A DNA stretch of 64,000 nt from Okeania sp. SIO2C9 (GTDB taxonomy: Bacteria; Cyanobacteriota; Cyanobacteriia; Cyanobacteriales; Microcoleaceae), in contig NZ_JAAHGO010000004.1 of NCBI RefSeq assembly GCF_010672455.1, forward strand, positions 62,001 through 126,000, given 5' to 3'. The translations under genes and the position numbers were made by a program. This document shows, piece after piece, positions 1-64,000 of the stretch. Each line of letters starts with the position of its first letter. Within the stretch, counting starts at the first letter, position 1. The notes beneath the pieces were generated by a model. That model searched no databases, was not told where the DNA came from, and saw nothing but the letters and a program-made list of their open reading frames with translations.

Positions 1-374
1 CAACTTAGAAAAATTAGTTCATCATGGTTGAATAAAAATGAGATTTCGCCTGTCTAAACAACGAAATAATAAGTGTTTGAGGCTTTAAAATCTTTTTAGG
101 TAATAAAATTCCTTTGATTATAGCTCTGTATATATTATCACATAAAAGCTAAAACTATTGAAATTCTGTTGGCTATTTCAGGTAATTTATCCGATTTTTT
201 GTCATCAATCTCTGACAAAGTTTAAAATCTTAAAATTAGAAGTTGAGATTGATAATTAAAACTTTTCACTTGAGCGATCGCTGAAATTAAAGAATGAGGA
301 TTAAATAAAATACAGAAATTAAAGAGCAAAAATTAAAATGTTTAAATGACGCAGAATTTGATGTTGAATGAGAA
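1..374. other. non-coding stretch, nothing recognised
   Basis: AT-rich DNA with no convincing reading frame on either strand. One HIP1-like GCGATCGC octamer lies near position 274. I see no repeat arm or RNA gene in it. Confidence 0.6.
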
Positions 375-610
375 ATGATTGACTACTCCCCGGAGGTCAG
401 TCACGGGGAAACAAGCGCAGATACTACGCAACAGGATAAATCCTTGTTGCTCCGTCTGTTCTTAGCTGACCAAAGATATACTCTTTGGGGACAAGTCAAA
501 GTGCCCCTACACAGTCTGCTTAAGTCTAAACCTAGCTTTGCGGCTTACTTTTGTGATGATATTTGCAGCCCCATTACAGTCTGCATTCACAAAACCTAAA
601 AAATAACGGG
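375..610 (-). mobile_element. IS200/IS605-type remnant: tnpB 3' scrap plus right-end hairpin
   Basis: On the minus strand, positions about 593-507 encode a peptide with the segment NADCNGAANI followed by a basic tail. This is the usual C-terminus of TnpB proteins, where NAxxNGAxNI follows the zinc ribbon. Downstream on that strand is a G/C-rich hairpin (CCCCGTG...CGGGGAGTAG, about 408-383), the type of subterminal palindrome that ends these elements. The rest of the gene is missing. The hairpin may also be the 3' part of a guide-type (omega) RNA; that is inference. Confidence 0.6.
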
Positions 611-929
611 AGGAAGTACGCAGCGCCCGTTTTAACGGCTGGTTGAATAACGACACGCGGGTAATAAAGCGTAGTAAAAATCTGCTATACTTAGAGGAAT
701 AAGGAACAAGGTTTGTCGCCATGACAAGACCGCGCTTTGCGGTGAGATTCCGGTAGACAGGAGACGGGGAATTGATTTCCTACGACGGCTGTTAGCTCCG
801 CATTCGGCACCGAAAAGCAAGTAGGCAGCTAGAGCAGCGAGAAGATTGCTCCAACCAGCGCGAGTAAAACCACTCGTGAAAGCTATAAAAAAGTAAGCTC
901 ACAGCTAAATCTTTGATTTACGCCGAGGA

Positions 930-1078
930 GTTTAGAAGTCTGCCCTTCAGGCTTTAAGCAAATGTGGATTTATGAGGGGCTGCGTGCGGAAGTAAATTCC
1001 GCACATTTATTCGCCCCGTCCCAAATGGGGGTGGACTAACCACAGAATCCAGGGTGTTTCAACCCCTGGAGATGTCAA
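930..1078 (+). mobile_element. orphan IS200/IS605-like right end, heavily structured
   Basis: Several nested palindromes occur here: GTGCGGAA/TTCCGCAC inside GGGGC/GCCCC at about 975-1020, then CCAGGG...CCCTGG followed by AGATGTCAA at 1046-1076. The tail GAATCC, stem-loop, GGAG(G)ATGTCAA recurs at about 38362-38420 (minus) and 54690-54722 (plus), so I read it as the right end of a TnpB-type element without its gene. The structured stretch upstream would match the position of an omega RNA. No protein frame is supported. Confidence 0.5.
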
Positions 1079-1106
1079 AATTATTACCACTTCTATACAA
1101 ACCACG

Positions 1107-1161
1107 CTGTCTTGATGCAGTCGCTCATGGGGGAAACCCCCAAGACCGCGCTGCATCGCTT
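1107..1161. repeat. palindromic element (GATGCAG...CTGCATC)
   Basis: An imperfect 50-bp palindrome with arms around GGGGG/CCCCC and GATGCAG/CTGCATC. It interrupts the reading frame of the adjacent tnpB pseudogene just after a KPSGKRVKR-like segment, so it looks like a secondary insertion. Confidence 0.6.
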
Positions 1162-1164
1162 TAC

Positions 1165-2266
1165 TCTTTTTCCTGACGGTTTCCAATCATTGGGTTTCTC
1201 ACCATAATTAGGCAGATTGTCACCATCTAAAAATGAAGGGGCGAATGCCATTCGCCCCTACAAGTATAGCTTTCTTCGGTTTCTATAAATATAATCCCAT
1301 ACTCTTGACATAATTGAGCTATTCTCTGTTTGAGTCTAGCTGTCGGAATTGGTAAAAATTCTGAATTACTTTTTTTTCCTAATTCTATTTCATTTTTCTG
1401 ACCTTTATTCCAACCAAATGCAATTGTACCAATAGAATTTTTGTGCGCAATGATTAATTACTATTCTGGCTGCTTTATTAATTCCCAAATCGCATTTGAC
1501 GGTTACGCTTTTCTGTAACTGCAGCTAGTTTATTTGACCAAAATCCAGTCGGTTGATTTTCTTTAATGGTTGATATCTGTTTGTTGTACCAACGATTCAT
1601 TGATTTAATCTGTTTCCCATCTACTATCAAGCTAGTATTTACATTGGATACACAGGTCAACCAATTATTTACACCATGGTCTATTCCTAAGACATTTTCT
1701 CGATCTAATTGAGGTTTAATTACCATTTCTTTTTGATAGACAAATTCCCAATAAAAACATCTATTTATGGGTAATATTCTTAGTTATTTGAGACTAGAGA
1801 ATGCTCTTATACTAGGCATGGGAATTAAAAAGCTATCTATTCCAAACCAGCGTTTACAGGTATTCCCTAATGGTACTCTAATTTGATTATCTTTAAGTTT
1901 TAATGCTTGCTTGGGGTAACTAACTGTAGCCATTCCCCCTTTTTTTCTGTAGTTAGGAATCCTTGGTATGTCTAAGATTTTTCCTTCTCTGTAGGCTTTA
2001 ATTAGACTATAATAATAGCGAAATGATTCAGCTACAGTTCTCAATATTTGTTGTGCTGCTTGAGAATATAGAACTTTATAATGATAGTTGTGTTTGTAGA
2101 CCTTTTCTAAGTAATATTTGCCAATACTAATCCTGGCTTTAAAATATAATTGTCTACCATAATATATGCCCATATTAGTGAGTTTGTGAGACTGTTCGCA
2201 CAAGAATGTTAAAATGGGAATTAATTCAGGATTTTTACCTACTAAAACTTGCTGACAACAGTACAT
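1165..2266 (-). pseudogene. decayed TnpB-family nuclease gene
   Basis: Read on the minus strand, 2266-1784 gives a TnpB N-terminal region. The segment after a break (about 1690-1490) has the RuvC-I motif GIDHGVNN. Further decayed pieces run to about 1170, including a FLDGD/LPNYGEKP stretch. At least two frame changes or stops occur. A small palindrome (1237-1262, GGGGCGAATG/CATTCGCCCC) is inserted inside the ESYT...SFLDGD region. The first block is the only long open part (160 codons). This is a dead IS200/IS605-type accessory nuclease gene, clearly divergent from the intact tnpB at the other end of the window. Confidence 0.8.
1237..1262. repeat. short palindrome GGGGCGAATG/CATTCGCCCC
   Basis: Perfect or near-perfect inverted repeat ending in CCCCTACA. 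Related palindromes (GTAGGGACGTTGCA/TGCAACGTCCCTAC type) occur near 43088, 54280, 55084 and 60293, and within the insertion at 31324-31401. This copy splits tnpB pseudogene sequence, so it moved in after the gene. Confidence 0.7.
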
Positions 2267-2601
2267 TTGAAATGGGCATACCGAACAATAATTGTAGGTA
2301 ATAATAGCACAGAAAAACTAAAGTTGTCTAGTCTAAACGACTCCCTTGTTTTCATCCCCTGGTTAAAATACGGGGGCCTTCAACGTCGCTTTTCGGTAAT
2401 TAGTGGAATTAACAACAGAGGTTGACAAACAAAATTCTGATATTCTAACTTCCTGACTCCTGACTCATGACTCATGACTCCTGACTCCTAACTAGACTTA
2501 TCTAACTTTTTAGAGAGCAAATGGTATTATTTACAGACCGAGGCGTTTTTGTCTATCCAATGATAAAATCTCTCAAAAATAATATCTGCCTATTCATCTG
2601 A
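2267..2601. other. spacer with hairpin and tandem repeats
   Basis: A CCCC/GGGG hairpin lies at about 2356-2377 (CCCCTGG...ACGGGGG) and could be an end of the adjacent decayed element. Short tandem repeats of the CTCCTGA/CTCATGA heptamer type lie at about 2452-2488. No gene is seen. Confidence 0.5.
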
Positions 2602-3750
2602 ATGCATATTGCTTGGCTTGGAAAAAAATATCCTTTTTGTGGCAACGTTACCTACTCTAGAGAAATAACCAATGCTCTATTAGACCGGGGCTATCAGGTT
2701 AGCTTTCTTCATTTTGCTACTGAAGATAATGAACCTGATAAATGGCCAAGATTTCATGAAGTGTCTCTTCCTTGTATCTACAAATCTCAGGGTTATATCA
2801 TACCTACCCTTAAATCTAGCAAAGTTTTGAGTGAGGCTTTACAGAAACTCAAGCCTGATATTGTCCATGCTTCTTTAACTCTTTCTCCTCTTGATTTTTT
2901 ACTACCTGAAATTTGCGAAGAGCTAAATATCCCTTTAGTTGCTACTTTTCATGCCCAGTTTGATAGTAAACCGCGTAATATTAAATCTGGGACTCAATTT
3001 TTGGCTTATCAGTTATATGCTCCTTTTTTGGCACATTATGACCGAGTTATTATTTTTTCTGAAATACAGCGAGATTTCTTGGTGAAATTAGGAGTCCCTA
3101 GCCAAAAGGTAGCAGTAATTCCCAATGGGGTTGATGTAGATAAATATTGTCCTGGTATGTCTAGTCTCAAGGCTGAGTTAAATGCTCAACGTATATTTCT
3201 ATATTTAGGTCGTATTTCTACGGCTAAGAATGTTGAATCTCTACTTAAGGCTTGGAAACATTCTGATATGGGAGATGGTAGCCATTTGATTATTGTTGGT
3301 GATGGACCATTAGCTGCTTCTTTGCAAATGTTTTATAGCGATGTGAAGGGAGTTAGTTGGTTTGGATATGTGAGTGATGAACAACGACGGATAGAAATTT
3401 TGCGTGGTGCGGATGTGTTTATTTTACCTTCTTTGGTTGAGGGTTTGTCTTTGGCTTTGTTGGAAGCAATGTCTTGTGGTTTGGCTTGTGTGGCGACGGA
3501 TGCTGGTGCTGATGGTGAGGTGTTGGAAAATGGTGCGGGTATAATTTTGAATACTCATAATGTTACTACTCAGTTGCAAACTTTATTGCCTTTGTTTAAG
3601 GATCATCCTGAATTAACTACTCTTTTGGGTCAAAAAGCGCGTCGGAGAGTTTTAGAACGTTATACTTTGAGTAGAAATATTGCTCAATTGGAAATGCTTT
3701 ATGCTGAAGTTTTACGAGAAAGAAATCTAAAGTTGAGTAGTTTGATTTAA
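2602..3750 (+). CDS. glycosyltransferase family 4 (GT-B fold)
   Basis: The product has 382 residues, a normal GT4 length. The N-terminal half starts MHIAWLGKKYPFCGNV, a typical first Rossmann strand with a glycine-containing loop. The C-terminal half has IPNGVDVDKY, YLGRIS, a GDGP turn and the donor-binding block PSLVEGLSLALLEAMSCG with the EX7E pair. It should move a sugar from a nucleotide donor to a glycan or lipid at the cytoplasmic side of the membrane; the substrate cannot be told. The ATG is the first plausible start. It stands alone between a decayed IS element and a pseudogene, so no pathway partner is visible. Confidence 0.85.
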   Translation: MHIAWLGKKYPFCGNVTYSREITNALLDRGYQVSFLHFATEDNEPDKWPRFHEVSLPCIYKSQGYIIPTLKSSKVLSEALQKLKPDIVHASLTLSPLDFLLPEICEELNIPLVATFHAQFDSKPRNIKSGTQFLAYQLYAPFLAHYDRVIIFSEIQRDFLVKLGVPSQKVAVIPNGVDVDKYCPGMSSLKAELNAQRIFLYLGRISTAKNVESLLKAWKHSDMGDGSHLIIVGDGPLAASLQMFYSDVKGVSWFGYVSDEQRRIEILRGADVFILPSLVEGLSLALLEAMSCGLACVATDAGADGEVLENGAGIILNTHNVTTQLQTLLPLFKDHPELTTLLGQKARRRVLERYTLSRNIAQLEMLYAEVLRERNLKLSSLI

Positions 3751-3966
3751 GGAAGAATGCTTTAGTTATCTAGGAGAGAAGGAAGAAGAAAGAAGGAAAG
3801 TATATGAGTCTATAGAACCCATTTGGTATCTTTTATTGAAATACAAATGTTTCAGGAAAGCCGTTTTAAGAAGCCTAAAAACTATACGCAATAGAAGAGA
3901 AAAATTTCACTATCGATTGATTAGTAATTTTGCTTCATAGATATAATCTTTTCCTTCTCTTTTTAT

Positions 3967-4854
3967 TTATTGGAAGTATTCTCTAATTGATTCTATTCCT
4001 TTTTCAGCAACTTCTATTGGTGGAGTTTCTAGGGGATTACGACTTACATCAAGCTGAATTAAGTTGGTCAGTGTAGTGATAGATTCCGGGATGGTTGTCA
4101 ATTGGTTACCACTTAAATCAAGTTCAGCTAAATTGGTGAGTTTAGTGATAGATTTTGGAATGGTTTTTAATTGATTACTACTTAAATAAAGCCAAGTTAA
4201 ATTGGTAATTTTCGTGATAAATTCCGGGATATTTGTCAATTGGTTACCACTTAAATCAAGGCAAGTTAAATTGGTAAGTTTAGTGATAGATTCCGGGATA
4301 GTTTTTAATTTATTATCACTTAAATTAAGCTCAGTTAAATTGGTTAATTTAGAGATAGATTTCGGGATAGTTGTCAATTGGCTAGCACTTAAATTAAGCT
4401 CAGTTAAATTGGTAAGTTTAGTGATAGATTACGGGATAGTTTTTAATTTATTATAACTTAAATAAAGCTGAGTTAAATTAGTTAGTTTAGTGATAGATTC
4501 CGGAATGGTTTTAAATTGATTCTCACTTAAAGAAAGTTCAGTTAAGTTGGTTATTTTAGAGATAGATTCCAGCACAGTTGTTAATTGATTACCACTTAAA
4601 TAAAGACAAGTTAAATTGGTTAATTTAGAGATAGATTCCGGAATAGTTGTTAATTGATTATCACTTAAATTTAATAATTATAGCTGCTCTAATTCCCAAA
4701 CCTCAGTAGGAATTTCAGTTAATTTTTCATCATCTCTGCTAGAAAAATTATTACTTAAGTATAACTCCTTAAGTTTGTTTTCTTTAGCGATCTGTATTCT
4801 TTCTCGAAAATTTTGCGGTATATGATTCTAATTATTTGTGTTAGGAGAATTCAT
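3967..4854 (-). pseudogene. leucine-rich-repeat protein, three in-frame stops
   Basis: One continuous minus-strand frame of 296 codons encodes about ten 23-residue leucine-rich repeats with the unit LTNLTxLxLSxNxLxTIPESI, ending in a capping segment EVAEKGIESIREYFQ. Three stop codons interrupt it without any frame change: TAG about seven codons after the ATG at 4854, TAA near the start of the repeats, and TAA replacing the Glu of a PES triplet near 4433. The last open part (4377-3967, 136 codons) could be restarted from an internal ATG. Such proteins are usually binding scaffolds, sometimes the LRR arm of ROCO GTPases; no GTPase domain is nearby. DNA-level identity between repeat units suggests recent unit duplication. 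Confidence 0.8.
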
Positions 4855-5174
4855 AAGTTGATAATGAATAATGGATAATTAGGGTATTGTAGCATTTCCC
4901 AAAGTTATGAAGTACATTGACAATCCCCCTAAATCCCCCGTTTAACAAAAAGCGCAGCATCTTATGACTTCCCCCTTTCTAAGGGGGACGGGAGGGGGAT
5001 TAATAAAGGGGGACTTTGAAGGATACCCCCTGCTTTCAAAGTGAGGGGAGTGGGGATATAAACTAGAGATTTAAAAAACTCTTTAATTATCAATTATTCA
5101 TTATCAATTATCAATTATCAATTGTTAAAAAGATTATCCCAAAAACTTTTTACTTTACCGATCGCCCCTTCAGA
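4855..5174. other. spacer with CCCCCTAAATCCCCC-type palindrome
   Basis: Positions about 4921-5055 hold a complex inverted repeat built from CCCCC/GGGGG blocks (CCCCCTAAATCCCCC and GGGGGATT). A run of ATTATCAATTATC repeats lies at 5088-5122. No gene is seen. Confidence 0.6.
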
Positions 5175-5485
5175 ATGCCAACCATTTTTTGCCTATTCCA
5201 ATACATAACCAGATACAGTTTCTATCTCTGTTTCTATTAAACAGTCTTTGTAAGCTTACATATTATTTTTCCCATTCTTAACCAAGTAAGCGATCGCCTC
5301 GACAGAATCTAATTTATCTCTTTCCAAAGTCTCTATTTTGAAATTTTTCCCCATCTAACAATATTACCTCCATTAGCATGACAACCTACACAATGAATCT
5401 GAAAAAGTTCCGCACCTTCTGTCATTTATGCACCTAATGCATTAGGCATTTTCGTAACATGGAAAAACATAAATATTAATAACAG
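5175..5485 (-). pseudogene. petJ: decayed second copy of cytochrome c6 (petJ)
   Basis: The minus strand aligns along almost its whole length with the intact petJ at 9359-9024. It keeps a haem-binding CVGCH, then GNIVRW, DSVEAIAYLVKNGKNNM, ETEIETVSGYVL and a C-terminal AKNGW. It carries several in-frame stops (TAA in the signal-peptide region, TAG or TAA in later parts, one where the active copy has Ser after the haem-ligand Met) and a small deletion after GNIVRW. The 5' end stops where a CTTACGCA-ended repeat begins at 5487. It is a dead duplicate about 3.8 kb from the live gene. Confidence 0.85.
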
Positions 5486-5486
5486 A

Positions 5487-5588
5487 ACTTACGCATAAAC
5501 CAGGTTTACCGACTAAATTTCGTGGTTTAAAAAACAATAATTAGGGCAATAAACCGGGTTTCTTTTTTAGGTGCGTAAGTCCTGTTAA
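5487..5588. repeat. short element with CTTACGCA/TGCGTAAG ends
   Basis: The inverted ends ACTTACGCA and TGCGTAAGTCCTG flank about 80 bp containing an AAACCAGGTTTA/TAAACCGGGTTT inner palindrome. Further members with the same ends are at 21534-21651, 53515-53607, 54104-54342, 54764-54899 and 57193-57313. This copy abuts the 5' end of the petJ pseudogene. Confidence 0.7.
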
Positions 5589-5936
5589 ATTTATTGATGC
5601 TAAACTACTTAGTAAGTCAATAAGAGCAATTCTAAGTATGGAGCAAAAAGTCTCTTCCTTTCTGATTTGAGTCTTAGAGTATTTTCTCTTATCATCATCA
5701 ATAATTCTAATACCAAGCAACTTTTTGTCTAAGCATTCAGCTATTAGCATTCAGCTCTCAGCAATAAAACTTAATTAAGCAAGTATTCGCTTAACTTCTC
5801 CTACATTTTCAAATATCTGAAGCACAAGAGCAACGAAATTGACTTGTTAACTAAAGGTAATAAAGCTGACTGCTGTTTGCGCAGCATTCCGTAGGAAATG
5901 CTTACCTTTTTGTTATTCTAGCTAAACTTAAAAAAA
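5589..5936. other. spacer, no supported gene
   Basis: Holds tandem repeats of the CAGCTATTAGCATT type at about 5738-5762. It also has a copy of the dispersed 25-bp motif containing GCGCAGCATTCCGTAGGAA at about 5878-5897. A 69-codon minus-strand frame here runs into the neighbouring repeat and has no recognisable feature. Confidence 0.5.
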
Positions 5937-6575
5937 CTAATGAAAAGAATTACTATGCCTAATTAAACTCATAAATTCTTGACGAGTTTTCTCCTCATCA
6001 GCAAAAACACCACGCATAGCGCTAGTAGTTGTCCAAGAACCTGGTTTTTGTACTCCACGCATGACCATGCACATATGAGTTGCTTCAACAACTACAGCAA
6101 CACCTAAAGGCTTAAGTAATCCTTGAAGTGCATCAGCTATTTGTGCTGTTAGACGTTCTTGTACCTGTAAACGTCGGGCATACATTTCACAAATTCGAGC
6201 AATTTTTGATAGTCCAATTACTTTTCCATTGGGAATATATGCTACATGAGCGCGACCAATAATAGGCAAAATATGATGCTCGCAAGAGCTAAAAAGATCG
6301 ATATCTCGAACTAAAACCATTTCTGAGATATCTTCATTAAAGACAGCTCCATTCAGCAATTCATCTAGAGATTGATGATAACCTGAAGTTAGAAATTTTA
6401 GTGCTTTTACCACCCGTTTAGGAGTATCTAATAATCCTTCTCGGTCTGGATTTTCTCCTAATCCTATTAATAAAGTTCTCACCGCTTGAATCATTTCAGC
6501 TTCTGTAACAGGAGGCTGAGATTTTGTTTTCAATTCATCGGTAGAAACAAATTCTGGAGCGATTGGTAAAGTCAT
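5937..6575 (-). CDS. folE: GTP cyclohydrolase I (FolE type)
   Basis: The 212-residue product matches bacterial FolE in length and motifs. It catalyses GTP to 7,8-dihydroneopterin triphosphate, the first step to folate and pterins. The zinc ligands are visible as CEHH (Cys98, His101) and HMCM (Cys169), and the [18 protein letters not shown] segment is typical of the family. It lies 373 bp downstream of, and on the same strand as, a COG0523 GTPase. In other cyanobacteria a second folE sits in a Zur-controlled zinc-stress set with such a GTPase, and this copy may be that paralogue (inference). The zinc ligands are intact, so it is not the zinc-free FolE2 type. Confidence 0.93.
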
Positions 6576-6948
6576 AGTTCAAAGGTTTGAAGGTTAATAT
6601 TTTTTTGGATAGTTTGGCAGATATTTTCCAACATAAAGTCAGATTAATTATGAGGAATATTATCTGGTATTTATCCTAGAATAGCTGGGTTTAATTTGTC
6701 ACTCCAATTTGAAAAAATAATTTGCTCGAATGATAAGTATGCTCAAAAGACAAGTGCAGGAGATTTCTCTTTGACAAAGCGGTCAGACCCCGCGACGACT
6801 TCAGTCGCACCTGGTAGTACACCAAGAGAAAAAAATAATTTCTGCCCTAAAAACTGGTATTGAAACCATTCATTCTGACTCGGTCTTCTTGACTCCTGAA
6901 TTCTCAGAAATACCTAGCTATTTGTAACAAACATTTATTAAAATTGTA
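6576..6948. other. spacer between COG0523 GTPase and folE
   Basis: AT-rich DNA with a GC-richer patch at about 6775-6830 containing short inverted repeats. I do not see a convincing Zur-type palindrome here, so folE may depend on readthrough from upstream or on its own unrecognised promoter. Confidence 0.4.
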
Positions 6949-7947
6949 TCACATAGTTAGACAGTTTGTTAAATCTTGTTGAATCATTAATGGATTCAAA
7001 TTTCGTCCAATTAATACTAACTGATTTGTCGGAGTGGTTGACCATTCCTCTACTTGCATATCATAGCGTTTGCCGCTCAATTGAAATATATGTTTTGATT
7101 CACTTTCTTTGAACCAAAGAATTCCTTTTGCCCTAAATATATTCTCTGGTAACTTCTCTATAAAATTCTGTTGAAATTTGAGGGCAGAAAAAGGTCTTTT
7201 ACTTTGGAATGAAATAGATGTAAAACCATCATTTATTAGATGATCTCTAGGAATTTTTTGTAGTTCATGCTGATTATTATTATCTTCTAGAGAATAAGGT
7301 TGAAGCTTGGATAGATTTACATCTAAAATTAAGTGTAATGGTATCTTGCTGTACTCACTTCTCAAAACCCTAGCTCCATTATTTATAGTTTTAATATAAG
7401 ACTCTAAATAATCTACTTGATCTTGGGAAGCTAAATCTGTTTTATTGAGTAAAATAATATCCCCATAAGCAATCTGTTTAAAAGCTGCTTCACTATCAAA
7501 ATGGTCTGGTGTAAAATTTTCACAATCCACTAAAGTCAGTACAGAATCTAAGTGAGTTAAATCTTTTAACTCTGTACTCAAAAAAGTTAACATAATTGGA
7601 AAGGGGTCTGCTAAACCAGTGGTTTCTATAATTAAATAATCAATTTTTTCATCCCGTTCTAAAACTTGGTAGACTGTATCTACTAATCCTTCGTTGAGAG
7701 TACAACAAATACAACCATTGCTAAGTTCTACCATATTTTCATTAATATCTACTAATAACTGACTATCTATATTAATGTCCCCAAATTCATTAACTAATAC
7801 TGCAACTTTTAAGTTCTGCTTATTATGCAAAATTTGATTTATTAAGGTTGTTTTGCCACTGCCTAGAAATCCAGTAATAATAGTAACTGGCATCCCTCTT
7901 TTAGGAATATCTAATTGTAGTGAATTATTCATTATGGCTAAATTCAT
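6949..7947 (-). CDS. COG0523/CobW-family metal-chaperone GTPase
   Basis: The 332-residue product has Walker A GFLGSGKT (residues about 26-33), the family signature GCICC (Cys79, Cys81, Cys82; CxCC), ETTGLADP as Walker B and switch region, and NKTD as the guanine-specificity motif. A C-terminal CobW_C domain follows from about residue 230, with SFQSKRPF at its start. These G3E GTPases deliver or insert a metal, often zinc, into client proteins. The next gene on the same strand is folE, a known client type for zinc-stress members, and a Zur-box-like site lies upstream. A cobalt or nickel role is possible but less supported by context. Confidence 0.88.
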   Translation of the reverse strand: MNLAIMNNSLQLDIPKRGMPVTIITGFLGSGKTTLINQILHNKQNLKVAVLVNEFGDINIDSQLLVDINENMVELSNGCICCTLNEGLVDTVYQVLERDEKIDYLIIETTGLADPFPIMLTFLSTELKDLTHLDSVLTLVDCENFTPDHFDSEAAFKQIAYGDIILLNKTDLASQDQVDYLESYIKTINNGARVLRSEYSKIPLHLILDVNLSKLQPYSLEDNNNQHELQKIPRDHLINDGFTSISFQSKRPFSALKFQQNFIEKLPENIFRAKGILWFKESESKHIFQLSGKRYDMQVEEWSTTPTNQLVLIGRNLNPLMIQQDLTNCLTM

Positions 7948-8209
7948 TGACGAAGACAGCTACTCTTAAATCTTGCTGACGATCGAAAAATACGATCAAG
8001 CAAGGTTGTTTTGTTACTAACAAGAAAACCAGTCATTTCAGTTATTAGTTATCAGTAACTCTGGCTGTTTGCGCAGCATTCGGTAGGAAAGCATTGTTAA
8101 TATGAGTTGCTGACTAGCTGGAAAGTTGCTATTTCTAGTTGACTTAAGAGATTCTTTGAGCTGGTTTGCTTCATTTCATTATATGGATATTTTACTTTTG
8201 GGGTCTCTA

Positions 8210-8224
8210 TGATAATCATCATCA
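8210..8224 (-). promoter_or_regulatory. candidate Zur box upstream of COG0523 gene
   Basis: The 15-bp site TGATAATCATCATCA fits the cyanobacterial Zur-type 7-1-7 palindrome TGATAATnATTATCA with one mismatch. It lies about 265 bp before the start of the COG0523 GTPase gene. The distance is longer than usual and nothing else is coded between. The call rests on pattern match and context only. Confidence 0.45.
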
Positions 8225-8588
8225 TAATCAAAATTTTACATCTAGTCAATTCAATGGAGATTCGAGAAAATTTTCATTAATAGAGTGACAAACGCCTCAA
8301 TCTTATTTTTGAATGGCCGTTGATAATTGATGGGATAATCGTGATGTCCATTGGCATAGTTTGTTTCAACAATTAATAATGAATAATTACCTCTCCATGA
8401 ATTGAAGAGGATTGACAAATTCATGAAAATTTTTTTTATTATCCCCTATCCAAGGGGAGGCGCATACCCACAATTTTTCGGTAAAAACTTGGGAAATATC
8501 TACATTTTTCTTTCTTTCAAATCTTCTTCTTTACGCGTAAATTTTGACAAAGATTCTTGGCTATACTTATCCATAGATCGTTAATTAA
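8225..8588. other. spacer with dispersed-repeat fragments
   Basis: Part of the ACCTCTCC...AGGGGAGG repeat family is present (about 8386-8487, with the TTTTTCGGTAA-type end). A 60-codon frame lies inside it and is not considered a gene. Confidence 0.5.
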
Positions 8589-8863
8589 TTGATAATTGAT
8601 AATTGATAATTACCTCTGGTTAAAACCGTTACGGAATTGAATATAAGGAAATATTATTTCTTCACAGGAGTCGATTGGATATGGCTCCGAGACCTCGCCA
8701 TCCCACCCTACGGGAAGCTCCGAAGATCGACCGCTGTCTTGGTTGATTGGATATGGCGAGGGGACCTCGCCATCCCTCAACCGCTTTTTTTCCCTTAAAA
8801 GGGTCGGCTTTAAACCAGAGTTATTGAATTATTAATTATTAATTATTAATTATTCGGTAAGAA
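8589..8863. repeat. dispersed 270-bp palindromic element (TTCGGTAA family)
   Basis: The element starts in ATTGATAATTACCTCTGG and ends in TTAATTATTCGGTAA. Inside are a CGTTACGGAATTG segment, the block GATTGGATATGG followed by an inverted GCGAGG/CCTCGC, and AAAAGGG before the end. The same order of modules is found at 29866-30042, 53913-54100 and, inverted and interrupted, at 38205-38695. Shorter relatives are at 9503-9662, 10188-10405, 15689-15835, 22537-22712 and 52319-52522. Confidence 0.7.
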
Positions 8864-9023
8864 TAGGGGAACAGTAAGTCATATACACTATAATAGACAT
8901 CTCTAATAATCAAAAATAAAATTAATTATTGTACATAAATCATCAATTATTTCTCCCTACTCCCTACTTCCTCTTTTCTGGAGATGTGTAATGTTTAAAT
9001 ATTAGCTTTTATAGCTATATCTA

Positions 9024-9359
9024 TTAACGCCAAGCATTTTCTGCCTGCTTCAACACATAACCAGATACAGTTTCTATCTCTGTTTCTGTTAAACGGTCTT
9101 TGTAAGCTGACATATTATTTTTTCCATTCTTAACCAAGTAAGCGATCGCCTCAACAGAATCTAATTTATTTCTTTTCAAAGTTCCTATTTTTAAGTTTTT
9201 CCACCATCTAACAATATTGCCTCCTCTGGCATGACATCCAGCACAATTAATTTGAAAAATTTCTGCTCCTTTGGCTGTTTCTGCTGCTAATGCAGGGGGC
9301 ATTTCTATAAAATTTATCAATGTGAATATTAATAAGCAAACTGTAATTATTTTTTTCAT
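9024..9359 (-). CDS. petJ: cytochrome c6, thylakoid-lumen electron carrier
   Basis: The 111-residue precursor has a signal peptide (residues 1-25, ending PPALA) followed by a c-type haem site CAGCH (Cys39, Cys42, His43). The sixth ligand is Met83 in NNMSAY. It moves electrons from cytochrome b6f to photosystem I and replaces plastocyanin when copper is low. The mature length of about 86 residues is normal. A decayed duplicate lies at 5485-5175. A DUF3122-like gene lies upstream on the same strand, separated by a repeat, so co-transcription is uncertain. Confidence 0.93.
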   Translation of the reverse strand: MKKIITVCLLIFTLINFIEMPPALAAETAKGAEIFQINCAGCHARGGNIVRWWKNLKIGTLKRNKLDSVEAIAYLVKNGKNNMSAYKDRLTETEIETVSGYVLKQAENAWR

Positions 9360-9502
9360 TTTTTTATCCTAAATTAATCTCAATTATAGCAGGGAACAGG
9401 GAATAGTTGGAAAAACATTTCCTAGTCTAAGATTGATCGTCAGTAATTTTCCTAACCAATTCTTTCTGAGCTAGAATACATTCAACAATTAATAATTAAT
9501 AA

Positions 9503-9660
9503 TTAATTATTACCCCTTCTTTTCAAGGAGAGGATTGACGCGGTAGGGATTTTTTTTTATTCTCTTGGTCGATTGGATATGGTTAGGAAACCTATGCATC
9601 TATCGATCGTTTTTTTCCCTTGAAAGGATAGGCTTTAAACCTTAATTATTCTGTAAAAAA
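9503..9660. repeat. TTCGGTAA-family element, short form
   Basis: TAATTATTACCCCTTC at one side, then CTTGGTCGATTGGATATGG and GAAAGGATAGGCTTTAAACC, closing in TTAATTATTCTGTAA. This is a diverged relative of 8589-8863, placed between petJ and the next gene. Confidence 0.6.
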
Positions 9661-10161
9661 TCACCAAAAATCAACTTTATCGAACAATTTTCGCCATTCT
9701 TTAACAGCAAAAATTGGTACGACTAATTCTGCTAAATTTTCACCTTGCAAAGCTATATTTATGCGCAGTGGAGTATCAGAATTTAACTTTTTCATTACTT
9801 CCAAAAAGTCATATTCTCCAACATTAGCAGGAAAAGAAGAATCAACTAAAATATCCTCTGCATTCCAGATATTACCAGTGCCAGTAGTAATTTGTAATTT
9901 TTGGGGATGAGCTAACTCAATAATTCCAGGAAATCCTACCAATCGTAAATTTAAAGTTATTAGTTTACCAGATTTTATCCTTTTATATAATATAATCTGC
10001 CATGCTCTATCCGAAAGGTCTCGCAAACTTTGTCGAGAGCGATACATAATTTGTGTAGAAGATTCGGGGTAAGTATGAATAGAAGCTAAAGCTGGTTGAG
10101 AATTACTAATAATCAAAAACAAAGATAATATTACTGTAAAAATCCAACGAAAATTAATCAT
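9661..10161 (-). CDS. secreted DUF3122-like protein
   Basis: The 166-residue product begins with a signal peptide (hydrophobic WIFTVILSLFLIISN, ending QPALA, residues 1-26). The mature part has RSRQSLRDLSDRAWQIILYK and LNLRLVGFPG, which resemble the cyanobacterial DUF3122 family; I assign this from memory of the family pattern. The function is unknown; export to the periplasm or lumen is predicted. It is upstream of petJ on the same strand, about 300 bp apart. Confidence 0.65.
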   Translation of the reverse strand: MINFRWIFTVILSLFLIISNSQPALASIHTYPESSTQIMYRSRQSLRDLSDRAWQIILYKRIKSGKLITLNLRLVGFPGIIELAHPQKLQITTGTGNIWNAEDILVDSSFPANVGEYDFLEVMKKLNSDTPLRINIALQGENLAELVVPIFAVKEWRKLFDKVDFW

Positions 10162-10187
10162 ACTTTTATAGCGCTACGGGCTAGTTC

Positions 10188-10405
10188 AACAATTAATAAT
10201 GAATAATGAATAATGAATAATTACCTCTCCTTGAAAATAAATTGAAGAGGATTGACAAATTCATGAAAATTTTTTTTCTCTTGGTCGATTGGATATGGCG
10301 AGGAGACCTCGCCATCCCACCCTTCGGGAAGCTGCGAAGATCGACCGCTTATTATCCCCTTAAAAGGGGAGGCGCATACCCACAATTTTTCGGTAATAGG
10401 GAATA
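10188..10405. repeat. TTCGGTAA-family element
   Basis: Starts with AATAATGAATAATTACCTCT, carries CTTGGTCGATTGGATATGG and the GCGAGG/CCTCGC palindrome, then AAAAGGGGAGG and ends TTTTTCGGTAA. It shares about 60 bp of nearly identical sequence with 8386-8487. Confidence 0.65.
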
Positions 10406-11507
<1,102 letters not shown>

Positions 11508-12287
11508 TTAATTAGCTAATACTCTCTGCTCTAATTGTACTTCAAAACGTTTTCCAGGTTGAGCCTCTATTACTTTTGTCTCCAAATTATTTTTGGTTAA
11601 CTGAAGTTGTGTTTCTTCTACACTTCCTTCTGCTTTGAGTAAAGATATTAATAATCCTTGAAAATCTATATCGCCCCCTGCTGCTGTAGGAAACATTACT
11701 TGGGGTTTCAACCATTGAGCTACTTGTAAAGCACTTTCATTTCCTTTAATTATCGGCCCGACTAACGGTAAATTCAAATTTATAATCGGGGTGATGACCA
11801 CATCTATAGGAGCAAATTCTTTGATTTTTTCAGAATGACTGCCATGTGGTTCATAGTACATTGTATTGTCGGTCTTTAGGTCTTTAAAAATGTAACCGTT
11901 TTCTACCAACGTTGGGCCAACGAGTGAACCAGGAACTGCTCTAATTTCAATACTATTGTCAAAAGAATATGTCTCATCATGAGCAAGTGTGACTATTTGA
12001 GAATAACCAAACTCCTTTACTACTTTTGCTGCAGTGGGAGAAGCGACTACAGGAATATTTTTGTCTAACTGTTTTAGGGTCTGGGGATGAGCATGGTCTT
12101 CTAACCCTTGAGACAATACAATTAAATCTATATTTTCTGGTATGGCACGGGGAGTACGCCTCTCTCCTTTGAATAACCAGGGTAGATTACCGAAAACTAG
12201 GGGGCCAACTAACCAAGGGTCCAGCAGGAGTTGTTTGCCTCCAATTTCAATTAACCAGGAATTACTATCTAACCAAGTCAGATGCAT
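11508..12287 (-). CDS. MBL-fold metal-dependent hydrolase
   Basis: The 259-residue product starts MHLTWLDSNSWLIEIGGKQLLLDPWL, the first two strands of the metallo-beta-lactamase fold as in UlaG-like proteins. The metal-site region appears as LSQGLEDHAHPQTL, a variant of HxHxDH in which the first His positions are Ser and Leu, with only DH-H kept. A second group PHGSHSE and a late PTAAGGDID follow. The altered first motif means the metal site may be incomplete and the activity uncertain. It stands alone, flanked by spacers rich in repeats. Confidence 0.75.
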   Translation of the reverse strand: MHLTWLDSNSWLIEIGGKQLLLDPWLVGPLVFGNLPWLFKGERRTPRAIPENIDLIVLSQGLEDHAHPQTLKQLDKNIPVVASPTAAKVVKEFGYSQIVTLAHDETYSFDNSIEIRAVPGSLVGPTLVENGYIFKDLKTDNTMYYEPHGSHSEKIKEFAPIDVVITPIINLNLPLVGPIIKGNESALQVAQWLKPQVMFPTAAGGDIDFQGLLISLLKAEGSVEETQLQLTKNNLETKVIEAQPGKRFEVQLEQRVLAN

Positions 12288-12411
12288 AGTATCTATAAAA
12301 TTAAATTATCTTTCAATCATTATTGTAACAATTTATTACAATTGATGGGAGATTGTCTATCGGCCATCAGTTGCTTAGGGTAAGAGGCGATCGCAGATGG
12401 CTATAGCTATA

Positions 12412-12696
12412 TAATTAGAGCTTGCTGATTAAATCTAAAAGCATTGACATATAAAGACAAGTGCCTTTTTGAGGTCAAAAAAAGTGCGCCTGTTTCAGCT
12501 GTTCATGCTGATGCATGGAGCGTATTTTAGGCGAGAGTAGGGCAGAAACATCAAAGGACAAAACGCCCGCTCCTACCTCCTCGATCATTCCCCTAACTCC
12601 TGTCTTCCTCTCCAGGGAGGGGCGAGGGGTGGGTTGTCTCCAGTATAGCTGTCTCCTACCCTTACCCATAAGACTTTTTCAGCAAACCCTAATTAT
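12412..12696. mobile_element. MITE-like element with TTAGGGTTTGCTGA ends
   Basis: About 285 bp bounded by AATTAGAGCTTGCTGATT and CAGCAAACCCTAATT. Other members are at 22715-23001, 30206-30570 and 38976-39226, with half copies near 10674 and 28585. The members share the end segments (TATATGTCAATGCTTTTAGA, GACAAGTGCC, ATACGCTC) and differ in the middle, which here holds a CCTCTCCAGGGAGGGG palindrome. No transposase is encoded. Confidence 0.75.
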
Positions 12697-12800
12697 GGTT
12701 GTCAAGTCTTTTCGCGCATCAATGAGTGAGGAAAAATCAGCTATAAGGAGTGTTGAATTTTTTGTATTATTTCTCCCCACATCTTCCCTCTTCCCTCTTA

Positions 12801-12960
12801 TATCATGTCCGGTTGAATAGTTATAAATAAAAATGGAGGAGTTATGAGTTATGAGTTATGAGTTATGAGTTATGAGTTATGAGTTATGAGTTATGAGGAG
12901 GGAATTTTAAGCTATAAATGAAGAGAAAGTTTTTTGATCACTAATTATCCGGACATAATA
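12801..12960. mobile_element. TATCATG-ended MITE, type B, carrying GAGTTAT repeats
   Basis: The ends are TATCATGTCCGGTTGAATA and TTATCCGGACATAATA, flanked by the direct repeat TTA (12798-12800 and 12961-12963). The core holds about eight tandem copies of GAGTTAT (about 12840-12895). Other type B copies are at 29735-29861, 30322-30455 and 57762-57943. The constant ends with a variable core and the 3-bp duplication point to transposition. Confidence 0.8.
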
Positions 12961-13380
12961 TTACTGAATAATTAAGGTGAAAATCCTCTCACTCGCTGTG
13001 GAGAAACAAGCGGTCGGGGGATGGCGAGGAGACCTCGCCATATCCAATCGACCAAGAGAGAAAAAATTTTCCTTTTATTCAATCCTCTTCCTTTTAGGGC
13101 TATGCTTTATAGACATCTTTCTTAACATAAAAATTGACCTTTAGAGACAAGTTATGTGTGAGTGTTTGAGAGGTTTTTTCTTCAAAAATCATATATTGAA
13201 AAGTACATTTTTTTTGAGAACTTAAGTAGTTTTACCAAGCTTTATTGACTGTTTCTCCCTTCTCCCCTACTCCCTACTCCCCTGTTCCCCTTATCCCCAC
13301 AAGGTTTTCAGAAGTTCCTGATCAGGGATAGCTTTTAGGGAGAGGTAATTATCAATTATCAATTATCAATTATCAATTAT
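12961..13380. repeat. long dispersed repeat, about 415 bp
   Basis: Runs from CTGAATAATTAAGG to AGGGAGAGGTAATTATC. An inverted diverged copy lies at 51957-52757, split there by about 440 bp of other repeats. Shared landmarks are GCTATGCTTTATA, CATCTTTCTTAACATAAAA, TAAGTAGTTTT.CCAAGCTTTA and CACAAGGTTTTCAG. No protein frame is conserved between the copies, so it is non-coding or very decayed. Confidence 0.65.
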
Positions 13381-13385
13381 TGAAC

Positions 13386-14307
13386 TCCTGTCTCCTGTCT
13401 CCTGTCTCCTGACTCCTTGCTAAATTTATGAAGATATGATTGGGGGTTCTATAAGGACTAATAAAAGTTAAAGTTATCTTTTCTGTGACGACTTTAATAC
13501 CCTACTGTTTATACCGTGCTGAAAATTGTTTGGGGTTTGTAGACACAAAGTGGCGTGTCGAAGACTATCCATAAGCAATTTTTCCTTCTGCCTTCTGCCT
13601 TCTGCCTTCTGCCTTCTGCCTTCTGCCTTCTGCCTTCTGCCTTCTGCCTTCTGCCTTTTTCAAAGATAGCAGTAATCTTGAGAGATAGGGGAAGAATATA
13701 TAGTAACTGCCATTATTACTCTTGACTTATGGAATATTTAAAACAATGGGATATCAATACTCAACCTTATTCCTTCTCTCCTAGATAAGTAAAGCGTTCT
13801 TCTTTTTTACTTCTGCTATACATTCCATAAATCACTAAATCTTATCAGTAAATATAGGGAGTTTAAATCATTTTGTACATAACCAGTGGAGGAGCGAAAA
13901 TTACCTGAGTTCTGAATTTAGCTTTGAGAATCTGCTTCAGAATTATATTTGACTTTTTCCCAGATAATAGTAGCTAGGAAACATAACATCATTAAGTAAA
14001 GTGGTACGCCTATCATCATCTATACTCCTAATTTTTATTCTAGTTAGTGTGTTTTTTATTGTTTGGGAATAAATTATCAATTCATTTTTGAGAGGAAGTT
14101 TATTAAGCATTTCCTAAAAAAAATAAAAATACTCCTAATATTAATTATGACATAGTTTGATCTGATTGTCATCCGAATAGCAAAAATTGAGATTTGCTGA
14201 AGAGAAATTTATTTATAACATATAGAAGCAAAATAGATATCTACTTAGTCAATATTTCAGTTGTATATACTTATCAGTAATTACACTTTATTAGTAGTTA
14301 TTTTCAG
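13386..14307. other. spacer with heptamer tandem repeats
   Basis: CTCCTGT repeats lie at 13386-13416 and about eleven tandem copies of CCTTCTG at about 13583-13658, typical cyanobacterial short tandem repeats. A further 600 bp to the next gene is AT-rich with no reading frame that I can support. Confidence 0.6.
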
Positions 14308-15225
14308 CTACTTAAAAATAACTTCAATATAAGAATTAGGATTCTCGGCAACCCAACCAAAAGGAGAATTATATCTAATTTCAAAATGAAGATGAGCTTC
14401 TTCAAAATCAGGTTTTCCTGTCTGACCAACTGTACCTAAAAGTTCTGCCTGTGCAATTTTTTGACCAGTTTTAACATTGATAGAATCTAAATGGGCATAA
14501 CGAGTTTGTTTACCAGCAGCGTGATTAATTACTACTAAATTGCCATAATTACCTTGTTTTCCAGCAAATGCTACTATCCCTTCTCCTACCGAAAAAACTG
14601 ATGTACCATTATTAGCAATTAAGTCTAAACCACTATGAAAAACCACTTGATTTTTAATCGGATGTAGTAACCAACCATAACCTAAAATCACCCTAGTTTC
14701 AAAAGGTAAAGGATAACCTTTTAATGAAGAAATTTGTGGGGGTGCTTTTTGCCCTGGAGACCAATTTACTCCTGGTAAAAAAACCACTTCTGGTGTCTGT
14801 TGTTCTAGTGTTTGTGGGCAACCATTAACTTCATATAATGTATCAGCACGGATATTATAATTTTCTGCAACATTTTTCCAAGTTGTGCCAGTAGGTACTT
14901 TCACGGCGATCCCATTATAGGGAGGAATAATTATCTCAGTACCTACGGTTGGTCGATCTTTTTGTAGCACTCGATTAAATGCTAACAGGGTTGGAGGAAT
15001 TAGGTTGTATTTTTGAGCAATAGTTTCAATGGTTTCTCCAGTGGTAATGGTATGACGTTGGAGACGAGATAAAGCTGGTGGAGGACAAACTTCTTTTGCT
15101 TCTTCTGAAATGGAAGGAGTAGGAATTTTCATAGGTCGAGATTGAGCATTTGCCTGCATTAATAAAAGTGGATTGATGAAGCACAATAATGTAGTTAAAA
15201 GGTAAAGGTAGGATTGAGAAGTCAT
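14308..15225 (-). CDS. LysM/M23 peptidoglycan endopeptidase
   Basis: The 305-residue product has an N-terminal signal peptide (residues 1-27). Two LysM modules follow (about 52-100 with TITTGETIETIAQKYNL, and about 108-155 with KVPTGTTWKNVAENYNI). A C-terminal M23 domain has the zinc motifs HSGLD (about residue 198) and HLHFE (about 281), with the RYAHLD loop between. It should bind and cut peptidoglycan cross-links in the periplasm, or act as an amidase activator if the zinc site is not used; the visible ligands suggest activity. It is a single gene with long spacers on both sides. Confidence 0.9.
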   Translation of the reverse strand: MTSQSYLYLLTTLLCFINPLLLMQANAQSRPMKIPTPSISEEAKEVCPPPALSRLQRHTITTGETIETIAQKYNLIPPTLLAFNRVLQKDRPTVGTEIIIPPYNGIAVKVPTGTTWKNVAENYNIRADTLYEVNGCPQTLEQQTPEVVFLPGVNWSPGQKAPPQISSLKGYPLPFETRVILGYGWLLHPIKNQVVFHSGLDLIANNGTSVFSVGEGIVAFAGKQGNYGNLVVINHAAGKQTRYAHLDSINVKTGQKIAQAELLGTVGQTGKPDFEEAHLHFEIRYNSPFGWVAENPNSYIEVIFK

Positions 15226-15844
15226 TTCAGTTATCAGTTATCAGTTATCAGTACTTCCTGTAATAGGGAGGCTACGAAAATAGGAATTCTCTTTCTTTTA
15301 TGCCCTAAAAAGGGGAAGCTATTGACCTTATTTTTCGGTCATAAGCAATATTGGCGTTGGTAAAGCGCGTGTATGATATTAATCTTAATTACTTAGGAGT
15401 CAGGAGTCAGTCCTCAGGAGTCAGGAGGGAAGAAAGAGGAATAGAAGGAGAAAGTTTTTTGTTTGGGTAAAGGTCATGGACTTCTATCGCGCTCTTATCC
15501 GGACATGGTATCATACCTCAAATTACCAACGCCGCAATATTAAGTAGAAAAAAAATAGTTACCAGCTTGATAATAGCCTTTTATTAGAAACTTTTTCTGC
15601 TCGACAATTTTTGTCTTAGGGAAAAACGCGGAATGACATTTTTGATAATTAGCACGCCAGTAGCTTATTAATTCTTCTGATGTTTACCGAATAATTAAGG
15701 TAAAAACCCTCTCTTTCAAGGAGAAACAGCTCCAATCGAACAAGAAAAGAAAATTTTTTCATGATTAGTCAATCCTCTCCTTGAAAAGAAGAGGTAATTA
15801 TTAATTATTAATTATTAATTATTAATTGTTGAATTCTCCCCCAC
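15226..15844. other. spacer with repeat fragments
   Basis: Contains CAGTTATCAGTTATCAGT repeats next to the M23 gene start, a half copy of the type B TATCATG element (about 15490-15520), and an inverted TTCGGTAA-family element (about 15689-15835, TTACCGAATAATTAAGG to TTAATTATTAATTGTTG). No gene is seen. Confidence 0.55.
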
Positions 15845-16639
15845 TCAAGAATGTGCAATAACTCCTACTATTGCGTGGTAAATTGCCTGTGTATTAGGGT
15901 CGTCTGCAAACAAACAATAGTTGTCAACGTCAGAGTAGCTTGCTTTACCAGTTGCAATATATTTTTCTGTAAGCTGCATTGCAGACATTTTCATCATTTT
16001 TGCTATTTCTGATCGCCCTGGAGAAACAGGAGCATCATTTTCTACGGATAACTTTTGCCAATCATACTTTTGCAATATCTCTGGTAACTTCCCTCCTAAA
16101 GCATAATCTGTTCCTCTATCTGCAAACATTTTTTCAATAGCAAAATTGACTTGCTTAACTGACTGACACATTTGACTATCTCCCGCAATAGCTTTAGCTA
16201 CAGAAAAATCTGGCTCTTCAATGACTAACCATCCACCGGGTTTGAGCAAATCTACCATTTTTGATAAGGCAAGTTGAAAGTCTTGAATATGGATGAGAAG
16301 ACAACGTGCATGAATTAAGTCAAAAGATTGACTTTCCAGTGCAAGATGGCAAAAGTCTGCTTCTAAAACTTCAATGTTAGGCGATTTAATTTTTGCTAAA
16401 AAACGAGTATCTAAGTCAACGGCAACAACCTTTCCACTTTTTCCAACAACTGTTGCGAGCCATTTAGCGATCGCTCCTGCTCCTGCTCCTACTTCCAGAC
16501 ATTGCCATTTTTCTGTAATTCCAGTTGCTAAAATTCGTTCACGAGTTTTTGGGTCAAAAATTTGTTCGATCGCCTGTAGTCTTTCTAATTCTTTGAGATT
16601 TTGAGTATTGCTAAAAATATAGTCTGTAGACGCTGACAT
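15845..16639 (-). CDS. class I SAM-dependent methyltransferase
   Basis: The 264-residue product has the SAM-binding motif I LEVGAGAGAIAKWLA (about residues 49-63), the acidic motif II VVAVDLD, FDLIHARCLLIHI as motif IV and LLKPGGWLVIEEPD as motif VI. This is the classic Rossmann order of Methyltransf_11/25 families acting on small molecules. The substrate is not predictable. It is divergent from the nucleosidase gene, with 122 bp between them. Confidence 0.85.
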   Translation of the reverse strand: MSASTDYIFSNTQNLKELERLQAIEQIFDPKTRERILATGITEKWQCLEVGAGAGAIAKWLATVVGKSGKVVAVDLDTRFLAKIKSPNIEVLEADFCHLALESQSFDLIHARCLLIHIQDFQLALSKMVDLLKPGGWLVIEEPDFSVAKAIAGDSQMCQSVKQVNFAIEKMFADRGTDYALGGKLPEILQKYDWQKLSVENDAPVSPGRSEIAKMMKMSAMQLTEKYIATGKASYSDVDNYCLFADDPNTQAIYHAIVGVIAHS

Positions 16640-16761
16640 CTATAAAAATACCCCCTTCTATCGCTGGCTAATTACTTATATTTCCAACAACATAAGAGGG
16701 TATGCAATTAAGATGTTCAAAAACTTAGAATTATTTAAAACTCTTTTACCTATAAATTGAA

Positions 16762-17583
16762 ATGATTGATACAATTTTGGTTGTCCAAGGGCCTGAACTA
16801 AAATCTGTGAAGCGCGGTCTTACCCCTGAGTTATCTCAGCCTAAATTATTGTCTTTGCCTATAGGTGCTGCATCTGTTACTCGCTATTTGAATAACTGGC
16901 AAAAAAGACAAGATTTTTCCTCCCATCAACCTTCTACAATATTGGTTATGGGATTATGTGGTAGTTTATCTGGTCAATATCAACCTGGAGATGTGGTTAT
17001 TTATAATGAGTGTGTTGAATATATTGAAGAAGGAAGAGGGAAGAAGGAAGAGGGAAGAGAGAAGAAGGAAGGAAAAGAGAAGAAGTGGATGGGGACTCAA
17101 ATTCCAACCAGTTGTAAACACCATATAGATGGCAGTGTATTAAATCCAAAATCAAAAGATTATTCTCAGTTACTCCGGCAAAAGTGCGATAGTGTTTTAA
17201 CAGCTAAGTTACAAACATATTTAAAAGGAAAAGCTTCTTTAGTAACGGGTTTAACTAGCGATCGCTTCATCTATAAGGCGCAGGAAAAACAAATATTGGG
17301 AAAAAATACTGGTGCAGAAGTAGTAGATATGGAAGGTTTTGCAATTCTCAATTTCTTTGCTAACCTCTCTGTCTCCGTGGCGATGGTGAGAGTGGTCAGC
17401 GATGACTGTTACCATGACCTTCCCAATATCTCTTCTGCTCTGACATCATCTGGAAGTTTGCAACCTTTAGCATTGGCGAACACTATGTTTCGCCAACCAC
17501 TGCCTGCTTTCCAACTTATTCGAGGTAGTATTCAAGGATTAAAAGTATTGCAGGAGGTTACAAGTTGTCTTTTTAGTGATTAA
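16762..17583 (+). CDS. nucleoside phosphorylase/nucleosidase-like protein with Lys/Glu insertion
   Basis: The product has 273 residues. VMGLCGSLSGQYQPGDVVIYNECVEY corresponds to the GxAGxL and GDVV elements of the PNP_UDP_1 family, and VVDMEGFAIL with SDD (VRVVSDDCYHD) gives the Glu and Asp expected at the base-binding site. It probably cleaves a purine nucleoside such as methylthioadenosine or adenosylhomocysteine, or a relative. Residues about 91-112 are a charged Glu/Gly/Lys run encoded by AGAAGGAAG-type repeats like those in the spacers, so the protein carries an in-frame repeat insertion right after the GDVV strand. The last 11 bp overlap the convergent regulator gene. Confidence 0.75.
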   Translation: MIDTILVVQGPELKSVKRGLTPELSQPKLLSLPIGAASVTRYLNNWQKRQDFSSHQPSTILVMGLCGSLSGQYQPGDVVIYNECVEYIEEGRGKKEEGREKKEGKEKKWMGTQIPTSCKHHIDGSVLNPKSKDYSQLLRQKCDSVLTAKLQTYLKGKASLVTGLTSDRFIYKAQEKQILGKNTGAEVVDMEGFAILNFFANLSVSVAMVRVVSDDCYHDLPNISSALTSSGSLQPLALANTMFRQPLPAFQLIRGSIQGLKVLQEVTSCLFSD

Positions 17584-18133
17584 AAATAATTAGGCAATTA
17601 TTCTGGGACCATCCTATTTTCTGTTCTTTTTCAAACTGATTTAGTAGTCGTGTTATAGTAACGCGACTGGTACCAATAATTTCAGCTAATTCTTGATGAG
17701 TTAACCTCATATCCAATATTTTTCCCTCTGGCAGTTGATTACCAAATCTATCGGTCAACCATTTTAATAATCTCAACAGTCGCAATTTGATTTTTCTAGA
17801 ATGAATAATTCTTAGTAACTCTTGAGTTTTTTGAATGTGAGAAAGCATTACTTCTTGGGTATAGAAATAACCCCTTGGTAAAATACTTGCTTCTACAATA
17901 GTTAAACATTCAACTTGATAAGGATAAGATGGAAATAGAGGTTGACCAACGATGTCTCCTTGACCCCAAAATCCTAAAGTGATCGTATTTTCTTCTTCAT
18001 TTTTGCTAAGAGTGCGAACCACCCCAGCATCTATTCGCCATAATAATATATCTGTTAATGGTATTAATTGGCGACGTTTAAATTGATGCTGCTTCAGTTT
18101 TTGGGGTTTAGTAATTACTGAATTTAAGCTCAT
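17573..18133 (-). CDS. Crp/Fnr-family transcription regulator
   Basis: From the ATG at 18133, preceded by GGAG at a good distance, the product has about 186 residues. An upstream start would add 17 residues but has no such site. The N-terminal part is a cyclic-nucleotide-binding-like barrel (GDIVGQPLF), shortened at its start. A long helix follows, then a winged helix (MRLTHQELAEIIGTSRVTITRLL, about residues 143-165), typical of Crp/NtcA relatives. The residues for cAMP binding are not evident. It converges on the nucleosidase gene. Its target is unknown; the iron-stress genes lie beyond. Confidence 0.85.
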   Translation of the reverse strand: MSLNSVITKPQKLKQHQFKRRQLIPLTDILLWRIDAGVVRTLSKNEEENTITLGFWGQGDIVGQPLFPSYPYQVECLTIVEASILPRGYFYTQEVMLSHIQKTQELLRIIHSRKIKLRLLRLLKWLTDRFGNQLPEGKILDMRLTHQELAEIIGTSRVTITRLLNQFEKEQKIGWSQNNCLIIFNH

Positions 18134-18409
18134 AATTATTCTCCTATTTATTTGTGCTGAAAATTCCCGGATTTGACTAAGCAAAATTTGCTGTTAAATT
18201 TATCAAAACAAAGAGTAATATAAAATCAGGTTATACATTAATCGCAAAATTAATTCATCTTATAGCGCGTAGCACTAGGGAATAGGGAACAGGGAATAGC
18301 TAGCTGTAAAAGGTTTTTCCTGCGGAATCCGTCAGGAAACAGGATTGAAAAATTTCTTAGCAAACATAATTTTGAATTCTCCTTCTAAGATAATTAAGTT
18401 AATAACTGA

Positions 18410-18564
18410 GATCATGTCCGTTTGTATAGTTTGTGTAAACCCAACCATGAATATATGAATATATATAGGAAATTTAAGTTTTTTCTTGCTCTTAACTTAA
18501 GTCTTCCTTCCTCTTCCCTCTTCCTTACCTTAGCTATACAATACCGATGCTACCGGACATGATA
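18410..18564. mobile_element. TATCATG-ended MITE, type A
   Basis: The ends are GATCATGTCCG and CCGGACATGATA, flanked by TGA on both sides (18407-18409 and 18565-18567). The core includes GGAAATTTAAGTTTTTTCTTG and a CTTCCTCTTCC run. Type A copies are also at 25294 (partial), 26214-26378, 45163-45306, 54112-54254 and 58012-58260. Confidence 0.75.
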
Positions 18565-18609
18565 TGATAGCTCAATGCTGAGTGCTGAATGCTGAGTGCT
18601 GAATGCTTA

Positions 18610-18924
18610 CTAATATTGTGAATTAGATTTACATTGTTGTAAGATTGGTTTTGCTAGATAATTATTTGGTTCATAATCACTACAATTTAGAGCTGTTTCG
18701 GTGAGAGCATTATAAGGATGTACCGTACATTTCAAACGATAATCTCCTGTGAAAAAGATACAGCGACTACAAGGAATTTGATGCAGTCGTTTAACATAGG
18801 TTATTCCTTGCTGAAAGGTCAAATAAAAATTCCGCAAACCTATAGTAATTAATGATAGAAGACCCATCATAAAAATGATATGACCTAGATTTTGAAGTAG
18901 ATATTCTGGAATCAAATTAATCAT
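18610..18924 (-). CDS. small membrane-anchored Cys-rich protein, unknown
   Basis: The 104-residue product has one hydrophobic segment (about residues 12-30, NLGHIIFMMGLLSLITIGL). A soluble part follows with four cysteines in CSRC...KCTVHP...NCSDYEP. The spaced cysteines with His could hold a metal or Fe-S site, but this is inference. The motif reads like a conserved cyanobacterial small protein; I cannot name the family. It lies at the 3' side of the iron-stress genes on the same strand, after a 311-bp gap. Confidence 0.6.
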   Translation of the reverse strand: MINLIPEYLLQNLGHIIFMMGLLSLITIGLRNFYLTFQQGITYVKRLHQIPCSRCIFFTGDYRLKCTVHPYNALTETALNCSDYEPNNYLAKPILQQCKSNSQY

Positions 18925-19235
18925 AGTTTTAACTCTATTCTGAATTAATAATTTGGGAAAAATTACTAATTATATTTAGTCGTATATAGCAATTATCATA
19001 CTTGTGAGGTACACAATTCTGGGTTTTAGGCAACATATCATCTGGCAACAGGGAAATACAAATAAAAAAGATAACTGTACCTCGCTAACCTGAGAAACGC
19101 TATAACTAGGAAAAAAGTTAAGAGATTGCTAACTATTTACTTACGGTTTTTTCAAAATAAATAAAACACTTATTTTTCTGAAAAATCAGCCAATAATTAG
19201 CAATAATAATTTGCGCTCTAGTTATTTGACTAATA
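18925..19235. other. spacer, nothing recognised
   Basis: AT-rich DNA between the small Cys-rich gene and the hydrolase gene. No repeat family member or clear terminator stem is seen. Confidence 0.45.
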
Positions 19236-19985
19236 TCAAATTTTACTCGCTACTACTTCCTGAGTTATATCCGATAAAACCAGTGCATTATTCTGCCAAA
19301 ATTCTAGCAGTGCTTGTGCTACATTTAGAGGATAAAAATGATGGAAAAAATAACCACCTTCAGGACATTCCCAAATCCGGTCTCCGGGTTTTAAAAATGG
19401 TTGCCATCCTCCAATTAAATTAGGATCGATAATCGGATCGTCATTGCCACCACATACCATTAAAGGTACAGGAACTCCTCTAGGAACCATACTTTGGCGT
19501 TTTAACAATGAGTGAGGTGATGGAGATAAATCTAAATCTCTCTCCAATATCCTGATTAAATTTTGAGTATTTCTTTTATCTTGTTCGCCAAATAAACTTT
19601 GCACCATATTAATCAAAATTGTTTGGCGACTACAAGGTAAAAGATGGCGATGTACATAATAATGTGCTTGCCAATCAATTGTAGGATGAACGCCGACAGA
19701 TAATAAAGTTAAAGACTTCACTCTTTCTGGGTATTTACGAGCATATATTAACCCTACTAATCCACTTGTGCTATGACCTATAAGATGAATAGGTTTATTC
19801 AAAGATTTGAGATAATCATGGAGTAATGTTACAGCTACGTCTAGAGTACAAGGTTCATCAGCAGTTTGAAAATAATCCCATTCAGCAATTAATACTTTTC
19901 TTGATAGGTAATTAATCAATCGTCGGTCAAAAACTTGTAGACTAGGACTGGTCTTTAACCACAATACGTCTGGAATCTTAGACAT
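19236..19985 (-). CDS. alpha/beta hydrolase in the isi region (possible isiC)
   Basis: The 249-residue product has an alpha/beta hydrolase core: the nucleophile elbow GHSTSGLVG (Ser in GxSxxG form, about residue 72), an acid in CGGNDDPII and a late His (FFHHF). There is no N-terminal oxyanion HGxP at the usual place; WLKTSPSLQVFDRRL stands there. It lies on the same strand downstream of isiB. In several cyanobacteria an alpha/beta hydrolase follows isiA and isiB and is called isiC, so that identity is plausible from context. The substrate is unknown. Confidence 0.75.
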   Translation of the reverse strand: MSKIPDVLWLKTSPSLQVFDRRLINYLSRKVLIAEWDYFQTADEPCTLDVAVTLLHDYLKSLNKPIHLIGHSTSGLVGLIYARKYPERVKSLTLLSVGVHPTIDWQAHYYVHRHLLPCSRQTILINMVQSLFGEQDKRNTQNLIRILERDLDLSPSPHSLLKRQSMVPRGVPVPLMVCGGNDDPIIDPNLIGGWQPFLKPGDRIWECPEGGYFFHHFYPLNVAQALLEFWQNNALVLSDITQEVVASKI

Positions 19986-20581
19986 TGCTTTTCATTCTCC
20001 TAAGTTATCAAGATAATAATTAGTAAATAGTATCTTTAAGTACAAAATAATTGTGCAGAAGCAAGAAGGTAATTTCAGGAGTAGGTGTTGAGAGTTTCAT
20101 AGTAAGCATTCAGCTATTAGCGGTCAGCACTTCAGCATTTCCTACTGAAATTTCATAGATTCAAGCTGGTGTCAGTAGTTAGTAGGAAAAATCAAGAGAA
20201 ATAATTAAATGAAATACTAAAATTTTGCTACATATGCCTCTATCTATTAAAAGCAAGAATTGAGAATATTTTCTATAGCATTATTTTTCACATTTCATAT
20301 TAATTAGTGGTGGGTCTTAATTTCCTACTAGCTAATTAAATACCAGAAATATATGATTTAATGTTGCTCTCAAACTTACTCCCGAAATCTGCGAGTTGTA
20401 CAGAATTCAATTCAGAAATGATGACGGGGGTGACTTCTGAATTTTTTCTTAGTTAAATTTGTTAAATTCTCTTTTTCCCTCTAGCTTTCTTCCTTCTGTC
20501 GAGCATTGATATATTTAGAAAATCAGGTAGATTTTCATCAATCAATACAGTTTCGTAAATTACCCTCTGAATTAAATCAGA
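19986..20581. other. spacer between flavodoxin and hydrolase genes
   Basis: Contains AGCATTCAGCTATTAGCGG-type repeats near 20104-20135 and otherwise AT-rich DNA. The long gap argues that the hydrolase is not simply read from an isiAB transcript here, unless transcription runs through about 600 bp. Confidence 0.45.
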
Positions 20582-21094
20582 CTAAATCTCAAAATCTATT
20601 TTGAGTTGTGCTACCCATTTTTTGATACGTTCTTCTGTAAGTTCAGCTTGATTATCTTCATCAAGAGCTAAACCTATAAATTTACCGTTTTTGACAGCTT
20701 TAGATTCAGTATGCTCATAGCCATCTGTTGACCAATGTCCAACTGTTTTCCCACCCAAACTAGAGATTTTTTCTTCTAAAATACCCATGGCATCTTGAAA
20801 GTTGTCAGCATATCCTATTTGGTCGCCGGTGCCAAAATAGGCTACTGTTTTACCATTAAAATCAATATTGTCTAGCTCATCAAAAAAACCTTCCCAATCA
20901 CTTTGTAGTTCACCAATATTCCAGGTTGGACTAGCAATTATAATGTTTTGATAACCATCAAAATCTTCGGTATTTACCTCATCCATATTATGGATAGTAA
21001 CCACATCGTCTCCACCAAATTCTTCCTGAACCATCTCTGCTGTTGATTCAGTTTTTCCTGTTGTACTACCGACAAAAAGACCAATTTTTGACAT
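20582..21094 (-). CDS. isiB: long-chain flavodoxin
   Basis: The 170-residue product starts MSKIGLFVGSTTGKTESTAEMV, whose STTGKT loop binds the FMN phosphate. SPTWNIGELQSDWEGFF and FGTGDQIGYADNF carry the two isoalloxazine-flanking loops (Trp and Tyr). It replaces ferredoxin as electron carrier from photosystem I under iron limitation. A GAGGT site precedes the ATG. isiA lies 2 kb upstream on the same strand, whereas in most cyanobacteria the two are close. The gap is filled with repeats and a truncated flavodoxin copy. Confidence 0.95.
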   Translation of the reverse strand: MSKIGLFVGSTTGKTESTAEMVQEEFGGDDVVTIHNMDEVNTEDFDGYQNIIIASPTWNIGELQSDWEGFFDELDNIDFNGKTVAYFGTGDQIGYADNFQDAMGILEEKISSLGGKTVGHWSTDGYEHTESKAVKNGKFIGLALDEDNQAELTEERIKKWVAQLKIDFEI

Positions 21095-21175
21095 TTTTTA
21101 CCTCACTTGTAATCATTTATCTTAATGGTAGTTAGATGTTACTAACTTTTAGCAGTTCAAGTTATTGAATTAGAA

Positions 21176-21364
21176 TTAGTCAATATCTAATTCATCACAA
21201 TAACCAGACCAATCACTTTGTAATCGATCCAAATTATTGTTGGCGTTGATTGTTTGATTTTGCCCATTAGTTTCTCCTACTAAATATTTATTCTGGTTTT
21301 TTTGATTACCATTTTTGTTGACTTTTCTGACTTTCCATGAAGCTAGTTTTCGTGAATTTTGCAT
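21176..21364 (-). pseudogene. chimeric small frame ending in a flavodoxin fragment
   Basis: A 62-codon frame whose last part reads LDRLQSDWSGYCDELDID, which matches IGELQSDWEGFFDELDNIDF of the flavodoxin gene 150 bp downstream at both protein and DNA level. The first 43 codons are Asn/Lys-rich with no recognisable motif. It looks like a partial tandem duplication of isiB that decayed; expression is doubtful. Confidence 0.6.
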
Positions 21365-21533
21365 TTGTTTTGATTTCCTATATTTATTTTATTTCTGAAA
21401 TTAAGTTCCTGAAATTAACTTGAGTAATTCATACTTTATATGTAGCTAAATATTATTCAAATTACCATTAATTCTGATTGTTTATTTCTGATAATGATGG
21501 GATGAAATAACTTGACAAAATTTTAATTATTAT

Positions 21534-21651
21534 AGGACTTACGTAGTAGAACGTATTTCCGTCATTGCGACCGATAGGATTTGCGGAACAGTCCGGAACG
21601 GATAGCAATCTCAAACGCTATTTTTTCGTACCTCGTGCGTAACTCCTGTAT
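21534..21651. repeat. element with CTTACG/CGTAAC ends
   Basis: The ends ATAGGACTTACG and GCGTAACTCCTGT flank CGTCATTGCGACCGATAGGA and GTCCGGAACGGA. The same core is at 57193-57313. It belongs to the CTTACGCA-ended family. Confidence 0.7.
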
Positions 21652-21835
21652 TATTGAACAGGTAACAAATAATCAAGGTATAGTCGTTTGCGTGTAAGTT
21701 AGCGACTGAAAATAGCACAAAAAAAATAAATAAATATATAGACCACTTATTCAGAGGTTAGGCAGTAGGCAGTAGGAGAATGGTTTGACCACTGTAGTCT
21801 ATCTCCGCTATAAAGCAATATCTATTAAATTGTTG

Positions 21836-21976
21836 GGCGTTGCTGATTCTGGGTATGATGCAAGCCCCCCAATTTTGGGGGGAATAAAAATCTAAAAGTC
21901 CCCCAATTTTGGGGGATGCGCGGGAGCTTGACCAGAACCAAACAATTGCCCATTCATACTTCAATTCAGCAACGCC
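21836..21976. mobile_element. MITE-like element with GGCGTTGCTGA/AGCAACGCC ends
   Basis: 141 bp with the inverted ends GGCGTTGCTGATT and CAGCAACGCC and an inner CCCCCAATTTTGGGGG palindrome. The flanks carry the same 12 bp ATTAAATTGTTG on both sides, which looks like a target duplication. The second copy is at 28327-28476. Confidence 0.75.
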
Positions 21977-22536
21977 ATTAAATTGTTGAGTATTCAAGCT
22001 GCATATTTTACTATTGGATAAAATAGCGATCACCATTTATCTACAAGTATTTAATCCATCATAGTTCTTTAAAAATATGCAATTTAGATACCTTAGAGCT
22101 TACTGTACTCAGAAAAGATGAGAAAAAATATCAATAAATTGCGAAAAATATTTGTAAGTAAAAGTCTTAATACACAATATGTTCAATCCTCAGTATTGTA
22201 AGTGGAGATTTTACTCAAACTAATGAGAAATATTTCTATTAATATTAACTCACAACCTAAGTGAAGTTGTCAAGCCTAAAAACAAAATTTTTTCCACTTG
22301 ATATCAAGAAAACTCAAAAGCATTTACTTCAGAAGGAAACAAGTAAGCTTGCAAGGAAAAAAAAAGCAGTGTTCATTGCTCAAACAGCGAATATGATGTT
22401 TGCTGATAACTACCGACTGCCGACTACCGACTACTGACTACTGAATATCGACTACTGACTATGAAAACTATAGCGCTACGCAAATATGGCGCAGACATTC
22501 CTCTATATCCCTGTTCCCTGTTTCCTGAAAAACTTT
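21977..22536. other. spacer, no gene seen
   Basis: AT-rich DNA followed by short tandem repeats (CTACCGACTGCCGACTACC type, about 22411-22460). No supported frame. Confidence 0.5.
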
Positions 22537-22712
22537 GATTACCGAATAATTAAGGTAAAAATCCTCTCACTCGCTGTGGAGAAACAGTGGTCGATCTTCG
22601 GAGCTTCTCGTAGAATGGGATGGCGCAGGAAACCTGCACCATATCCATGAGACCAAGAGAAGAAAAAAACTTCCTTTAAGTCAATCAATTCCATTTTCCA
22701 GGAGAGGTAATT
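22537..22712. repeat. TTCGGTAA-family element, inverted
   Basis: TTACCGAATAATTAAGG at the left, then GGTCGATCTTCGGAGCTTC, ATATCCATGAGACCAAGAG and AGGAGAGGTAATTG at the right. Directly adjoins the GGGTTTGCT-ended element. Confidence 0.65.
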
Positions 22713-22714
22713 GT

Positions 22715-23001
22715 TAATTAGGGTTTGCTTGTGGAAAGTCTTTTTGCTGGGGTAGGAGACAGGAGACAACCCACCCCTCGCCCCTCCCCCTCCCTGGAGG
22801 GGAAGACAGGAGAAATGGATTGGGAGCGAGGAGGTAGTCGGAAGAATTAATTCTCCCAAGATTTTTCTGCCCAACTATGAGCCTAAAATACGCTCCATGC
22901 ATGAGCATTTTAGACGTGATACCAGGCACTGCAATTCGACCCCAAAAAGGCACTTGTCTTTATATGTCAATGCTTTTAGATTTAATCAGCAAGGCCTAAT
23001 T
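22715..23001. mobile_element. MITE-like element with TTAGGGTTTGCT ends
   Basis: About 287 bp from TTAATTAGGGTTTGCTT to ATCAGCAAGGCCTAATT. The inner part has CTATGAGCCTAAAATACGCT, the uninterrupted version of the site that is split by another element at 30319-30458. The core here holds a CCCTCCCTGGAGGGG palindrome. Confidence 0.75.
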
Positions 23002-23100
23002 ATTAATTATTAATTATTAATTGTTGAAAGGAGCCAGATCCTCAGGCCAAAGCAAAAAGAATATCCTGATTCCTGACTCCTGACTTCTAGGCGTTAGTTG

Positions 23101-24132
23101 TTAAGACTCAGTAACACCATTCAAAGCATTTTCAACACGCTTAAAGTCAAAACCCATAGCTCGCAGAGCGTGCCACAGATGACCTTGAAGGAAGAAGAAA
23201 GCTAAGAAGAAATGCGCATTAGCTAACCAACAACGAGCAGTATGAGCGCCTAAAGGCAACTCTAAAGTATCAGCAAAATAGGGAGTAATCCCAAGCTTAA
23301 TATCCAGAACAGGGCCATAAAACTCTACAGGATAAGCTAAAGTATTAACGGCACAGAAATAAGCCGCAACAAATCCTGCTAGAGCGATCCCACCTAGAGA
23401 GTAAGAAAGAATTGCTTCGCCAGAGAATATTAAAACCCGTTTTGCCCAAGGAAGGGGTTCTTTGATAATGTGCCAAAGGCCACCTAAAACTAGAAGAAAT
23501 CCCACATAAACGTGACCTCCAACTAAATCTTCTAAGTTATCAACACTGGCAAAATGAGTTTGATACCCATATATTACTAACGGGTCAAGAGTGGGATTAG
23601 TTACTAAATGTACAGTTTGAGTTGCAGCATCATAAAGTCCACCAAAATACATAGCTTTGGCTACTAATAATAGAGCGCCAAATCCTAAAAAAAGTAGGTG
23701 ATGACCTAAGATTATTCCTAGCTGTTTTGGGTCATCCCATTCAAAGTGAAATTTCTTAGCTCCACCTGTTGTATCCTTTAAATCTTCTGGAGCTTTAAAA
23801 GTATGAAAAAGTGCCCCTGCACCTAAGACTGCTGATGAGATTAGATGTACAACACCAATGACAAAATAGGGATAAGTATCTACAACTTCTCCACCGTTAC
23901 CGATGCCTAAACCTAAAGTTGCGAGGTGTGGCAGTAAAATTAAGCCCTGTTCTCCCATAGGTAAATTAGGGGAATATCGAGAAATTTCAAACAGAGTAAA
24001 TGCTCCTGCCCAAAAGGTAATTAGAGCTGCTTGACCTGCGTGAGCAGCTATGAATAAACCAGATAGTTTAGCGAAGCGAGCATTACCAGCCCACCAATCG
24101 TATTTAACCTCTGCTGTATCATAAGTTTGCAT
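23101..24132 (-). CDS. isiA: iron-stress chlorophyll-binding protein IsiA (CP43')
   Basis: The 343-residue product has the six-helix antenna fold of the CP43/Pcb/IsiA family without the large lumenal loop of CP43. Recognisable parts are [25 protein letters not shown] at the N-terminus, [48 protein letters not shown] and [24 protein letters not shown], with His residues that bind chlorophyll. It forms antenna rings round photosystem I under iron limitation. A purine-rich AAGGAAA site precedes the ATG. Some Pcb proteins are nearly the same in fold; flavodoxin downstream supports IsiA. Confidence 0.94.
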
Positions 24133-25199
24133 GGTTTTGTTTCCTTGGATTATAGTCCGATAGGCAATTGTTATGGCAACAATTACTACTATTTTTTATA
24201 CAGCAGTTATTGCCTGCTTGTATAAAAATATATTATACATATAAAATAAAAAAAAGTATGATTAATTACTTTTTTAAAAAAAATGATTGAAGAGTCTTTT
24301 TGAAAAAAAAATTAACCTAATTTTGCTCAATAATTTTTATAACTAATAATGCTTAGGCAGTTATGCTTAAGATAGCTATTAATAGATTATTGTCTACTAA
24401 ATATGCAAATTAAACTACTGATAAAGCAGATATTGAACAGTAATAATTATCTATTTTTAACAGATAAAATTGGTTGACAATCTATCAGAAAATCTCACCA
24501 TTTTTGGTAAAACTTTCTCTCATAAAGTCAACAACTATGGCAGTATGAAATCGGAGACTGCCATAGCATAAATTCTAATTTTGTGTCCGCTAAGTCACTA
24601 ATTTGAGCAGATGGCAGTAGTGGAAATGCGATCGCTCATCTCAGTAATGACTCAGCTCTATTCTGTATTGCTGAAATGAGTGGAAGGTTCTAATTGTGAT
24701 ATCATGTTCTTAATCAAAATACATAGCTTTGGCCACTAATTACAGTGGTCATTTTTTTTGCTTCTGGACTAGAGTAAGTTTGAATACTTTTTTCAGATGT
24801 CCAGATTGATAGTTATGGCCTTTTACCTCTTGTTAGAGAGGATATTACATACTTATTGCAACTAATATTCAATAAATTTCTGGATTTGTCAAGAGTTTTT
24901 TGATATTCTTTATCATTAATTTTTTTGGTTTTACCAGAGTGAAATCTTAAGAATGCCTAAAATTCATGGAATAAAACTCTTTGATTTTGCTACTACGAAT
25001 CGTTGATACAAAATTCATCTCAAATAAATCCCCGAAAAGTATTGACAAAGCTTGTCATTAACTTCATAATATGAATTACATTGCTTATGGTGTTCTTCTC
25101 TCTGGTAGGACAATGGAGTCCCTCAGTCATACTGAAAATATTTACAGCTTGACTGGAAAGCAATTAGGGACTCTTTTTATTTGCCATTCTCCACAACTT
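24133..25199. other. isiA upstream region and long spacer
   Basis: About 1 kb of AT-rich DNA upstream of isiA that must hold its promoter; I cannot point to a convincing Fur box. At about 24716-24741 about 26 bp nearly match an internal part of isiA (23650-23676 region, CAAAATACATAGCTTTGG), probably a tiny duplicate scrap. No gene is seen. Confidence 0.5.
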
Positions 25200-25257
25200 A
25201 CAGCAGTTTTCATTTAAATAGACCACAGTAGGGACGTTCCATGGAAGGTCACTACAA
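25200..25257. repeat. palindrome family CAGCGGTTTTCATTT...CCCTAC, decayed copy
   Basis: ACAGCAGTTTTCATTTAAAT, then AGACCACAGTAGGGACG and a mismatched return arm. It matches the insertion at 31324-31401 and the inverted copy at 55078-55141. Confidence 0.65.
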
Positions 25258-25293
25258 GTATTATTGTTTTGGGCGTTGGTGAAAAGAGGTATG

Positions 25294-25440
25294 ACATCAT
25301 GTCCGAAGGCAATCGTTTGTGTAAAAGTTAGCGTGGATATCTACAGGGAATTTAAGTTTTTTTCTTGTCTTAAGCCTTCCGGAGCTGTTGCCTTCCGGAG
25401 CTGTTGCCTGCGCACAGCGCTATAGTCAGCTGTAGCGGAT
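25294..25440. mobile_element. TATCATG-ended MITE type A, truncated
   Basis: An ATCATGTCCGAAGGC end is followed by TCGTTTGTGTAAAAGTTAGC and AAATTTAAGTTTTTTTCTTG. The other end is lost and replaced by CCTTCCGGAGCTGTTG repeats. Confidence 0.6.
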
Positions 25441-25654
25441 ATAGAACCCCCGATCGTATCTTCATAAATATCAAGTTTTTTTAGCTAGGAGACAGGAGAC
25501 AACCCACCCCTAACCCCTCCTGGGAGGGGAAAGACAGGAGACAGGAGGGAAGATGTGGGTTCGTGATCATACAAAAAATTCAATACTTCTTCATATGATT
25601 TTTCCTCACTCATTGATGCGCGAAAAGACTTGACTACCATAATTATATAGCTAT

Positions 25655-25807
25655 CAAATGGGTTCTATAGAATTTTACGGATTCAGAAGACAGTTAGAGT
25701 ACAAGTGTCAGTTAAATGGTTCTGAACTAATTGTAGTTGACATATGGTTTGCCAGTACCAAAACTTGCTCTAAATGCGCAAATGTCAAAGATATGCCATT
25801 GCTATAG
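25655..25807 (+). pseudogene. tnpB fragment with zinc ribbon
   Basis: Read on the plus strand from about 25670, the frame gives EFYGFRRQLEYKCQLNG, then LIVVDIWFASTKTCSKC and VKDMPL before a stop. This is the region between RuvC-II and the zinc ribbon of TnpB proteins (CxxC of the first knuckle kept). Nothing before or after belongs to the gene. It is another trace of IS200/IS605-type elements in the window. Confidence 0.75.
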
Positions 25808-25986
25808 CAGTCGAAGCAAAGGTTAGGACAGATAAAAAGCTTAAAACTCAGATAACGTAATACTTTTCCTTCTTCCTTCTTCCCTCTTCCTTCTTTCTTC
25901 TGCTATAACTGAGAACTTATGATTCCCCGGAGTTATGAAGATACGATCAGGGGTTCTATAGTACGAAATTAAGTACTGAGAAAAAC

Positions 25987-26208
25987 ATGGCGGTGGTAGA
26001 AATTGCCGATAATGGTCAAGGAATGAGCGAAAAAGTGCACTCAAAAATATTCAAGCAGGGACTTACAACTAAAGGGGTGGGCAAAGGAACAGGGTTAGGA
26101 CTGGCGATCACGTGGCAAATTATCGTAGAAAAACATGGCGGAACAATAACCTTTGAGTCAGAATTAGAGAAACGCACAGAATTTATTATTTCTCTTCCTT
26201 TGATTTAA
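25987..26208 (+). pseudogene. C-terminal fragment of a sensor histidine kinase
   Basis: The 73 residues cover only the end of a HATPase_c domain: VVEIADNGQGMSEKVHSKIF (N/G1 box DNGQG), FKQGLTTKGVGKGTGLGLAI (G2 box GTGLGLAI) and GGTITFESELEKRTEFIISLP. The dimerisation helix with the phospho-His, the N box Asn and any sensor domain are absent upstream, where repeats and a tnpB fragment lie. It cannot act as a kinase alone and is taken as a truncated gene. Confidence 0.8.
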
Positions 26209-26213
26209 AATGA

Positions 26214-26378
26214 TATCATGTTTGGTAGCATTGGTATTGTAAGCGCGAAGGTAAGGAAGAAGGAAGAAGGAAGAAGGAAGAAGGAAGAGGGAGGAAGGCT
26301 ATTGAGCAAGAAAAAAACTTAAATTTCCTGTAGATATTCACTCTTGGGTTTACACAAACTATACCAACAGACATGATA
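26214..26378. mobile_element. TATCATG-ended MITE type A with GGAAGAA core
   Basis: The ends are TATCATGTTTGGTAGCATTG and AACAGACATGATA. The core carries a run of AAGGAAG-type repeats (about 26250-26295), then AAAAAAACTTAAATTTCCTG. Flanking triplets are TGA and TAA, so a perfect target duplication is not kept. Confidence 0.7.
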
Positions 26379-26552
26379 TAATTTATTGAATGGAAGAGAA
26401 AAAAGCGATTGCTCACTCTCCTATTTTTTTTAATGTTAAACGATCAAAAAAATTAGTCACTTTTTTTCCTCTTATTTCAATTTGATTCACTTTTATATTA
26501 TAATACTATTATCAAATTAATTCATACTCACTTAACTAAAACTATCTATAAT

Positions 26553-27056
26553 ATGCAACTTAAAACCATTTGGCAATTAGGTAGCAATAATCCAGAAAAC
26601 CCAAATAACCTAGACACTATCGGTCAATGGTGGGCAGCCATAGCTGACAAAGAAATCACCTGGCGACAGCGACTTATTCCTGCTAGTGGTGATCTTACAG
26701 AACTTGATTGGGAACCTCAAAGATTTGATGAAATATTTGAGATAGCTAAACCAGAAATTCGCGGTATCACTCTTTATTGGCAAAAACCAAACTCTACGAC
26801 AGAAAGCAATACAACTGTTCAAAAGCTAGAATTACACCATACTCGTCAGGAATTATATATTTTTCCTAAATCTCAACAACAACTGGTAATTAGAGTCGCA
26901 TTGCCAGAAGTAAAATATCAAAGAATTGAAATTAATAATCCTGAAGTTTTAGTCGAAAAAAATATTCTCTTATTTCAGGATGCAACGCAGTTATTAGAAG
27001 TACAAATTAAACTAACACCAGAACAGTTAAATCAATTGAAGGAAAAACTTAAATAA
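26553..27056 (+). CDS. conserved hypothetical protein, coupled to FAD monooxygenase
   Basis: The 167-residue product has no signal peptide or membrane segment. It begins MQLKTIWQLG and is rich in Gln, Glu and beta-type stretches (ITLYWQK, KLELHHT, LYIFPKSQQQLVIRV), ending in a charged helix. I do not recognise a family. The stop codon is one base before the ATG of the FAD monooxygenase gene, so the two are surely co-transcribed and may work together, for example as a partner or substrate-handling protein; this is inference from spacing. Confidence 0.7.
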   Translation: MQLKTIWQLGSNNPENPNNLDTIGQWWAAIADKEITWRQRLIPASGDLTELDWEPQRFDEIFEIAKPEIRGITLYWQKPNSTTESNTTVQKLELHHTRQELYIFPKSQQQLVIRVALPEVKYQRIEINNPEVLVEKNILLFQDATQLLEVQIKLTPEQLNQLKEKLK

Positions 27057-27057
27057 A

Positions 27058-28275
27058 ATGACTAATAATACTCATGAAATTATCGGTGTACAGCAAACAA
27101 CTTGTTGTATTGTTGGTGGCGGACCAGCAGGAGTTGTATTAGGATTATTGTTAGCACGTCAAGGTATCTCAGTCACTCTCCTGGAATTACATCAAGACTT
27201 TGATCGCGATTTTCGAGGAGATACTATTCATCCTTCCGTAATGGAAATAATGGCACAAATAGGTTTAGCAGACCGTTTGTTAGAGTTACCCCATTCCAAA
27301 GCTCGCACACTCAAGTTAAATTCTACCAATGGTGACATTGCTCTGACTGACTTCAGTCGCTTAAAAACTGCATATCCCTATATTACTATCCTCCCACAAG
27401 CGAAATTTTTAGATTTTATTGCTACTGAGGCGCAACAGTATCCCAATTTTAATTTAATTATGGGTGCAAACGTACAGGAAATTATTGAAGAAGATGGAGT
27501 AGTGCGTGGGGTGCGCTATCGGGGTCATGGAGGTTGGCACGAAGTTCGAGCATTATTAACAGTGGGAGCGGATGGTCGTTTCTCTCGAATGCGTCAGTTA
27601 GCGGGTTTTGAACCGATTAAAACTTCTCCACCAATGGATGTAATGTGGTTTCGTTTGCCACGCAAGTCAGAGGATACTTCTGGTTTATCAGGTCGTGTGA
27701 GTAATGGTAAGATGATAGTTTTGCTAGACCGTTCAGATTTCTGGCAAGTAGCTTATATGATTTCTAAGGGTGCTTTTGCACAACTGCGCACTGCTGGTAT
27801 AGATTTTTTGCGAAAGTCTTTGGTTGAGTTAGTACCAGAATTTAGCGATCGCTCCCATCTACTGGAAGATTGGTCTAATATTGCTTTTCTATCTGTGGAG
27901 TCGAGTCGTCTTCCTAAATGGTATCTACCGGGTTTACTGTTCATCGGCGATGCCGCTCATGTCATGTCTCCTGTAGCTGGGGTTGGTATTAACTATGCTA
28001 TTCAAGATGCAGTTGTAGCAACAAATGTTCTTAGTGAACCGCTAAAACGTGGTAGTTGGCATTTGTGGGATTTGGCAGAGGTGCAGCGCCAACGGGAGTT
28101 TCCCACCAGAGTTATTCAATGGTTTCAGGAGTTAGCTCAAAAACGAATTATTGCTCGTGCGTTGAATCAAAATCAGCAGTTTACTATTCCTGCTTTTTTG
28201 CAGTTGCCTGTGTTGCGGGATATTCCGCCACGGTTGATTGCATTTGGAATTTCACCTGTGCGTTTGAATAGTTGA
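27058..28275 (+). CDS. FAD-dependent monooxygenase (PHBH fold)
   Basis: The 405-residue product has the dinucleotide motif VGGGPAGVVLGLLLARQG (about residues 18-35). The second FAD motif appears as VGADGRFS (about 175) and the ribityl-phosphate motif as FIGDAAHVMSPVAGVGIN (about 299-316). This order defines the aromatic hydroxylase (UbiH/PHBH-like) family, which uses NAD(P)H and O2. The substrate is unknown. It follows a small unknown gene with one base between. A MITE-like element lies 51 bp after the stop. Confidence 0.85.
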   Translation: MTNNTHEIIGVQQTTCCIVGGGPAGVVLGLLLARQGISVTLLELHQDFDRDFRGDTIHPSVMEIMAQIGLADRLLELPHSKARTLKLNSTNGDIALTDFSRLKTAYPYITILPQAKFLDFIATEAQQYPNFNLIMGANVQEIIEEDGVVRGVRYRGHGGWHEVRALLTVGADGRFSRMRQLAGFEPIKTSPPMDVMWFRLPRKSEDTSGLSGRVSNGKMIVLLDRSDFWQVAYMISKGAFAQLRTAGIDFLRKSLVELVPEFSDRSHLLEDWSNIAFLSVESSRLPKWYLPGLLFIGDAAHVMSPVAGVGINYAIQDAVVATNVLSEPLKRGSWHLWDLAEVQRQREFPTRVIQWFQELAQKRIIARALNQNQQFTIPAFLQLPVLRDIPPRLIAFGISPVRLNS

Positions 28276-28326
28276 ATTTAATGATTAGATTGTTTGAGTA
28301 GCAGCTTTTGAACATATTCAAGCAAC

Positions 28327-28476
28327 GGCGTTGCTGATTCTGGGTATGATGCAAGCCCCCCTAATCCCCCAATTTTGGGGGGAATAAAACTCTAAAAGTC
28401 CCCCATTGTTTGGGGATGCGCGGGGGCTTGACCAGAACCAAACAATCGCGCATTCATACTTCAATTAAGCAACGCC
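28327..28476. mobile_element. MITE-like element with GGCGTTGCTGA/AGCAACGCC ends
   Basis: 150 bp, second copy of 21836-21976. Flanks are CAAGCAAC on the left and CAAACAAC on the right, an imperfect 8-bp direct repeat. The inner palindrome has CCCCCTAATCCCCCAATTTT. Confidence 0.75.
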
Positions 28477-28735
28477 CAAACAACTACTAAGATAATGTTA
28501 GCCGATCACCTTTTTATTCATAACTTTTTATTCTCCTAATACCATTTCTCCATGAAATAGCACTTAATATAAAGATAAGAATAATTAGGGTTTGCTGAAT
28601 AAATTTTTTGATCATTTTTCCCTAACCGTCGATTACTTTGTGATTTTCAGGTTCTAATTTTAGAATAGCGTCAATAGTTGACCAGTCAATATATGTCATA
28701 ATAATAAAATTATAGTAACCTTTTAGAGATTATTT
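28477..28735. other. spacer with half element and a peptide remnant
   Basis: A half copy of the GGGTTTGCTGA-ended element starts at about 28588. On the minus strand, 28699-28625 encodes a short peptide MTYIDWSTIDAILKLEPENH that looks like the beginning of a truncated gene, but nothing continues it. Confidence 0.4.
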
Positions 28736-29170
28736 GTGAGTGATTTAACCATTATCGAAATTGTTGAAGCTGATATTATTGATTCTACAATTAAAGTAGG
28801 AAGTGGGTGTGAATGGAGAGGAAAAGGAAAAGAACCTCAGTGGAATAATCCTAAATCAACTAAAGCTTATGATCATATTATTCGCCATCATGGAGCTAAA
28901 TTAAATCCTACTAATTTACAAGGTAGAGCATCCAGTACTAAGAAAGATCAAGGACAGTGGTTAAACGATCAAGATTGGCTACAAGCAGAAAAATTAATGC
29001 CAAAGTATTATGGGTACTATATCATTAAATTTAATCGTCCTATTGGTAGAGTTTATCATGATGATGGAAGGATTAGTGAAAATGTAGTTTATGCGGAAAT
29101 TGGCAGAAATTCAGATGGAACAATTAAGTATGCTTATCCTATTGTTGAGCCTAAAACAAACTATAAATAA
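28736..29170 (+). CDS. putative RNase-like toxin of polymorphic-toxin type
   Basis: The 144-residue product (GTG start) has AYDHIIRHHGAKLNPTNLQGRAS, a GQWLND/DWLQAE segment, PIGRVYHDDGRI and a closing DGTIKYAYP. The layout of a His-containing helix, RA(S/T), then a strand-rich part ending near YP resembles C-terminal RNase toxin domains of polymorphic/CDI toxins (BECR-like folds). I do not see the long delivery part, so this would be a free-standing toxin domain or a leftover tip. A 171-residue protein follows after 9 bp, in the position of an immunity gene. Function is inferred, not shown. Confidence 0.5.
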   Translation: MSDLTIIEIVEADIIDSTIKVGSGCEWRGKGKEPQWNNPKSTKAYDHIIRHHGAKLNPTNLQGRASSTKKDQGQWLNDQDWLQAEKLMPKYYGYYIIKFNRPIGRVYHDDGRISENVVYAEIGRNSDGTIKYAYPIVEPKTNYK

Positions 29171-29179
29171 GAGGTCAAA

Positions 29180-29695
29180 ATGAATAAAATTAAGCAATTT
29201 AAACTAAGATTAGGTGATAAAAATATAGAAAATTTTACTACTCCTCCTGATGATCCTTTAGGGGAGTTATCTGACTTTGAATTAGGGTTAAGGAAGTTTT
29301 GTTATGAGTTTAATCGTCAAGTTATTGTAGAAATTGGGCAAACTAAGTTTAAGGTATTTTTAGATCCTGATATTTGTATCTTATTGGAGGATAGATTCAC
29401 TGAACAAATAGGAGAGTTAGAACATGATCAAATCATGGGTTTAGATTTCGTTGAAAGTTATTGGTGTAGAATAAAGTTTGTTCCTGTTGATAGGCAAATT
29501 AAATGTTATTTAAAAGAGCTTAATTATTATTCTCAGGAATCATTAATTATATTGAATAAACAACAGGTTTTGACTGAATTAAAGCAATTTTTGACTGAAT
29601 TAATGAGTCTAGCAGTTAATCAAGGTTATATTAGTTTACAAGATAGGGATGAGTTTATTAAACCTGCTTTTGTTCAATCAGAAGTACTAAGATAG
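29180..29695 (+). CDS. probable cognate immunity protein
   Basis: The 171-residue acidic product has no signal peptide (MNKIKQFKLRLGDKN). It contains DPLGELSDFELGLRKFC and strand-rich middle parts. It starts 9 bp after the preceding stop with an AAGAGG ribosome-binding site. Size, acidity and tight linkage fit an immunity protein for the preceding putative toxin. I recognise no specific family, and a simple unknown operon partner is the alternative. Confidence 0.45.
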   Translation: MNKIKQFKLRLGDKNIENFTTPPDDPLGELSDFELGLRKFCYEFNRQVIVEIGQTKFKVFLDPDICILLEDRFTEQIGELEHDQIMGLDFVESYWCRIKFVPVDRQIKCYLKELNYYSQESLIILNKQQVLTELKQFLTELMSLAVNQGYISLQDRDEFIKPAFVQSEVLR

Positions 29696-29734
29696 TCTTT
29701 CATTAATTGATAATGGATAATTGATAATGGATAA

Positions 29735-29861
29735 TATCATGTTCGGATAATCAGTTATAAAAAAACTTTATCCCTTTTAACCCTTTCTTCCCTTCTGCCT
29801 CCTGCCTCCAGCATAGCTGCCTTCCTTCCTCAAAAGTGTAAGTATTCAACCGAACATGATA
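29735..29861. mobile_element. TATCATG-ended MITE, type B
   Basis: The ends TATCATGTTCGGATAATC and AACCGAACATGATA are flanked by TAA on both sides. The core has CTTCTGCCTCCTGCCTCC. It sits in GATAATTGATAATTACC repeat DNA, so the empty site can be guessed as GATAATTGATAATT. Confidence 0.75.
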
Positions 29862-29865
29862 TAAT

Positions 29866-30042
29866 TGATAATTACCTCTGGTTAAAACCGTCCTTAATTG
29901 AATATAAGGAAACATTATTTCTTCTCTTGGTTGATTGGATATGGTTAGGGAACCCATCCATCCCTCAACCGCTTTTTTTTCCTTAAAAGGGGAGGCTTCA
30001 AGGCGCGAATTATTTAATTATTAATTATTAATTATTCGGTAA
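29866..30042. repeat. TTCGGTAA-family element
   Basis: GATAATTACCTCTGGTTAAA at the left, TTGATTGGATATGG inside and TTAATTATTCGGTAA at the right, in the same orientation as 8589-8863 with the ACCGTCCTTAATTG variant. Confidence 0.65.
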
Positions 30043-30205
30043 GCATTTCCTCCGGAATGCTGGGCAAACAGCGGTCAGCTATTAGCTAGCCTCCTAGGTC
30101 GGAAATGCGTTAACAGCTATTAATTTTGGGGAAGGTAAAACCAATTTAGAACTTGAGAAAAAATAAAAAGTGACTGCTAAAATCCCAGGACAAAACCTGA
30201 GAAAT

Positions 30206-30570
30206 AATTAGGGTTTGCTGAAAAGGTCTTTTAGTAGGGGTAGGAAACAGGAGAAATGAGAATTTAGAGGAGGTAGAAGTAAGAATTGTCCCTTGATTGT
30301 TCTGCCCAACTATGCGCCTAATATCATGTCCGGTTGAATACTTATTATTAAGATAGTAGGGGAGCGGGGGAGTAGGGGAGTAGGGAAAATAGAAAGATTT
30401 ATTGTTTAAGCACTCGTGATAAGTTTTTTCATCACGCTCTTATCCAGACATGATATAAAATACTAATTTTTTGAGCTTTTTAGACTGAAATAGGCGCACT
30501 TTTTTCGACTCCAAAAAGGCTAAAGTCTTTATCTGTAAATATGTTGATAATTAATCAGCAAGCCCTAATT
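30206..30570. mobile_element. MITE-like element (GGGTTTGCTGA ends) split by another element
   Basis: Outer ends are AATAATTAGGGTTTGCTG and AATCAGCAAGCCCTAATT. The copy at 22715-23001 reads GAGCCTAAAATACGCT where this one reads GCGCCTAA, then the TATCATG element 30322-30455, then TAAAATACT. This is a clear nested insertion. Its right end touches the stop codon region of the nuclease gene. Confidence 0.8.
30322..30455. mobile_element. TATCATG-ended MITE, type B, nested
   Basis: TATCATGTCCGGTTGAATAC at one end and TTATCCAGACATGATA at the other, flanked by TAA (30319-30321, 30456-30458). Core: GGGGGAGTAGGGGAGTAGGG and AAGTTTTTTCATCACGC. The host element without insertion is present at 22715-23001. 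Confidence 0.85.
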
Positions 30571-31144
30571 ATTTTTTATATCCTATCAAATGATTAAATT
30601 GAATGTGATTTGGAGAGCTAATTTTTAACATATTTTCTGGAGTATCGTGGATCTTAGCTTTAGATTCATATCGTGTTTTACTCTTAGGAATTTTGATATT
30701 CTTAATACTGACAAAACGGTATTTGTAATTATCAAGAAAATCTCGTTTCTCCCAAAATGATTTACCAATTTCTTGACAATATTCAACAAAACACTTCGCC
30801 CCTTTGAGTTGCTGGATAATCTCTTTTTCTTTAGATGTCTTTTTTCCTCCCTTCATTTCAATAAAGACGATAAATTTTCCTTTTTCGATAATATCGGCAA
30901 TAATGGCAAAGTCTGCACGTTTGCATTCACCCCGATTTGCCTGGAAAATTGTAGTTGGTGCGCTAAAAGTATCCACTTTAATCACGATAACTTCATCATC
31001 ATTTGGCATTCCATAAATAGTTACAGTGTAGCTATCACAATCTTCTGTGAGTTTGACAATGTTCTTCTGATATTCAGATTCTAATACTACTGTAGCTCTC
31101 GGTTGAATCATCTTTTTAAGGATAACAATATCCGAATCAACCAT
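30569..31144 (-). CDS. putative PD-(D/E)XK nuclease, partner of AAA ATPase
   Basis: From the ATG at 31144, which overlaps the stop of the ATPase gene as TAATG, the product has 191 residues. KRADFAIIAD followed by FIVFIEMKGG gives Asp78, Glu96 and Lys98, a PD-(D/E)XK pattern, with QQLKGAKCFVEYC after it as the usual helix. It probably cuts nucleic acid when licensed by the ATPase; such pairs occur in phage-defence systems. I cannot match it to a named system. The gene itself is open, but the ATPase before it is broken, so translation coupling may be lost. Confidence 0.6.
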   Translation of the reverse strand: MVDSDIVILKKMIQPRATVVLESEYQKNIVKLTEDCDSYTVTIYGMPNDDEVIVIKVDTFSAPTTIFQANRGECKRADFAIIADIIEKGKFIVFIEMKGGKKTSKEKEIIQQLKGAKCFVEYCQEIGKSFWEKRDFLDNYKYRFVSIKNIKIPKSKTRYESKAKIHDTPENMLKISSPNHIQFNHLIGYKK

Positions 31145-32657
31145 TAATCTTCGCCCCAAGCGATCGCTTCCTGAATTCGATTCATATCTTCAATAGTTGT
31201 ATCAAAACTACGAGCTTCAATACCCATTTCGGGGTCAATATTTGCTAACATCAGAGTTTTACACTTAGTTTCTCTTTTCTTACCTTCTAGTTGAATAGAT
31301 TTTTCTTCCGCAATATACATCTTACAGCGGTTTTCATTTGGGTAGACCACAGTAGGGGCGATTTCCTACGGAATGCTCCGCAAACGCGAATCGCCCCTAC
31401 AAAGTTTTGCTTGTGAAGATGTGGTTCATCAAGAGCGAAAAGCGCTGTAATCTTTTCAGCAGATATTAATTCTTCTGTTTGATAACCCTCTTCCTCAGCA
31501 ATGCGTTTAAGATGAGGTTTATCGTGATTCAGCATAATTAGTGTATTTAATTCTTTGATAATATAATCACTATGAGTAGTAATAAAAACCTTGATTCCCA
31601 GATTAATAAGTCGAGCAAATAGTCGAGCAACACGACGCTGGTTTTCAGGATGTAGGTTTAACTATGGTTCATCTACCATGAGTAAGTCCCCTGGTTGAGC
31701 TTCGTGTTTTAGATAAAAACCAATATCTAGTAAAGAACGCACAGCGCCAGAACTTTCAAGCATAGACAGTTTTGGAGGTTGTTTCCCTTGTTTCGGTATA
31801 TAATAAAGTTCGTCATTGGGAGTAACTGTATACTCACCTCCAATAATATCGGCGAAATCATTCAAAACTTCAGGATAGTCATTATAAAGAAAACTACGTT
31901 GTTTGGAAATTCTCTCTAGTTTCCTTGTAAACTCTACATTTTGTTCAACTGGAAGTGGATAATCTTGATATCCTTGAAATAAAAACTTTCCTAGATCGAT
32001 CTTATCATCTGCCTGATTCATTTCTTCAAGCAAACGGTTGCGGGCAAAATTTAACTCTTTGCGAAAAATAGCAGCACCTGTTCTTTCTCCACTAGCGATG
32101 AAAGGTTTAGGAAAAAGTTGAGAAAAAACAATTTCTTTGAGAACGTCTGCAACAATATGCTTAATAAGATCAGTAGGAAATTTAACTTTTTCTTGTTCAA
32201 CTAGAAGAGTCACGACTAATTCTGTACTATCATCATTTTTAGTAAGTGAAAAAAGTTCTCCACTTGGCAAACCGATGTTCTGCTCAAATTTCTTCTTCAA
32301 ATTAATATCATTTATATTAACAGTGACATCAAATTTCGTTTTTTTGAATCGTTCAGGTGCTGCTGCAAAAATATTTGGTAATTGCTCAGTATATTCTTGA
32401 CAACCTTTAGTAACAATTTTTTGAGTCTGTTCGATATATTCTTGTATATCAATACTAATTACACCTTCAGCAAATAATTGCTGAATTTGATTGTCTATAT
32501 TAATAGAAAGCATCCGTTTCCAAGTATATAAAAATCCAAATAAAGCATAAGTAGCATAAGTCTTGCCAGTGTTGTTGCCACCACAAATAATCGTCATATC
32601 GGCAAGAGTAAATTCAGCTTGCTTTAATACACCAAGATTTTGGATTTTAATTTTCAT
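31144..32657 (-). pseudogene. ABC/OLD-like AAA ATPase, broken by stop and insertion
   Basis: The frame starts MKIKIQNLGVLKQAEFTL at 32657 with Walker A GGNNTGKT (residues 26-33). It continues for about 330 codons to LMVDEP, the Walker B region. A TAG there (about 31664-31662) replaces the expected Glu of DEPE(L)NLHPENQRR; the reading continues in the same frame through FITTHSDY (the switch His) to about 31402. Then a palindromic insertion (31324-31401) shifts the frame, and the C-terminus goes on as KMYIAEEKSIQ to QEAIAWGED. Without the two lesions it would be an AAA_15/21-type ATPase of about 480 residues. It is coupled to a nuclease gene. Confidence 0.8.
31324..31401. mobile_element. palindromic insertion in ATPase gene
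   Basis: ACAGCGGTTTTCATTTG, AGACCACAGTAGGGGCG, then a small motif TTTCCTACGGAATGCTCCGC, then CGCCCCTACA. Relatives are at 25200-25257 and inverted at 55078-55141. The coding sequence on either side fits one protein, in different frames, so the element moved into a gene. Confidence 0.75.
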
Positions 32658-32884
32658 TCTTTTAATTTCTACTGAATCTTTGAATTTAATGATTTGATGG
32701 TTTAAGTAATAGCACTTTTCCATCAGGTAAATTCAGATTTTCCGGTAATTTTTCTGGTAATTATGGTAAAGAATATATTTAAGGATTCAGTGGATAATTT
32801 AGCAGTTTTAAGAGAGGAGTTGCTATTTGCAAAACCTCCTCTTTTTGTACAAATGCTAGACCTAAACAGGAAATATAACTCGAA

Positions 32885-33658
32885 CTATTTCACAGTATAA
32901 CCACCATCTATTGCTAGGGAATGACCTGTAATAAAACTAGCCGCATCGGAACATAACCAAACAACAGCATTAGCTACTTCTTCTGGTTGACCAATACGAC
33001 CAATAGGGTGTGCTGCTGCCATTTGTACTTTAGCTTCACTATCATCATCCTTGCCAAAAGCACGGTCAACCATATCTGTTTGAATTACACCAGGACAAAC
33101 ACTATTAATCCTAATACCCGCTTTTGCTTGTTCCAAAGCAACAGCTTTTGTTAACCCTATTACACCATGTTTACTAGCACAGTAAATTGAAACATTAGCA
33201 AAACCAGTTAACCCAAACATAGAAGCATTATTTACTATTGCACCCCCTCCATTTTTTAACATTTCGGGAATCTGATATTTCATTGATAACCAAACTCCTT
33301 TAAGATTGGTATCAATAATTTGATTCCAATTTTCTTCACTTTGTTCAATACTAGGTCCTAATATCCCTTCTGTACCTGCATTATTGAAGGCGTAATCTAA
33401 ACGATTATAAGTATTAATTGTTTGATTAACTAAGTTTTCAACTTCAGTAGCTTGAGTAATATTTGTTTTCACAAAGATAGCTTCGCCACCTATTTCTTTA
33501 ATCATTGCCACTGTTTCTTGACTTTCTCTTTCCCTACGACTGCCAATCACTACTTTTGCTCCTTTTTTAGCAAAAGCTAGGGCAGCAGCTCTACCAATAC
33601 CTGAACTACCTCCTGTAATTAGAGTAATTTTGCCTTCAAATTCTTTAATCATATTCAT
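32885..33658 (-). CDS. SDR-family oxidoreductase
   Basis: The 257-residue product is a classical short-chain dehydrogenase: TGGSSGIG cofactor motif (about residues 15-22), NNAG, the catalytic Ser in NNASMFG, YCASK (Tyr and Lys) and PGVIQTDM. An Arg-rich segment GSRRERE after the second strand suggests NADP(H). It would oxidise or reduce an alcohol/ketone with unknown substrate. It is downstream on the same strand as the MEKHLA gene and the two tandem SDR genes, with 196-bp spacing, so membership in that cluster is possible but not certain. Confidence 0.85.
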   Translation of the reverse strand: MNMIKEFEGKITLITGGSSGIGRAAALAFAKKGAKVVIGSRRERESQETVAMIKEIGGEAIFVKTNITQATEVENLVNQTINTYNRLDYAFNNAGTEGILGPSIEQSEENWNQIIDTNLKGVWLSMKYQIPEMLKNGGGAIVNNASMFGLTGFANVSIYCASKHGVIGLTKAVALEQAKAGIRINSVCPGVIQTDMVDRAFGKDDDSEAKVQMAAAHPIGRIGQPEEVANAVVWLCSDAASFITGHSLAIDGGYTVK

Positions 33659-33853
33659 TGCTTTTATTCCTTTAAAAACATGATCATTTTCAGACTTATC
33701 TTAGTATTTATAGTGGTTTTATTACATAAAAAAATCAAAAAACTTATCAATTTAAATTGTACATTTCAGTCTATTAATGAGCAAGCATTACACAAAAAAT
33801 GCAGTCTAAAATACCTAATAGATTCTTGTCTAGATAATCACAATTAACTACTA

Positions 33854-34330
33854 CTAAATATACTCCCACTGCTGATAAGTAGCAGCTTGACCACATTGCT
33901 GTTGATTTTCATCTAGAAGATTCCAGACGGTAACATCTGAAATCCAAAACCGTTTACCTGTGCTGGAAATACGAATCCCCCGATAACCACTAATATAACC
34001 TTGAGTTTTTACCTGAGTCAGTAATAGCTGGCGATCTTCTCGCTCTGGAAGTTCTGCTGTCTGACGAGAAGGGGTATGAGTCAACTCCTCCCAACTCATT
34101 TCCCATAAATCCAACGCTTGCTGATTACCATAATTGAAGATCGGGTTTTCTTCCATACCGTGAGAAACAACAATAAATGGAGCTTCCCACAATGCTTGAG
34201 CAATAAATTTTGGGGTTCCATCTATATCCAGCAGAGTTTTACCAGTCCAATATTTATAGCTCCATAACAGTCTTTGAGTATGGCGAATTATAGTTTCTTG
34301 TTTCCAGGGATATAAGATATTTTCAGTCAT
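33854..34330 (-). CDS. MEKHLA (PAS-like) domain protein
   Basis: The 158-residue product consists almost wholly of a MEKHLA-type domain: HTQRLLWSYKYWTGKTLLD, FIAQALWEAPFIVVSHG, NPIFNYGNQQALDLWEMSWEEL and a final FWISDVTVWNLLDENQQQCGQAA. This domain resembles PAS and is known from plant HD-ZIP III proteins and from stand-alone proteins of cyanobacteria and algae. It probably binds a small ligand. It lies 102 bp downstream of the first tandem SDR on the same strand, so it may report on or act in the same pathway (inference). Confidence 0.8.
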   Translation of the reverse strand: MTENILYPWKQETIIRHTQRLLWSYKYWTGKTLLDIDGTPKFIAQALWEAPFIVVSHGMEENPIFNYGNQQALDLWEMSWEELTHTPSRQTAELPEREDRQLLLTQVKTQGYISGYRGIRISSTGKRFWISDVTVWNLLDENQQQCGQAATYQQWEYI

Positions 34331-34432
34331 CGATCATTTTTCAACAGTTAATCATCAAGAATTCTATCTTGATTTTCTACCTTTTAAATTAGATTGCTCT
34401 TAAAATTTTACCTGTTAATTTGAATCAATAAT

Positions 34433-35170
34433 TTATCTTGCTTTGTAATAAGGATGTATATCAATGCTACAACCACCATCTACAAAAAGAGTTTGCCCAG
34501 TAATATAACCTGCTTCTTCTGAAAAGAAAAAACCAATAGCTGCAGCTACTTCCGAAGGTTTACCAGCACGCTTCATTGGTATCCCACAAATTAAGCGCTT
34601 TTCCTCTTCACTTCCAGTTGGAAAAATGCGCCTACCAATTTCTGTTTCTATTCTCCCAGGAGCAACAGTATTAACAGTTATCCCACTTGACACAAACTCC
34701 AAAGCCCAAGTGCGAGCCAAACTAATCATTCCAGCTTTTGCTATTGTATAACTGGTGCGGTCTTGCGCTCCCAAAGCAGCAATACTAGAAATATTAACAA
34801 TACGACCGTACTTTTTCGCCTTCATTGATGGCACCACTGCTTGAAAAGTTTGTATCGCAACACGCAAATTTAAGTCAATAACTGCCTCGAAATTATCCAG
34901 TTTTACCTCCTCTAGTGGTTGTGGGTGTACTATTCCTACATTATTGACTATTCCATCAAAAGAATATTGCTTGGTTAAATTAGCCAGAGTTTCCGTTGTA
35001 GCATCGCGATCGCTCAGATCCACTGTAAAGAATTCACCAGGAAAGGTCTTTTCAGGAGTGTGGCGCGCCAGGCCAATTACTAGATGTCCTTTTTGGGCCA
35101 GATATTCTGCTGTAGAGAAACCTATTCCCCGACTTGCTCCTGTAATTAGGGTTATATGTTGTTGTCTCAT
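34433..35170 (-). CDS. FabG-like SDR reductase, tandem copy 2
   Basis: The 245-residue product starts MRQQHITLITGASRGIG at 35170; an upstream start would add 30 unrelated residues. Motifs are TGASRGIG, NNVG, SSIAALG with catalytic Ser, YTIAK (Tyr and Lys) and PGRIETEI. It shares its C-terminal CSIDIHPYYKAR and most of its sequence with the gene just upstream, also 245 residues, so the pair arose by tandem duplication. The copies differ mainly in the substrate loop (RIFPTGSEEEK against RYYYPSGSEVEK). Likely a keto reductase acting on an acyl or aminoketone intermediate; the substrate is inferred from context. Confidence 0.85.
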   Translation of the reverse strand: MRQQHITLITGASRGIGFSTAEYLAQKGHLVIGLARHTPEKTFPGEFFTVDLSDRDATTETLANLTKQYSFDGIVNNVGIVHPQPLEEVKLDNFEAVIDLNLRVAIQTFQAVVPSMKAKKYGRIVNISSIAALGAQDRTSYTIAKAGMISLARTWALEFVSSGITVNTVAPGRIETEIGRRIFPTGSEEEKRLICGIPMKRAGKPSEVAAAIGFFFSEEAGYITGQTLFVDGGCSIDIHPYYKAR

Positions 35171-35325
35171 TTTATTTGAGAGTAAAATAATATTTATCAA
35201 AATAATATGGGTCGCGTAACCCCGCCTTTTAAGGCGCAATATTTTTGGAGAGTTGCTCACCCATCCCCGTTACAAAAATAACTTCTGTACTGGCGAACGG
35301 CCGCCCCTACTGACTTCTGACTTTG

Positions 35326-36063
35326 TTATCTTGCCTTGTAATAAGGATGTACATCAATGCTACAACCACCATCTACAAAAAGAGTTTGCCCAGTAATATA
35401 ACCTGCTTCTTCTGAAAAGAAAAAGCCAATGCTTGCAGCTACCTCCGAAGGTTTACCAAAACGTCCTATTGGCACCCCACTTAAATAACGCTTTTCCACT
35501 TCACTTCCTGATGGGTAATAATATCTAAATAATTCTGTGTCAATAGGCCCAGGAGCAACAGCATTAACGGTTATCCCATTCTTGACCAACTCCAAAGCCC
35601 AAGTGCGAGTTAAACTAATCATTCCGGCCTTACTGACAGCATAAGTGCCACGGTTTTGCGCACCCAAAGCAGCAATACTGGAAAGATTAACAATACGACC
35701 CCACTTTTTTGCCTTCATTAATGGCACCACTGCTTGCACAGTTTGGATAGCAACACGCAAATTTAAGTCAATAACTGCATCGAAATTATCTAGTGTTATT
35801 TCTTCTAGTAGCTCTGGGTGTGCTATTCCTACATTATTTACCACTCCATCAAAAGCATACTGCTTGGTTAAATTAGCCAGAGTTTCTGTTGTGGCATCGC
35901 GATCGCTCAGATCGACTGTGACAAATTCACCAGGAAAGAGTTTTTCTGGAACGTGACGTGCTAGGCCAATTACTAGATGTCCTTTTTTTGCCAGGTATTC
36001 TGCCGTAGAGAAACCTATTCCCCGACTTGCACCAGTAATTAAGGTTATATGTTGTTGTGTCAT
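35326..36063 (-). CDS. FabG-like SDR reductase, tandem copy 1
   Basis: The 245-residue product has TGASRGIG (residues 10-17), VNNVGIAHP, LSSIAALG, YAVSKAG and PGPIDTEL, a complete classical SDR with Ser-Tyr-Lys. It diverges from the fatty acyl-AMP ligase gene, sharing a 395-bp intergenic region with it, and is followed by its tandem copy. FabG-like enzymes reduce 3-ketoacyl groups with NADPH. Beside a ligase and an alpha-oxoamine synthase a 3-ketosphinganine-reductase-like role is attractive but is inference. Confidence 0.87.
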   Translation of the reverse strand: MTQQHITLITGASRGIGFSTAEYLAKKGHLVIGLARHVPEKLFPGEFVTVDLSDRDATTETLANLTKQYAFDGVVNNVGIAHPELLEEITLDNFDAVIDLNLRVAIQTVQAVVPLMKAKKWGRIVNLSSIAALGAQNRGTYAVSKAGMISLTRTWALELVKNGITVNAVAPGPIDTELFRYYYPSGSEVEKRYLSGVPIGRFGKPSEVAASIGFFFSEEAGYITGQTLFVDGGCSIDVHPYYKAR

Positions 36064-36101
36064 TTTATTTCAGACTTAGAGGTTGTCTGAGAAGTCCCAT
36101 T

Positions 36102-36199
36102 TGCTACATCACTCGCCCCCTAAATCCCCCAATTTTGGGGGACTTTTAGATGCTACATCACTCGCCCCCTAAATCCCCCAATTTTGGGGGACTTTTAGA
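36102..36199. repeat. two tandem 49-bp repeats in divergent promoter region
   Basis: Two nearly identical units start TGCTACATCACTCG and contain CCCCCAATTTTGGGGG, a strong palindrome. They are followed by a third, inverted CCCCCAAAGTTGGGGGG block up to about 36246. They lie between the divergent SDR and ligase genes, so they may influence both promoters or act as terminators. Confidence 0.7.
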
Positions 36200-36458
36200 C
36201 GCAAATTGACTCTTGTCCCCCCCCAAAGTTGGGGGGCTAGGGGGGCAAAATTCAGTATCAAAAAACTTTTCAGATATCCTCTTAAATAATAGCTCTAATA
36301 TTAATAAATTGATATATTTTGGCAACTTTAGATCGATTTTTAATCAAAAGCCAACCCAGGGAAATATATCATAGATAACTAAAACCTCCTTCTTACTTCT
36401 TCCTTCCTTCTGCTATAAATTAATTGCCTGAACACTGGCTTTTTCTATTAAAAATCAA

Positions 36459-38216
36459 ATGAATATTGTAGATAAAAAAATTAAAACTTTAGTAGATTTA
36501 TTACAAAACAGAGCTATCGAAAACCCCAAACAAATAGCCTATACCTTTTTAGTAGACGGAGAAACAGAAACAACTAGCCTCACCTATCAACAACTAGAAC
36601 AACGTTCACGAGCGATCGCTGCCTATCTCCAATCAGTATGTCCACCTGGAGAACGTGCTTTACTCATCTATCAACCGGGACTAGAGTATATTAGCGCCTT
36701 TTTTGGATGTCTTTATGCTGGAATTATCGCAGTTCCCGCCTATCCCCCTAGACCAAATCGCTCCCTGGCCCGCATTCAAACAATTATTAGAGATACAGAG
36801 GCCAAAGTAGCTCTAACAACTAAATCTATCATCTCTACCCTAGAACGTCGTGCCTCGGAAACCCCAGAATTAAATAATTTAGGTTGGTTAGCCACTGACT
36901 ATATTCCAGACAATGTTGCAGAAAAATGGCTTGAACCTAATATCAACGAAAATACCCTTGCCTTCCTCCAATATACCTCCGGTTCCACAGCCACACCAAA
37001 AGGAGTAATGATTACTCACAATAACCTTTTGCATAACTCTAGTCTGATTCATCAATGTTTTGGACATTCTGTAGAAAGCAAAGGAGTAATCTGGCTGCCT
37101 CCTTACCACGATATGGGTTTAATTGGTGGGATAGTGCAACCTTTATATGGAGCATTTCCAGTAGTTTTAATGTCTCCGTTAATGTTTCTGCAAAGTCCGG
37201 TGCGCTGGCTACAAGCTATTTCTCAATATCAAGGGACTACCAGTGGTGGACCTAACTTTGCTTACGATTTGTGTGTCCGTAAAATTAAGGCCGAACAGAT
37301 GCAAAATTTGGATTTAAGTAGTTGGGAAGTGGCATTTAATGGTGCTGAACCTATTAGTGCCCAAGTTTTAGAAAGATTTGCCAGAACTTTTGAAGTTTGT
37401 GGTTTCCGTCGAGAAGCTTTTTATCCTTGTTACGGGATGGCAGAAGCTACTCTGATAATTTCTGGAGGCGATAAATTTGCCCCACCAGTTCAAACTACTA
37501 TTGCAACTAACGCATTAGAACAAAATCAGATTATTTCAACTACTTCAGAAACTGAAGCCACAAAAACATTAGTTGGTTGCGGTCAAGCTTTGCCAGACCA
37601 ACAGATTAAAATTGTCCATCCAGAAAAATTAACTCTCTGTACCGAGGGTGAAGTTGGAGAAATTTGGGTATCGGGGCCAAGTATTGCTGGGGGTTATTGG
37701 CGCAAACTAGAGGAAACAAAGCAGACTTTTGAGGCTTATTTACCTGAAGCTCCTGGAAAAGAGCCATTTATGAGAACTGGAGATTTAGGGTTTCTGGAGG
37801 GTGGGGAATTATTTGTGACGGGTCGTCTCAAGGATGTGATTATTATTAATGGTCGGAATCACTATCCCCAAGACATTGAATGGACAGTCGAACAAAGTCA
37901 TCCACTAATTAGACCAGGTTGTGTGGCCGGGTTTTCAGTGGAGGTTGCTGGAGAAGAACATCTAGTAGTAGTGGCTGAGGTGGAACGTAATTTTCGGGAA
38001 GTTGGTCGGCGTAATGGCAAATCTGGGACGGAAAATTCCAATTCTTCTCAGGATTTAATTAAGTCTATCCAACGAGTTATATCAAGAAATCACGACTTAC
38101 AGACTTATCGGGTATTATTGCTTAAGCCAGGAGCTATTCCTAAGACTTCTAGTGGTAAAGTTCAGCGCTATGCCTGTCGTGATGGTTTTTTGACAGGAAC
38201 TTTACCGAATAATTAA
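36459..38216 (+). CDS. fatty acyl-AMP ligase (FAAL)
   Basis: The 585-residue product has the adenylate-forming motif YTSGSTATPKGVMITH (about residues 172-187). It also has the FAAL hallmarks LPPYHDMGLIGGIVQPL and SGGPNFAYDLC, with YGMAEATL, TGDLGF and the A10 motif TSSGKVQRY near the end (Lys about 569). FAALs activate fatty acids as AMP esters and pass them to a carrier protein rather than to CoA. The obvious acceptor is the N-terminal carrier domain of the oxoamine synthase encoded downstream on the same strand. The 1.57 kb between them is filled with mobile repeats, so the genes may once have been adjacent. Confidence 0.9.
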   Translation: MNIVDKKIKTLVDLLQNRAIENPKQIAYTFLVDGETETTSLTYQQLEQRSRAIAAYLQSVCPPGERALLIYQPGLEYISAFFGCLYAGIIAVPAYPPRPNRSLARIQTIIRDTEAKVALTTKSIISTLERRASETPELNNLGWLATDYIPDNVAEKWLEPNINENTLAFLQYTSGSTATPKGVMITHNNLLHNSSLIHQCFGHSVESKGVIWLPPYHDMGLIGGIVQPLYGAFPVVLMSPLMFLQSPVRWLQAISQYQGTTSGGPNFAYDLCVRKIKAEQMQNLDLSSWEVAFNGAEPISAQVLERFARTFEVCGFRREAFYPCYGMAEATLIISGGDKFAPPVQTTIATNALEQNQIISTTSETEATKTLVGCGQALPDQQIKIVHPEKLTLCTEGEVGEIWVSGPSIAGGYWRKLEETKQTFEAYLPEAPGKEPFMRTGDLGFLEGGELFVTGRLKDVIIINGRNHYPQDIEWTVEQSHPLIRPGCVAGFSVEVAGEEHLVVVAEVERNFREVGRRNGKSGTENSNSSQDLIKSIQRVISRNHDLQTYRVLLLKPGAIPKTSSGKVQRYACRDGFLTGTLPNN

Positions 38217-38695
38217 TAATTAATAATTAATAATTAATAATTAAACAATTCTGGTTTAAAGCCGACCCTTTTAAGGGGAAAAAAGCGGCCGATCTTCGGA
38301 GCTTCCCCGTTGGGTGGGATGGCTCCGAAACCTGCGCCATATCCAATCGACCAAGAGAAAAGAATTGACATCCTCCCGACGTTGCCCATAGCGCGACAAC
38401 GCGGGATTCCTAAACCTTGCGGCTGCTGGACTTTCTGCTTCGCTCCGCACCTGCTTTTGAGGCCAAACCTCTTTCTGGTCTAAAGGCGCGCTCCACAGAC
38501 TGACACTGCTAGCCCAGCAGCCTAATTCTATTGAGAATAGCATACTATGTGTAAAAACCGCTCTTATTGATTGGTTTTCCCATCCCTGTGCTCCCCTTCG
38601 GGAGAGCGCGGGTCAAGGGCCAACGTTGAGATAAAATTTCCTTATATTCTATTCCGTAACGGTTAAAACCCGAGGTAATTATCAATTATCAATTA
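38205..38695. repeat. TTCGGTAA-family element, inverted, split by IS605-type end
   Basis: TTTACCGAATAATTAATAAT with AATTCTGGTTTAAAGCCG at the left, CCATATCCAATCGACCAAG up to about 38358, and after an interruption TTCCTTATATTCTATTCCG and GAGGTAATTATCAATTATC at the right. Outer parts match 8589-8863 inverted. The inserted 38362-38562 piece ends in the conserved hairpin of TnpB-type elements. Confidence 0.65.
38362..38562 (-). mobile_element. orphan IS200/IS605-type right end (possible omega RNA)
   Basis: On the minus strand the piece ends TTTAGGAATCCCGCG, loop, GGGAGGATGTCAA, the same tail as at 54685-54722. Upstream are GC-rich stems (GCGGAGCGAAGCAG, CCAGCAGCCGCAAGG). No tnpB frame is attached. 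A mobilisable remnant able to make a guide-like RNA is possible, but this is inference from layout. Confidence 0.6.
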
Positions 38696-38975
38696 ATGAA
38701 AGGTATAGCAGTCACCACTATAGTTAGGACATCGGGTAATTATGATGATTTATGACGCGAGCAAGATGCTCGCACTAATTGTCAAACACCAACCTGGCAG
38801 TTGCTATGTTTGAATAATTCAAGAAATGGGCATTGAAGAAGTGCTAAACACTACATATCTCTAACGTTATAGTTTTTGCTCGCTATATGTAGTATCTTTG
38901 CGTAAGTCTGATGATTTTTTGTGGACATCCTCATAGCTTAAATGACTGGTGGTGGTGCATTGTAATGGGGATCTA

Positions 38976-39226
38976 TTGTAGGGTTTGCTTATGGAAGTCT
39001 TTTAGTAGGAGACAGCTATACTGGAGACAAGAGACAGGAGGAACGGGGAATTATAGAGGAGGTAGGAGTTAAGTTTTGTTCCTTGATTTTTCTGTCATAC
39101 TCTTGCCTAAAATACGCTCAAAAATGAGCGTCAAGAGCTGATTCCCAGGCACTGCAATTCGACCCCAAAAAGCCTAAAGTCTTTATATGTCAATACTTTT
39201 AGATTAGATCGGTCACGCCCTATTGT
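38976..39226. mobile_element. MITE-like element with GGGTTTGCT ends
   Basis: About 250 bp from TTGTAGGGTTTGCTT to TCGGTCACGCCCTATTG, with GTCATACTCTTGCCTAAAATA and TTTATATGTCAATACTTTTA as in the other copies. The right end is decayed. Confidence 0.65.
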
Positions 39227-39789
39227 AATTATTTTGGTCAAGGACAACAGTAGTGGGAGCATCTTGCTCCCTTGTTCATATAGCGCTGTGCGCAGCTCCG
39301 GAAGGCAACAGCTCATCTGCTCCGGAAGGGGGAATAAAAAACCGATAATATAAGATTTTAGCTATTGGACATCTCCTGCAATTTGTAAATATGCCAGCGC
39401 ACATTGCTCATATCTTGCTGCCTTGCTCATATCTTGCTGCCTTGCTCATAGCTGCCTTGCTCATATCTTGCTCCCTATAACTTTTGACTTCTAACTTCTG
39501 ACTTCTGACTTGGGGACTTCTGACTTCCCCATAGCTCCTTCTTCCTACTTCGTATAAGATAATGGCACATAACCATCATGGCTTCCCCAGTGTTTTTTTG
39601 GGGTGGTCAATCAGTTAGAATAGTTGGCTATTTCAGGTAATTGTCACAAGTCAAAATCTCATCCAAGTAATTCGGAAACTTGATTTCTGATTTTCCAGGG
39701 GGATTTTTGACCCCAATATATGCTATTCCCTATAAGCTACTAGAAAAAACTGAGTTATGAGCAATTTTAATGTGGTGCAGGAGTGAACA
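39227..39789. other. spacer upstream of the oxoamine synthase gene
   Basis: Tandem copies of GCCTTGCTCATATCTTGCT lie at about 39390-39475 and CTTCTGACTTC repeats at about 39483-39530. A sequence near 39625-39690 (TTGGCTATTTCAGGTAATT) recurs at about 168-190. I cannot place the promoter with confidence. Confidence 0.5.
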
Positions 39790-41424
39790 ATGAAACTGTT
39801 GAACCAGCTTACGAATGAGAAAGACAGCCAAAATCTGTCTTTAGCAAACAACGATCCAGACCCTGCCTTGCAAGTCCCAAAATTATCCCCGTCTACAGAA
39901 ACTATTAAGTCCTGGTTGATATCCCAATTAGCCGAAAGACTAGAACTTGATATCCATGAGATAGATATTGAGCGGGACTTTATTGATTATGGCCTTAATT
40001 CAATTGAAGTGGTCAATCTTTCTGGAGAACTAGAAAATCTCCTCGGTCGGCGACTTCCTCCGACTCTGTTATTGGATTATCCCACTATTGAGGCTTTAGC
40101 TGAATATTTAGTGGAAGATACCACCCAGGATACAGGGCCAAATATTCACAAAAAATTAGAAGATGAGGCTGAGGTCCCAACTTCTAATCCAACTATTGAA
40201 ACTGAAGAAATTCCTTTAGAATATTATAACTTCGACCTGTACCCAGAATATCTGCAACTGCAAAAGCAAATGGCAGAAATTAATGCTACAGGTATTGGTA
40301 ACCCGTTTTTTATACCTCAAGAACGGATTAATAATAATACCACAGTTATCGATGGTAGGGAATTGGTTAATTATGCCACCTACAATTATTTAGGTATGTG
40401 TGGCGACTCCTCAGTATCTAATGCCGCGAAGGAAGCTATCGATCACTATGGTACTTCTGTTTCTGCCAGTAGGTTATTATCAGGAGAAAAGCCGTTACAT
40501 CAGGAATTGGAAAGAGAAATTGCTGATTTTATTGGCGTTGAGGATAGTATTGTTTATGTCGGGGGTCATGCTACTAATGTAACTACTATTAGTCATTTGT
40601 TTGGGCAAAATGATTTAATTCTCCATGACTCTTTGAGCCATAATAGTATTTTCCAAGGTTGTTTATTATCGGGAGCAACTATTATTGCTTTTCCTCATAA
40701 TGACTGGCAAGCTTTGGATAGGTTATTGAGCGATCGCCGTCATCGTTATAAACGGATACTTATTGCTATAGAAGGTGTATATAGTACAGATGGTGATATT
40801 CCAGATTTACCGAAATTTATTGAGATTAAACAACGTTACAAAGCTTTTCTGATGGTAGATGAGGCTCATTCTATCGGTACCATTGGCAAGCATGGTAGGG
40901 GTATTAGTGAGTATTTTGGGGTCAACCCCAATGATATTGATTTATGGATGGGTACTTTAAGTAAATCTTTTGCTAGTTGTGGTGGTTATATTGCTGGTAG
41001 CAAAGCATTAGTAGAATATCTTAAATATACTTCCCCAGGATTTGTCTATAGTGTCGGTATTTCCCCACCAGATGCAGCATCAGTATTAGCAGCTATTCGT
41101 TTGTTGAAGGCGGAACCTGAAAGGGTTACACAATTGCAAGAAAGGTCTCAACTATTTTTGGAGTCTGCTCGCGAACTAGGTTTGAATACTGGTATGAGTA
41201 AAGACTCTCCAGTGATACCTATTATTGTGGGTGAGTCTATTAAGTCTGTACTATTATCCCAAAATTTATTTAAGCGGGGAATTAATGTACCGTTTATGTT
41301 TTATCCTTCTGTGCCACACAATGCAGCTAGACTGCGCTTTTTTATTACCTGTAATCATACAGAGGAGCAAATTCGCTTCACTGTAGATGCTCTTGCGGAA
41401 GAGCTGAGGAAGATAGATATTTAG
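39790..41424 (+). CDS. acyl carrier protein fused to alpha-oxoamine synthase
   Basis: The 544-residue product has two parts. Residues about 35-110 are an acyl carrier domain with DYGLNSIEVVNLSG, where Ser71 takes the phosphopantetheine arm. After a Glu/Thr-rich linker, residues about 140-544 are a PLP-dependent oxoamine synthase: NYATYNYLG, SGEKPLHQELE, DSLSHNS, DEAHSIG and GTLSKSFASCGG with the PLP lysine at Lys392. The family (serine palmitoyltransferase, KBL, AONS, CqsA) joins an acyl thioester to an amino acid with loss of CO2. The DEAHSIG motif is closer to serine palmitoyltransferase-type enzymes than to AONS. The carrier domain in cis would bind the acyl chain supplied by the upstream FAAL. 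Confidence 0.88.
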   Translation: MKLLNQLTNEKDSQNLSLANNDPDPALQVPKLSPSTETIKSWLISQLAERLELDIHEIDIERDFIDYGLNSIEVVNLSGELENLLGRRLPPTLLLDYPTIEALAEYLVEDTTQDTGPNIHKKLEDEAEVPTSNPTIETEEIPLEYYNFDLYPEYLQLQKQMAEINATGIGNPFFIPQERINNNTTVIDGRELVNYATYNYLGMCGDSSVSNAAKEAIDHYGTSVSASRLLSGEKPLHQELEREIADFIGVEDSIVYVGGHATNVTTISHLFGQNDLILHDSLSHNSIFQGCLLSGATIIAFPHNDWQALDRLLSDRRHRYKRILIAIEGVYSTDGDIPDLPKFIEIKQRYKAFLMVDEAHSIGTIGKHGRGISEYFGVNPNDIDLWMGTLSKSFASCGGYIAGSKALVEYLKYTSPGFVYSVGISPPDAASVLAAIRLLKAEPERVTQLQERSQLFLESARELGLNTGMSKDSPVIPIIVGESIKSVLLSQNLFKRGINVPFMFYPSVPHNAARLRFFITCNHTEEQIRFTVDALAEELRKIDI

Positions 41425-41498
41425 TAGATAATGGCTAATAGCTAATCATAAATAATACAATTAGCTATTAGCTATTCGGATTGACAAATCAAAGTGAT

Positions 41499-42920
41499 TT
41501 AGCAAAGCAGTTGAGGAATATTTTGATCTCGATCTGTTGACTCAAATTGTTGATTATTTTTGATTATCTGCCCCAAAATTTTTGCCATAATATCAGGTTG
41601 AAACAGAATTTTTGGAGGTTGAGTCAGTTGCATGACTGTTATATATTTTTGATAAACTTCCGGGTGCTCTACTGAAAGTCGCAATACCTGGTCTAAATAT
41701 TTCTGTATTAATCTTGTCATCCAGTCTGGTTTAGCACCTTCTGTACCTGGCCAACGTAAGTCTTCCGCAGTTGCCATTAACCAAGGCATAGAATTTACTT
41801 GAGCAAGTTGCTTCTGGAAATACTTGCTTAAACCTTTAAGACTGGGATTACTTTGCAAGCACTGGTCGAGAGCGATCGCTCCCAAAGCAGCTACAGTCAT
41901 ACCTTGACCATAAACAGGATTAAAGCAACATACTGCATCACCTATAGCAACAATACCATCTGGTAGTCTTGATAATTGCTCGTAATGACTGAGGCGATTT
42001 TCTGTACGTCGGTATCCATAGACAGGGGAAATGGGTTGAGCATCTTTAATAAATTCGTAGACAATGGGATTTCGCAAACTACGGGCAAATTCTAGGAAAC
42101 CAACTTCATCAGTAGGAGGATAATCTTTGTTGATACCATAAAGAGTAGTCACCCAAAAATTGTTTTCCACCGAATAAATTATCCCCGCACGTTGATCATT
42201 GGGTGGCTTTGTTGCTACTGCTAATACTTTCCAATCTGTCTGAAAACCCTCTGGGCACTTATACCATCGACTACTATAGCCCAAAAAAGAATTTATTACT
42301 GTTTCTTCAGGAGCTTGATAACCTAAAGCAGTTAACCATTTAGGTAGAGAGGAATTTCGCCCACTAGTATCAACAACTAAGTCAGCAGTTAAATCTTGTT
42401 CGTGAGAATTTGACTTTATTCGTACTCCTGTCACTCTGGAGTTACTAACGTTGCTGAGTAAGTTTTTTACCTGAGTGCTTTCTAGGAATTGCACGCTGTA
42501 ATCAGCAGTTAATTGACGGCGTATTCCCCACTCTAATAGATGGCGACTACAAAGACAACTTTTTATATCGGAACGAAACCGAGGTTGCCAACCAAATAAA
42601 TTATACCATGGAAATTCTGCTGCCCAATCAATTTTTAGGGAACCAGAAGTTTCCAAATCTTCGACTAAACCAGGAAACAGTTGCTCTAAAATTTGTTGAC
42701 CTTTGGATAATAGTACATGGACATGATGGCTTTGAGCTACTCCTGGCCGAAATTGGGGATGTTCGGGAAAGCGATCGCGTTCTACTATTGTTACTTGCTG
42801 AAAATGGTTTGTTAATACTCGTCCTGCTAATAACCCTGCGATACTACCACCAATTACTATTGCATGGTTACCTTTTTTAGGTTGTTGCTGTGAAATATTT
42901 ATTTTGTCTGAGTTGATCAT
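41499..42920 (-). CDS. FAD-dependent oxidoreductase/epoxidase-like
   Basis: From the ATG at 42920 the product has 473 residues; a TTG nine codons upstream is the only other start. Motifs are HAIVIGGSIAGLLAGRVL (FAD Rossmann), DTSGRNSSLPKW and the GDAVCCFNPVYGQGMTVAALG block that binds ribityl phosphate. The family includes halogenase-like and polyether-epoxidase-like flavoenzymes; lack of an obvious WxWxIP motif argues against a tryptophan halogenase. It converges on the oxoamine synthase gene with only 74 bp between, so a role in the same pathway (hydroxylation or desaturation of the lipid) is possible. Confidence 0.8.
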   Translation of the reverse strand: MINSDKINISQQQPKKGNHAIVIGGSIAGLLAGRVLTNHFQQVTIVERDRFPEHPQFRPGVAQSHHVHVLLSKGQQILEQLFPGLVEDLETSGSLKIDWAAEFPWYNLFGWQPRFRSDIKSCLCSRHLLEWGIRRQLTADYSVQFLESTQVKNLLSNVSNSRVTGVRIKSNSHEQDLTADLVVDTSGRNSSLPKWLTALGYQAPEETVINSFLGYSSRWYKCPEGFQTDWKVLAVATKPPNDQRAGIIYSVENNFWVTTLYGINKDYPPTDEVGFLEFARSLRNPIVYEFIKDAQPISPVYGYRRTENRLSHYEQLSRLPDGIVAIGDAVCCFNPVYGQGMTVAALGAIALDQCLQSNPSLKGLSKYFQKQLAQVNSMPWLMATAEDLRWPGTEGAKPDWMTRLIQKYLDQVLRLSVEHPEVYQKYITVMQLTQPPKILFQPDIMAKILGQIIKNNQQFESTDRDQNIPQLLC

Positions 42921-43237
42921 TATTTTTTTATAAAATTTACAGTGCAATTCATCTACAGCGCTACGCTCTAGGGAACAGGGAACAGGGAACAGGGAACAGT
43001 AGACTCTGAAAGAGTTCCAAGATTGAGAAATGTCCTAACTAATATGCGTAGTACTCTTTACTAGCACAAAATTCGGCGTTGGGTAGGGAGTAGGGACGTT
43101 GCATGCAACGTCCCTACAGAGTATAAAAATGCTTTTGGGTTTCCGTACTAACTGTAGTCTATCTATCTCAAAAGCGCTATAAAATTTAGACAACGCCAGA
43201 TTTTTCCTTCTTTCTTCTTCCTTCTTCCTTCTTCCTT
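42921..43237. other. spacer with GGGAACA repeats and a GTAGGGACG palindrome
   Basis: About four tandem GGGAACA units lie at 42971-42998. A GTAGGGACGTTGCATGCAAC palindrome lies at 43089-43118. A CTTCTTCCTTCTTCC run sits directly before the next gene end at 43207-43238. Confidence 0.6.
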
Positions 43238-44593
43238 CTAAATTATCTCATCATTTTGCAGAGTCTGATTTCTAATTCTTGTTGGTAAAGATAAGAAACT
43301 CCAGGCAGATTTTTCTTCAATTTCATTAGTTGGCGGAGCAAGCACAATTAAACCATCAGGAATACATTTAATCTCAACTGGAGTAGTGCCAATAATTTCA
43401 CCGTCAAGTACAACTTTTTGCGGTGGTTCTGTACTAACTTTTACCTGCTTTGTTCGCAAACCAATAGTATCTTGATGTTGAGCAGGAGTTTTAAATATAG
43501 CTGACCCGAACATTCTAACTACAGTGTTAACAGCTTGCAGTCTACTATTGGAGGTAATAATCATTACTTCTAATAAACCATCATTCATAATTACTTCTCC
43601 CAAACCTTGAGCTAAAACTGATGTTGGTGGTGCTGCATTGGCAATAGTTATTGCTCCTGCTTCAAAAGTTTTGGTAACACCGTCAATTTCTATTTCAACA
43701 TCAAAAAGTTGTTGTTCGTTTAATTGTTGCCAACCTGCCATCATATAGGCAAGCACTCCCCAACGATTTTTTGCTTCTCGATCTGCTCTCTCTACAGTTT
43801 CTGCTTCATACCCCACTCCTGCTAATAAAATCATGGTACGCTCATTGCACTGACCAACATCTATTGTACGAATTTTGCCTGCTAATATGACATCACAAGC
43901 ACTTCTAATTGGTGTAATGCCGGGAATTCCTAAAGCCATCGCAAAAGCATTGGCAGTACCTCTAGGAATTACACCGAGAGGAATACCTGTATTGACTAAT
44001 TCTCCAGCAACGGCAGAAACAGTGCCATCACCGCCAGAAGCAATAATGATATCTGCTTGTTTAGCGATCGCTACTTTTGTCAATTCTTCTGCTGTTTGCT
44101 CTATAGTGGTTTCGTGTATATGTAAATGCAGATGAGGTTCGAGAAGTGACTTAATTAATGATAATTCTTGTTGAGTATTGCCCTGGCCAGATATAGGGTT
44201 GAATATGAGGTGGGCAACAGTAGCTTGAATGAAACTATTAATAATTGCTTCGGCAGTGGCAATATTAATTGCAATGGGAACATTATGTACCTGACAAATA
44301 CGCAGTAATAATTTGAGGTCTGGTTCATAAGATTGAGAAAATAGGTAGTCTACTAAACAAATAACAGCAATAATATTTCCTGTGGCTATTTCTGCTGCTA
44401 TTTGAGTATCTCCTCCCAAGGAAATTGGTAATACAGAGTTTATTTCTATAGCTGCTTCTTGTAAAAGATATTGAGCAGTGTCTTCTGGTGCAACTAATTT
44501 ATAGCGAGATAGCACAACTTGATGTTTTTTGACAAATTCAACTAAGTTGTCTTTTTTGCTGTCATAAGCAAGTAAAGCAATAGTATTTGCCAT
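43238..44593 (-). CDS. methylglyoxal synthase/diacylglycerol-kinase-like fusion
   Basis: The product has 451 residues. Residues 1-120 resemble methylglyoxal synthase (IALLAYDSKKDNLVEFV and LGGDTQIAAEI, with the conserved GGDxQ, where Asp is catalytic). Residues about 125-430 are a DAGK_cat/YegS-type lipid kinase: FNPISGQGN, ASGGDGTVSAVAGELV, PRGTANAFAMALGIP and DGLLEVMII. The fusion is known in cyanobacteria. The kinase part would phosphorylate a lipid such as diacylglycerol, or a sphingoid-like base. That is notable beside a possible aminolipid cluster, though linkage may be chance. The synthase part would turn dihydroxyacetone phosphate into methylglyoxal. Confidence 0.85.
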   Translation of the reverse strand: MANTIALLAYDSKKDNLVEFVKKHQVVLSRYKLVAPEDTAQYLLQEAAIEINSVLPISLGGDTQIAAEIATGNIIAVICLVDYLFSQSYEPDLKLLLRICQVHNVPIAINIATAEAIINSFIQATVAHLIFNPISGQGNTQQELSLIKSLLEPHLHLHIHETTIEQTAEELTKVAIAKQADIIIASGGDGTVSAVAGELVNTGIPLGVIPRGTANAFAMALGIPGITPIRSACDVILAGKIRTIDVGQCNERTMILLAGVGYEAETVERADREAKNRWGVLAYMMAGWQQLNEQQLFDVEIEIDGVTKTFEAGAITIANAAPPTSVLAQGLGEVIMNDGLLEVMIITSNSRLQAVNTVVRMFGSAIFKTPAQHQDTIGLRTKQVKVSTEPPQKVVLDGEIIGTTPVEIKCIPDGLIVLAPPTNEIEEKSAWSFLSLPTRIRNQTLQNDEII

Positions 44594-44628
44594 AATTTTT
44601 TTCCCGGAATTGATCTACTATTTATCAG

Positions 44629-45349
44629 TTATTTTATATTATTTTCAATGACTTTACCTGAACTAGAAAATGCCACAGCTTGGCTTCCTGATGTACCAAG
44701 CATTATTGCTTCAACTATTGGTTCATTTACTTGTTTTTCTGCTACCCATTCTACTAAAAAGTTAGCTCCATAACCGCCAGTTGTGTCTTTTTGTTCTAAG
44801 TAAAAATCCCGTGAAACTAAAGGACTTAATTTTAATGGATTTTGCAGATATTGTTTAACCAATTTTCCATCTGTATCATAATATTTTACCGCAGTAATAA
44901 TTATAGCATTTTCTAGGTCAGTATTCCGAAATACTTAGAGTTGCTGATAAATTATAAATTCGTTGTTGATTAGCGTAATATACATGAGAATATATAGGAA
45001 CATAAATAATCTGTCCTGTAGCTAGTTCTAGATTTTCTGTGAGGATAATTTCTGTGTCTTGGGGAGATGAAGAATTAACAGCTATAGCAGTATTATTCTG
45101 AGTTGATTGAGTTAGTGGTTGTTGGACAATCTCCGCAGAAGTACAAGACCAAAGTAATGTTATATCATGTCCGGTAGCATCGGTCTTGTATAGTAAATAG
45201 CCAACATCTCCGGAAGGCAACAGCTCCGGAAGGCAAGAAAAAAACTTAAATTTCCTGTAGATATCCACGCTAACTTTTACACAAACGATTGCCTTCGGAC
45301 ATGATATTATGCCAATTGTGAGGACAATACACTGCAATATTTGTTTCAT
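44629..45349 (-). pseudogene. DUF3124-like lipoprotein gene, MITE in signal peptide and a frameshift
   Basis: The frame starts MKQILQCIVLTIG at 45349. It is interrupted by the 144-bp element 45163-45306 (plus 3-bp duplication, total 147, so the frame stays open) and continues as TLLWSCTSAEIV, a lipobox ending in Cys. Then YVPIYSHVYYANQQRIYNLS follows, as in DUF3124 proteins. After TLSI one extra T shifts the frame; the rest reads RNTDLENAIIITAVKYYDTD and joins 44862-44629, which ends VEAIMLGTSGSQ. The protein would be a membrane-attached lipoprotein of unknown role. With both lesions it is very likely dead. Confidence 0.85.
45163..45306. mobile_element. TATCATG-ended MITE type A inside a signal-peptide coding region
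   Basis: TATCATGTCCGGTAGCATCG at one end, ATTGCCTTCGGACATGATA at the other, flanked by TTA at 45160-45162 and 45307-45309. Removing the element and one TTA restores a normal lipoprotein signal. Nearly identical end segments are at 54112-54254 and 58012-58260. Confidence 0.85.
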
Positions 45350-45634
45350 TTTGCTTGTCAATATTTAGTGAGATAAATCAGTTAAATTTACTATTAGACA
45401 TCTCCAGAAAAGAGGGAATAGGGAATTGGGGTATAGACAGATACGTAGAAAATAGGACACGATGTAAAGTTTTGTTAAATCTACCATGTATATACTAAGA
45501 AAAGAAAACTTAACCTAGTGGACTGTTTCAGCTAAAACTGTGCACTCTTATTTTTGTTTATAGGTGTCTTTTTCTCCCCACCCTCCCCACACTTCCCACC
45601 CTCCCCACACTCCCCATCTAACGCACCATTTAAG

Positions 45635-45874
45635 ATGAAACAATCCACTAGCATCCCCATGAATCAATACTCAGGAATCAAACAAAAATCTCAAAGGCGA
45701 CTCCACAACGAAGACGGAAAATTTGCCCCCGACTACTCAGGAGAAGTAAAAAGACTCACAACAATGAGACTAACAGATACAGCTTGGGAATTATTAGCAG
45801 AAATCGCTCTCAAAAACCAAATTACTAGAACCGAAGTTATTGAAATGTTTGTCAGAGGAGAAGAGCTATATTAA
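45635..45874 (+). CDS. small ribbon-helix-helix-like protein
   Basis: From the ATG at 45635 the product has 79 residues; an ATG at 45659 is an alternative. The second half, VKRLTTMRLTDTAWELLAEIAL followed by QITRTEVIEMFVRG, has the strand-helix-helix pattern of ribbon-helix-helix DNA-binding proteins. The N-terminal part is Gln/Lys/Arg-rich. An upstream in-frame extension is a CCCTCCCCACACTCCCC repeat and is left out. It may be a transcriptional regulator or an orphan antitoxin-like protein. Its stop overlaps the end of a convergent transposase remnant. Confidence 0.6.
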   Translation: MKQSTSIPMNQYSGIKQKSQRRLHNEDGKFAPDYSGEVKRLTTMRLTDTAWELLAEIALKNQITRTEVIEMFVRGEELY

Positions 45875-45983
45875 AGATCGAAAATCACCCTGTCATCCAA
45901 AGCATCAGGAACTTGCTCCAAATCAACAAAATAATCACCAAACCGCGTAATATGAGCAGTCAAATAAGGACTCATCGAAGGTG
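45871..45983 (-). pseudogene. C-terminal scrap resembling a Tn3-family transposase
   Basis: The minus strand reads MSPYLTAHITRFGDYFVDLE before a TAA at 45871. Tn3-type transposases end in a similar SPY..xHI.RFG.Y.LDL segment. Only about 37 codons remain; a direct repeat starts where the similarity ends. The assignment is from a short motif and is tentative. Confidence 0.4.
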
Positions 45984-46515
45984 GTTGAAAGCTTTATAAA
46001 ACAATACTTTCGGAAGCTATATTGATTCCGAGCGCGTACAATAAATATGACTGCAATGAAAGTTACTGTATTTTAAACACTCGTTGAGCTGATCAATTAT
46101 CGGAGCGAACATCAATCCAATCATACCGCATATATCTTTCTAGAAGAAGCAGAAACAGAATCTCATCAACTCACCTATAAAGTATATTAAAAAAATGAAA
46201 ATTGAAGGTGCTTGAAAGCTTTATAAGACAATGCTTTCGGAAGTCATGTTGATTCCGAGCGCGTACAATAAACCCGTTTTGCACAGTCTTACCTAGAATA
46301 AATCATGTAGCAACTTGCATAACCTCTTGTAAGTTGGAAATATGTACTGACAGGCGAAGATTGAAGGATTAAAAAACTATCAATTTTCTCGCTTTACTGC
46401 CTTCCCTAGAATAAATAATGTAGCAATTTGCATAACCTCTTGTAAGTTGGAAATATGTACTGGCAAGCGAAAATTGAAGGATTAAAAAACTATCAATTTT
46501 CTCGCTTTACTGCCG
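45980..46515. repeat. two sets of direct repeats upstream of RTX gene
   Basis: Set 1: about 70 bp with TTGAAAGCTTTATAA and GATTCCGAGCGCGTACAATA at 45980-46050 and 46208-46280. Set 2: about 110 bp starting CCTAGAATAAAT, with TAACCTCTTGTAAGTTGGAA, at 46292-46402 and 46405-46514, almost identical and in tandem. Set 2 ends about 45 bp before the start codon of the RTX gene. No coding content is seen. Confidence 0.8.
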
Positions 46516-46560
46516 TGCGCTTTCTAGAACTTAAGTAATTCCATTTCACAGAAATCAACT

Positions 46561-48380
46561 ATGGCTGCAATTAACAACTTACCAGAAAACTTTGAGGTCG
46601 AAGGAGACGTAACCAATTTATATATTGGAGATTTTAATGGGGATGGGTTAGATGATTTCCTCCGTCAAGAAAAGGGACGAAGAGATAATGATAATAATAA
46701 TACGGCTAACATCTTTTTCTCTAATAGCGATGGTACTTTTACCAAGTTTGATTTACCAGAAAACTTTGAGGTCGAAGGAGACCTGACCAATATAAGTGTT
46801 GGAGATTTTAATGGAGATGGATTAGATGATTTCCTCCGTCAAGAAAAGGGACGAAGAGATAATGATAATAATAATAAGGAAAGATTGATGGGTTTGATAT
46901 TACTATTAACGACGACGCGAGTATCACCGTAACAGATATCGAGACAAGTGACGGGGACGAAGGAACTGATACCCTGACTAATATTTCTCAGTTAGTCTTC
47001 GGTGGTAACACGCGCCTGGGCCCTAATGACGTTAGAAGTACGGTTTTGGGTATTGCAGGAGTGCATGAAAGCACTGACAATACCGATACTTCCACTTCTA
47101 TTGTTGGTGGCAGTGCCGCAGCAACTAACTTCGTTATCGACATTGAAGGTACAACTGGTTTGGGCTTAGATTTTGATACCAGTAAACTAGCAAGTTTTAT
47201 CAACGACATTACCCTACCAGACCAAGATATTGAAGATGCCAGATTAGCCAACAATCTTCTTTTGGATGCTGCTGGAGGTCTAGCTGGTGCTATTCCTATA
47301 TTTGGAGCCGCGGCATCAACAGCTATTGCAATGCAACAAACCTTATCAAACTATGCCTTTGATTTGCTGCAAGTAGAGGCGCAAAAACAGGCGGCCATTG
47401 ATGCTGTCAATAATCCTGACTACAATACAGAAGCTTGGGGAACTATTACCCAAACTAACCGGGATTTAGTGCTCATCGAAGATTTCCAAATTGGTGTAGA
47501 TAACATATTCTTACCTTCAGTATCGAGTGTTGCCAATGTTGGTTATGCCATCAAATCAGGAATATTAAACAATCAAAATGGTGTTTTTATCGAGGCACAA
47601 ATAGGTACTGAAAACTCCAATCTTGTCTTCATTGAGAATAACTATGGAAGTCTGAATAACACAGATTTTACCGACCAAATCACCAATCTCTTGACAAGTT
47701 CGGGAAATAGCAATACTGATTCTGGCTCAATTATTAGCACTTTTAATCAAACACCCATTACAGTACAACCACTTAATTCTGGTCTGAATTTTGAAATTGG
47801 AACTTTTGCAGGAGATCATATTATTGGCGAGCAGCGAGCTGTGGGGCGGAGTGCACCTGGTTCCTTTGAATTGGTTGGCTTATTTGGTGACGATTTGATT
47901 CAAGGTAGTACGGAAAATGATTTTCTCAACGGTGGTTTTAATTCTGCAACACCTACCTTTGCTGACATTACCTACGAAGATGATGGATTCGACATTTTAC
48001 AAGGAGGTAAAGGTGACGATGAACTTAGGGGTGGAACTGGCAACGATACCCTTGATGGTGGGGGATTGATCTACGATGACAATATCAATGTAACAGGTGT
48101 TATTGTTGATGATGGTAGCGATATCTTAATAGGTGGTTCGGGGAATGACACTTTTATATTTAACACCCCCTCAACTGGAATTGACATCATTACGGACTTT
48201 ACTGTATTGGTTGATAAAATTCAAATTAACCAAGTTGAGTTCGGAGCGACGGATAAAAGTGAATTCTCCTTTGACCAAACCAATGGTGCTTTATCGTTTG
48301 GTTCTCAGCAAATTGCTACTTTAGCAAACTTTGATGAGTTACAGAACTTTGATGTTAACCGCGATATTCAGTTTGTTTAA
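46561..48380 (+). pseudogene. VCBS/RTX calcium-binding secreted protein, frameshifted
   Basis: The first frame (46561 to about 46875) encodes two near-identical units with GDFNGDGLDDFLRQEKGRRD, a FG-GAP/VCBS-type calcium loop. Near 46870-46882, at a run of GATAATAATAATAA, the frame must change to follow the protein. It goes on as DGFDITINDDASITVTDIET, then an open 444-codon part to 48380 with GDDELRGGTGNDTLDGGG and GGSGNDTFIF, RTX nonapeptide repeats typical of type I secreted proteins. No signal peptide is seen, as expected for type I secretion. The break could be fixed decay or slippage at the microsatellite. Confidence 0.8.
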
Positions 48381-48524
48381 GTAGGCCACTTTCAAGACTT
48401 ATAGCCCACATTCCACATTTCAAGGTGTAACTTTTATGTTACACCTCATTCATTAAAAATTATCAAAACAAAACACCTTAATGGGACTTAAACGAGAAAA
48501 AGAGTCAAAACCGAGTATAATCTT
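48381..48524. terminator. possible stem after RTX gene
   Basis: AAGGTGTAACTTTTATGTTACACCTCATT at about 48421-48449 forms a GGTGTAAC/GTTACACC stem-loop 40 bp after the RTX stop. It has a T-poor tail, so it could be a weak terminator. Confidence 0.5.
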
Positions 48525-49046
48525 GGGGTCATTACTCCCTGATTCTAGTTATAGTAATGGTTGTAGGTCTCCCTTAAGTCCTAAATTGCTAGTTCTGAGT
48601 ACAGAAAAAACTGCTGCAGCATCAGTTGAGGAGATAATTGTTCCTACCAATAGTCCCTCTGACTAAGTAATACCTTCTAGCCCAATATTGAAGTCGGTAA
48701 AAGACCCAAGCACAAACCAGGCAAATGAGCCTCAAAGTAGAGTAGTAATCCCTACACCAACAGTTGAGAGGATTAAACCTTTCCAGAGAACAGGTCTAAT
48801 TTTAGTCCAATTTGTATCAACTCCTCCAGCAAATAGTATTAAAGTGAGTGCTAAATCTTCTATCAATTTTGCTTGCATTGAATTATCAAATTCAATGCCA
48901 CCAACTCCTTCTGAACCTGCTAGCATTCCCACTAAAAGGAATAATAGTAGAGCTGGAACTCCTAACTTATTCGCCGCTTTACTGGCAATAATACCAGCTA
49001 GCAGAAGCACCGCTGCACCAATAAATAATTGTTCTACTGGAATCAT
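48525..49046 (-). pseudogene. truncated CPA-type cation/proton antiporter
   Basis: The minus strand starts [20 protein letters not shown] at 49046 and encodes the first membrane helices ([16 protein letters not shown]). A TAG ends the 104-codon frame; similarity continues as [29 protein letters not shown] and LESGSNDP, with two more in-frame stops. These are the N-terminal third of NhaP/CPA1-type antiporters (the [11 protein letters not shown] and ESGSNDP motifs). After 48525 the similarity is lost. The gene is dead. Confidence 0.8.
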
Positions 49047-49170
49047 AAAGCTTTATTAGATTTTGCTGGGAAATTATATAACATTAAATGGCTAGTAAAT
49101 AGTGATAATTCTACATCGGTTGGTAGGTAAATCGATCCCTCCGTCACTAAAATTCAAATCCGCACCATAT

Positions 49171-49911
49171 TTAATTTAGTTTAAATGAATCTAAAAATTT
49201 TTCTACTGCTCCTGGAATTTCGTTTTCTGTTTCTATTTCACTTGCTCCAATCATATACAACCTTTTTCCTGCTAAGTAAACTCTGAATGTGATAGTTTCA
49301 ACATTATTTTTCAGTACAAATTCTCGCCCTAAAAATCTTTCTGAGTTGTAGGAATAATCGCTACTCAATTTAAAATCTGTAACATCAATAATTTTGTGTT
49401 GTACTCTTACTAATATATCTTGCTTATCAGCCAATTGTTTACTATTTAAAACGTCAGAATAAGCAACTACAAATCTTGCTGATTCTGGATGACTTGCAAA
49501 TACTTTAAAATAAATCTTTCCATTCTCAGTTTCAATAATTTCTTTCTCAGCTGTCATTCCACCAGTAGGCATCCAGATGCTAAAATCGCCTTCTTTAAAA
49601 ATAAATTTTTGCCATTCTATCTGCCCAGATTCAATTGTTAATACAGATTGGGGTTTTTGTGTTTCGAGCTGTTTCATTTCCTGCTCTATCTGTAGTCGTC
49701 CTTTTTCAAAAAAGTCTGGACGGTTATTCAAGGAAAAACTAGCTTGTTTGTCTATAGTTTGCCTAGAGTTATATAATTTAAAGTCCCAATTAATGCAGCT
49801 AGTATTGAAAATAGCTGTGATTATTATTAAGAATAAATTAAGAATTGAGGATTTTCTCAAGGGAAGAGCGATAATACTTTTATATTTTTTATCTATTTTG
49901 AATTTTTTCAT
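49171..49911 (-). CDS. putative secreted/lipoprotein of unknown function
   Basis: The 246-residue product has a basic N-terminus and a hydrophobic stretch (LNLFLIIITAIFNTSC, residues about 24-39) ending in Cys, which could be an atypical lipobox or a membrane anchor. The mature part has FKEGDFSIWMPTGGMTAEKE, RFVVAYSDV and ERFLGREFVLKN, reminiscent of small periplasmic proteins that begin with a FxxxxxxPG-like strand; I do not recognise the family with certainty. It diverges from the ABC exporter gene, with 100 bp between, so common control is possible. Confidence 0.6.
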   Translation of the reverse strand: MKKFKIDKKYKSIIALPLRKSSILNLFLIIITAIFNTSCINWDFKLYNSRQTIDKQASFSLNNRPDFFEKGRLQIEQEMKQLETQKPQSVLTIESGQIEWQKFIFKEGDFSIWMPTGGMTAEKEIIETENGKIYFKVFASHPESARFVVAYSDVLNSKQLADKQDILVRVQHKIIDVTDFKLSSDYSYNSERFLGREFVLKNNVETITFRVYLAGKRLYMIGASEIETENEIPGAVEKFLDSFKLN

Positions 49912-50011
49912 AGTTCGTTAATTTAGACTGGCAATATTTACATTATACTTAATATTAACTATGTTAGAATAATTCGAGTTTTTATTTATACAAAATCATC
50001 GGGATTTAACC

Positions 50012-51808
50012 TTGTTAAAAAAAATATTTAAATCAAAACATCCTTTTTTACGTTTGCTTAACTATGGAAGTAGTTATCGTACTCAAATTTGGCAAGCTAC
50101 TATCTGCTCAATTTTAAATAAAATTTTCGACCTGGCTCCTCCAGTTTTAATTGGGGCAGCAGTTGATGTTGTTGTGAAACAAGAAGATTCTCTCATTGCT
50201 CAATGGGGAATTCAAGATATTTTTGGACAGCTTCTTATTTTGACATTTCTGAGTTTAATTGTTTGGGGATTAGAATCAATTTTTCAATATGCTTATGAGC
50301 GACTTTGGCGCAATTTGGCTCAGAATATTCAGCACGATATACGAATTGAAACTTATAGTCATTTACAAAATTTAGAATTAGCCTATTTTGAAGAACGTAG
50401 CACGGGCGGTTTAATGGCAATTTTAAATGATGATATTAATCAGTTAGAAAGATTCTTAGATGTAGGAGCAAATGAAATAATTCAAGTGGTAGTAACAGTT
50501 ATAATTATTGGCGGTGCTTTTTTTGTTTTAGCTCCTAGTGTCGCTTGGTGGGCAGTTTTACCAATGCCTTTTATTATTGGAGGTTCAATTTGGTTTCAAA
50601 AATTTCTAGTGCCTCGTTATGCAGAAATGCGAGAAAAGGTAAGTTTATTAAGCGGACAATTATCTAATAATCTTTCAGGAATTACTACTATCAAAAGTTT
50701 CACAGCAGAAGCTTATGAAGTAGGAAGAATTTCTCGAGAAAGTGAAGCTTATAAAATTAGTAATAGACGAGCGATAGCTTTTTCTGCTGCTTTTGTTCCT
50801 TTGATTAGAATTATAATTTTTATCGGTTTTATCGCAACTTTATTATTAGGTGGGTTAGAAGTAGTTGCTGGTAGATTAGCTGTAGGTACTTACAGTGTCA
50901 TGGTATTTTTAACTCAAAGATTATTATGGCCTTTAACTCGTTTAGGACAAACTCTTGATTTATATCAACGAAGTATGGCTTCTACTAATCGGGTGATGAA
51001 TTTATTGGATACTCCGATTACTATTTCTCCGGGAAATATTGCTTTGCCTGTTGAGTCAGTTAAGGGAGAATTAGAGTTAGAAAATGTCACCTTTGCCTAT
51101 GGAAACAATTCACCTGTTGTGGAAAATATTTCTCTCAAAATTCCTGCGGGGAAAACTATTGGAATTGTCGGTTCGACAGGTTCGGGAAAAAGCACGATAG
51201 TCAAATTATTACTGCGGTTTTATGAAGTACAAGCAGGTAAAATTACTCTGGATGGTATGGAAATAAATCAGATTAATTTACAAGATTTACGGCGAGCAAT
51301 AGGTTTAGTTAGTCAGGATGTATTTTTGTTTCATGGAACTGTAGCTGAAAATATTAATTATGGTTCTTTTGATGCTACTATACCAGAAATTATTGCAGCA
51401 GCTAAAATTGCTGAAGCGGATGATTTTATTCAGAAGTTACCTCATGGTTATGATACTATTGTTGGGGAAAGAGGACAGAAATTATCAGGGGGTCAAAAAC
51501 AGCGAATTGCTATTGCTAGAGCTGTGTTGAAAAATCCTCCTATTTTGATACTTGATGAGGCAACTTCAGCAGTGGATAATGAAACTGAAGCAGCTATTCA
51601 AAAATCTTTAGAAAAAATTACTCAAAATCGTACAACTATTGCTATTGCTCATCGTCTTTCTACTATCAGAAATGCCGATTGTATTTATGTTATGGAATAT
51701 GGAAAAATAGTTGAGTTTGGTCGCCATGAAGAGTTATTAGAAAGAGAGGGAATTTATGCTAGTTTGTGGCGGGTACAATCTGGTTTAAGTTCAACAATTA
51801 ATAATTAA
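50012..51808 (+). CDS. ABC exporter, fused membrane and ATPase domains
   Basis: The 598-residue product (TTG start; no better start nearby) has a six-helix ABC_membrane domain (residues about 35-320) with FEERSTGGLMAILNDD as coupling segment. An ATPase domain (about 350-590) carries Walker A GSTGSGKST, Q-loop VSQDVFLF, signature LSGGQKQRIAIARAVL, Walker B ILILDEATSAVD and switch AHRLST. It is a half-size homodimeric exporter of the MsbA/lipid or drug type. The broken RTX gene nearby would need a type I exporter, but no membrane fusion partner is here, so a lipid or drug substrate is likelier. Confidence 0.9.
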   Translation: MLKKIFKSKHPFLRLLNYGSSYRTQIWQATICSILNKIFDLAPPVLIGAAVDVVVKQEDSLIAQWGIQDIFGQLLILTFLSLIVWGLESIFQYAYERLWRNLAQNIQHDIRIETYSHLQNLELAYFEERSTGGLMAILNDDINQLERFLDVGANEIIQVVVTVIIIGGAFFVLAPSVAWWAVLPMPFIIGGSIWFQKFLVPRYAEMREKVSLLSGQLSNNLSGITTIKSFTAEAYEVGRISRESEAYKISNRRAIAFSAAFVPLIRIIIFIGFIATLLLGGLEVVAGRLAVGTYSVMVFLTQRLLWPLTRLGQTLDLYQRSMASTNRVMNLLDTPITISPGNIALPVESVKGELELENVTFAYGNNSPVVENISLKIPAGKTIGIVGSTGSGKSTIVKLLLRFYEVQAGKITLDGMEINQINLQDLRRAIGLVSQDVFLFHGTVAENINYGSFDATIPEIIAAAKIAEADDFIQKLPHGYDTIVGERGQKLSGGQKQRIAIARAVLKNPPILILDEATSAVDNETEAAIQKSLEKITQNRTTIAIAHRLSTIRNADCIYVMEYGKIVEFGRHEELLEREGIYASLWRVQSGLSSTINN

Positions 51809-53003
51809 CAATTACTTCTCCATTAAAAAAAAGAGGATTTACTAAGAAGAAAAATTTTTCTTGTTTCTTCTTGTCGGGCGATAACCTATAGCGCAGCTAA
51901 TATGAAATACGTTAATGTTTACTACCAAAGATTGATAGGGAAATAGAGAGGTTCTTCAATAATTGATAATGAATAATTGATAATTACCTCTCCCTAAAAG
52001 CTATCCCTGACAAGGAACTCCTGAAAACCTTGTGGGTAGAAGGGGAGAAGGGAGCAGGGGAGAAGGGAGAAATATTCAAGAATGCGCGAATTTAGAATGC
52101 GCGAATTTAGAATTATACCAATTACCAAAAGTAATGCTATACTTCAGCTATACTTCAACACCTCAATAGTTACTAAGATTAAAAGTCTGTTTTTGACAAT
52201 TATTAGTCGGTTAGTATAGATTTTTCGTACGGACGCCCTTATGCAACGTCCCTACCTCTCCCCACACCTCCCACACTTCCCACACTTCCCCACCCAATCA
52301 TATATAGCATTCTTTTTGAGAAATGGTATTACCTCTCCTTGAAAAGAAGAGGATTGGGTTAAAAGGAATTTTTTTCCTCTCTTGGTCGATGGTCGGACAG
52401 CGAGGAGACCTCGCCATCCCATCCTACGGAATGCTTTCCTTACGGAATGCTATCGCAAACGCAAACGACCGCTTTTTTCTCCATGAATGGAGAGGCTTTA
52501 TACCTTAATTTTTTGGTAAATAAAGCTTGGCAAAACTACTTAACTTATCCAAATAAATGTGCTTTTAAATACATTTTTTCTCAGGAAAAAGCCTTTTGAA
52601 GACTTACATATAATTTCTCTGTTTTGTCAAGTTTTATGTTAAGAAAGATGTTTATAAAGCATAGCCCTAAAAGGAAGAGGATTGACGCGGTAGGGAAAAT
52701 TTTTTTTTGTTTCTCCTTGAAAGGAGAGGCTTTAAACCTTAATTATTCGGTAAGTAGCACAATTTTTTATATTTCATATAATTATAATGAAAATATATAC
52801 TAAATAAAAATTAGTATCGGATCATCTATGAAAATATTATTGCTGCCTTAGCTTTGATGAAGAGACTGAGGTATTTATCTGAAAAAATTGATTTTTATAA
52901 CTTAATGAGCGTAAAAATTCTAGTCCGATCATATAAAATAGTTTTGTTACTACTCGTAGCCCATATTTGCCTTAACAAAAATTTTTAACTTTACATTTAG
53001 ACT
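51809..53003. other. 1.2-kb repeat-rich spacer
   Basis: Holds the diverged inverted copy of the 415-bp repeat (51957-52080 and about 52520-52757), separated by about 440 bp. That insert contains CTTCCCACACTTCCC repeats (about 52258-52295) and a TTCGGTAA-family element (52319-52522). The rest up to 53003 is AT-rich without a supported gene. Confidence 0.65.
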
Positions 53004-53429
53004 ATGACAATATTCAATACCAACCCACCTAATGATAGTAAAAATAATTGGCAACATCAATTAAATAAATTTGTTAGAGCTAATCAAAAAGAATTAGCTG
53101 CTTTAGCATGGGGTCTACATTTGGAAAAGGGAAAAACTGATGAGACAATTGGAATTGATTTAAAAGAAACACCAAAATTCGTATATTGTTCAAAAGCAGC
53201 TATAGAAAGATTAAATCGCAATGTTGATGGTAAAATTCAGGAAATATTGGGTTTAATAGATGGTTATAAACCAGAATTAGAAGTATTAATGATTGCTATT
53301 GGTGATGGTCAAATTAAATTAGTTTATTTTCAACCAGAAATATCTCCACCAGACTGTTTTGAACAACTGGGTCAGGATGTTGATACTTTGTTGAAATTAT
53401 TAGAAACAGGAATGAGTGAATGTTTATGA
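53004..53429 (+). CDS. conserved cyanobacterial protein, possibly CcmS-like
   Basis: The 141-residue product is soluble and has WQHQLNKFVRANQKELAALAWG, TIGIDLKETPKFVYCSKAAIERLNRN and VDGKIQEILGLIDGYKPE, closing in a helical DVDTLLKLLETG. The pattern recalls the cyanobacterial proteins annotated as beta-carboxysome assembly chaperone CcmS, but I rely on memory and no carboxysome gene is near. If correct it would bind shell proteins during carboxysome assembly. Otherwise it is a conserved hypothetical protein. It stands alone. Confidence 0.55.
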   Translation: MTIFNTNPPNDSKNNWQHQLNKFVRANQKELAALAWGLHLEKGKTDETIGIDLKETPKFVYCSKAAIERLNRNVDGKIQEILGLIDGYKPELEVLMIAIGDGQIKLVYFQPEISPPDCFEQLGQDVDTLLKLLETGMSECL

Positions 53430-53514
53430 TACCAATTTGATCAAATCATTTGGTAGTGCATCAAGAAAGTGTGGGAATGATCAGATAATTATTGTTCCTA
53501 AATACTTTCAATCA

Positions 53515-53607
53515 TCACGACTTACGCAACAGCACTAATTATAGTGATTGTATCTAGAGTAATGACGAAGTTATACGCTATATATAGCTGTACTGCGTAA
53601 GTCCTGA
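53515..53607. repeat. CTTACGCA-ended element, short
   Basis: ACGACTTACGCAACAGCACT and ACTGCGTAAGTCCTGA flank about 60 bp with an AATTATAGTGATTG core. It adjoins the transposase remnant that follows. Confidence 0.65.
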
Positions 53608-53613
53608 ATCATC

Positions 53614-53902
53614 ATGGAATGTCCTGTGTGCGGCCATCATCAAACTCAGATATCATGGAAAGACAAGTATTGGAAGTCCACGATATTATTGTCCTGAATG
53701 CCGAGAAACTTTTCCTGCGGAATGCTGCACAAACACTTATACTTTTGACACGCTGTACTATCGTAGAAAAATTCAACCTGAACAAACGCGTATGTTTCTA
53801 CACGCTCATGTTGAGCACAGTAGTTTAAAAGGCATTAGTCGAAAGCGTGAATCTGACTTATGGATTAGTTTATCAACAGTTGATAGTTTCATTAATGGAT
53901 AA
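53614..53902 (+). pseudogene. IS1-type transposase N-terminal remnant
   Basis: The frame begins MECPVCGHHQTQ, shifts after about 15 codons, and continues SPRYYCPECRETFP, TLYYRRKIQPEQTRMFL and GISRKRESDLWISLSTVDSF to a stop. The two CxxC knuckles and following helix resemble the zinc-ribbon/HTH N-terminus of IS1-like transposases. A copy of the small motif CCTGCGGAATGCTGC lies within it (about 53717-53731). The catalytic part is missing. Confidence 0.65.
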
Positions 53903-53912
53903 TGGATAATTG

Positions 53913-54100
53913 ATAATTACCTCTGGTTAAAACCGTTACGGAATTGAATATAAGGAAATACTATTTCTTTTCTCTTGGTCGATGGTCGGACAGCGAGGAG
54001 ACCCGCTCTTGACAGAGCCGCTCCGCTAACGCCATCCCGATCGCTTTTTCCCTTAAAAGGGGAGGGTTTAAACCAGAATTATTTAATTATTAATTATTAA
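53913..54100. repeat. TTCGGTAA-family element, same type as 8589-8863
   Basis: GATAATTACCTCTGGTTAAA, CGTTACGGAATTGAATATAA and CTTGGTCGATGGTCGGACAG, then GGAGGGTTTAAACCAGAATT. The final TTCGGTAA is displaced to about 54355 by the CTTACGCA-ended element 54104-54342 sitting in its tail. Confidence 0.65.
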
Positions 54101-54103
54101 TTC

Positions 54104-54342
54104 AGGACTTATATCATGTCCGGTAGCATCGGTCTTGTATAGTAAATAGGCAACACTCCGGAAGGCAACAGCTCCGGAAGGCAAGAAAAAAACTTAAATT
54201 TCCTGCAAATATCCACGCCAACTTTTACACAAACGATTGCCTTCGGACATGATATTACGCACAGACTCTACATATAGGGAGGGCGAATACCATTCGCCCC
54301 TACAAATGCTGCTTTAACAGTCAATTTGCGTAAGTCCTGTAA
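54104..54342. repeat. CTTACGCA-ended element split by TATCATG element
   Basis: CAGGACTTA, then the 143-bp TATCATG element, then TTACGCACAGACTCTACATA and an inner GGGCGAATACCATTCGCCCC palindrome, ending AATTTGCGTAAGTCCTG. The copy at 54764-54899 has the same end CAGGACTTACGCAGAGACTC without the insertion, so it is the empty site. Confidence 0.85.
54112..54254. mobile_element. TATCATG-ended MITE, type A, with TTA duplication
   Basis: TATCATGTCCGGTAGCATCG to TTGCCTTCGGACATGATA, flanked by TTA at 54109-54111 and 54255-54257. The empty target CAGGACTTACGCA is present 650 bp away. This is the clearest proof of 3-bp target duplication in the window. Confidence 0.9.
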
Positions 54343-54576
54343 TTATTAATTATTCGGTAAAAGAACAAACTTACTCTAACTATGAGTTAATCATAGTTGG
54401 CTATCGGTCGAGCGATCAACATCTATTGCTCAATCTTATAAAGATATCAAATATATTTTAGCTCAAGTTAGCGGTGCTTCTTACCGAAAAATTGGGTTTA
54501 AAGCCTCGCCCTTGTAGGGCGACTTTTTATTTTATGTGCAAGTGAATTGAATATGTGGTACAGTGTTATTAGTTGC

Positions 54577-54724
54577 CGGGGGGCACTCGGAAACTCGTGC
54601 GCGGACGTGGAGGGAAGCGTTAGACTACCGACAAGGAAGCAGCACCCTGTGAAGCGTCAACCCGCCGAGGAGCTACGGCTCAGTAGGAATCCCCGTGCCT
54701 TTAGGCCGGGGAGGATGTCAAAAC
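54577..54724 (+). mobile_element. orphan IS200/IS605-type right end (possible omega RNA)
   Basis: A GC-rich block in AT-rich surroundings with GGAAACTCGTGCGCGGACG, CGCCGAGGAGCTACGGC, then GTAGGAATCCCCGTGCC and GGCCGGGGAGGATGTCAA. Multiple stems and the shared tail match 38362-38562. Base composition differs sharply from its neighbours. It has no TnpB gene, but the RNA part could still be made. A 65-codon frame across it is not considered a gene. Confidence 0.65.
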
Positions 54725-54763
54725 GCAGGAATAGATACTGCTAATGGCGAATTAATTACTTTC

Positions 54764-54899
54764 AGGACTTACGCAGAGACTCTACATATAGCGATAGCGT
54801 TAGCGTAGCTTTGGGTTAGCAAATATCATTTGCTTCGCATAACTATCGTTAACGCCGCTACAGATGGTGGTTTAACAGTCAATTTGCGTAAGTCCTGTA
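54764..54899. repeat. CTTACGCA-ended element, uninterrupted copy
   Basis: CAGGACTTACGCAGAGACTC to AATTTGCGTAAGTCCTG with CTCTACATATAGCGATAGCG in the core. It is the empty-site reference for 54104-54342. Confidence 0.8.
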
Positions 54900-55312
54900 A
54901 TTTTTTAGACTATGATGATTTCTGGAAAAAAAATAAATTAACTGTACAGATATATTCAAAATCTAGACAATTTATCTACATAAGTAGTAGAGAATAGTTC
55001 TGATATGTGTACTATTTTAGGACTATCCAGATATTTACACCGCTTTTCAAATTGATGAACCACATCGCTATAACCAAAACCCTGTAGGGATGTTGCATGC
55101 AACGTCCCTACTGTGGTCTACTGAAATGAAAACCGCTGTATGAACAGTTGTTTTACAATATCGAGATATCTGAAATAGTTTATTCTTTTTTCCTTCTGGT
55201 AGTGTTGCGAAACTAAATAACATGAGTATAAAAGCCCAGTTTATCAAAAACCAAGCTTCTATCTCCTCTTTAATATTCCTGTCATTAAGAATTTTACTTA
55301 GCTCAAATGAAG
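54900..55312. other. spacer downstream of ftsH with inverted palindromic element
   Basis: AT-rich DNA. Positions 55078-55141 hold the inverted GTAGGGATGTTGCATGCAAC/TGAAAACCGCTGTA element related to the insertion in the ATPase gene. No gene is supported. Confidence 0.55.
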
Positions 55313-57163
55313 CTACTTTTCCCAAGGCGATCGCGCCCGATCTAATAACTTATATAACTGATCACCTTCTATCACTTCTTGTGCTAAAATTTTATGAGAA
55401 ATATTTTCCAACAAATCTCGATTATGATTCAAAATATCTAAAGCTTGTTGATGAGCTTTCTCTACAATTTCCTTCACTTCATTATCAATTGCTTCAGCAG
55501 TTTTTTCACTCAATAAACGACGGGAATTCATCCCACCATTCGCCAAAAATCCTCCTTTGCCACTCCGTTCATAAGCTAAAGGTCCTAATACTTTACTCAT
55601 GCCATAAGTTGTTACTATTTGTTCTGCCAAATCAGTAGCTTTTTGTAAATCTCCAGAAGCTCCAGTAGTAACATTTCCAAATATAATTTCCTCCGCTGCA
55701 CGTCCTCCTAAAAAAGTAGCAATTTGCCCTCTAATTTCTTGTTCATCTCTTAAAAATCTATCCTCAGTGGGAAGTTGCAAAGTATAACCTAATGCTGCCA
55801 TTCCTCTTGGTACAATTGAGATTTTTTCCACCTTGCCACTACCAGGCATTATAGCACCAACTAAAGCATGACCAACTTCGTGATAAGCCACTATTTTCTT
55901 TTCGCGATCGCTCAAAACCCTACTTCTTTTTTCTAAACCAGCAATTACTCTTTCAATAGCTTCAGCAAAGTCTTTTTGTGCCACAGTTTGCCTTTGATTT
56001 CTAGCAGCTAATAAAGCAGCTTCATTAACAAGATTAGCTAAATCTGCACCACCAAAACCAGAAGTTCTCACTGCTATTTTATGTAAATCTACATCTTCTC
56101 CTAACTTAACTTTTTTGCCATAAATATTTAAAATTGCTTCACGACCAGATAAGTCAGGGCGGTCTACTAATACTTGTCTATCAAACCTTCCCGGACGTAA
56201 TAAAGCAGCATCTAAAGCCTCTGGACGGTTAGTAGCAGCCAAGATAATAACTGTCAAATCTCCAGCACCAAAACCATCCATTTCAGTTAACAATTGATTG
56301 AGAGTTTGTTCTCGTTCATCATTACCGCCACTGTGGAAATTTCCACTGGTTCTTGACTTACCAATTGCATCTATTTCATCAATAAAAATAATACAAGGTG
56401 CCTTCTTTTTTGCCTCTTTAAATAAGTCACGAACTCTAGCAGCACCAGTACCAACAAATAGCTCTACAAATTCCGAACCAGATATACTAAAAAAAGGTAC
56501 TCCTGCTTCTCCTGCCACTGCTTTTGCTAATAAAGTTTTTCCTGTTCCTGGAGGTCCGACTAATAATAAACCTTTAGGAATTCTAGCTCCAATTTCAGTG
56601 AACCGTTGAGGTGATTTTAAGAAGTCTACAATTTCTGTTAATTCTGTCTTTGCTTCTTCCACTCCAGCAATATCAGCAAAGGTAATTTTATCTGATTCTC
56701 CTTCGACATAAACCTTAGCTTTATTCTTACTCATTGACAGAGCGCCTTGAGAACCGCGATTCATAAAAAACTGAAATGCTAATACTAATATAATAGGTGG
56801 AATTACCCAGTTTAAGAGAATAGCAACCCAGCGACTTTGAGGTGGTGCAGCTTGAAATAAAACTTTATTATCTTCTAAACGCTGAAGTAGTTGAGAGTCA
56901 TTTATTGGAGTAGTGACAAGTAAAGGTCCGGGTTTATTTTCTTCTCCTTTGAGACGATATAAAATTTTTTCTTCATCTACTTGAACTCCCACTACCTGTC
57001 CGTTTTCTACTTGTTGAATAAAGACACTGTAAGGAACACGAGGAGGTTTACGACGTGGCCTAGCAGTGTATACTGCTAATACTAATAACAGACCTGCCAA
57101 AATTAATAATGCAGTGCCTATCTGACGCTTATTAGGATTTTTTGGTTTCTTTTTAAGACTCAT
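55313..57163 (-). CDS. ftsH: FtsH AAA+ zinc metalloprotease, copy 1
   Basis: The product has 616 residues from the ATG at 57163; an upstream extension of 21 residues runs into a repeat and is rejected. It has two N-terminal membrane segments (residues about 15-35 and 108-128). The AAA module follows with [19 protein letters not shown] and the [22 protein letters not shown]. The protease has HEVGH with His428, Glu429 and His432. In thylakoids and plasma membrane it pulls out and degrades damaged membrane proteins such as photosystem II D1. A second ftsH lies 1.2 kb upstream on the same strand, with long identical stretches, so the pair is a tandem duplication. Confidence 0.95.
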   Translation of the reverse strand: MSLKKKPKNPNKRQIGTALLILAGLLLVLAVYTARPRRKPPRVPYSVFIQQVENGQVVGVQVDEEKILYRLKGEENKPGPLLVTTPINDSQLLQRLEDNKVLFQAAPPQSRWVAILLNWVIPPIILVLAFQFFMNRGSQGALSMSKNKAKVYVEGESDKITFADIAGVEEAKTELTEIVDFLKSPQRFTEIGARIPKGLLLVGPPGTGKTLLAKAVAGEAGVPFFSISGSEFVELFVGTGAARVRDLFKEAKKKAPCIIFIDEIDAIGKSRTSGNFHSGGNDEREQTLNQLLTEMDGFGAGDLTVIILAATNRPEALDAALLRPGRFDRQVLVDRPDLSGREAILNIYGKKVKLGEDVDLHKIAVRTSGFGGADLANLVNEAALLAARNQRQTVAQKDFAEAIERVIAGLEKRSRVLSDREKKIVAYHEVGHALVGAIMPGSGKVEKISIVPRGMAALGYTLQLPTEDRFLRDEQEIRGQIATFLGGRAAEEIIFGNVTTGASGDLQKATDLAEQIVTTYGMSKVLGPLAYERSGKGGFLANGGMNSRRLLSEKTAEAIDNEVKEIVEKAHQQALDILNHNRDLLENISHKILAQEVIEGDQLYKLLDRARSPWEK

Positions 57164-57192
57164 ATTTATTGGTATATAATTGTAAACTGTAT

Positions 57193-57313
57193 CAGGACTT
57201 ACGCACCTGCAACTTATTTTCCTCATTGCGACCGGTAGGGTTTGGGCAGCAGTCCGGAACGGAAAGCCATCTCAAATCCTAGTTTTTCGTACCTCATGGG
57301 TAAGTCATGTGTA
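57193..57313. repeat. CTTACGCA-ended element before ftsH copy 1
   Basis: CAGGACTTACGCACCTGCAA at one end and CCTCATGGGTAAGTCATG at the other, with CATTGCGACCGGTAGGG and GTCCGGAACGGA inside, as at 21534-21651. It begins 30 bp before the ftsH start codon, so it lies in the promoter/leader region. Confidence 0.65.
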
Positions 57314-57761
57314 TATTCAAATCGTCAAAAATTGAACGTTTATCTTTTTCTTTATGGGTTTAATACCCTACACCTCATAAGTGGTGTCTGCAAGTTTGTT
57401 GGAATTTGATCGAGTGGAGCGACAACTTTTCAGTATCCCCATCCATTTTTTCCTTTTTCCTTATTCAATTGAGACTAATACTTTATTATAATATAAAATA
57501 TAGAGTTTTTGCTAATTAATTAAGATAACAGGGAACAGATAACAATTAAAAATCTTTTTTGCCAACCAAACTTGGTCTAATATGAAATACTAAAATTTTT
57601 GCTACAAATACTTAAGCTGTTTCAAGTAGTCAGTAGTCATAGGCTATATATTATTTAGTTATAGTCAAACTCTGTTTTTTTCAAATCGACATTTCTAGGT
57701 AAAGTCTTTTCAGCAGAGAAATTATTCCTAGGATTCTTTTGAGATTTCAGATAATATTTTA
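57314..57761. other. spacer between the ftsH genes, first part
   Basis: AT-rich DNA with no frame and no clear member of the repeat families. Two mobile elements follow at 57762 and 58012. Confidence 0.45.
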
Positions 57762-57943
57762 TATCATGTTCGGTTGAATACTTATAAATAACTTAGCGAG
57801 TCCTCAGGAGGACCGAGTCAGGAGTCAGGAGGGAAGAAAGGAGAAAAATCAAGATAATTTAAGTATTTCAAGATAATTTAAGTATTTATTTGGTACTGTC
57901 AGTTCTGAAATTTTATTTATAACTGACCCGTCCGAACATGATA
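57762..57943. mobile_element. TATCATG-ended MITE, type B
   Basis: TATCATGTTCGGTTGAATAC and CCGTCCGAACATGATA with TTA on both sides (57759-57761, 57944-57946). The core contains GGAGTCAGGAGG repeats and a direct repeat of CAAGATAATTTAAGTATT. Confidence 0.85.
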
Positions 57944-58011
57944 TTACAAGCCAAAAACTCATAATCAAAGTATGGTACAAGAGCTAACAAATGAGACTAA
58001 ACCAGAAATTA

Positions 58012-58260
58012 TATCATGTCCGGTAGCATCGGTATTGTATAGCAAAGGTAGGCAACAGCTCCGAAAGGCAACAGCTCCGAAAGGCAACAAACAGGAAGGC
58101 AATTGAGCAAGAAAAAAACTTAAATGTCCGGTAGCATCGGTCTTGTATAGTAAATAGGCAACAGGCAACAACTCATCTGGCAACAGGCAAGAAAAAAACT
58201 TAAATTTCCTGCAAATATCCACGCCAACTTTTACACAAACGATTGCCTTCGGACATGATG
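58012..58260. mobile_element. TATCATG-ended MITE type A, composite
   Basis: TATCATGTCCGGTAGCATCG starts the element, and a second internal copy of the left end (AATGTCCGGTAGCATCGG) starts at about 58122. The right end is TTCGGACATGATG. It looks like one copy fused to part of another by recombination at AACTTAAAT. The core has GGCAACAGCTCCGAAA repeats. Confidence 0.7.
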
Positions 58261-58343
58261 TCACCGCGTCTCCGTGTCAAATCTTAAAAACTTACCCTTG
58301 TAAGCACTCCCTCACTCCCTCACTCCCCCACTCCCCTACTTCC

Positions 58344-60215
58344 CTACTTCCCTACTTCCACAGCTTGAACTTGCTGTAATAACTCTTGTAATTTTCCTCC
58401 CTCAATTACCTCTATATCCAAAAGCTGTTGAGAAATTGTTTCCAACAAATCTCGATTATGATTAAGAATATCTAACGCTTGTTGATGTGCAGTTTCCACA
58501 ATTTCTTTCACCTCATCATCAATAGCTTTAGCAGTCTCATCACTCACCATGCGACGCGGGTTCATTCCACCTTGACCGAGAAAATTATTCTGTTGACCCT
58601 TCTCATAAGCTAAAGGACCCAATATTTTACTCATACCATAAGTTGTCACCATTTGTTCTGCTAGGTCAGTCGCTCGCTGCAAGTCATTAGCAGCACCAGT
58701 AGTAATGCTACCAAAGACAATTTCTTCCGCCGAACGACCCCCCAATAAAATTGCAATTTGTCCGCGAAGTTCCGCCTCATCTCTTAAAAATTTATCCTCA
58801 GTAGGTAGTTGCAAAGTATAACCCAAAGCAGCCATTCCTCGAGGAACAATAGAAATTTTCTCTACCCTACCACTACCAGGCATCAATGCACCAACTAAAG
58901 CGTGACCCACTTCATGGTAAGCAACAATCTTTTTCTCTTTATCACTGAGAAGACGACTTTTCTTTTCCAAACCTGCCACAATGCGTTCGATCGCTTCAGC
59001 AAAATCTTCCTGAGAAACCTTTTCTCTTCTGTTACGCGCTGCTAATAATGCTGCTTCATTAACCAAGTTAGCTAAGTCCGCACCGACAAAACCAGGAGTA
59101 CGAGTAGCGATCGCCTTTAAATCTAAATTATCTGCTAACTTAACTTTAGCAGCGTAAATTTCTAATATCTTTAGACGACCGGGTAAATCTGGACGGTCTA
59201 CCAAAACCTGACGGTCAAATCTTCCTGGTCGCAGCAAAGCGGGGTCTAAAGTTTCGGGGCGGTTAGTAGCAGCTAAAACGATCACTGTTGACTCAGTAGC
59301 AGCAAAGCCATCCATTTCAGTTAATAACTGGTTGAGAGTTTGTTCCCGTTCGTCGTTACCGCCGTAAAAACCACCACTGGCACGAGATTTTCCAATAGCA
59401 TCAAGTTCGTCAATGAAAATAATACAAGGTGCTTTTTGCTTTGCTTGTTCAAATAAGTCTCGCACCCGCGCTGCACCTGCACCCACAAATAATTCGACAA
59501 ATTCGGAACCGGAGATGCTAAAAAATGCTACTCCTGCTTCTCCTGCAACTGCCTTTGCTAATAGAGTTTTTCCTGTTCCTGGAGGTCCGACTAATAATAC
59601 ACCTTTGGGAATGCGTGCGCCGATAGCGGTAAAACGTTCGGGAGACTTGAGAAATTCGACAACTTCTGCTAATTCTGTTTTTGCTTCTTCAACTCCCGCC
59701 ACATTGTTAAAAGTTACTTTGGTCGATTCGCCTTCGACGTAAACTTTTGCCTTACTTTTTGTAATCGAAAGTGCTCCTTGGGGACCGCCCATACCACCTG
59801 CACGACGACCGATAAAAAATTGCCAGATAGCAACAAAAATTAGTGGGGGAATTACCCAACCCAGGATATTGCCAAAAAAGTTATTAGAAGGAGGCGGAGC
59901 AGCAAATTCTACTCCTTTTTGTTCTAGACGTTTTGGTAATTCTAGGTCGAATATGGGAGTAGTTGAAAATACCTGTCCTGGTTGTTCTTGTGTTCCTTTG
60001 AGTTGGTAACGAATTTGTTCTTGACCTACAGAAGCTCTTGCTACTTTGCCGTCTTCTACTTGGTCGATGAATAAGCTGTAAGGAACGCGAGGAATTTGAG
60101 GACCGAATAAATTAGGAAATACTAGGTTTATCAAGAGGAATATACCTGCCAGCAATAATAAGATATTGCCAATTCTAATATTGCGAGGTCCTTGTGCATT
60201 ATCTTTGATACTCAT
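58344..60215 (-). CDS. ftsH: FtsH AAA+ zinc metalloprotease, copy 2
   Basis: The 623-residue product has membrane segments at about 14-36 and 113-135, Walker A GPPGTGKT, Walker [34 protein letters not shown] and the zinc site HEVGH (His434, Glu435, His438). It is very close to the other copy in the AAA and protease parts and differs in the lumenal/periplasmic part between the membrane segments. Cyanobacterial FtsH proteins work as homo- or hetero-hexamers; these two may pair. The ATG at 60215 has a weak upstream purine-rich stretch. Confidence 0.95.
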
Positions 60216-60549
60216 GGTTATTATCTTTTTTTGGTAAGCAAGATATTAGTCTGTATATTTATTTTATATTATTTTTGAGCAAAAGAGGAAGTAGGGACGT
60301 TGCATGCAACGTCTACAGAATAATAGGGGAAAATATAGCAATGTGCGCTGGCTTATGTACAAATTACAAGAACTGTCCAATAGCTAAAAGTCTTATATTA
60401 TTCCAATGGAGATGCTGCGCAAACGATTTTTTTATTCCCCCTGTTGCCTGTTGCCTGTTGCCTGTTGCCTATTGCCAGATGAGCTGCGCACAGCGCTATA
60501 ATTGATAATTTATGTGCGATAATTGATTTGATTTTTTATTATTTGTCTT
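60216..60549. other. spacer with palindrome and TTGCCTG repeats
   Basis: A GTAGGGACGTTGCATGCAAC palindrome lies at 60291-60313. About four TTGCCTG units at 60443-60477 are heptamer tandem repeats. No gene is seen. Confidence 0.6.
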
Positions 60550-61326
60550 ATGAATACTTACCAGATCCTAAAGCAAAGTCAACGCCTAAGAATTAGTGAT
60601 GGCGAAATTTCACCTATCCTCAGTGGTTGTGAGAATGTTAATCGTCTTTTAGTGTTAATTTGGTCACAATTGGGCGATTTTGATAATCTAGAATATGCTT
60701 GGTGGTTACAACGAGAGTCTGCTAAGTTGCAAGCTCAAGGGGTGACAATAAGGGCCGTTGGGATTGGCGATCGCGCTTCTGGTTTGAAATTTTGTGGATA
60801 TACTGGGTTTCCTACGGAATGTCTGTTTGTTGACCCAGATGCTCAATTACATCAAGAATTAGAGCTATATCAGGGATTAATTTCTAAATTCCCTTTATTA
60901 ACTACAGGTCAAAGTGCTTGGGTCAATTTAATGTTGATGTGTGCAGGTATTGGTAGTCCTGGTACTTTAGGGGAGGTGTTTAGAGGTTATCTAGGGGATA
61001 AAAAAGCACCTCAATTGATTGGTGATGATGAAGTTATCCATGCTAAACCTTTACCACCTCTAAAGGGTTCATTTTTTAAGCTAGCAGGTGGAACAGGTTT
61101 TCAACGTCCTTTTGAACTAGCGACACTGAGGTTAAGAAATATGACGGAAGTTCTGAGTCATTGGTCAACTTATGTGCCTAATTCTGCTTATTTGACTCAA
61201 AGAGGTGCAACTTTTCTGTTTGATAGTCAGGGGAATTTGCTGTACAAACATTGCGATCGCGGCATTCTGGATTTTGCTTTTAATAAAAGTAATCCTTTAT
61301 CTTTTATAGCAGAGAACAGGGAATAG
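60550..61326 (+). CDS. peroxiredoxin-like (AhpC/TSA_2) family protein
   Basis: The 258-residue product has a thioredoxin-like layout (VLIWSQLGDFDNLEYAWWLQ, then VTIRAVGIGDRASGLKFCGYTGFP, then LFVDPDAQLHQEL). In place of the peroxidatic PxxxTxxC loop it has SQLGDFDNLEYAW with no Cys, so peroxidase activity by the usual mechanism is unlikely. The C-terminal RGATFLFDSQGNLLYKHCDRG is typical of the AhpC-TSA_2 group. It is probably a redox-related protein of unknown partner. It is divergent from ftsH copy 2. Confidence 0.75.
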   Translation: MNTYQILKQSQRLRISDGEISPILSGCENVNRLLVLIWSQLGDFDNLEYAWWLQRESAKLQAQGVTIRAVGIGDRASGLKFCGYTGFPTECLFVDPDAQLHQELELYQGLISKFPLLTTGQSAWVNLMLMCAGIGSPGTLGEVFRGYLGDKKAPQLIGDDEVIHAKPLPPLKGSFFKLAGGTGFQRPFELATLRLRNMTEVLSHWSTYVPNSAYLTQRGATFLFDSQGNLLYKHCDRGILDFAFNKSNPLSFIAENRE

Positions 61327-61470
61327 GAAATAGGGAATAGTGAACAGGTAACAACTCTCATTATGGCTAAACAGGCTGGTGTAGGCTATGATGGGCTACA
61401 ACCATAAGGGGGTTGGTAAGGGGGTGCTGGTTTCCCTACTCCTCCACAGGGTGGGGCGGAAAGCACCCCC

Positions 61471-61914
61471 TTACATAAATAAATGTTGCTCCGATGTTTG
61501 TCTACCTCCCGACTGATTTTTTATGTATTTTTTGACTATTTCCAAGGGTGCGCCACCACAGGAAACTATACATTTTGAGTCATGCCATAACCAGCGCTTT
61601 TCCCCAGTAAAATTGGTTGATTTGTTGGGCATATTTTCGTCTAATAATTCTGCTGGTAGCAGACTTTAGAGATGATATTAGCTGAGAAATATTATTGTCT
61701 GGGTGTAACTGAATTAATATATGCACATGGTCAGGTTCACCCTCAAACTCTTCGGCGTTGGCAACGTCTAGCAGTTAAAACATGCATCTATAATTTCTTT
61801 CATGTCTCAAATCATATTTTTGGTCAAAACTTTTTTCCTGTATTTGGTCACGAAACATATATGCAAGTGAATATCATAAACTACATGAGCACCTTTATTA
61901 AATTGTTTCTCCAT
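61471..61914 (-). pseudogene. tnpA: tnpA (IS200-type HUH transposase), broken
   Basis: The minus strand reads MEKQFNKGAHVVYDIHLHICF, then stops and frame changes, then EFEGEPDHVHILIQLHPDNNI (the HUH pair HVH), SATSRIIRRKY and, after a one-base shift, RWLWHDSKCIVSCGGAPLEI with VKKYIKNQSGG holding the catalytic Tyr. Frameshifts and two stops make it dead. It is divergent from the intact tnpB, the usual arrangement in some IS605 elements. The element can no longer move on its own. Confidence 0.85.
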
Positions 61915-61981
61915 AATTTCTACTTAAGAGCTGACTTTCCCCATGCTAATATGTTAATATAATTTTAGGGGATCAAAGATT

Positions 61982-61990
61982 AAAGGAGGT
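61982..61990 (+). promoter_or_regulatory. strong ribosome-binding site of tnpB
   Basis: AAAGGAGGT lies ten bases before the ATG at 62001. It fixes the start there and not at the GTG at 61989, which overlaps the site itself. Confidence 0.75.
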
Positions 61991-62000
61991 GATAGTCATT

Positions 62001-63362
62001 ATGGCAAATAGAAGATTGACTTTTCGACTGTACCCGACAAAAGTACAGAAAGAAAAACTATTTTTAGCCAGAAAGCTACACCAACTTTTGTATAACGCTT
62101 GTGTCGCTCATAGACGTTTTGAGTGGAGAAAAAACCGCTCAAGTGTAGACTATTTTACTCAGCAAAACGCATTACCAGGTTTTAGGCAGCAGTGGTCTGA
62201 TTATCAACAGCTTAATCTGAGTTCATTGCAAGCAACCGTAAAACGAGTTGATAATGCTTACAACGCTTTTTTCAAAGGGATTAGGAAACGTCCAAAGTTT
62301 AAGTCAATTAGAAATTACTCCGGTTGGACTTACCCAGATGGTAGGCAAGGTTTTAAAGTGCAGATTGAATGTAGCCAAAAATATACAGTCAACTGTGGAT
62401 GGGTGACACTTAATGACTTGGGTATGAGACTCAGGATGCGGGGTAGGTTTAAGTATTGGGGGAAACCTACTACTTGTACGATTGTTTATCGTCCTCATAA
62501 AGATGAGTGGTATGCTTCATTTAGTATCAAGACCTCGGAACCTGAACCATTGTTTGGTAGTAAGTCTCCACTGGATTATGAATCAATGGTGGCTTTTGAT
62601 TTAGGATGTGAAACAGCATTGACCTGCTATGACGGGTATGGGTTCGACTCAATCAGTAATCCTAGATTTGACAGAGAGTTTGCTCCAAAAATTCAGCAAG
62701 CTTCACGTCAACTCAAAAGAAAGCAGCGACCAATTAAAGGTAAGCAAAAAGCATCAAGTAGATGGAAAAAAGCGAAGAGAAAAATCTCTAAACTCAAGGC
62801 CAAACAGTCAGCCGTAAGACAAGATTGGCAGCACAAAGTCACAACAGAAATTGCTAGTTGTTATGACATCGTTGTGACCGAAAAATTAAATGTTAGAGGT
62901 ATGACTCGCAAGGCCAAAAAAGGTAAACGCAAAAAACAGAAAGCAGGTTTAAACCGTGCCTTGTTAGATGTGGGTTTCGGAGCGTTAAATCAAATGGCAC
63001 TATATAAAATCCTAGCGAAAGGTGGTTTGCACATAACCATAGATACCAAAAAAGTCAAGCCATCTCAACGTTGCCCTAGCTGTGGAACTGTTCATAAGGA
63101 ATGGGCGCAATTGAGTAATCGTTACCATGTTTGTGATGATTGTGGTTTTGAGATACCAAGAGACCAAGGCTCGGTCATGGTGATGTGGAATGTTGCTGCA
63201 GATAGGCAACCGGGGTTAGGAACTGGCCTCGTTAATCGTCGATGCTCTAGCTCTACTGATTCGACCCGTAAGCATACTGGCTCGATGAGGCAACTGGGGC
63301 AAATGAAGCGATTGCTGGCGCAAAGCTTCGCTAACAAAATCTCAAAGTGCGGACTTTGTTGA
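62001..63362 (+). CDS. tnpB: TnpB, RNA-guided endonuclease of IS605-type element
   Basis: The 453-residue product has the N-terminal RLTFRLYPTKVQKEKLFLAR domain. The RuvC catalytic residues are Asp200 (VAFDLGCETAL), Glu294 (VVTEKLNVRGM) and Asp388 (EIPRDQGSVMVM, where most relatives have DRDxNAA). A zinc ribbon CPSCGTVHK/CDDCGF lies just before the last. It ends with a basic tail. TnpB proteins of this kind cut DNA guided by an RNA from the element's right end, which lies directly after the stop codon. The gene is intact although its partner tnpA is broken. Confidence 0.93.
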   Translation: MANRRLTFRLYPTKVQKEKLFLARKLHQLLYNACVAHRRFEWRKNRSSVDYFTQQNALPGFRQQWSDYQQLNLSSLQATVKRVDNAYNAFFKGIRKRPKFKSIRNYSGWTYPDGRQGFKVQIECSQKYTVNCGWVTLNDLGMRLRMRGRFKYWGKPTTCTIVYRPHKDEWYASFSIKTSEPEPLFGSKSPLDYESMVAFDLGCETALTCYDGYGFDSISNPRFDREFAPKIQQASRQLKRKQRPIKGKQKASSRWKKAKRKISKLKAKQSAVRQDWQHKVTTEIASCYDIVVTEKLNVRGMTRKAKKGKRKKQKAGLNRALLDVGFGALNQMALYKILAKGGLHITIDTKKVKPSQRCPSCGTVHKEWAQLSNRYHVCDDCGFEIPRDQGSVMVMWNVAADRQPGLGTGLVNRRCSSSTDSTRKHTGSMRQLGQMKRLLAQSFANKISKCGLC

Positions 63363-63418
63363 CGGGGACTTAGAAACCCCGTCCGTCTACACGGCGGGGT
63401 AGTTCATTAAACGGTGTA
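63361..63418 (+). mobile_element. right end of IS605-type element, hairpin
   Basis: GACGGGG/CCCCGTC stem at 63361-63383 followed by CGTCTACACGGCGGGGTAG. It starts at the tnpB stop codon. The last bases of the tnpB coding part and this hairpin would form the scaffold end of the guide RNA. The element probably ends near TTCATTA at about 63410. Confidence 0.7.
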
Positions 63419-63435
63419 ATTGATTTTTACTCAAA

Positions 63436-64000
63436 ATGAATATTCAACAACCAAAAATTCTCATTATTGATGACCATCGCTTACTATTAAATGGAACCAT
63501 TAGTTTGGTAAGCGATCGCTTTGGGGATGCCCAAATATTCTCAGCTCAAACCGCGCAAGAAGCTCTTACAGAAGTTGCTCTACATTCTCCCGATTTAGCG
63601 ATCGCCGATTTGTCTATTCCCCAGGAATCGGGAACAACCGCCCAAATAGAGCATGGATTGGGGTTACTCAAGCAATTAATGGAAGATTATCCGCAACTTA
63701 ACTTAATGGTACAAAGTAGTAGCATCAAAGCATTAGTTCGCCTCATACCTGAAATTGATGCCCATCAAGGAGGGTTTACAATTGCTGATAAAAGTGAAAC
63801 TGTAGAAACTTTTTTAACTCGGATGGAATGGTCAATGCAAGGACTTACTCATACTAAGGATTTACAAACTGATTTGGAAGTCAAACCCGAGTGGTTGGAA
63901 GTGTTGCGACTTGCTTTTGAAGAAGGTTTGCAAGATAAAGCTATTGCTCAATCAATGTATAAGTCAGAACGTATGATTCGTCACTACTGGTCAAAAATTC
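63436..64000 (+). CDS. NarL/LuxR-type response regulator, cut by window end
   Basis: The open frame (188 codons seen) starts MNIQQPKILIIDDHRLLLNG with acidic Asp12 and Asp13. The phospho-acceptor is Asp58 in LAIADLSIP and the conserved Lys lies in TIADKSE. A HTH start is seen in LQDKAIAQSMYKSERMIRHY at the window end. The receiver domain is longer than usual by an insert (QESGTTAQIEHG). It controls transcription in a two-component or orphan pathway; no kinase is nearby. The 3' end lies outside the window. Confidence 0.85.
   Translation, partial: MNIQQPKILIIDDHRLLLNGTISLVSDRFGDAQIFSAQTAQEALTEVALHSPDLAIADLSIPQESGTTAQIEHGLGLLKQLMEDYPQLNLMVQSSSIKALVRLIPEIDAHQGGFTIADKSETVETFLTRMEWSMQGLTHTKDLQTDLEVKPEWLEVLRLAFEEGLQDKAIAQSMYKSERMIRHYWSKI

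Follow-up and report, generated by a model that had tools for sequence, protein, structure and literature searches.

Closest described systems

In the rhodobacterial AasR-AcpR-SPT system a dedicated acyl-ACP synthetase, an acyl carrier protein (ACP) and a serine palmitoyltransferase (SPT) are encoded together, and this gene arrangement has been shown to be functional (Caulobacter; PMC9386255). Arrangements of the same type are also present in E. coli BL21, where the synthetase is annotated as a fatty acyl-AMP ligase. In the PfSgaAB system of Pseudomonas fluorescens MYb115, an alpha-oxoamine synthase (AOS) with demonstrated SPT activity is paired with a protein that builds the acyl chain, and the resulting sphingolipids are PKS-derived (PMC12134224). 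For cyanobacteria, the available text of Belton et al. 2022 (PMC8895605) credits only two sphingolipids up to 2022, with no genetic basis, and names LYNGBM3L_27370 of Moorea producens (571 aa) as a candidate AOS worth testing. A cerebroside was reported from Moorea producens (PMC6272925), and Arthrospira was reported to contain ceramide phosphoinositols (PMC11051859). The Moorea material was a field collection from the sea (PMC6272925) and the word "axenic" does not occur in the Arthrospira paper (PMC11051859), so a eukaryotic contamination is possible.

In this study, a 64,000-nucleotide stretch of the Okeania sp. SIO2C9 genome (hereafter, the window) was analyzed. As in the AasR-AcpR-SPT system, a presumed acyl-ACP-forming enzyme (FAAL), an ACP and an SPT-like synthase are encoded together, but in Okeania the ACP and the synthase form a single protein, the AOS clade of the synthase is not that of the bacterial SPTs, and the candidate reductase is TSC10-like and unlinked, while the rhodobacterial operon contains an epimerase-like gene instead. 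The nearest characterised synthase in the tree is eukaryotic SPT (SPTLC2/LCB2a) and the best PDB match of the reductase is TSC10 (KDSR); unlike its eukaryotic counterpart, the Okeania synthase is bacterial and ACP-fused, and its acyl donor is presumably ACP-bound rather than a CoA ester. The difference from PfSgaAB is that a PKS builds the chain there, whereas the window FAAL would load a ready-made fatty acid. In the capsule locus of Sinorhizobium meliloti (L223), an AOS of the same clade is followed by an SDR sharing 39% identity with the TSC10-like reductase, but its partners are a PKS/FAS and capsule genes, and no FAAL is present among its annotated genes shown; we take this locus to resemble rkpA-rkpG-rkpH. 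LYNGBM3L_27370 is very probably an orthologue of the 577-aa Moorena fusion (L071), judging from size and genus, and the FAAL, the reductase and the other pathway genes are not described in the available text of Belton et al. (PMC8895605).

The FAAL and the ACP-AOS fusion

The six genes that the first-pass annotation had grouped as an aminolipid cluster (FAAL, ACP-AOS, two SDRs, MEKHLA protein and FAD oxidoreductase) were all recovered as open reading frames at the positions given there, each assigned to the Pfam family expected. The FAAL gene (FAAL_a; 36459-38216, + strand) encodes an AMP-binding domain (229 bits) and a DIP2-like C-terminal domain. Its best PDB match is 7r7g (1.4e-195), and the fatty acyl-adenylate ligase 3pbk is matched at 3.3e-83. 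The protein is closer to FAALs than to acyl-CoA ligases, as all 15 PDB matches at E<=1e-60 are of FAAL type, some of them by name and others presumably so. NCBIfam fatty-acid--AMP ligase models top its single-domain matches, with scores under their cut-offs. A specific insertion and a CoA-rejecting pocket are described as features of FAALs (PMC8460268, PMC11837247). When the window FAAL was used as a query, 5 places in the 10.9 Mb genome were matched at E<=1e-60, which puts the likelihood of a chance FAAL/AOS adjacency, as a rough estimate, well below 1%.

The fusion protein (544 aa; 39790-41424, + strand) comprises a PP-binding domain at residues 42-107 (39913-40110, + strand; PF00550, 59 bits), with the phosphopantetheine site Ser71 in DYGLNS (DxGxxS motif, residues 66-71), and an Aminotran_1_2 catalytic domain at residues 191-535 (40360-41394, + strand; PF00155, 152 bits). 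In an alignment with human, plant and bacterial SPTs, His284, Asp357 and His360 (DEAHS), the PLP-binding Lys392 (GTLSKS) and Arg516 match, a set that is mostly common to other AOS enzymes and thus not specific to SPTs. The conserved Arg is preceded by a Ser, which 4 of 5 aligned SPTs share (Thr in the human enzyme; Val in Kbl); it is a weak sign of an SPT, since the BioF-like protein encoded elsewhere in the same genome (L004) also has Ser there. Orthologues of the fusion sharing 87-97% identity across 540-544 of the 544 residues are present in twelve related genomes, hence the cluster is not a chance observation. In Planktothrix, Arthrospira and others the ACP and AOS are two adjoining genes, and in Richelia-type genomes FAAL, ACP and AOS are joined in a single protein.

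Classification of the AOS

A PDB search with the AOS gave SPTs as best matches (SPT2 257 bits versus 154 for cysteate acyltransferase), with Kbl (210 bits) as high as the S. paucimobilis SPT (198 bits). Scores against the NCBIfam SPT equivalog models (321, 300 and 246 bits, with cut-offs of 640, 500 and 670, respectively) and against the top model, TIGR00858 of BioF (354 bits, cut-off 426), were all under the cut-offs. For the phylogeny, 91 AOS domains were found, of which 88 exceeded 300 residues, and 13 near-duplicates or second copies from the same genome were removed by hand; the 75 remaining domains, the window AOS and four PDB segments made an 80-row tree, and a hand-picked subset with nine sequences from plasmid records a 51-row tree. 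In these unrooted trees the AOS groups with eukaryotic SPT2 (support 99/96 and 100/96, respectively), its nearest characterised synthase in the 51-row tree; it clusters with characterised SPTs and not with BioF or Kbl, and falls outside the bacterial SPT clade. In AU tests, for which the groups were named after a tree had been seen, grouping with BioF was rejected (p 0.00015), grouping with bacterial SPTs to the exclusion of eukaryotic SPT gave p 0.0123, and a single clade of the AOS and all SPTs (p 0.104) was neither recovered nor rejected. On these sequence comparisons, the window AOS is SPT-like and not BioF-type. The first-pass annotation had regarded a firm clustering with AONS as fatal to its reading, and this clustering was not seen; of the families against which it had wished to place the domain, the trees contain SPT, BioF and Kbl but not CqsA or cysteate acyltransferase, and ALAS and SgaB are likewise not among their sequences. 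Our literature search found an assay for no enzyme placed in this AOS clade by the trees.

Conservation of the neighborhood

A peptide-pattern search yielded 56 AOS loci, which are not independent (13 are from Okeania, Trichodesmium, Hydrocoleum or a near relative). Genes in the fetched loci were called mechanically as ORFs, and Pfam was run on thirteen of the large or accessory products, some having been labelled by eye earlier. In 28 of the 37 cyanobacterial loci and 34 of all 56, a FAAL is encoded no more than 6 kb from the AOS, sometimes as a fusion with it, so the pair occurs widely; the annotation would have given up its proposal had the genes never been found together elsewhere. Of the other 9 cyanobacterial loci, where no FAAL is close to the AOS, at least 2 are on short contigs.

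The remaining genes of the proposed cluster behave otherwise. FAAL and ACP-AOS are on the + strand, while the two SDRs (35326-36063 and 34433-35170), the MEKHLA protein (33854-34330, 195 bits in Pfam), the FAD oxidoreductase (41499-42920) and the neighboring MGS/DAGK-like lipid kinase (43238-44593) are on the - strand; the six genes are therefore not a single operon. Using the same 6-kb limit around the AOS, MEKHLA is found in 7 of the 37 loci, SDR1 in 6, the FAD oxidoreductase in 4 and the kinase in 3, all of them in Okeania, Trichodesmium or Hydrocoleum. Thus, neither the proposal that the six genes form one functional set nor that of the kinase as a later step was borne out, and the kinase, the FAD oxidoreductase and MEKHLA were rejected as pathway parts.

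The candidate ketoreductase

The tandem SDRs (81% identical to each other, both FabG/PRK07577-like) had been proposed to reduce the 3-keto group, and this assignment did not hold up. Their scores against TSC10 are 37 (SDR1) and 27 bits (SDR2), while an SDR encoded on a different contig of the same genome (C13:144196-144987) reaches 129. For SDR1, FabG was the best PDB match and TSC10 was absent among the best 60 matches listed. In several closely related genomes the pair was also not found next to the FAAL, including three loci that do carry MEKHLA (L064, L066 and L069). The window pair is probably not the ketoreductase, and its members are neighbors that can be considered, at most weakly, candidates for a role in the pathway.

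The C13 protein is closest to TSC10 among solved structures (8jat, 5.5e-33; next 1.9e-25) and is 62.5% identical to the Richelia reductase, which is encoded directly after FAAL-ACP-AOS and has TSC10 as its sole PDB match at E<=1e-25. A TSC10-like reductase is also located inside the Moorena cluster and adjoins the AOS in genome G283. At the Okeania reductase locus (L158) no query protein except the reductase was matched, and it is hence unlinked to the AOS. Among 386 cyanobacterial genomes the AOS was found in 19 (threshold 1e-110) and the reductase (threshold 1e-45) in 13 of these, compared with 4 of the 367 AOS-negative genomes (Fisher 1.1e-16, treating as independent genomes which are not so, with the pattern recurring in 8 families). 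In three of the four AOS-negative genomes, the reductase adjoins a different FAAL-ACP-AOS fusion, grouping with bacterial SPTs, with a FAAL and a GT4 downstream; in the fourth (G176), the reductase match contains a stop and the only AOS is BioF-like. Six AOS-positive genomes have no TSC10-like reductase, and the two tested have PKS partners (L136 and L138).

Proposed pathway and alternatives

The best explanation, which we consider probable, is that a FAAL-loaded ACP, a serine-using AOS and the distant TSC10-like reductase produce a sphingoid base. The FAAL would activate a long-chain fatty acid as acyl-AMP and load it onto Ser71 of the ACP domain; the AOS domain (PLP-Lys392) would condense the acyl chain held by the ACP with an amino acid, L-serine being the likeliest, with loss of CO2, to a 3-ketosphinganine-type base; and the reductase would convert this keto base into the amino alcohol. 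The product class anticipated by the first-pass annotation is supported. The remaining genes of the likely pathway are dispersed in this genome. Contig C24 encodes a second FAAL (FAAL_b), an OlsC-like hydroxylase and a glycosyltransferase of family 4 (GT4), which, with less certainty, may activate an amide-linked fatty acid, 2-hydroxylate an acyl chain and add a sugar to give a glycosylceramide-like lipid, respectively; the non-hydroxy acyl chain of mooreaside A counts against the scheme. The search for such genes covered 17 genomes selected for AOS presence. No N-acyltransferase for the proposed pathway was found. PF04339 was discarded as a dedicated ceramide synthase, being present in 20 of 20 genomes, six of them without the AOS.

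A non-serine amino acid (glycine, alanine or cysteate) would lead to another alpha-aminoketone, such as a precursor of a 1-deoxy-sphingoid, of a capnine-like lipid or of a secondary metabolite. This is rather improbable, yet the choice of amino acid is not readable from sequence, and clade relatives differ in their partners: PKSs in the two loci above, an acyl-CoA dehydrogenase in the middle of a FAAL-AOS fusion in L134, and a sulfotransferase in L145, where the SDR near the AOS best matches other dehydrogenases. The six genomes without the reductase point the same way. Against it stand the tendency of the AOS to occur with a TSC10-like reductase, itself found with an SPT-clade enzyme as well, the low score of cysteate acyltransferase and, weakly, the Ser before the conserved Arg. 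An enzyme of biotin synthesis (BioF) or a Kbl-like one that chances to adjoin a FAAL is very improbable: its top rank among NCBIfam models is outweighed by the AU test, the separate BioF-like gene and the conserved FAAL partner and ACP fusion.

It is unlikely that the FAAL/AOS pair builds a lipid anchor of a surface polysaccharide, as the related AOS and SDR by the Sinorhizobium capsule genes may do, instead of a free membrane sphingolipid. AOSs of the same clade do adjoin surface-polysaccharide genes in S. meliloti (with its related SDR by the capsule genes), Pseudomonas TMW and Paraburkholderia, but those AOSs come after a multidomain PKS/FAS, which is absent in the window, and none of the ten window genes run through Pfam is a polysaccharide gene. 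Still less credible is a cooperation of all six genes, in which the tandem SDRs would act as ketoreductases and either the FAD enzyme or the lipid kinase would finish the product. Several Okeania genomes keep the synteny, and Trichodesmium genomes keep part of it; the opposite strands, the FabG-like character of the SDRs and their weak likeness to TSC10, the far better reductase candidate on C13 and the fact that no SDR1-type gene was found close to the AOS in the loci of Moorena, Planktothrix and Arthrospira or in some close kin all argue against it.

Implications for cyanobacterial sphingolipids

With a FAAL-fed, serine-using AOS as the preferred reading, Okeania and its relatives (Trichodesmium, Arthrospira, Moorena) probably make sphingolipid-like lipids, which are hardly known from cyanobacteria; Moorena/Moorea and Arthrospira, genera with reported sphingolipids, both carry the cluster. 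More tentatively, Okeania, Trichodesmium, Planktothrix, Arthrospira and Moorena might possess a complete glycosphingolipid pathway (four dispersed loci in Okeania), whose first enzyme would be a synthase, fused to or paired with an ACP, from the sampled bacterial AOS clade nearest to eukaryotic SPT, with the same AOS and TSC10-like pair building a rhizobial capsule lipid. The analysis gives a specific, testable gene set for cyanobacterial sphingolipids, whose genetic basis had been lacking, and our literature search found nothing on it. If the proposed pathway is right, ACP-dependent sphingolipid synthesis would extend to cyanobacteria of ecological and nutritional importance (bloom-forming, edible), sphingolipid producers could be traced in marine metagenomes by gene markers, and the findings would bear on the origin of eukaryotic SPT and KDSR.

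Gene content and layout of the locus

The 10.9-Mb cyanobacterial genome of Okeania sp. SIO2C9 (G000) carries the window on contig C252, and all genes that the first-pass annotation had listed in the putative cluster were found where it had placed them, with families assigned by Pfam. FAAL (36459-38216) and the carrier/oxoamine-synthase fusion (ACP-AOS; 39790-41424) are encoded on the plus strand, and the tandem FabG-like reductases (SDR pair; 34433-36063), MEKHLA, the FAD oxidoreductase and the MGS/DAGK-like lipid kinase on the minus strand. No gene was recognised in the 1.57 kb (38217-39789) separating FAAL from ACP-AOS, a gap that is shorter (approximately 0.3-0.6 kb) in several relatives. 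Short repeats are visible by eye in this interval. The SDR genes, 81% identical as proteins, apparently arose by duplication; in several relatives the search turned up fewer copies, or none.

Identity of the synthase

The highest-scoring PDB matches of the oxoamine synthase (AOS) were SPT2 from human and plant and the serine palmitoyltransferase (SPT) of S. multivorum (257-236 bits), with lower matches to Kbl (210 bits) and Sphingomonas-type SPT chains (195-213 bits), and still lower ones to ALAS (175 bits), AONS (173 bits) and cysteate acyltransferase (154 bits). The catalytic residues match those of SPT, most of them being shared by oxoamine synthases generally. In two unrooted trees, in which some branches are long, the window clade joined eukaryotic SPT2 (99/96 in the 80-row tree and 100/96 in the 51-row tree, which contained more reference sequences), bacterial SPTs formed a separate group (100/97 and 99/95, respectively), and the third group comprised cyanobacterial BioF-like proteins, including L004 from the same genome. 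Grouping of the window clade with BioF, which would have told against the first-pass reading, was rejected (p = 0.00015). Also rejected were its grouping with bacterial SPT alone (p = 0.0123) and a clade of eukaryotic and bacterial SPTs excluding it (p = 0.0315); a topology that unites the window clade with every SPT was absent from the best tree and was not rejected (p = 0.104).

Conservation of the neighbourhood

Fifty-six loci with relatives of the fusion were collected, more being added from whole genomes, and genes located within 6 kb of AOS were counted in the 37 loci of the 56 that are cyanobacterial. These were: carrier protein (35 of 37 loci), FAAL (28), B12-radical SAM protein (12), MEKHLA (7), SDR1, OlsC-like protein and family-4 glycosyltransferase GT4 (6 each), TSC10-like reductase (5), FAD oxidoreductase (4), and lipid kinase and GMC oxidoreductase (3 each). 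At least two of the nine loci lacking FAAL (L067 and L073) are on short contigs. ACP and AOS form one protein in Okeania, Trichodesmium and Moorena and are encoded by separate neighbouring genes in Planktothrix and Arthrospira, Richelia-type genomes encode FAAL, carrier and AOS as a single protein, and two Pirellulales have FAAL and AOS in one. Given this co-location and the varying fusion states, FAAL, carrier and AOS seem to form a single functional unit. From the six-gene pathway originally proposed, the FAAL/carrier/AOS core is widely kept, whereas the nearby placement of MEKHLA, SDR1, the FAD oxidoreductase and the kinase is synteny confined to Okeania and its closest relatives. In L064, L066 and L069, where MEKHLA is present, no SDR turned up next to FAAL, and the longest SDR reading frame in T. 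erythraeum (L092) is 89 aa.

The B12-binding radical SAM loci are L070-L073, L080, L081, L083-L087 and L090; the protein tested, from L071, carries DUF4070. C-methylation of the lipid chain is a possible role. In two Legionella genomes (L100 and L103) FAAL adjoins an AOS of about 510-520 aa that belongs to the window's clade.

A TSC10-like reductase as a probable partner of AOS

Reduction of the ketone had been ascribed to the SDR pair, but these proteins are far less similar to TSC10 (3-ketodihydrosphingosine reductase) than is another reductase of the same genome (C13:144196-144987; best PDB match TSC10, 5.5e-33). In Richelia, the SDR gene directly following FAAL-ACP-AOS has TSC10 as its sole PDB match at E ≤ 1e-25, and in Calothrix TSC10 is the best PDB match of a similar SDR beside AOS. 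A copy of this reductase (56-66% identity, E ≤ 1e-94) was found in 16 of 17 genomes picked for having AOS, the remaining one (G055, a fragmented assembly) giving only a weak match. In an even sample of the phylum (386 genomes) AOS occurred in 19 and the reductase in 17: both in 13, AOS only in 6, reductase only in 4 and neither in 363 (Fisher 1.1e-16; the genomes are non-independent, the 13 double carriers spanning 8 families).

In three of the four reductase-only genomes the reductase directly follows a divergent FAAL-ACP-AOS fusion (31-32% identity). A compact run of this fusion, TSC10-like reductase, second FAAL and GT4 is found in L184-L186 (genus g23; G117, G142 and G265). Since their synthase groups with bacterial SPTs in trees, cyanobacteria may have acquired SPT-type synthases on two or more occasions. 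One kind of reductase accompanies two different SPT-like clades, and this shared partner is taken as the strongest argument that both would make a 3-ketosphinganine-type product.

The sphingolipid reading of the FAAL/ACP-AOS/reductase set, drawn throughout from sequence and genome comparison, probably does not extend to the whole AOS clade, part of which would make something else, because most of the six AOS carriers without the reductase have PKS or other partners. These are PKSs in L136 (G305) and L138 (G291, which G289, also with AOS and no reductase, resembles), a FAAL/acyl-CoA dehydrogenase/AOS fusion in L134 (G431) and a large KR-containing protein adjoining AOS in L141 (G082). In L145 (G062), a FAAL-ACP-AOS fusion lies near a sulfotransferase, an SDR unlike TSC10, and acyl-CoA dehydrogenase-like and bile-acid/sodium symporter-like genes; its product is probably another one and possibly sulfated. 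Conversely, G176 carries the reductase but has no AOS to match it.

Dispersed genes and reported lipids

A single Moorena region contains FAAL, SDR, GMC oxidoreductase, OlsC-like hydroxylase, second FAAL, ACP-AOS, radical SAM and TSC10-like reductase genes. Their counterparts in Okeania, with families confirmed by Pfam, are scattered: OlsC-like and GMC genes lie near C24:285 kb, and MFS transporter, GT4 and second FAAL genes at C24:227-237 kb. Both groups are also present in a second Okeania genome (G042) and in Trichodesmium (G054). The OlsC-like gene, labelled by similarity only (the Arthrospira copy scores 264 of 450 bits), follows AOS more loosely than the reductase does (8 of 19 genomes with AOS vs 8 of 367 without). 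No N-acyltransferase was identified with PF04339, the sole candidate family tried, which proved uninformative as a marker.

Published cyanobacterial sphingolipids are suggestive only as support for the gene set. Mooreaside A, a glucosylceramide from Moorea hand-collected in the Red Sea, combines a C17 base with a non-hydroxy C25 acyl chain (PMC6272925). Ceramide phosphoinositols are reported for Arthrospira (PMC11051859); these could be contamination, as that paper nowhere uses the word 'axenic'. Arthrospira G010 gave no GT4 match. Sphingolipids were not detected in Nostoc punctiforme, according to the accessible portion of PMC8895605, which is consistent with the model; its BioF-like AOS was the only AOS found.

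Relation to known systems

In Rhodobacteria it is established that SPT is served by its own ACP, which a synthetase of its own loads (PMC9386255); this is the working principle proposed here for the window genes. Synthetase, ACP and SPT genes likewise lie together in E. coli BL21. SPT activity is known for PKS-linked synthases (PMC12134224, in part). The first pointer to the Moorea AOS gene is that of Belton et al., who named LYNGBM3L_27370 a candidate worth testing (PMC8895605). Searches of the open-licence PMC literature listed no description of this pathway, and, as far as searched, the new elements are the cyanobacterial carrier-synthase fusion, the AOS clade to which it belongs, its TSC10-like partner and the scattered set of genes.

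On Sinorhizobium meliloti pSymB (L223:4337-14100), a PKS/FAS (KS-AT-DH-ER-KR), an AOS and an SDR adjoin capsule genes, a run that resembles rkpA-rkpG-rkpH. This AOS belongs to the window's clade and the SDR is 39% identical to the TSC10-like reductase, hinting that the capsule lipid of rhizobia could be sphingoid-like.
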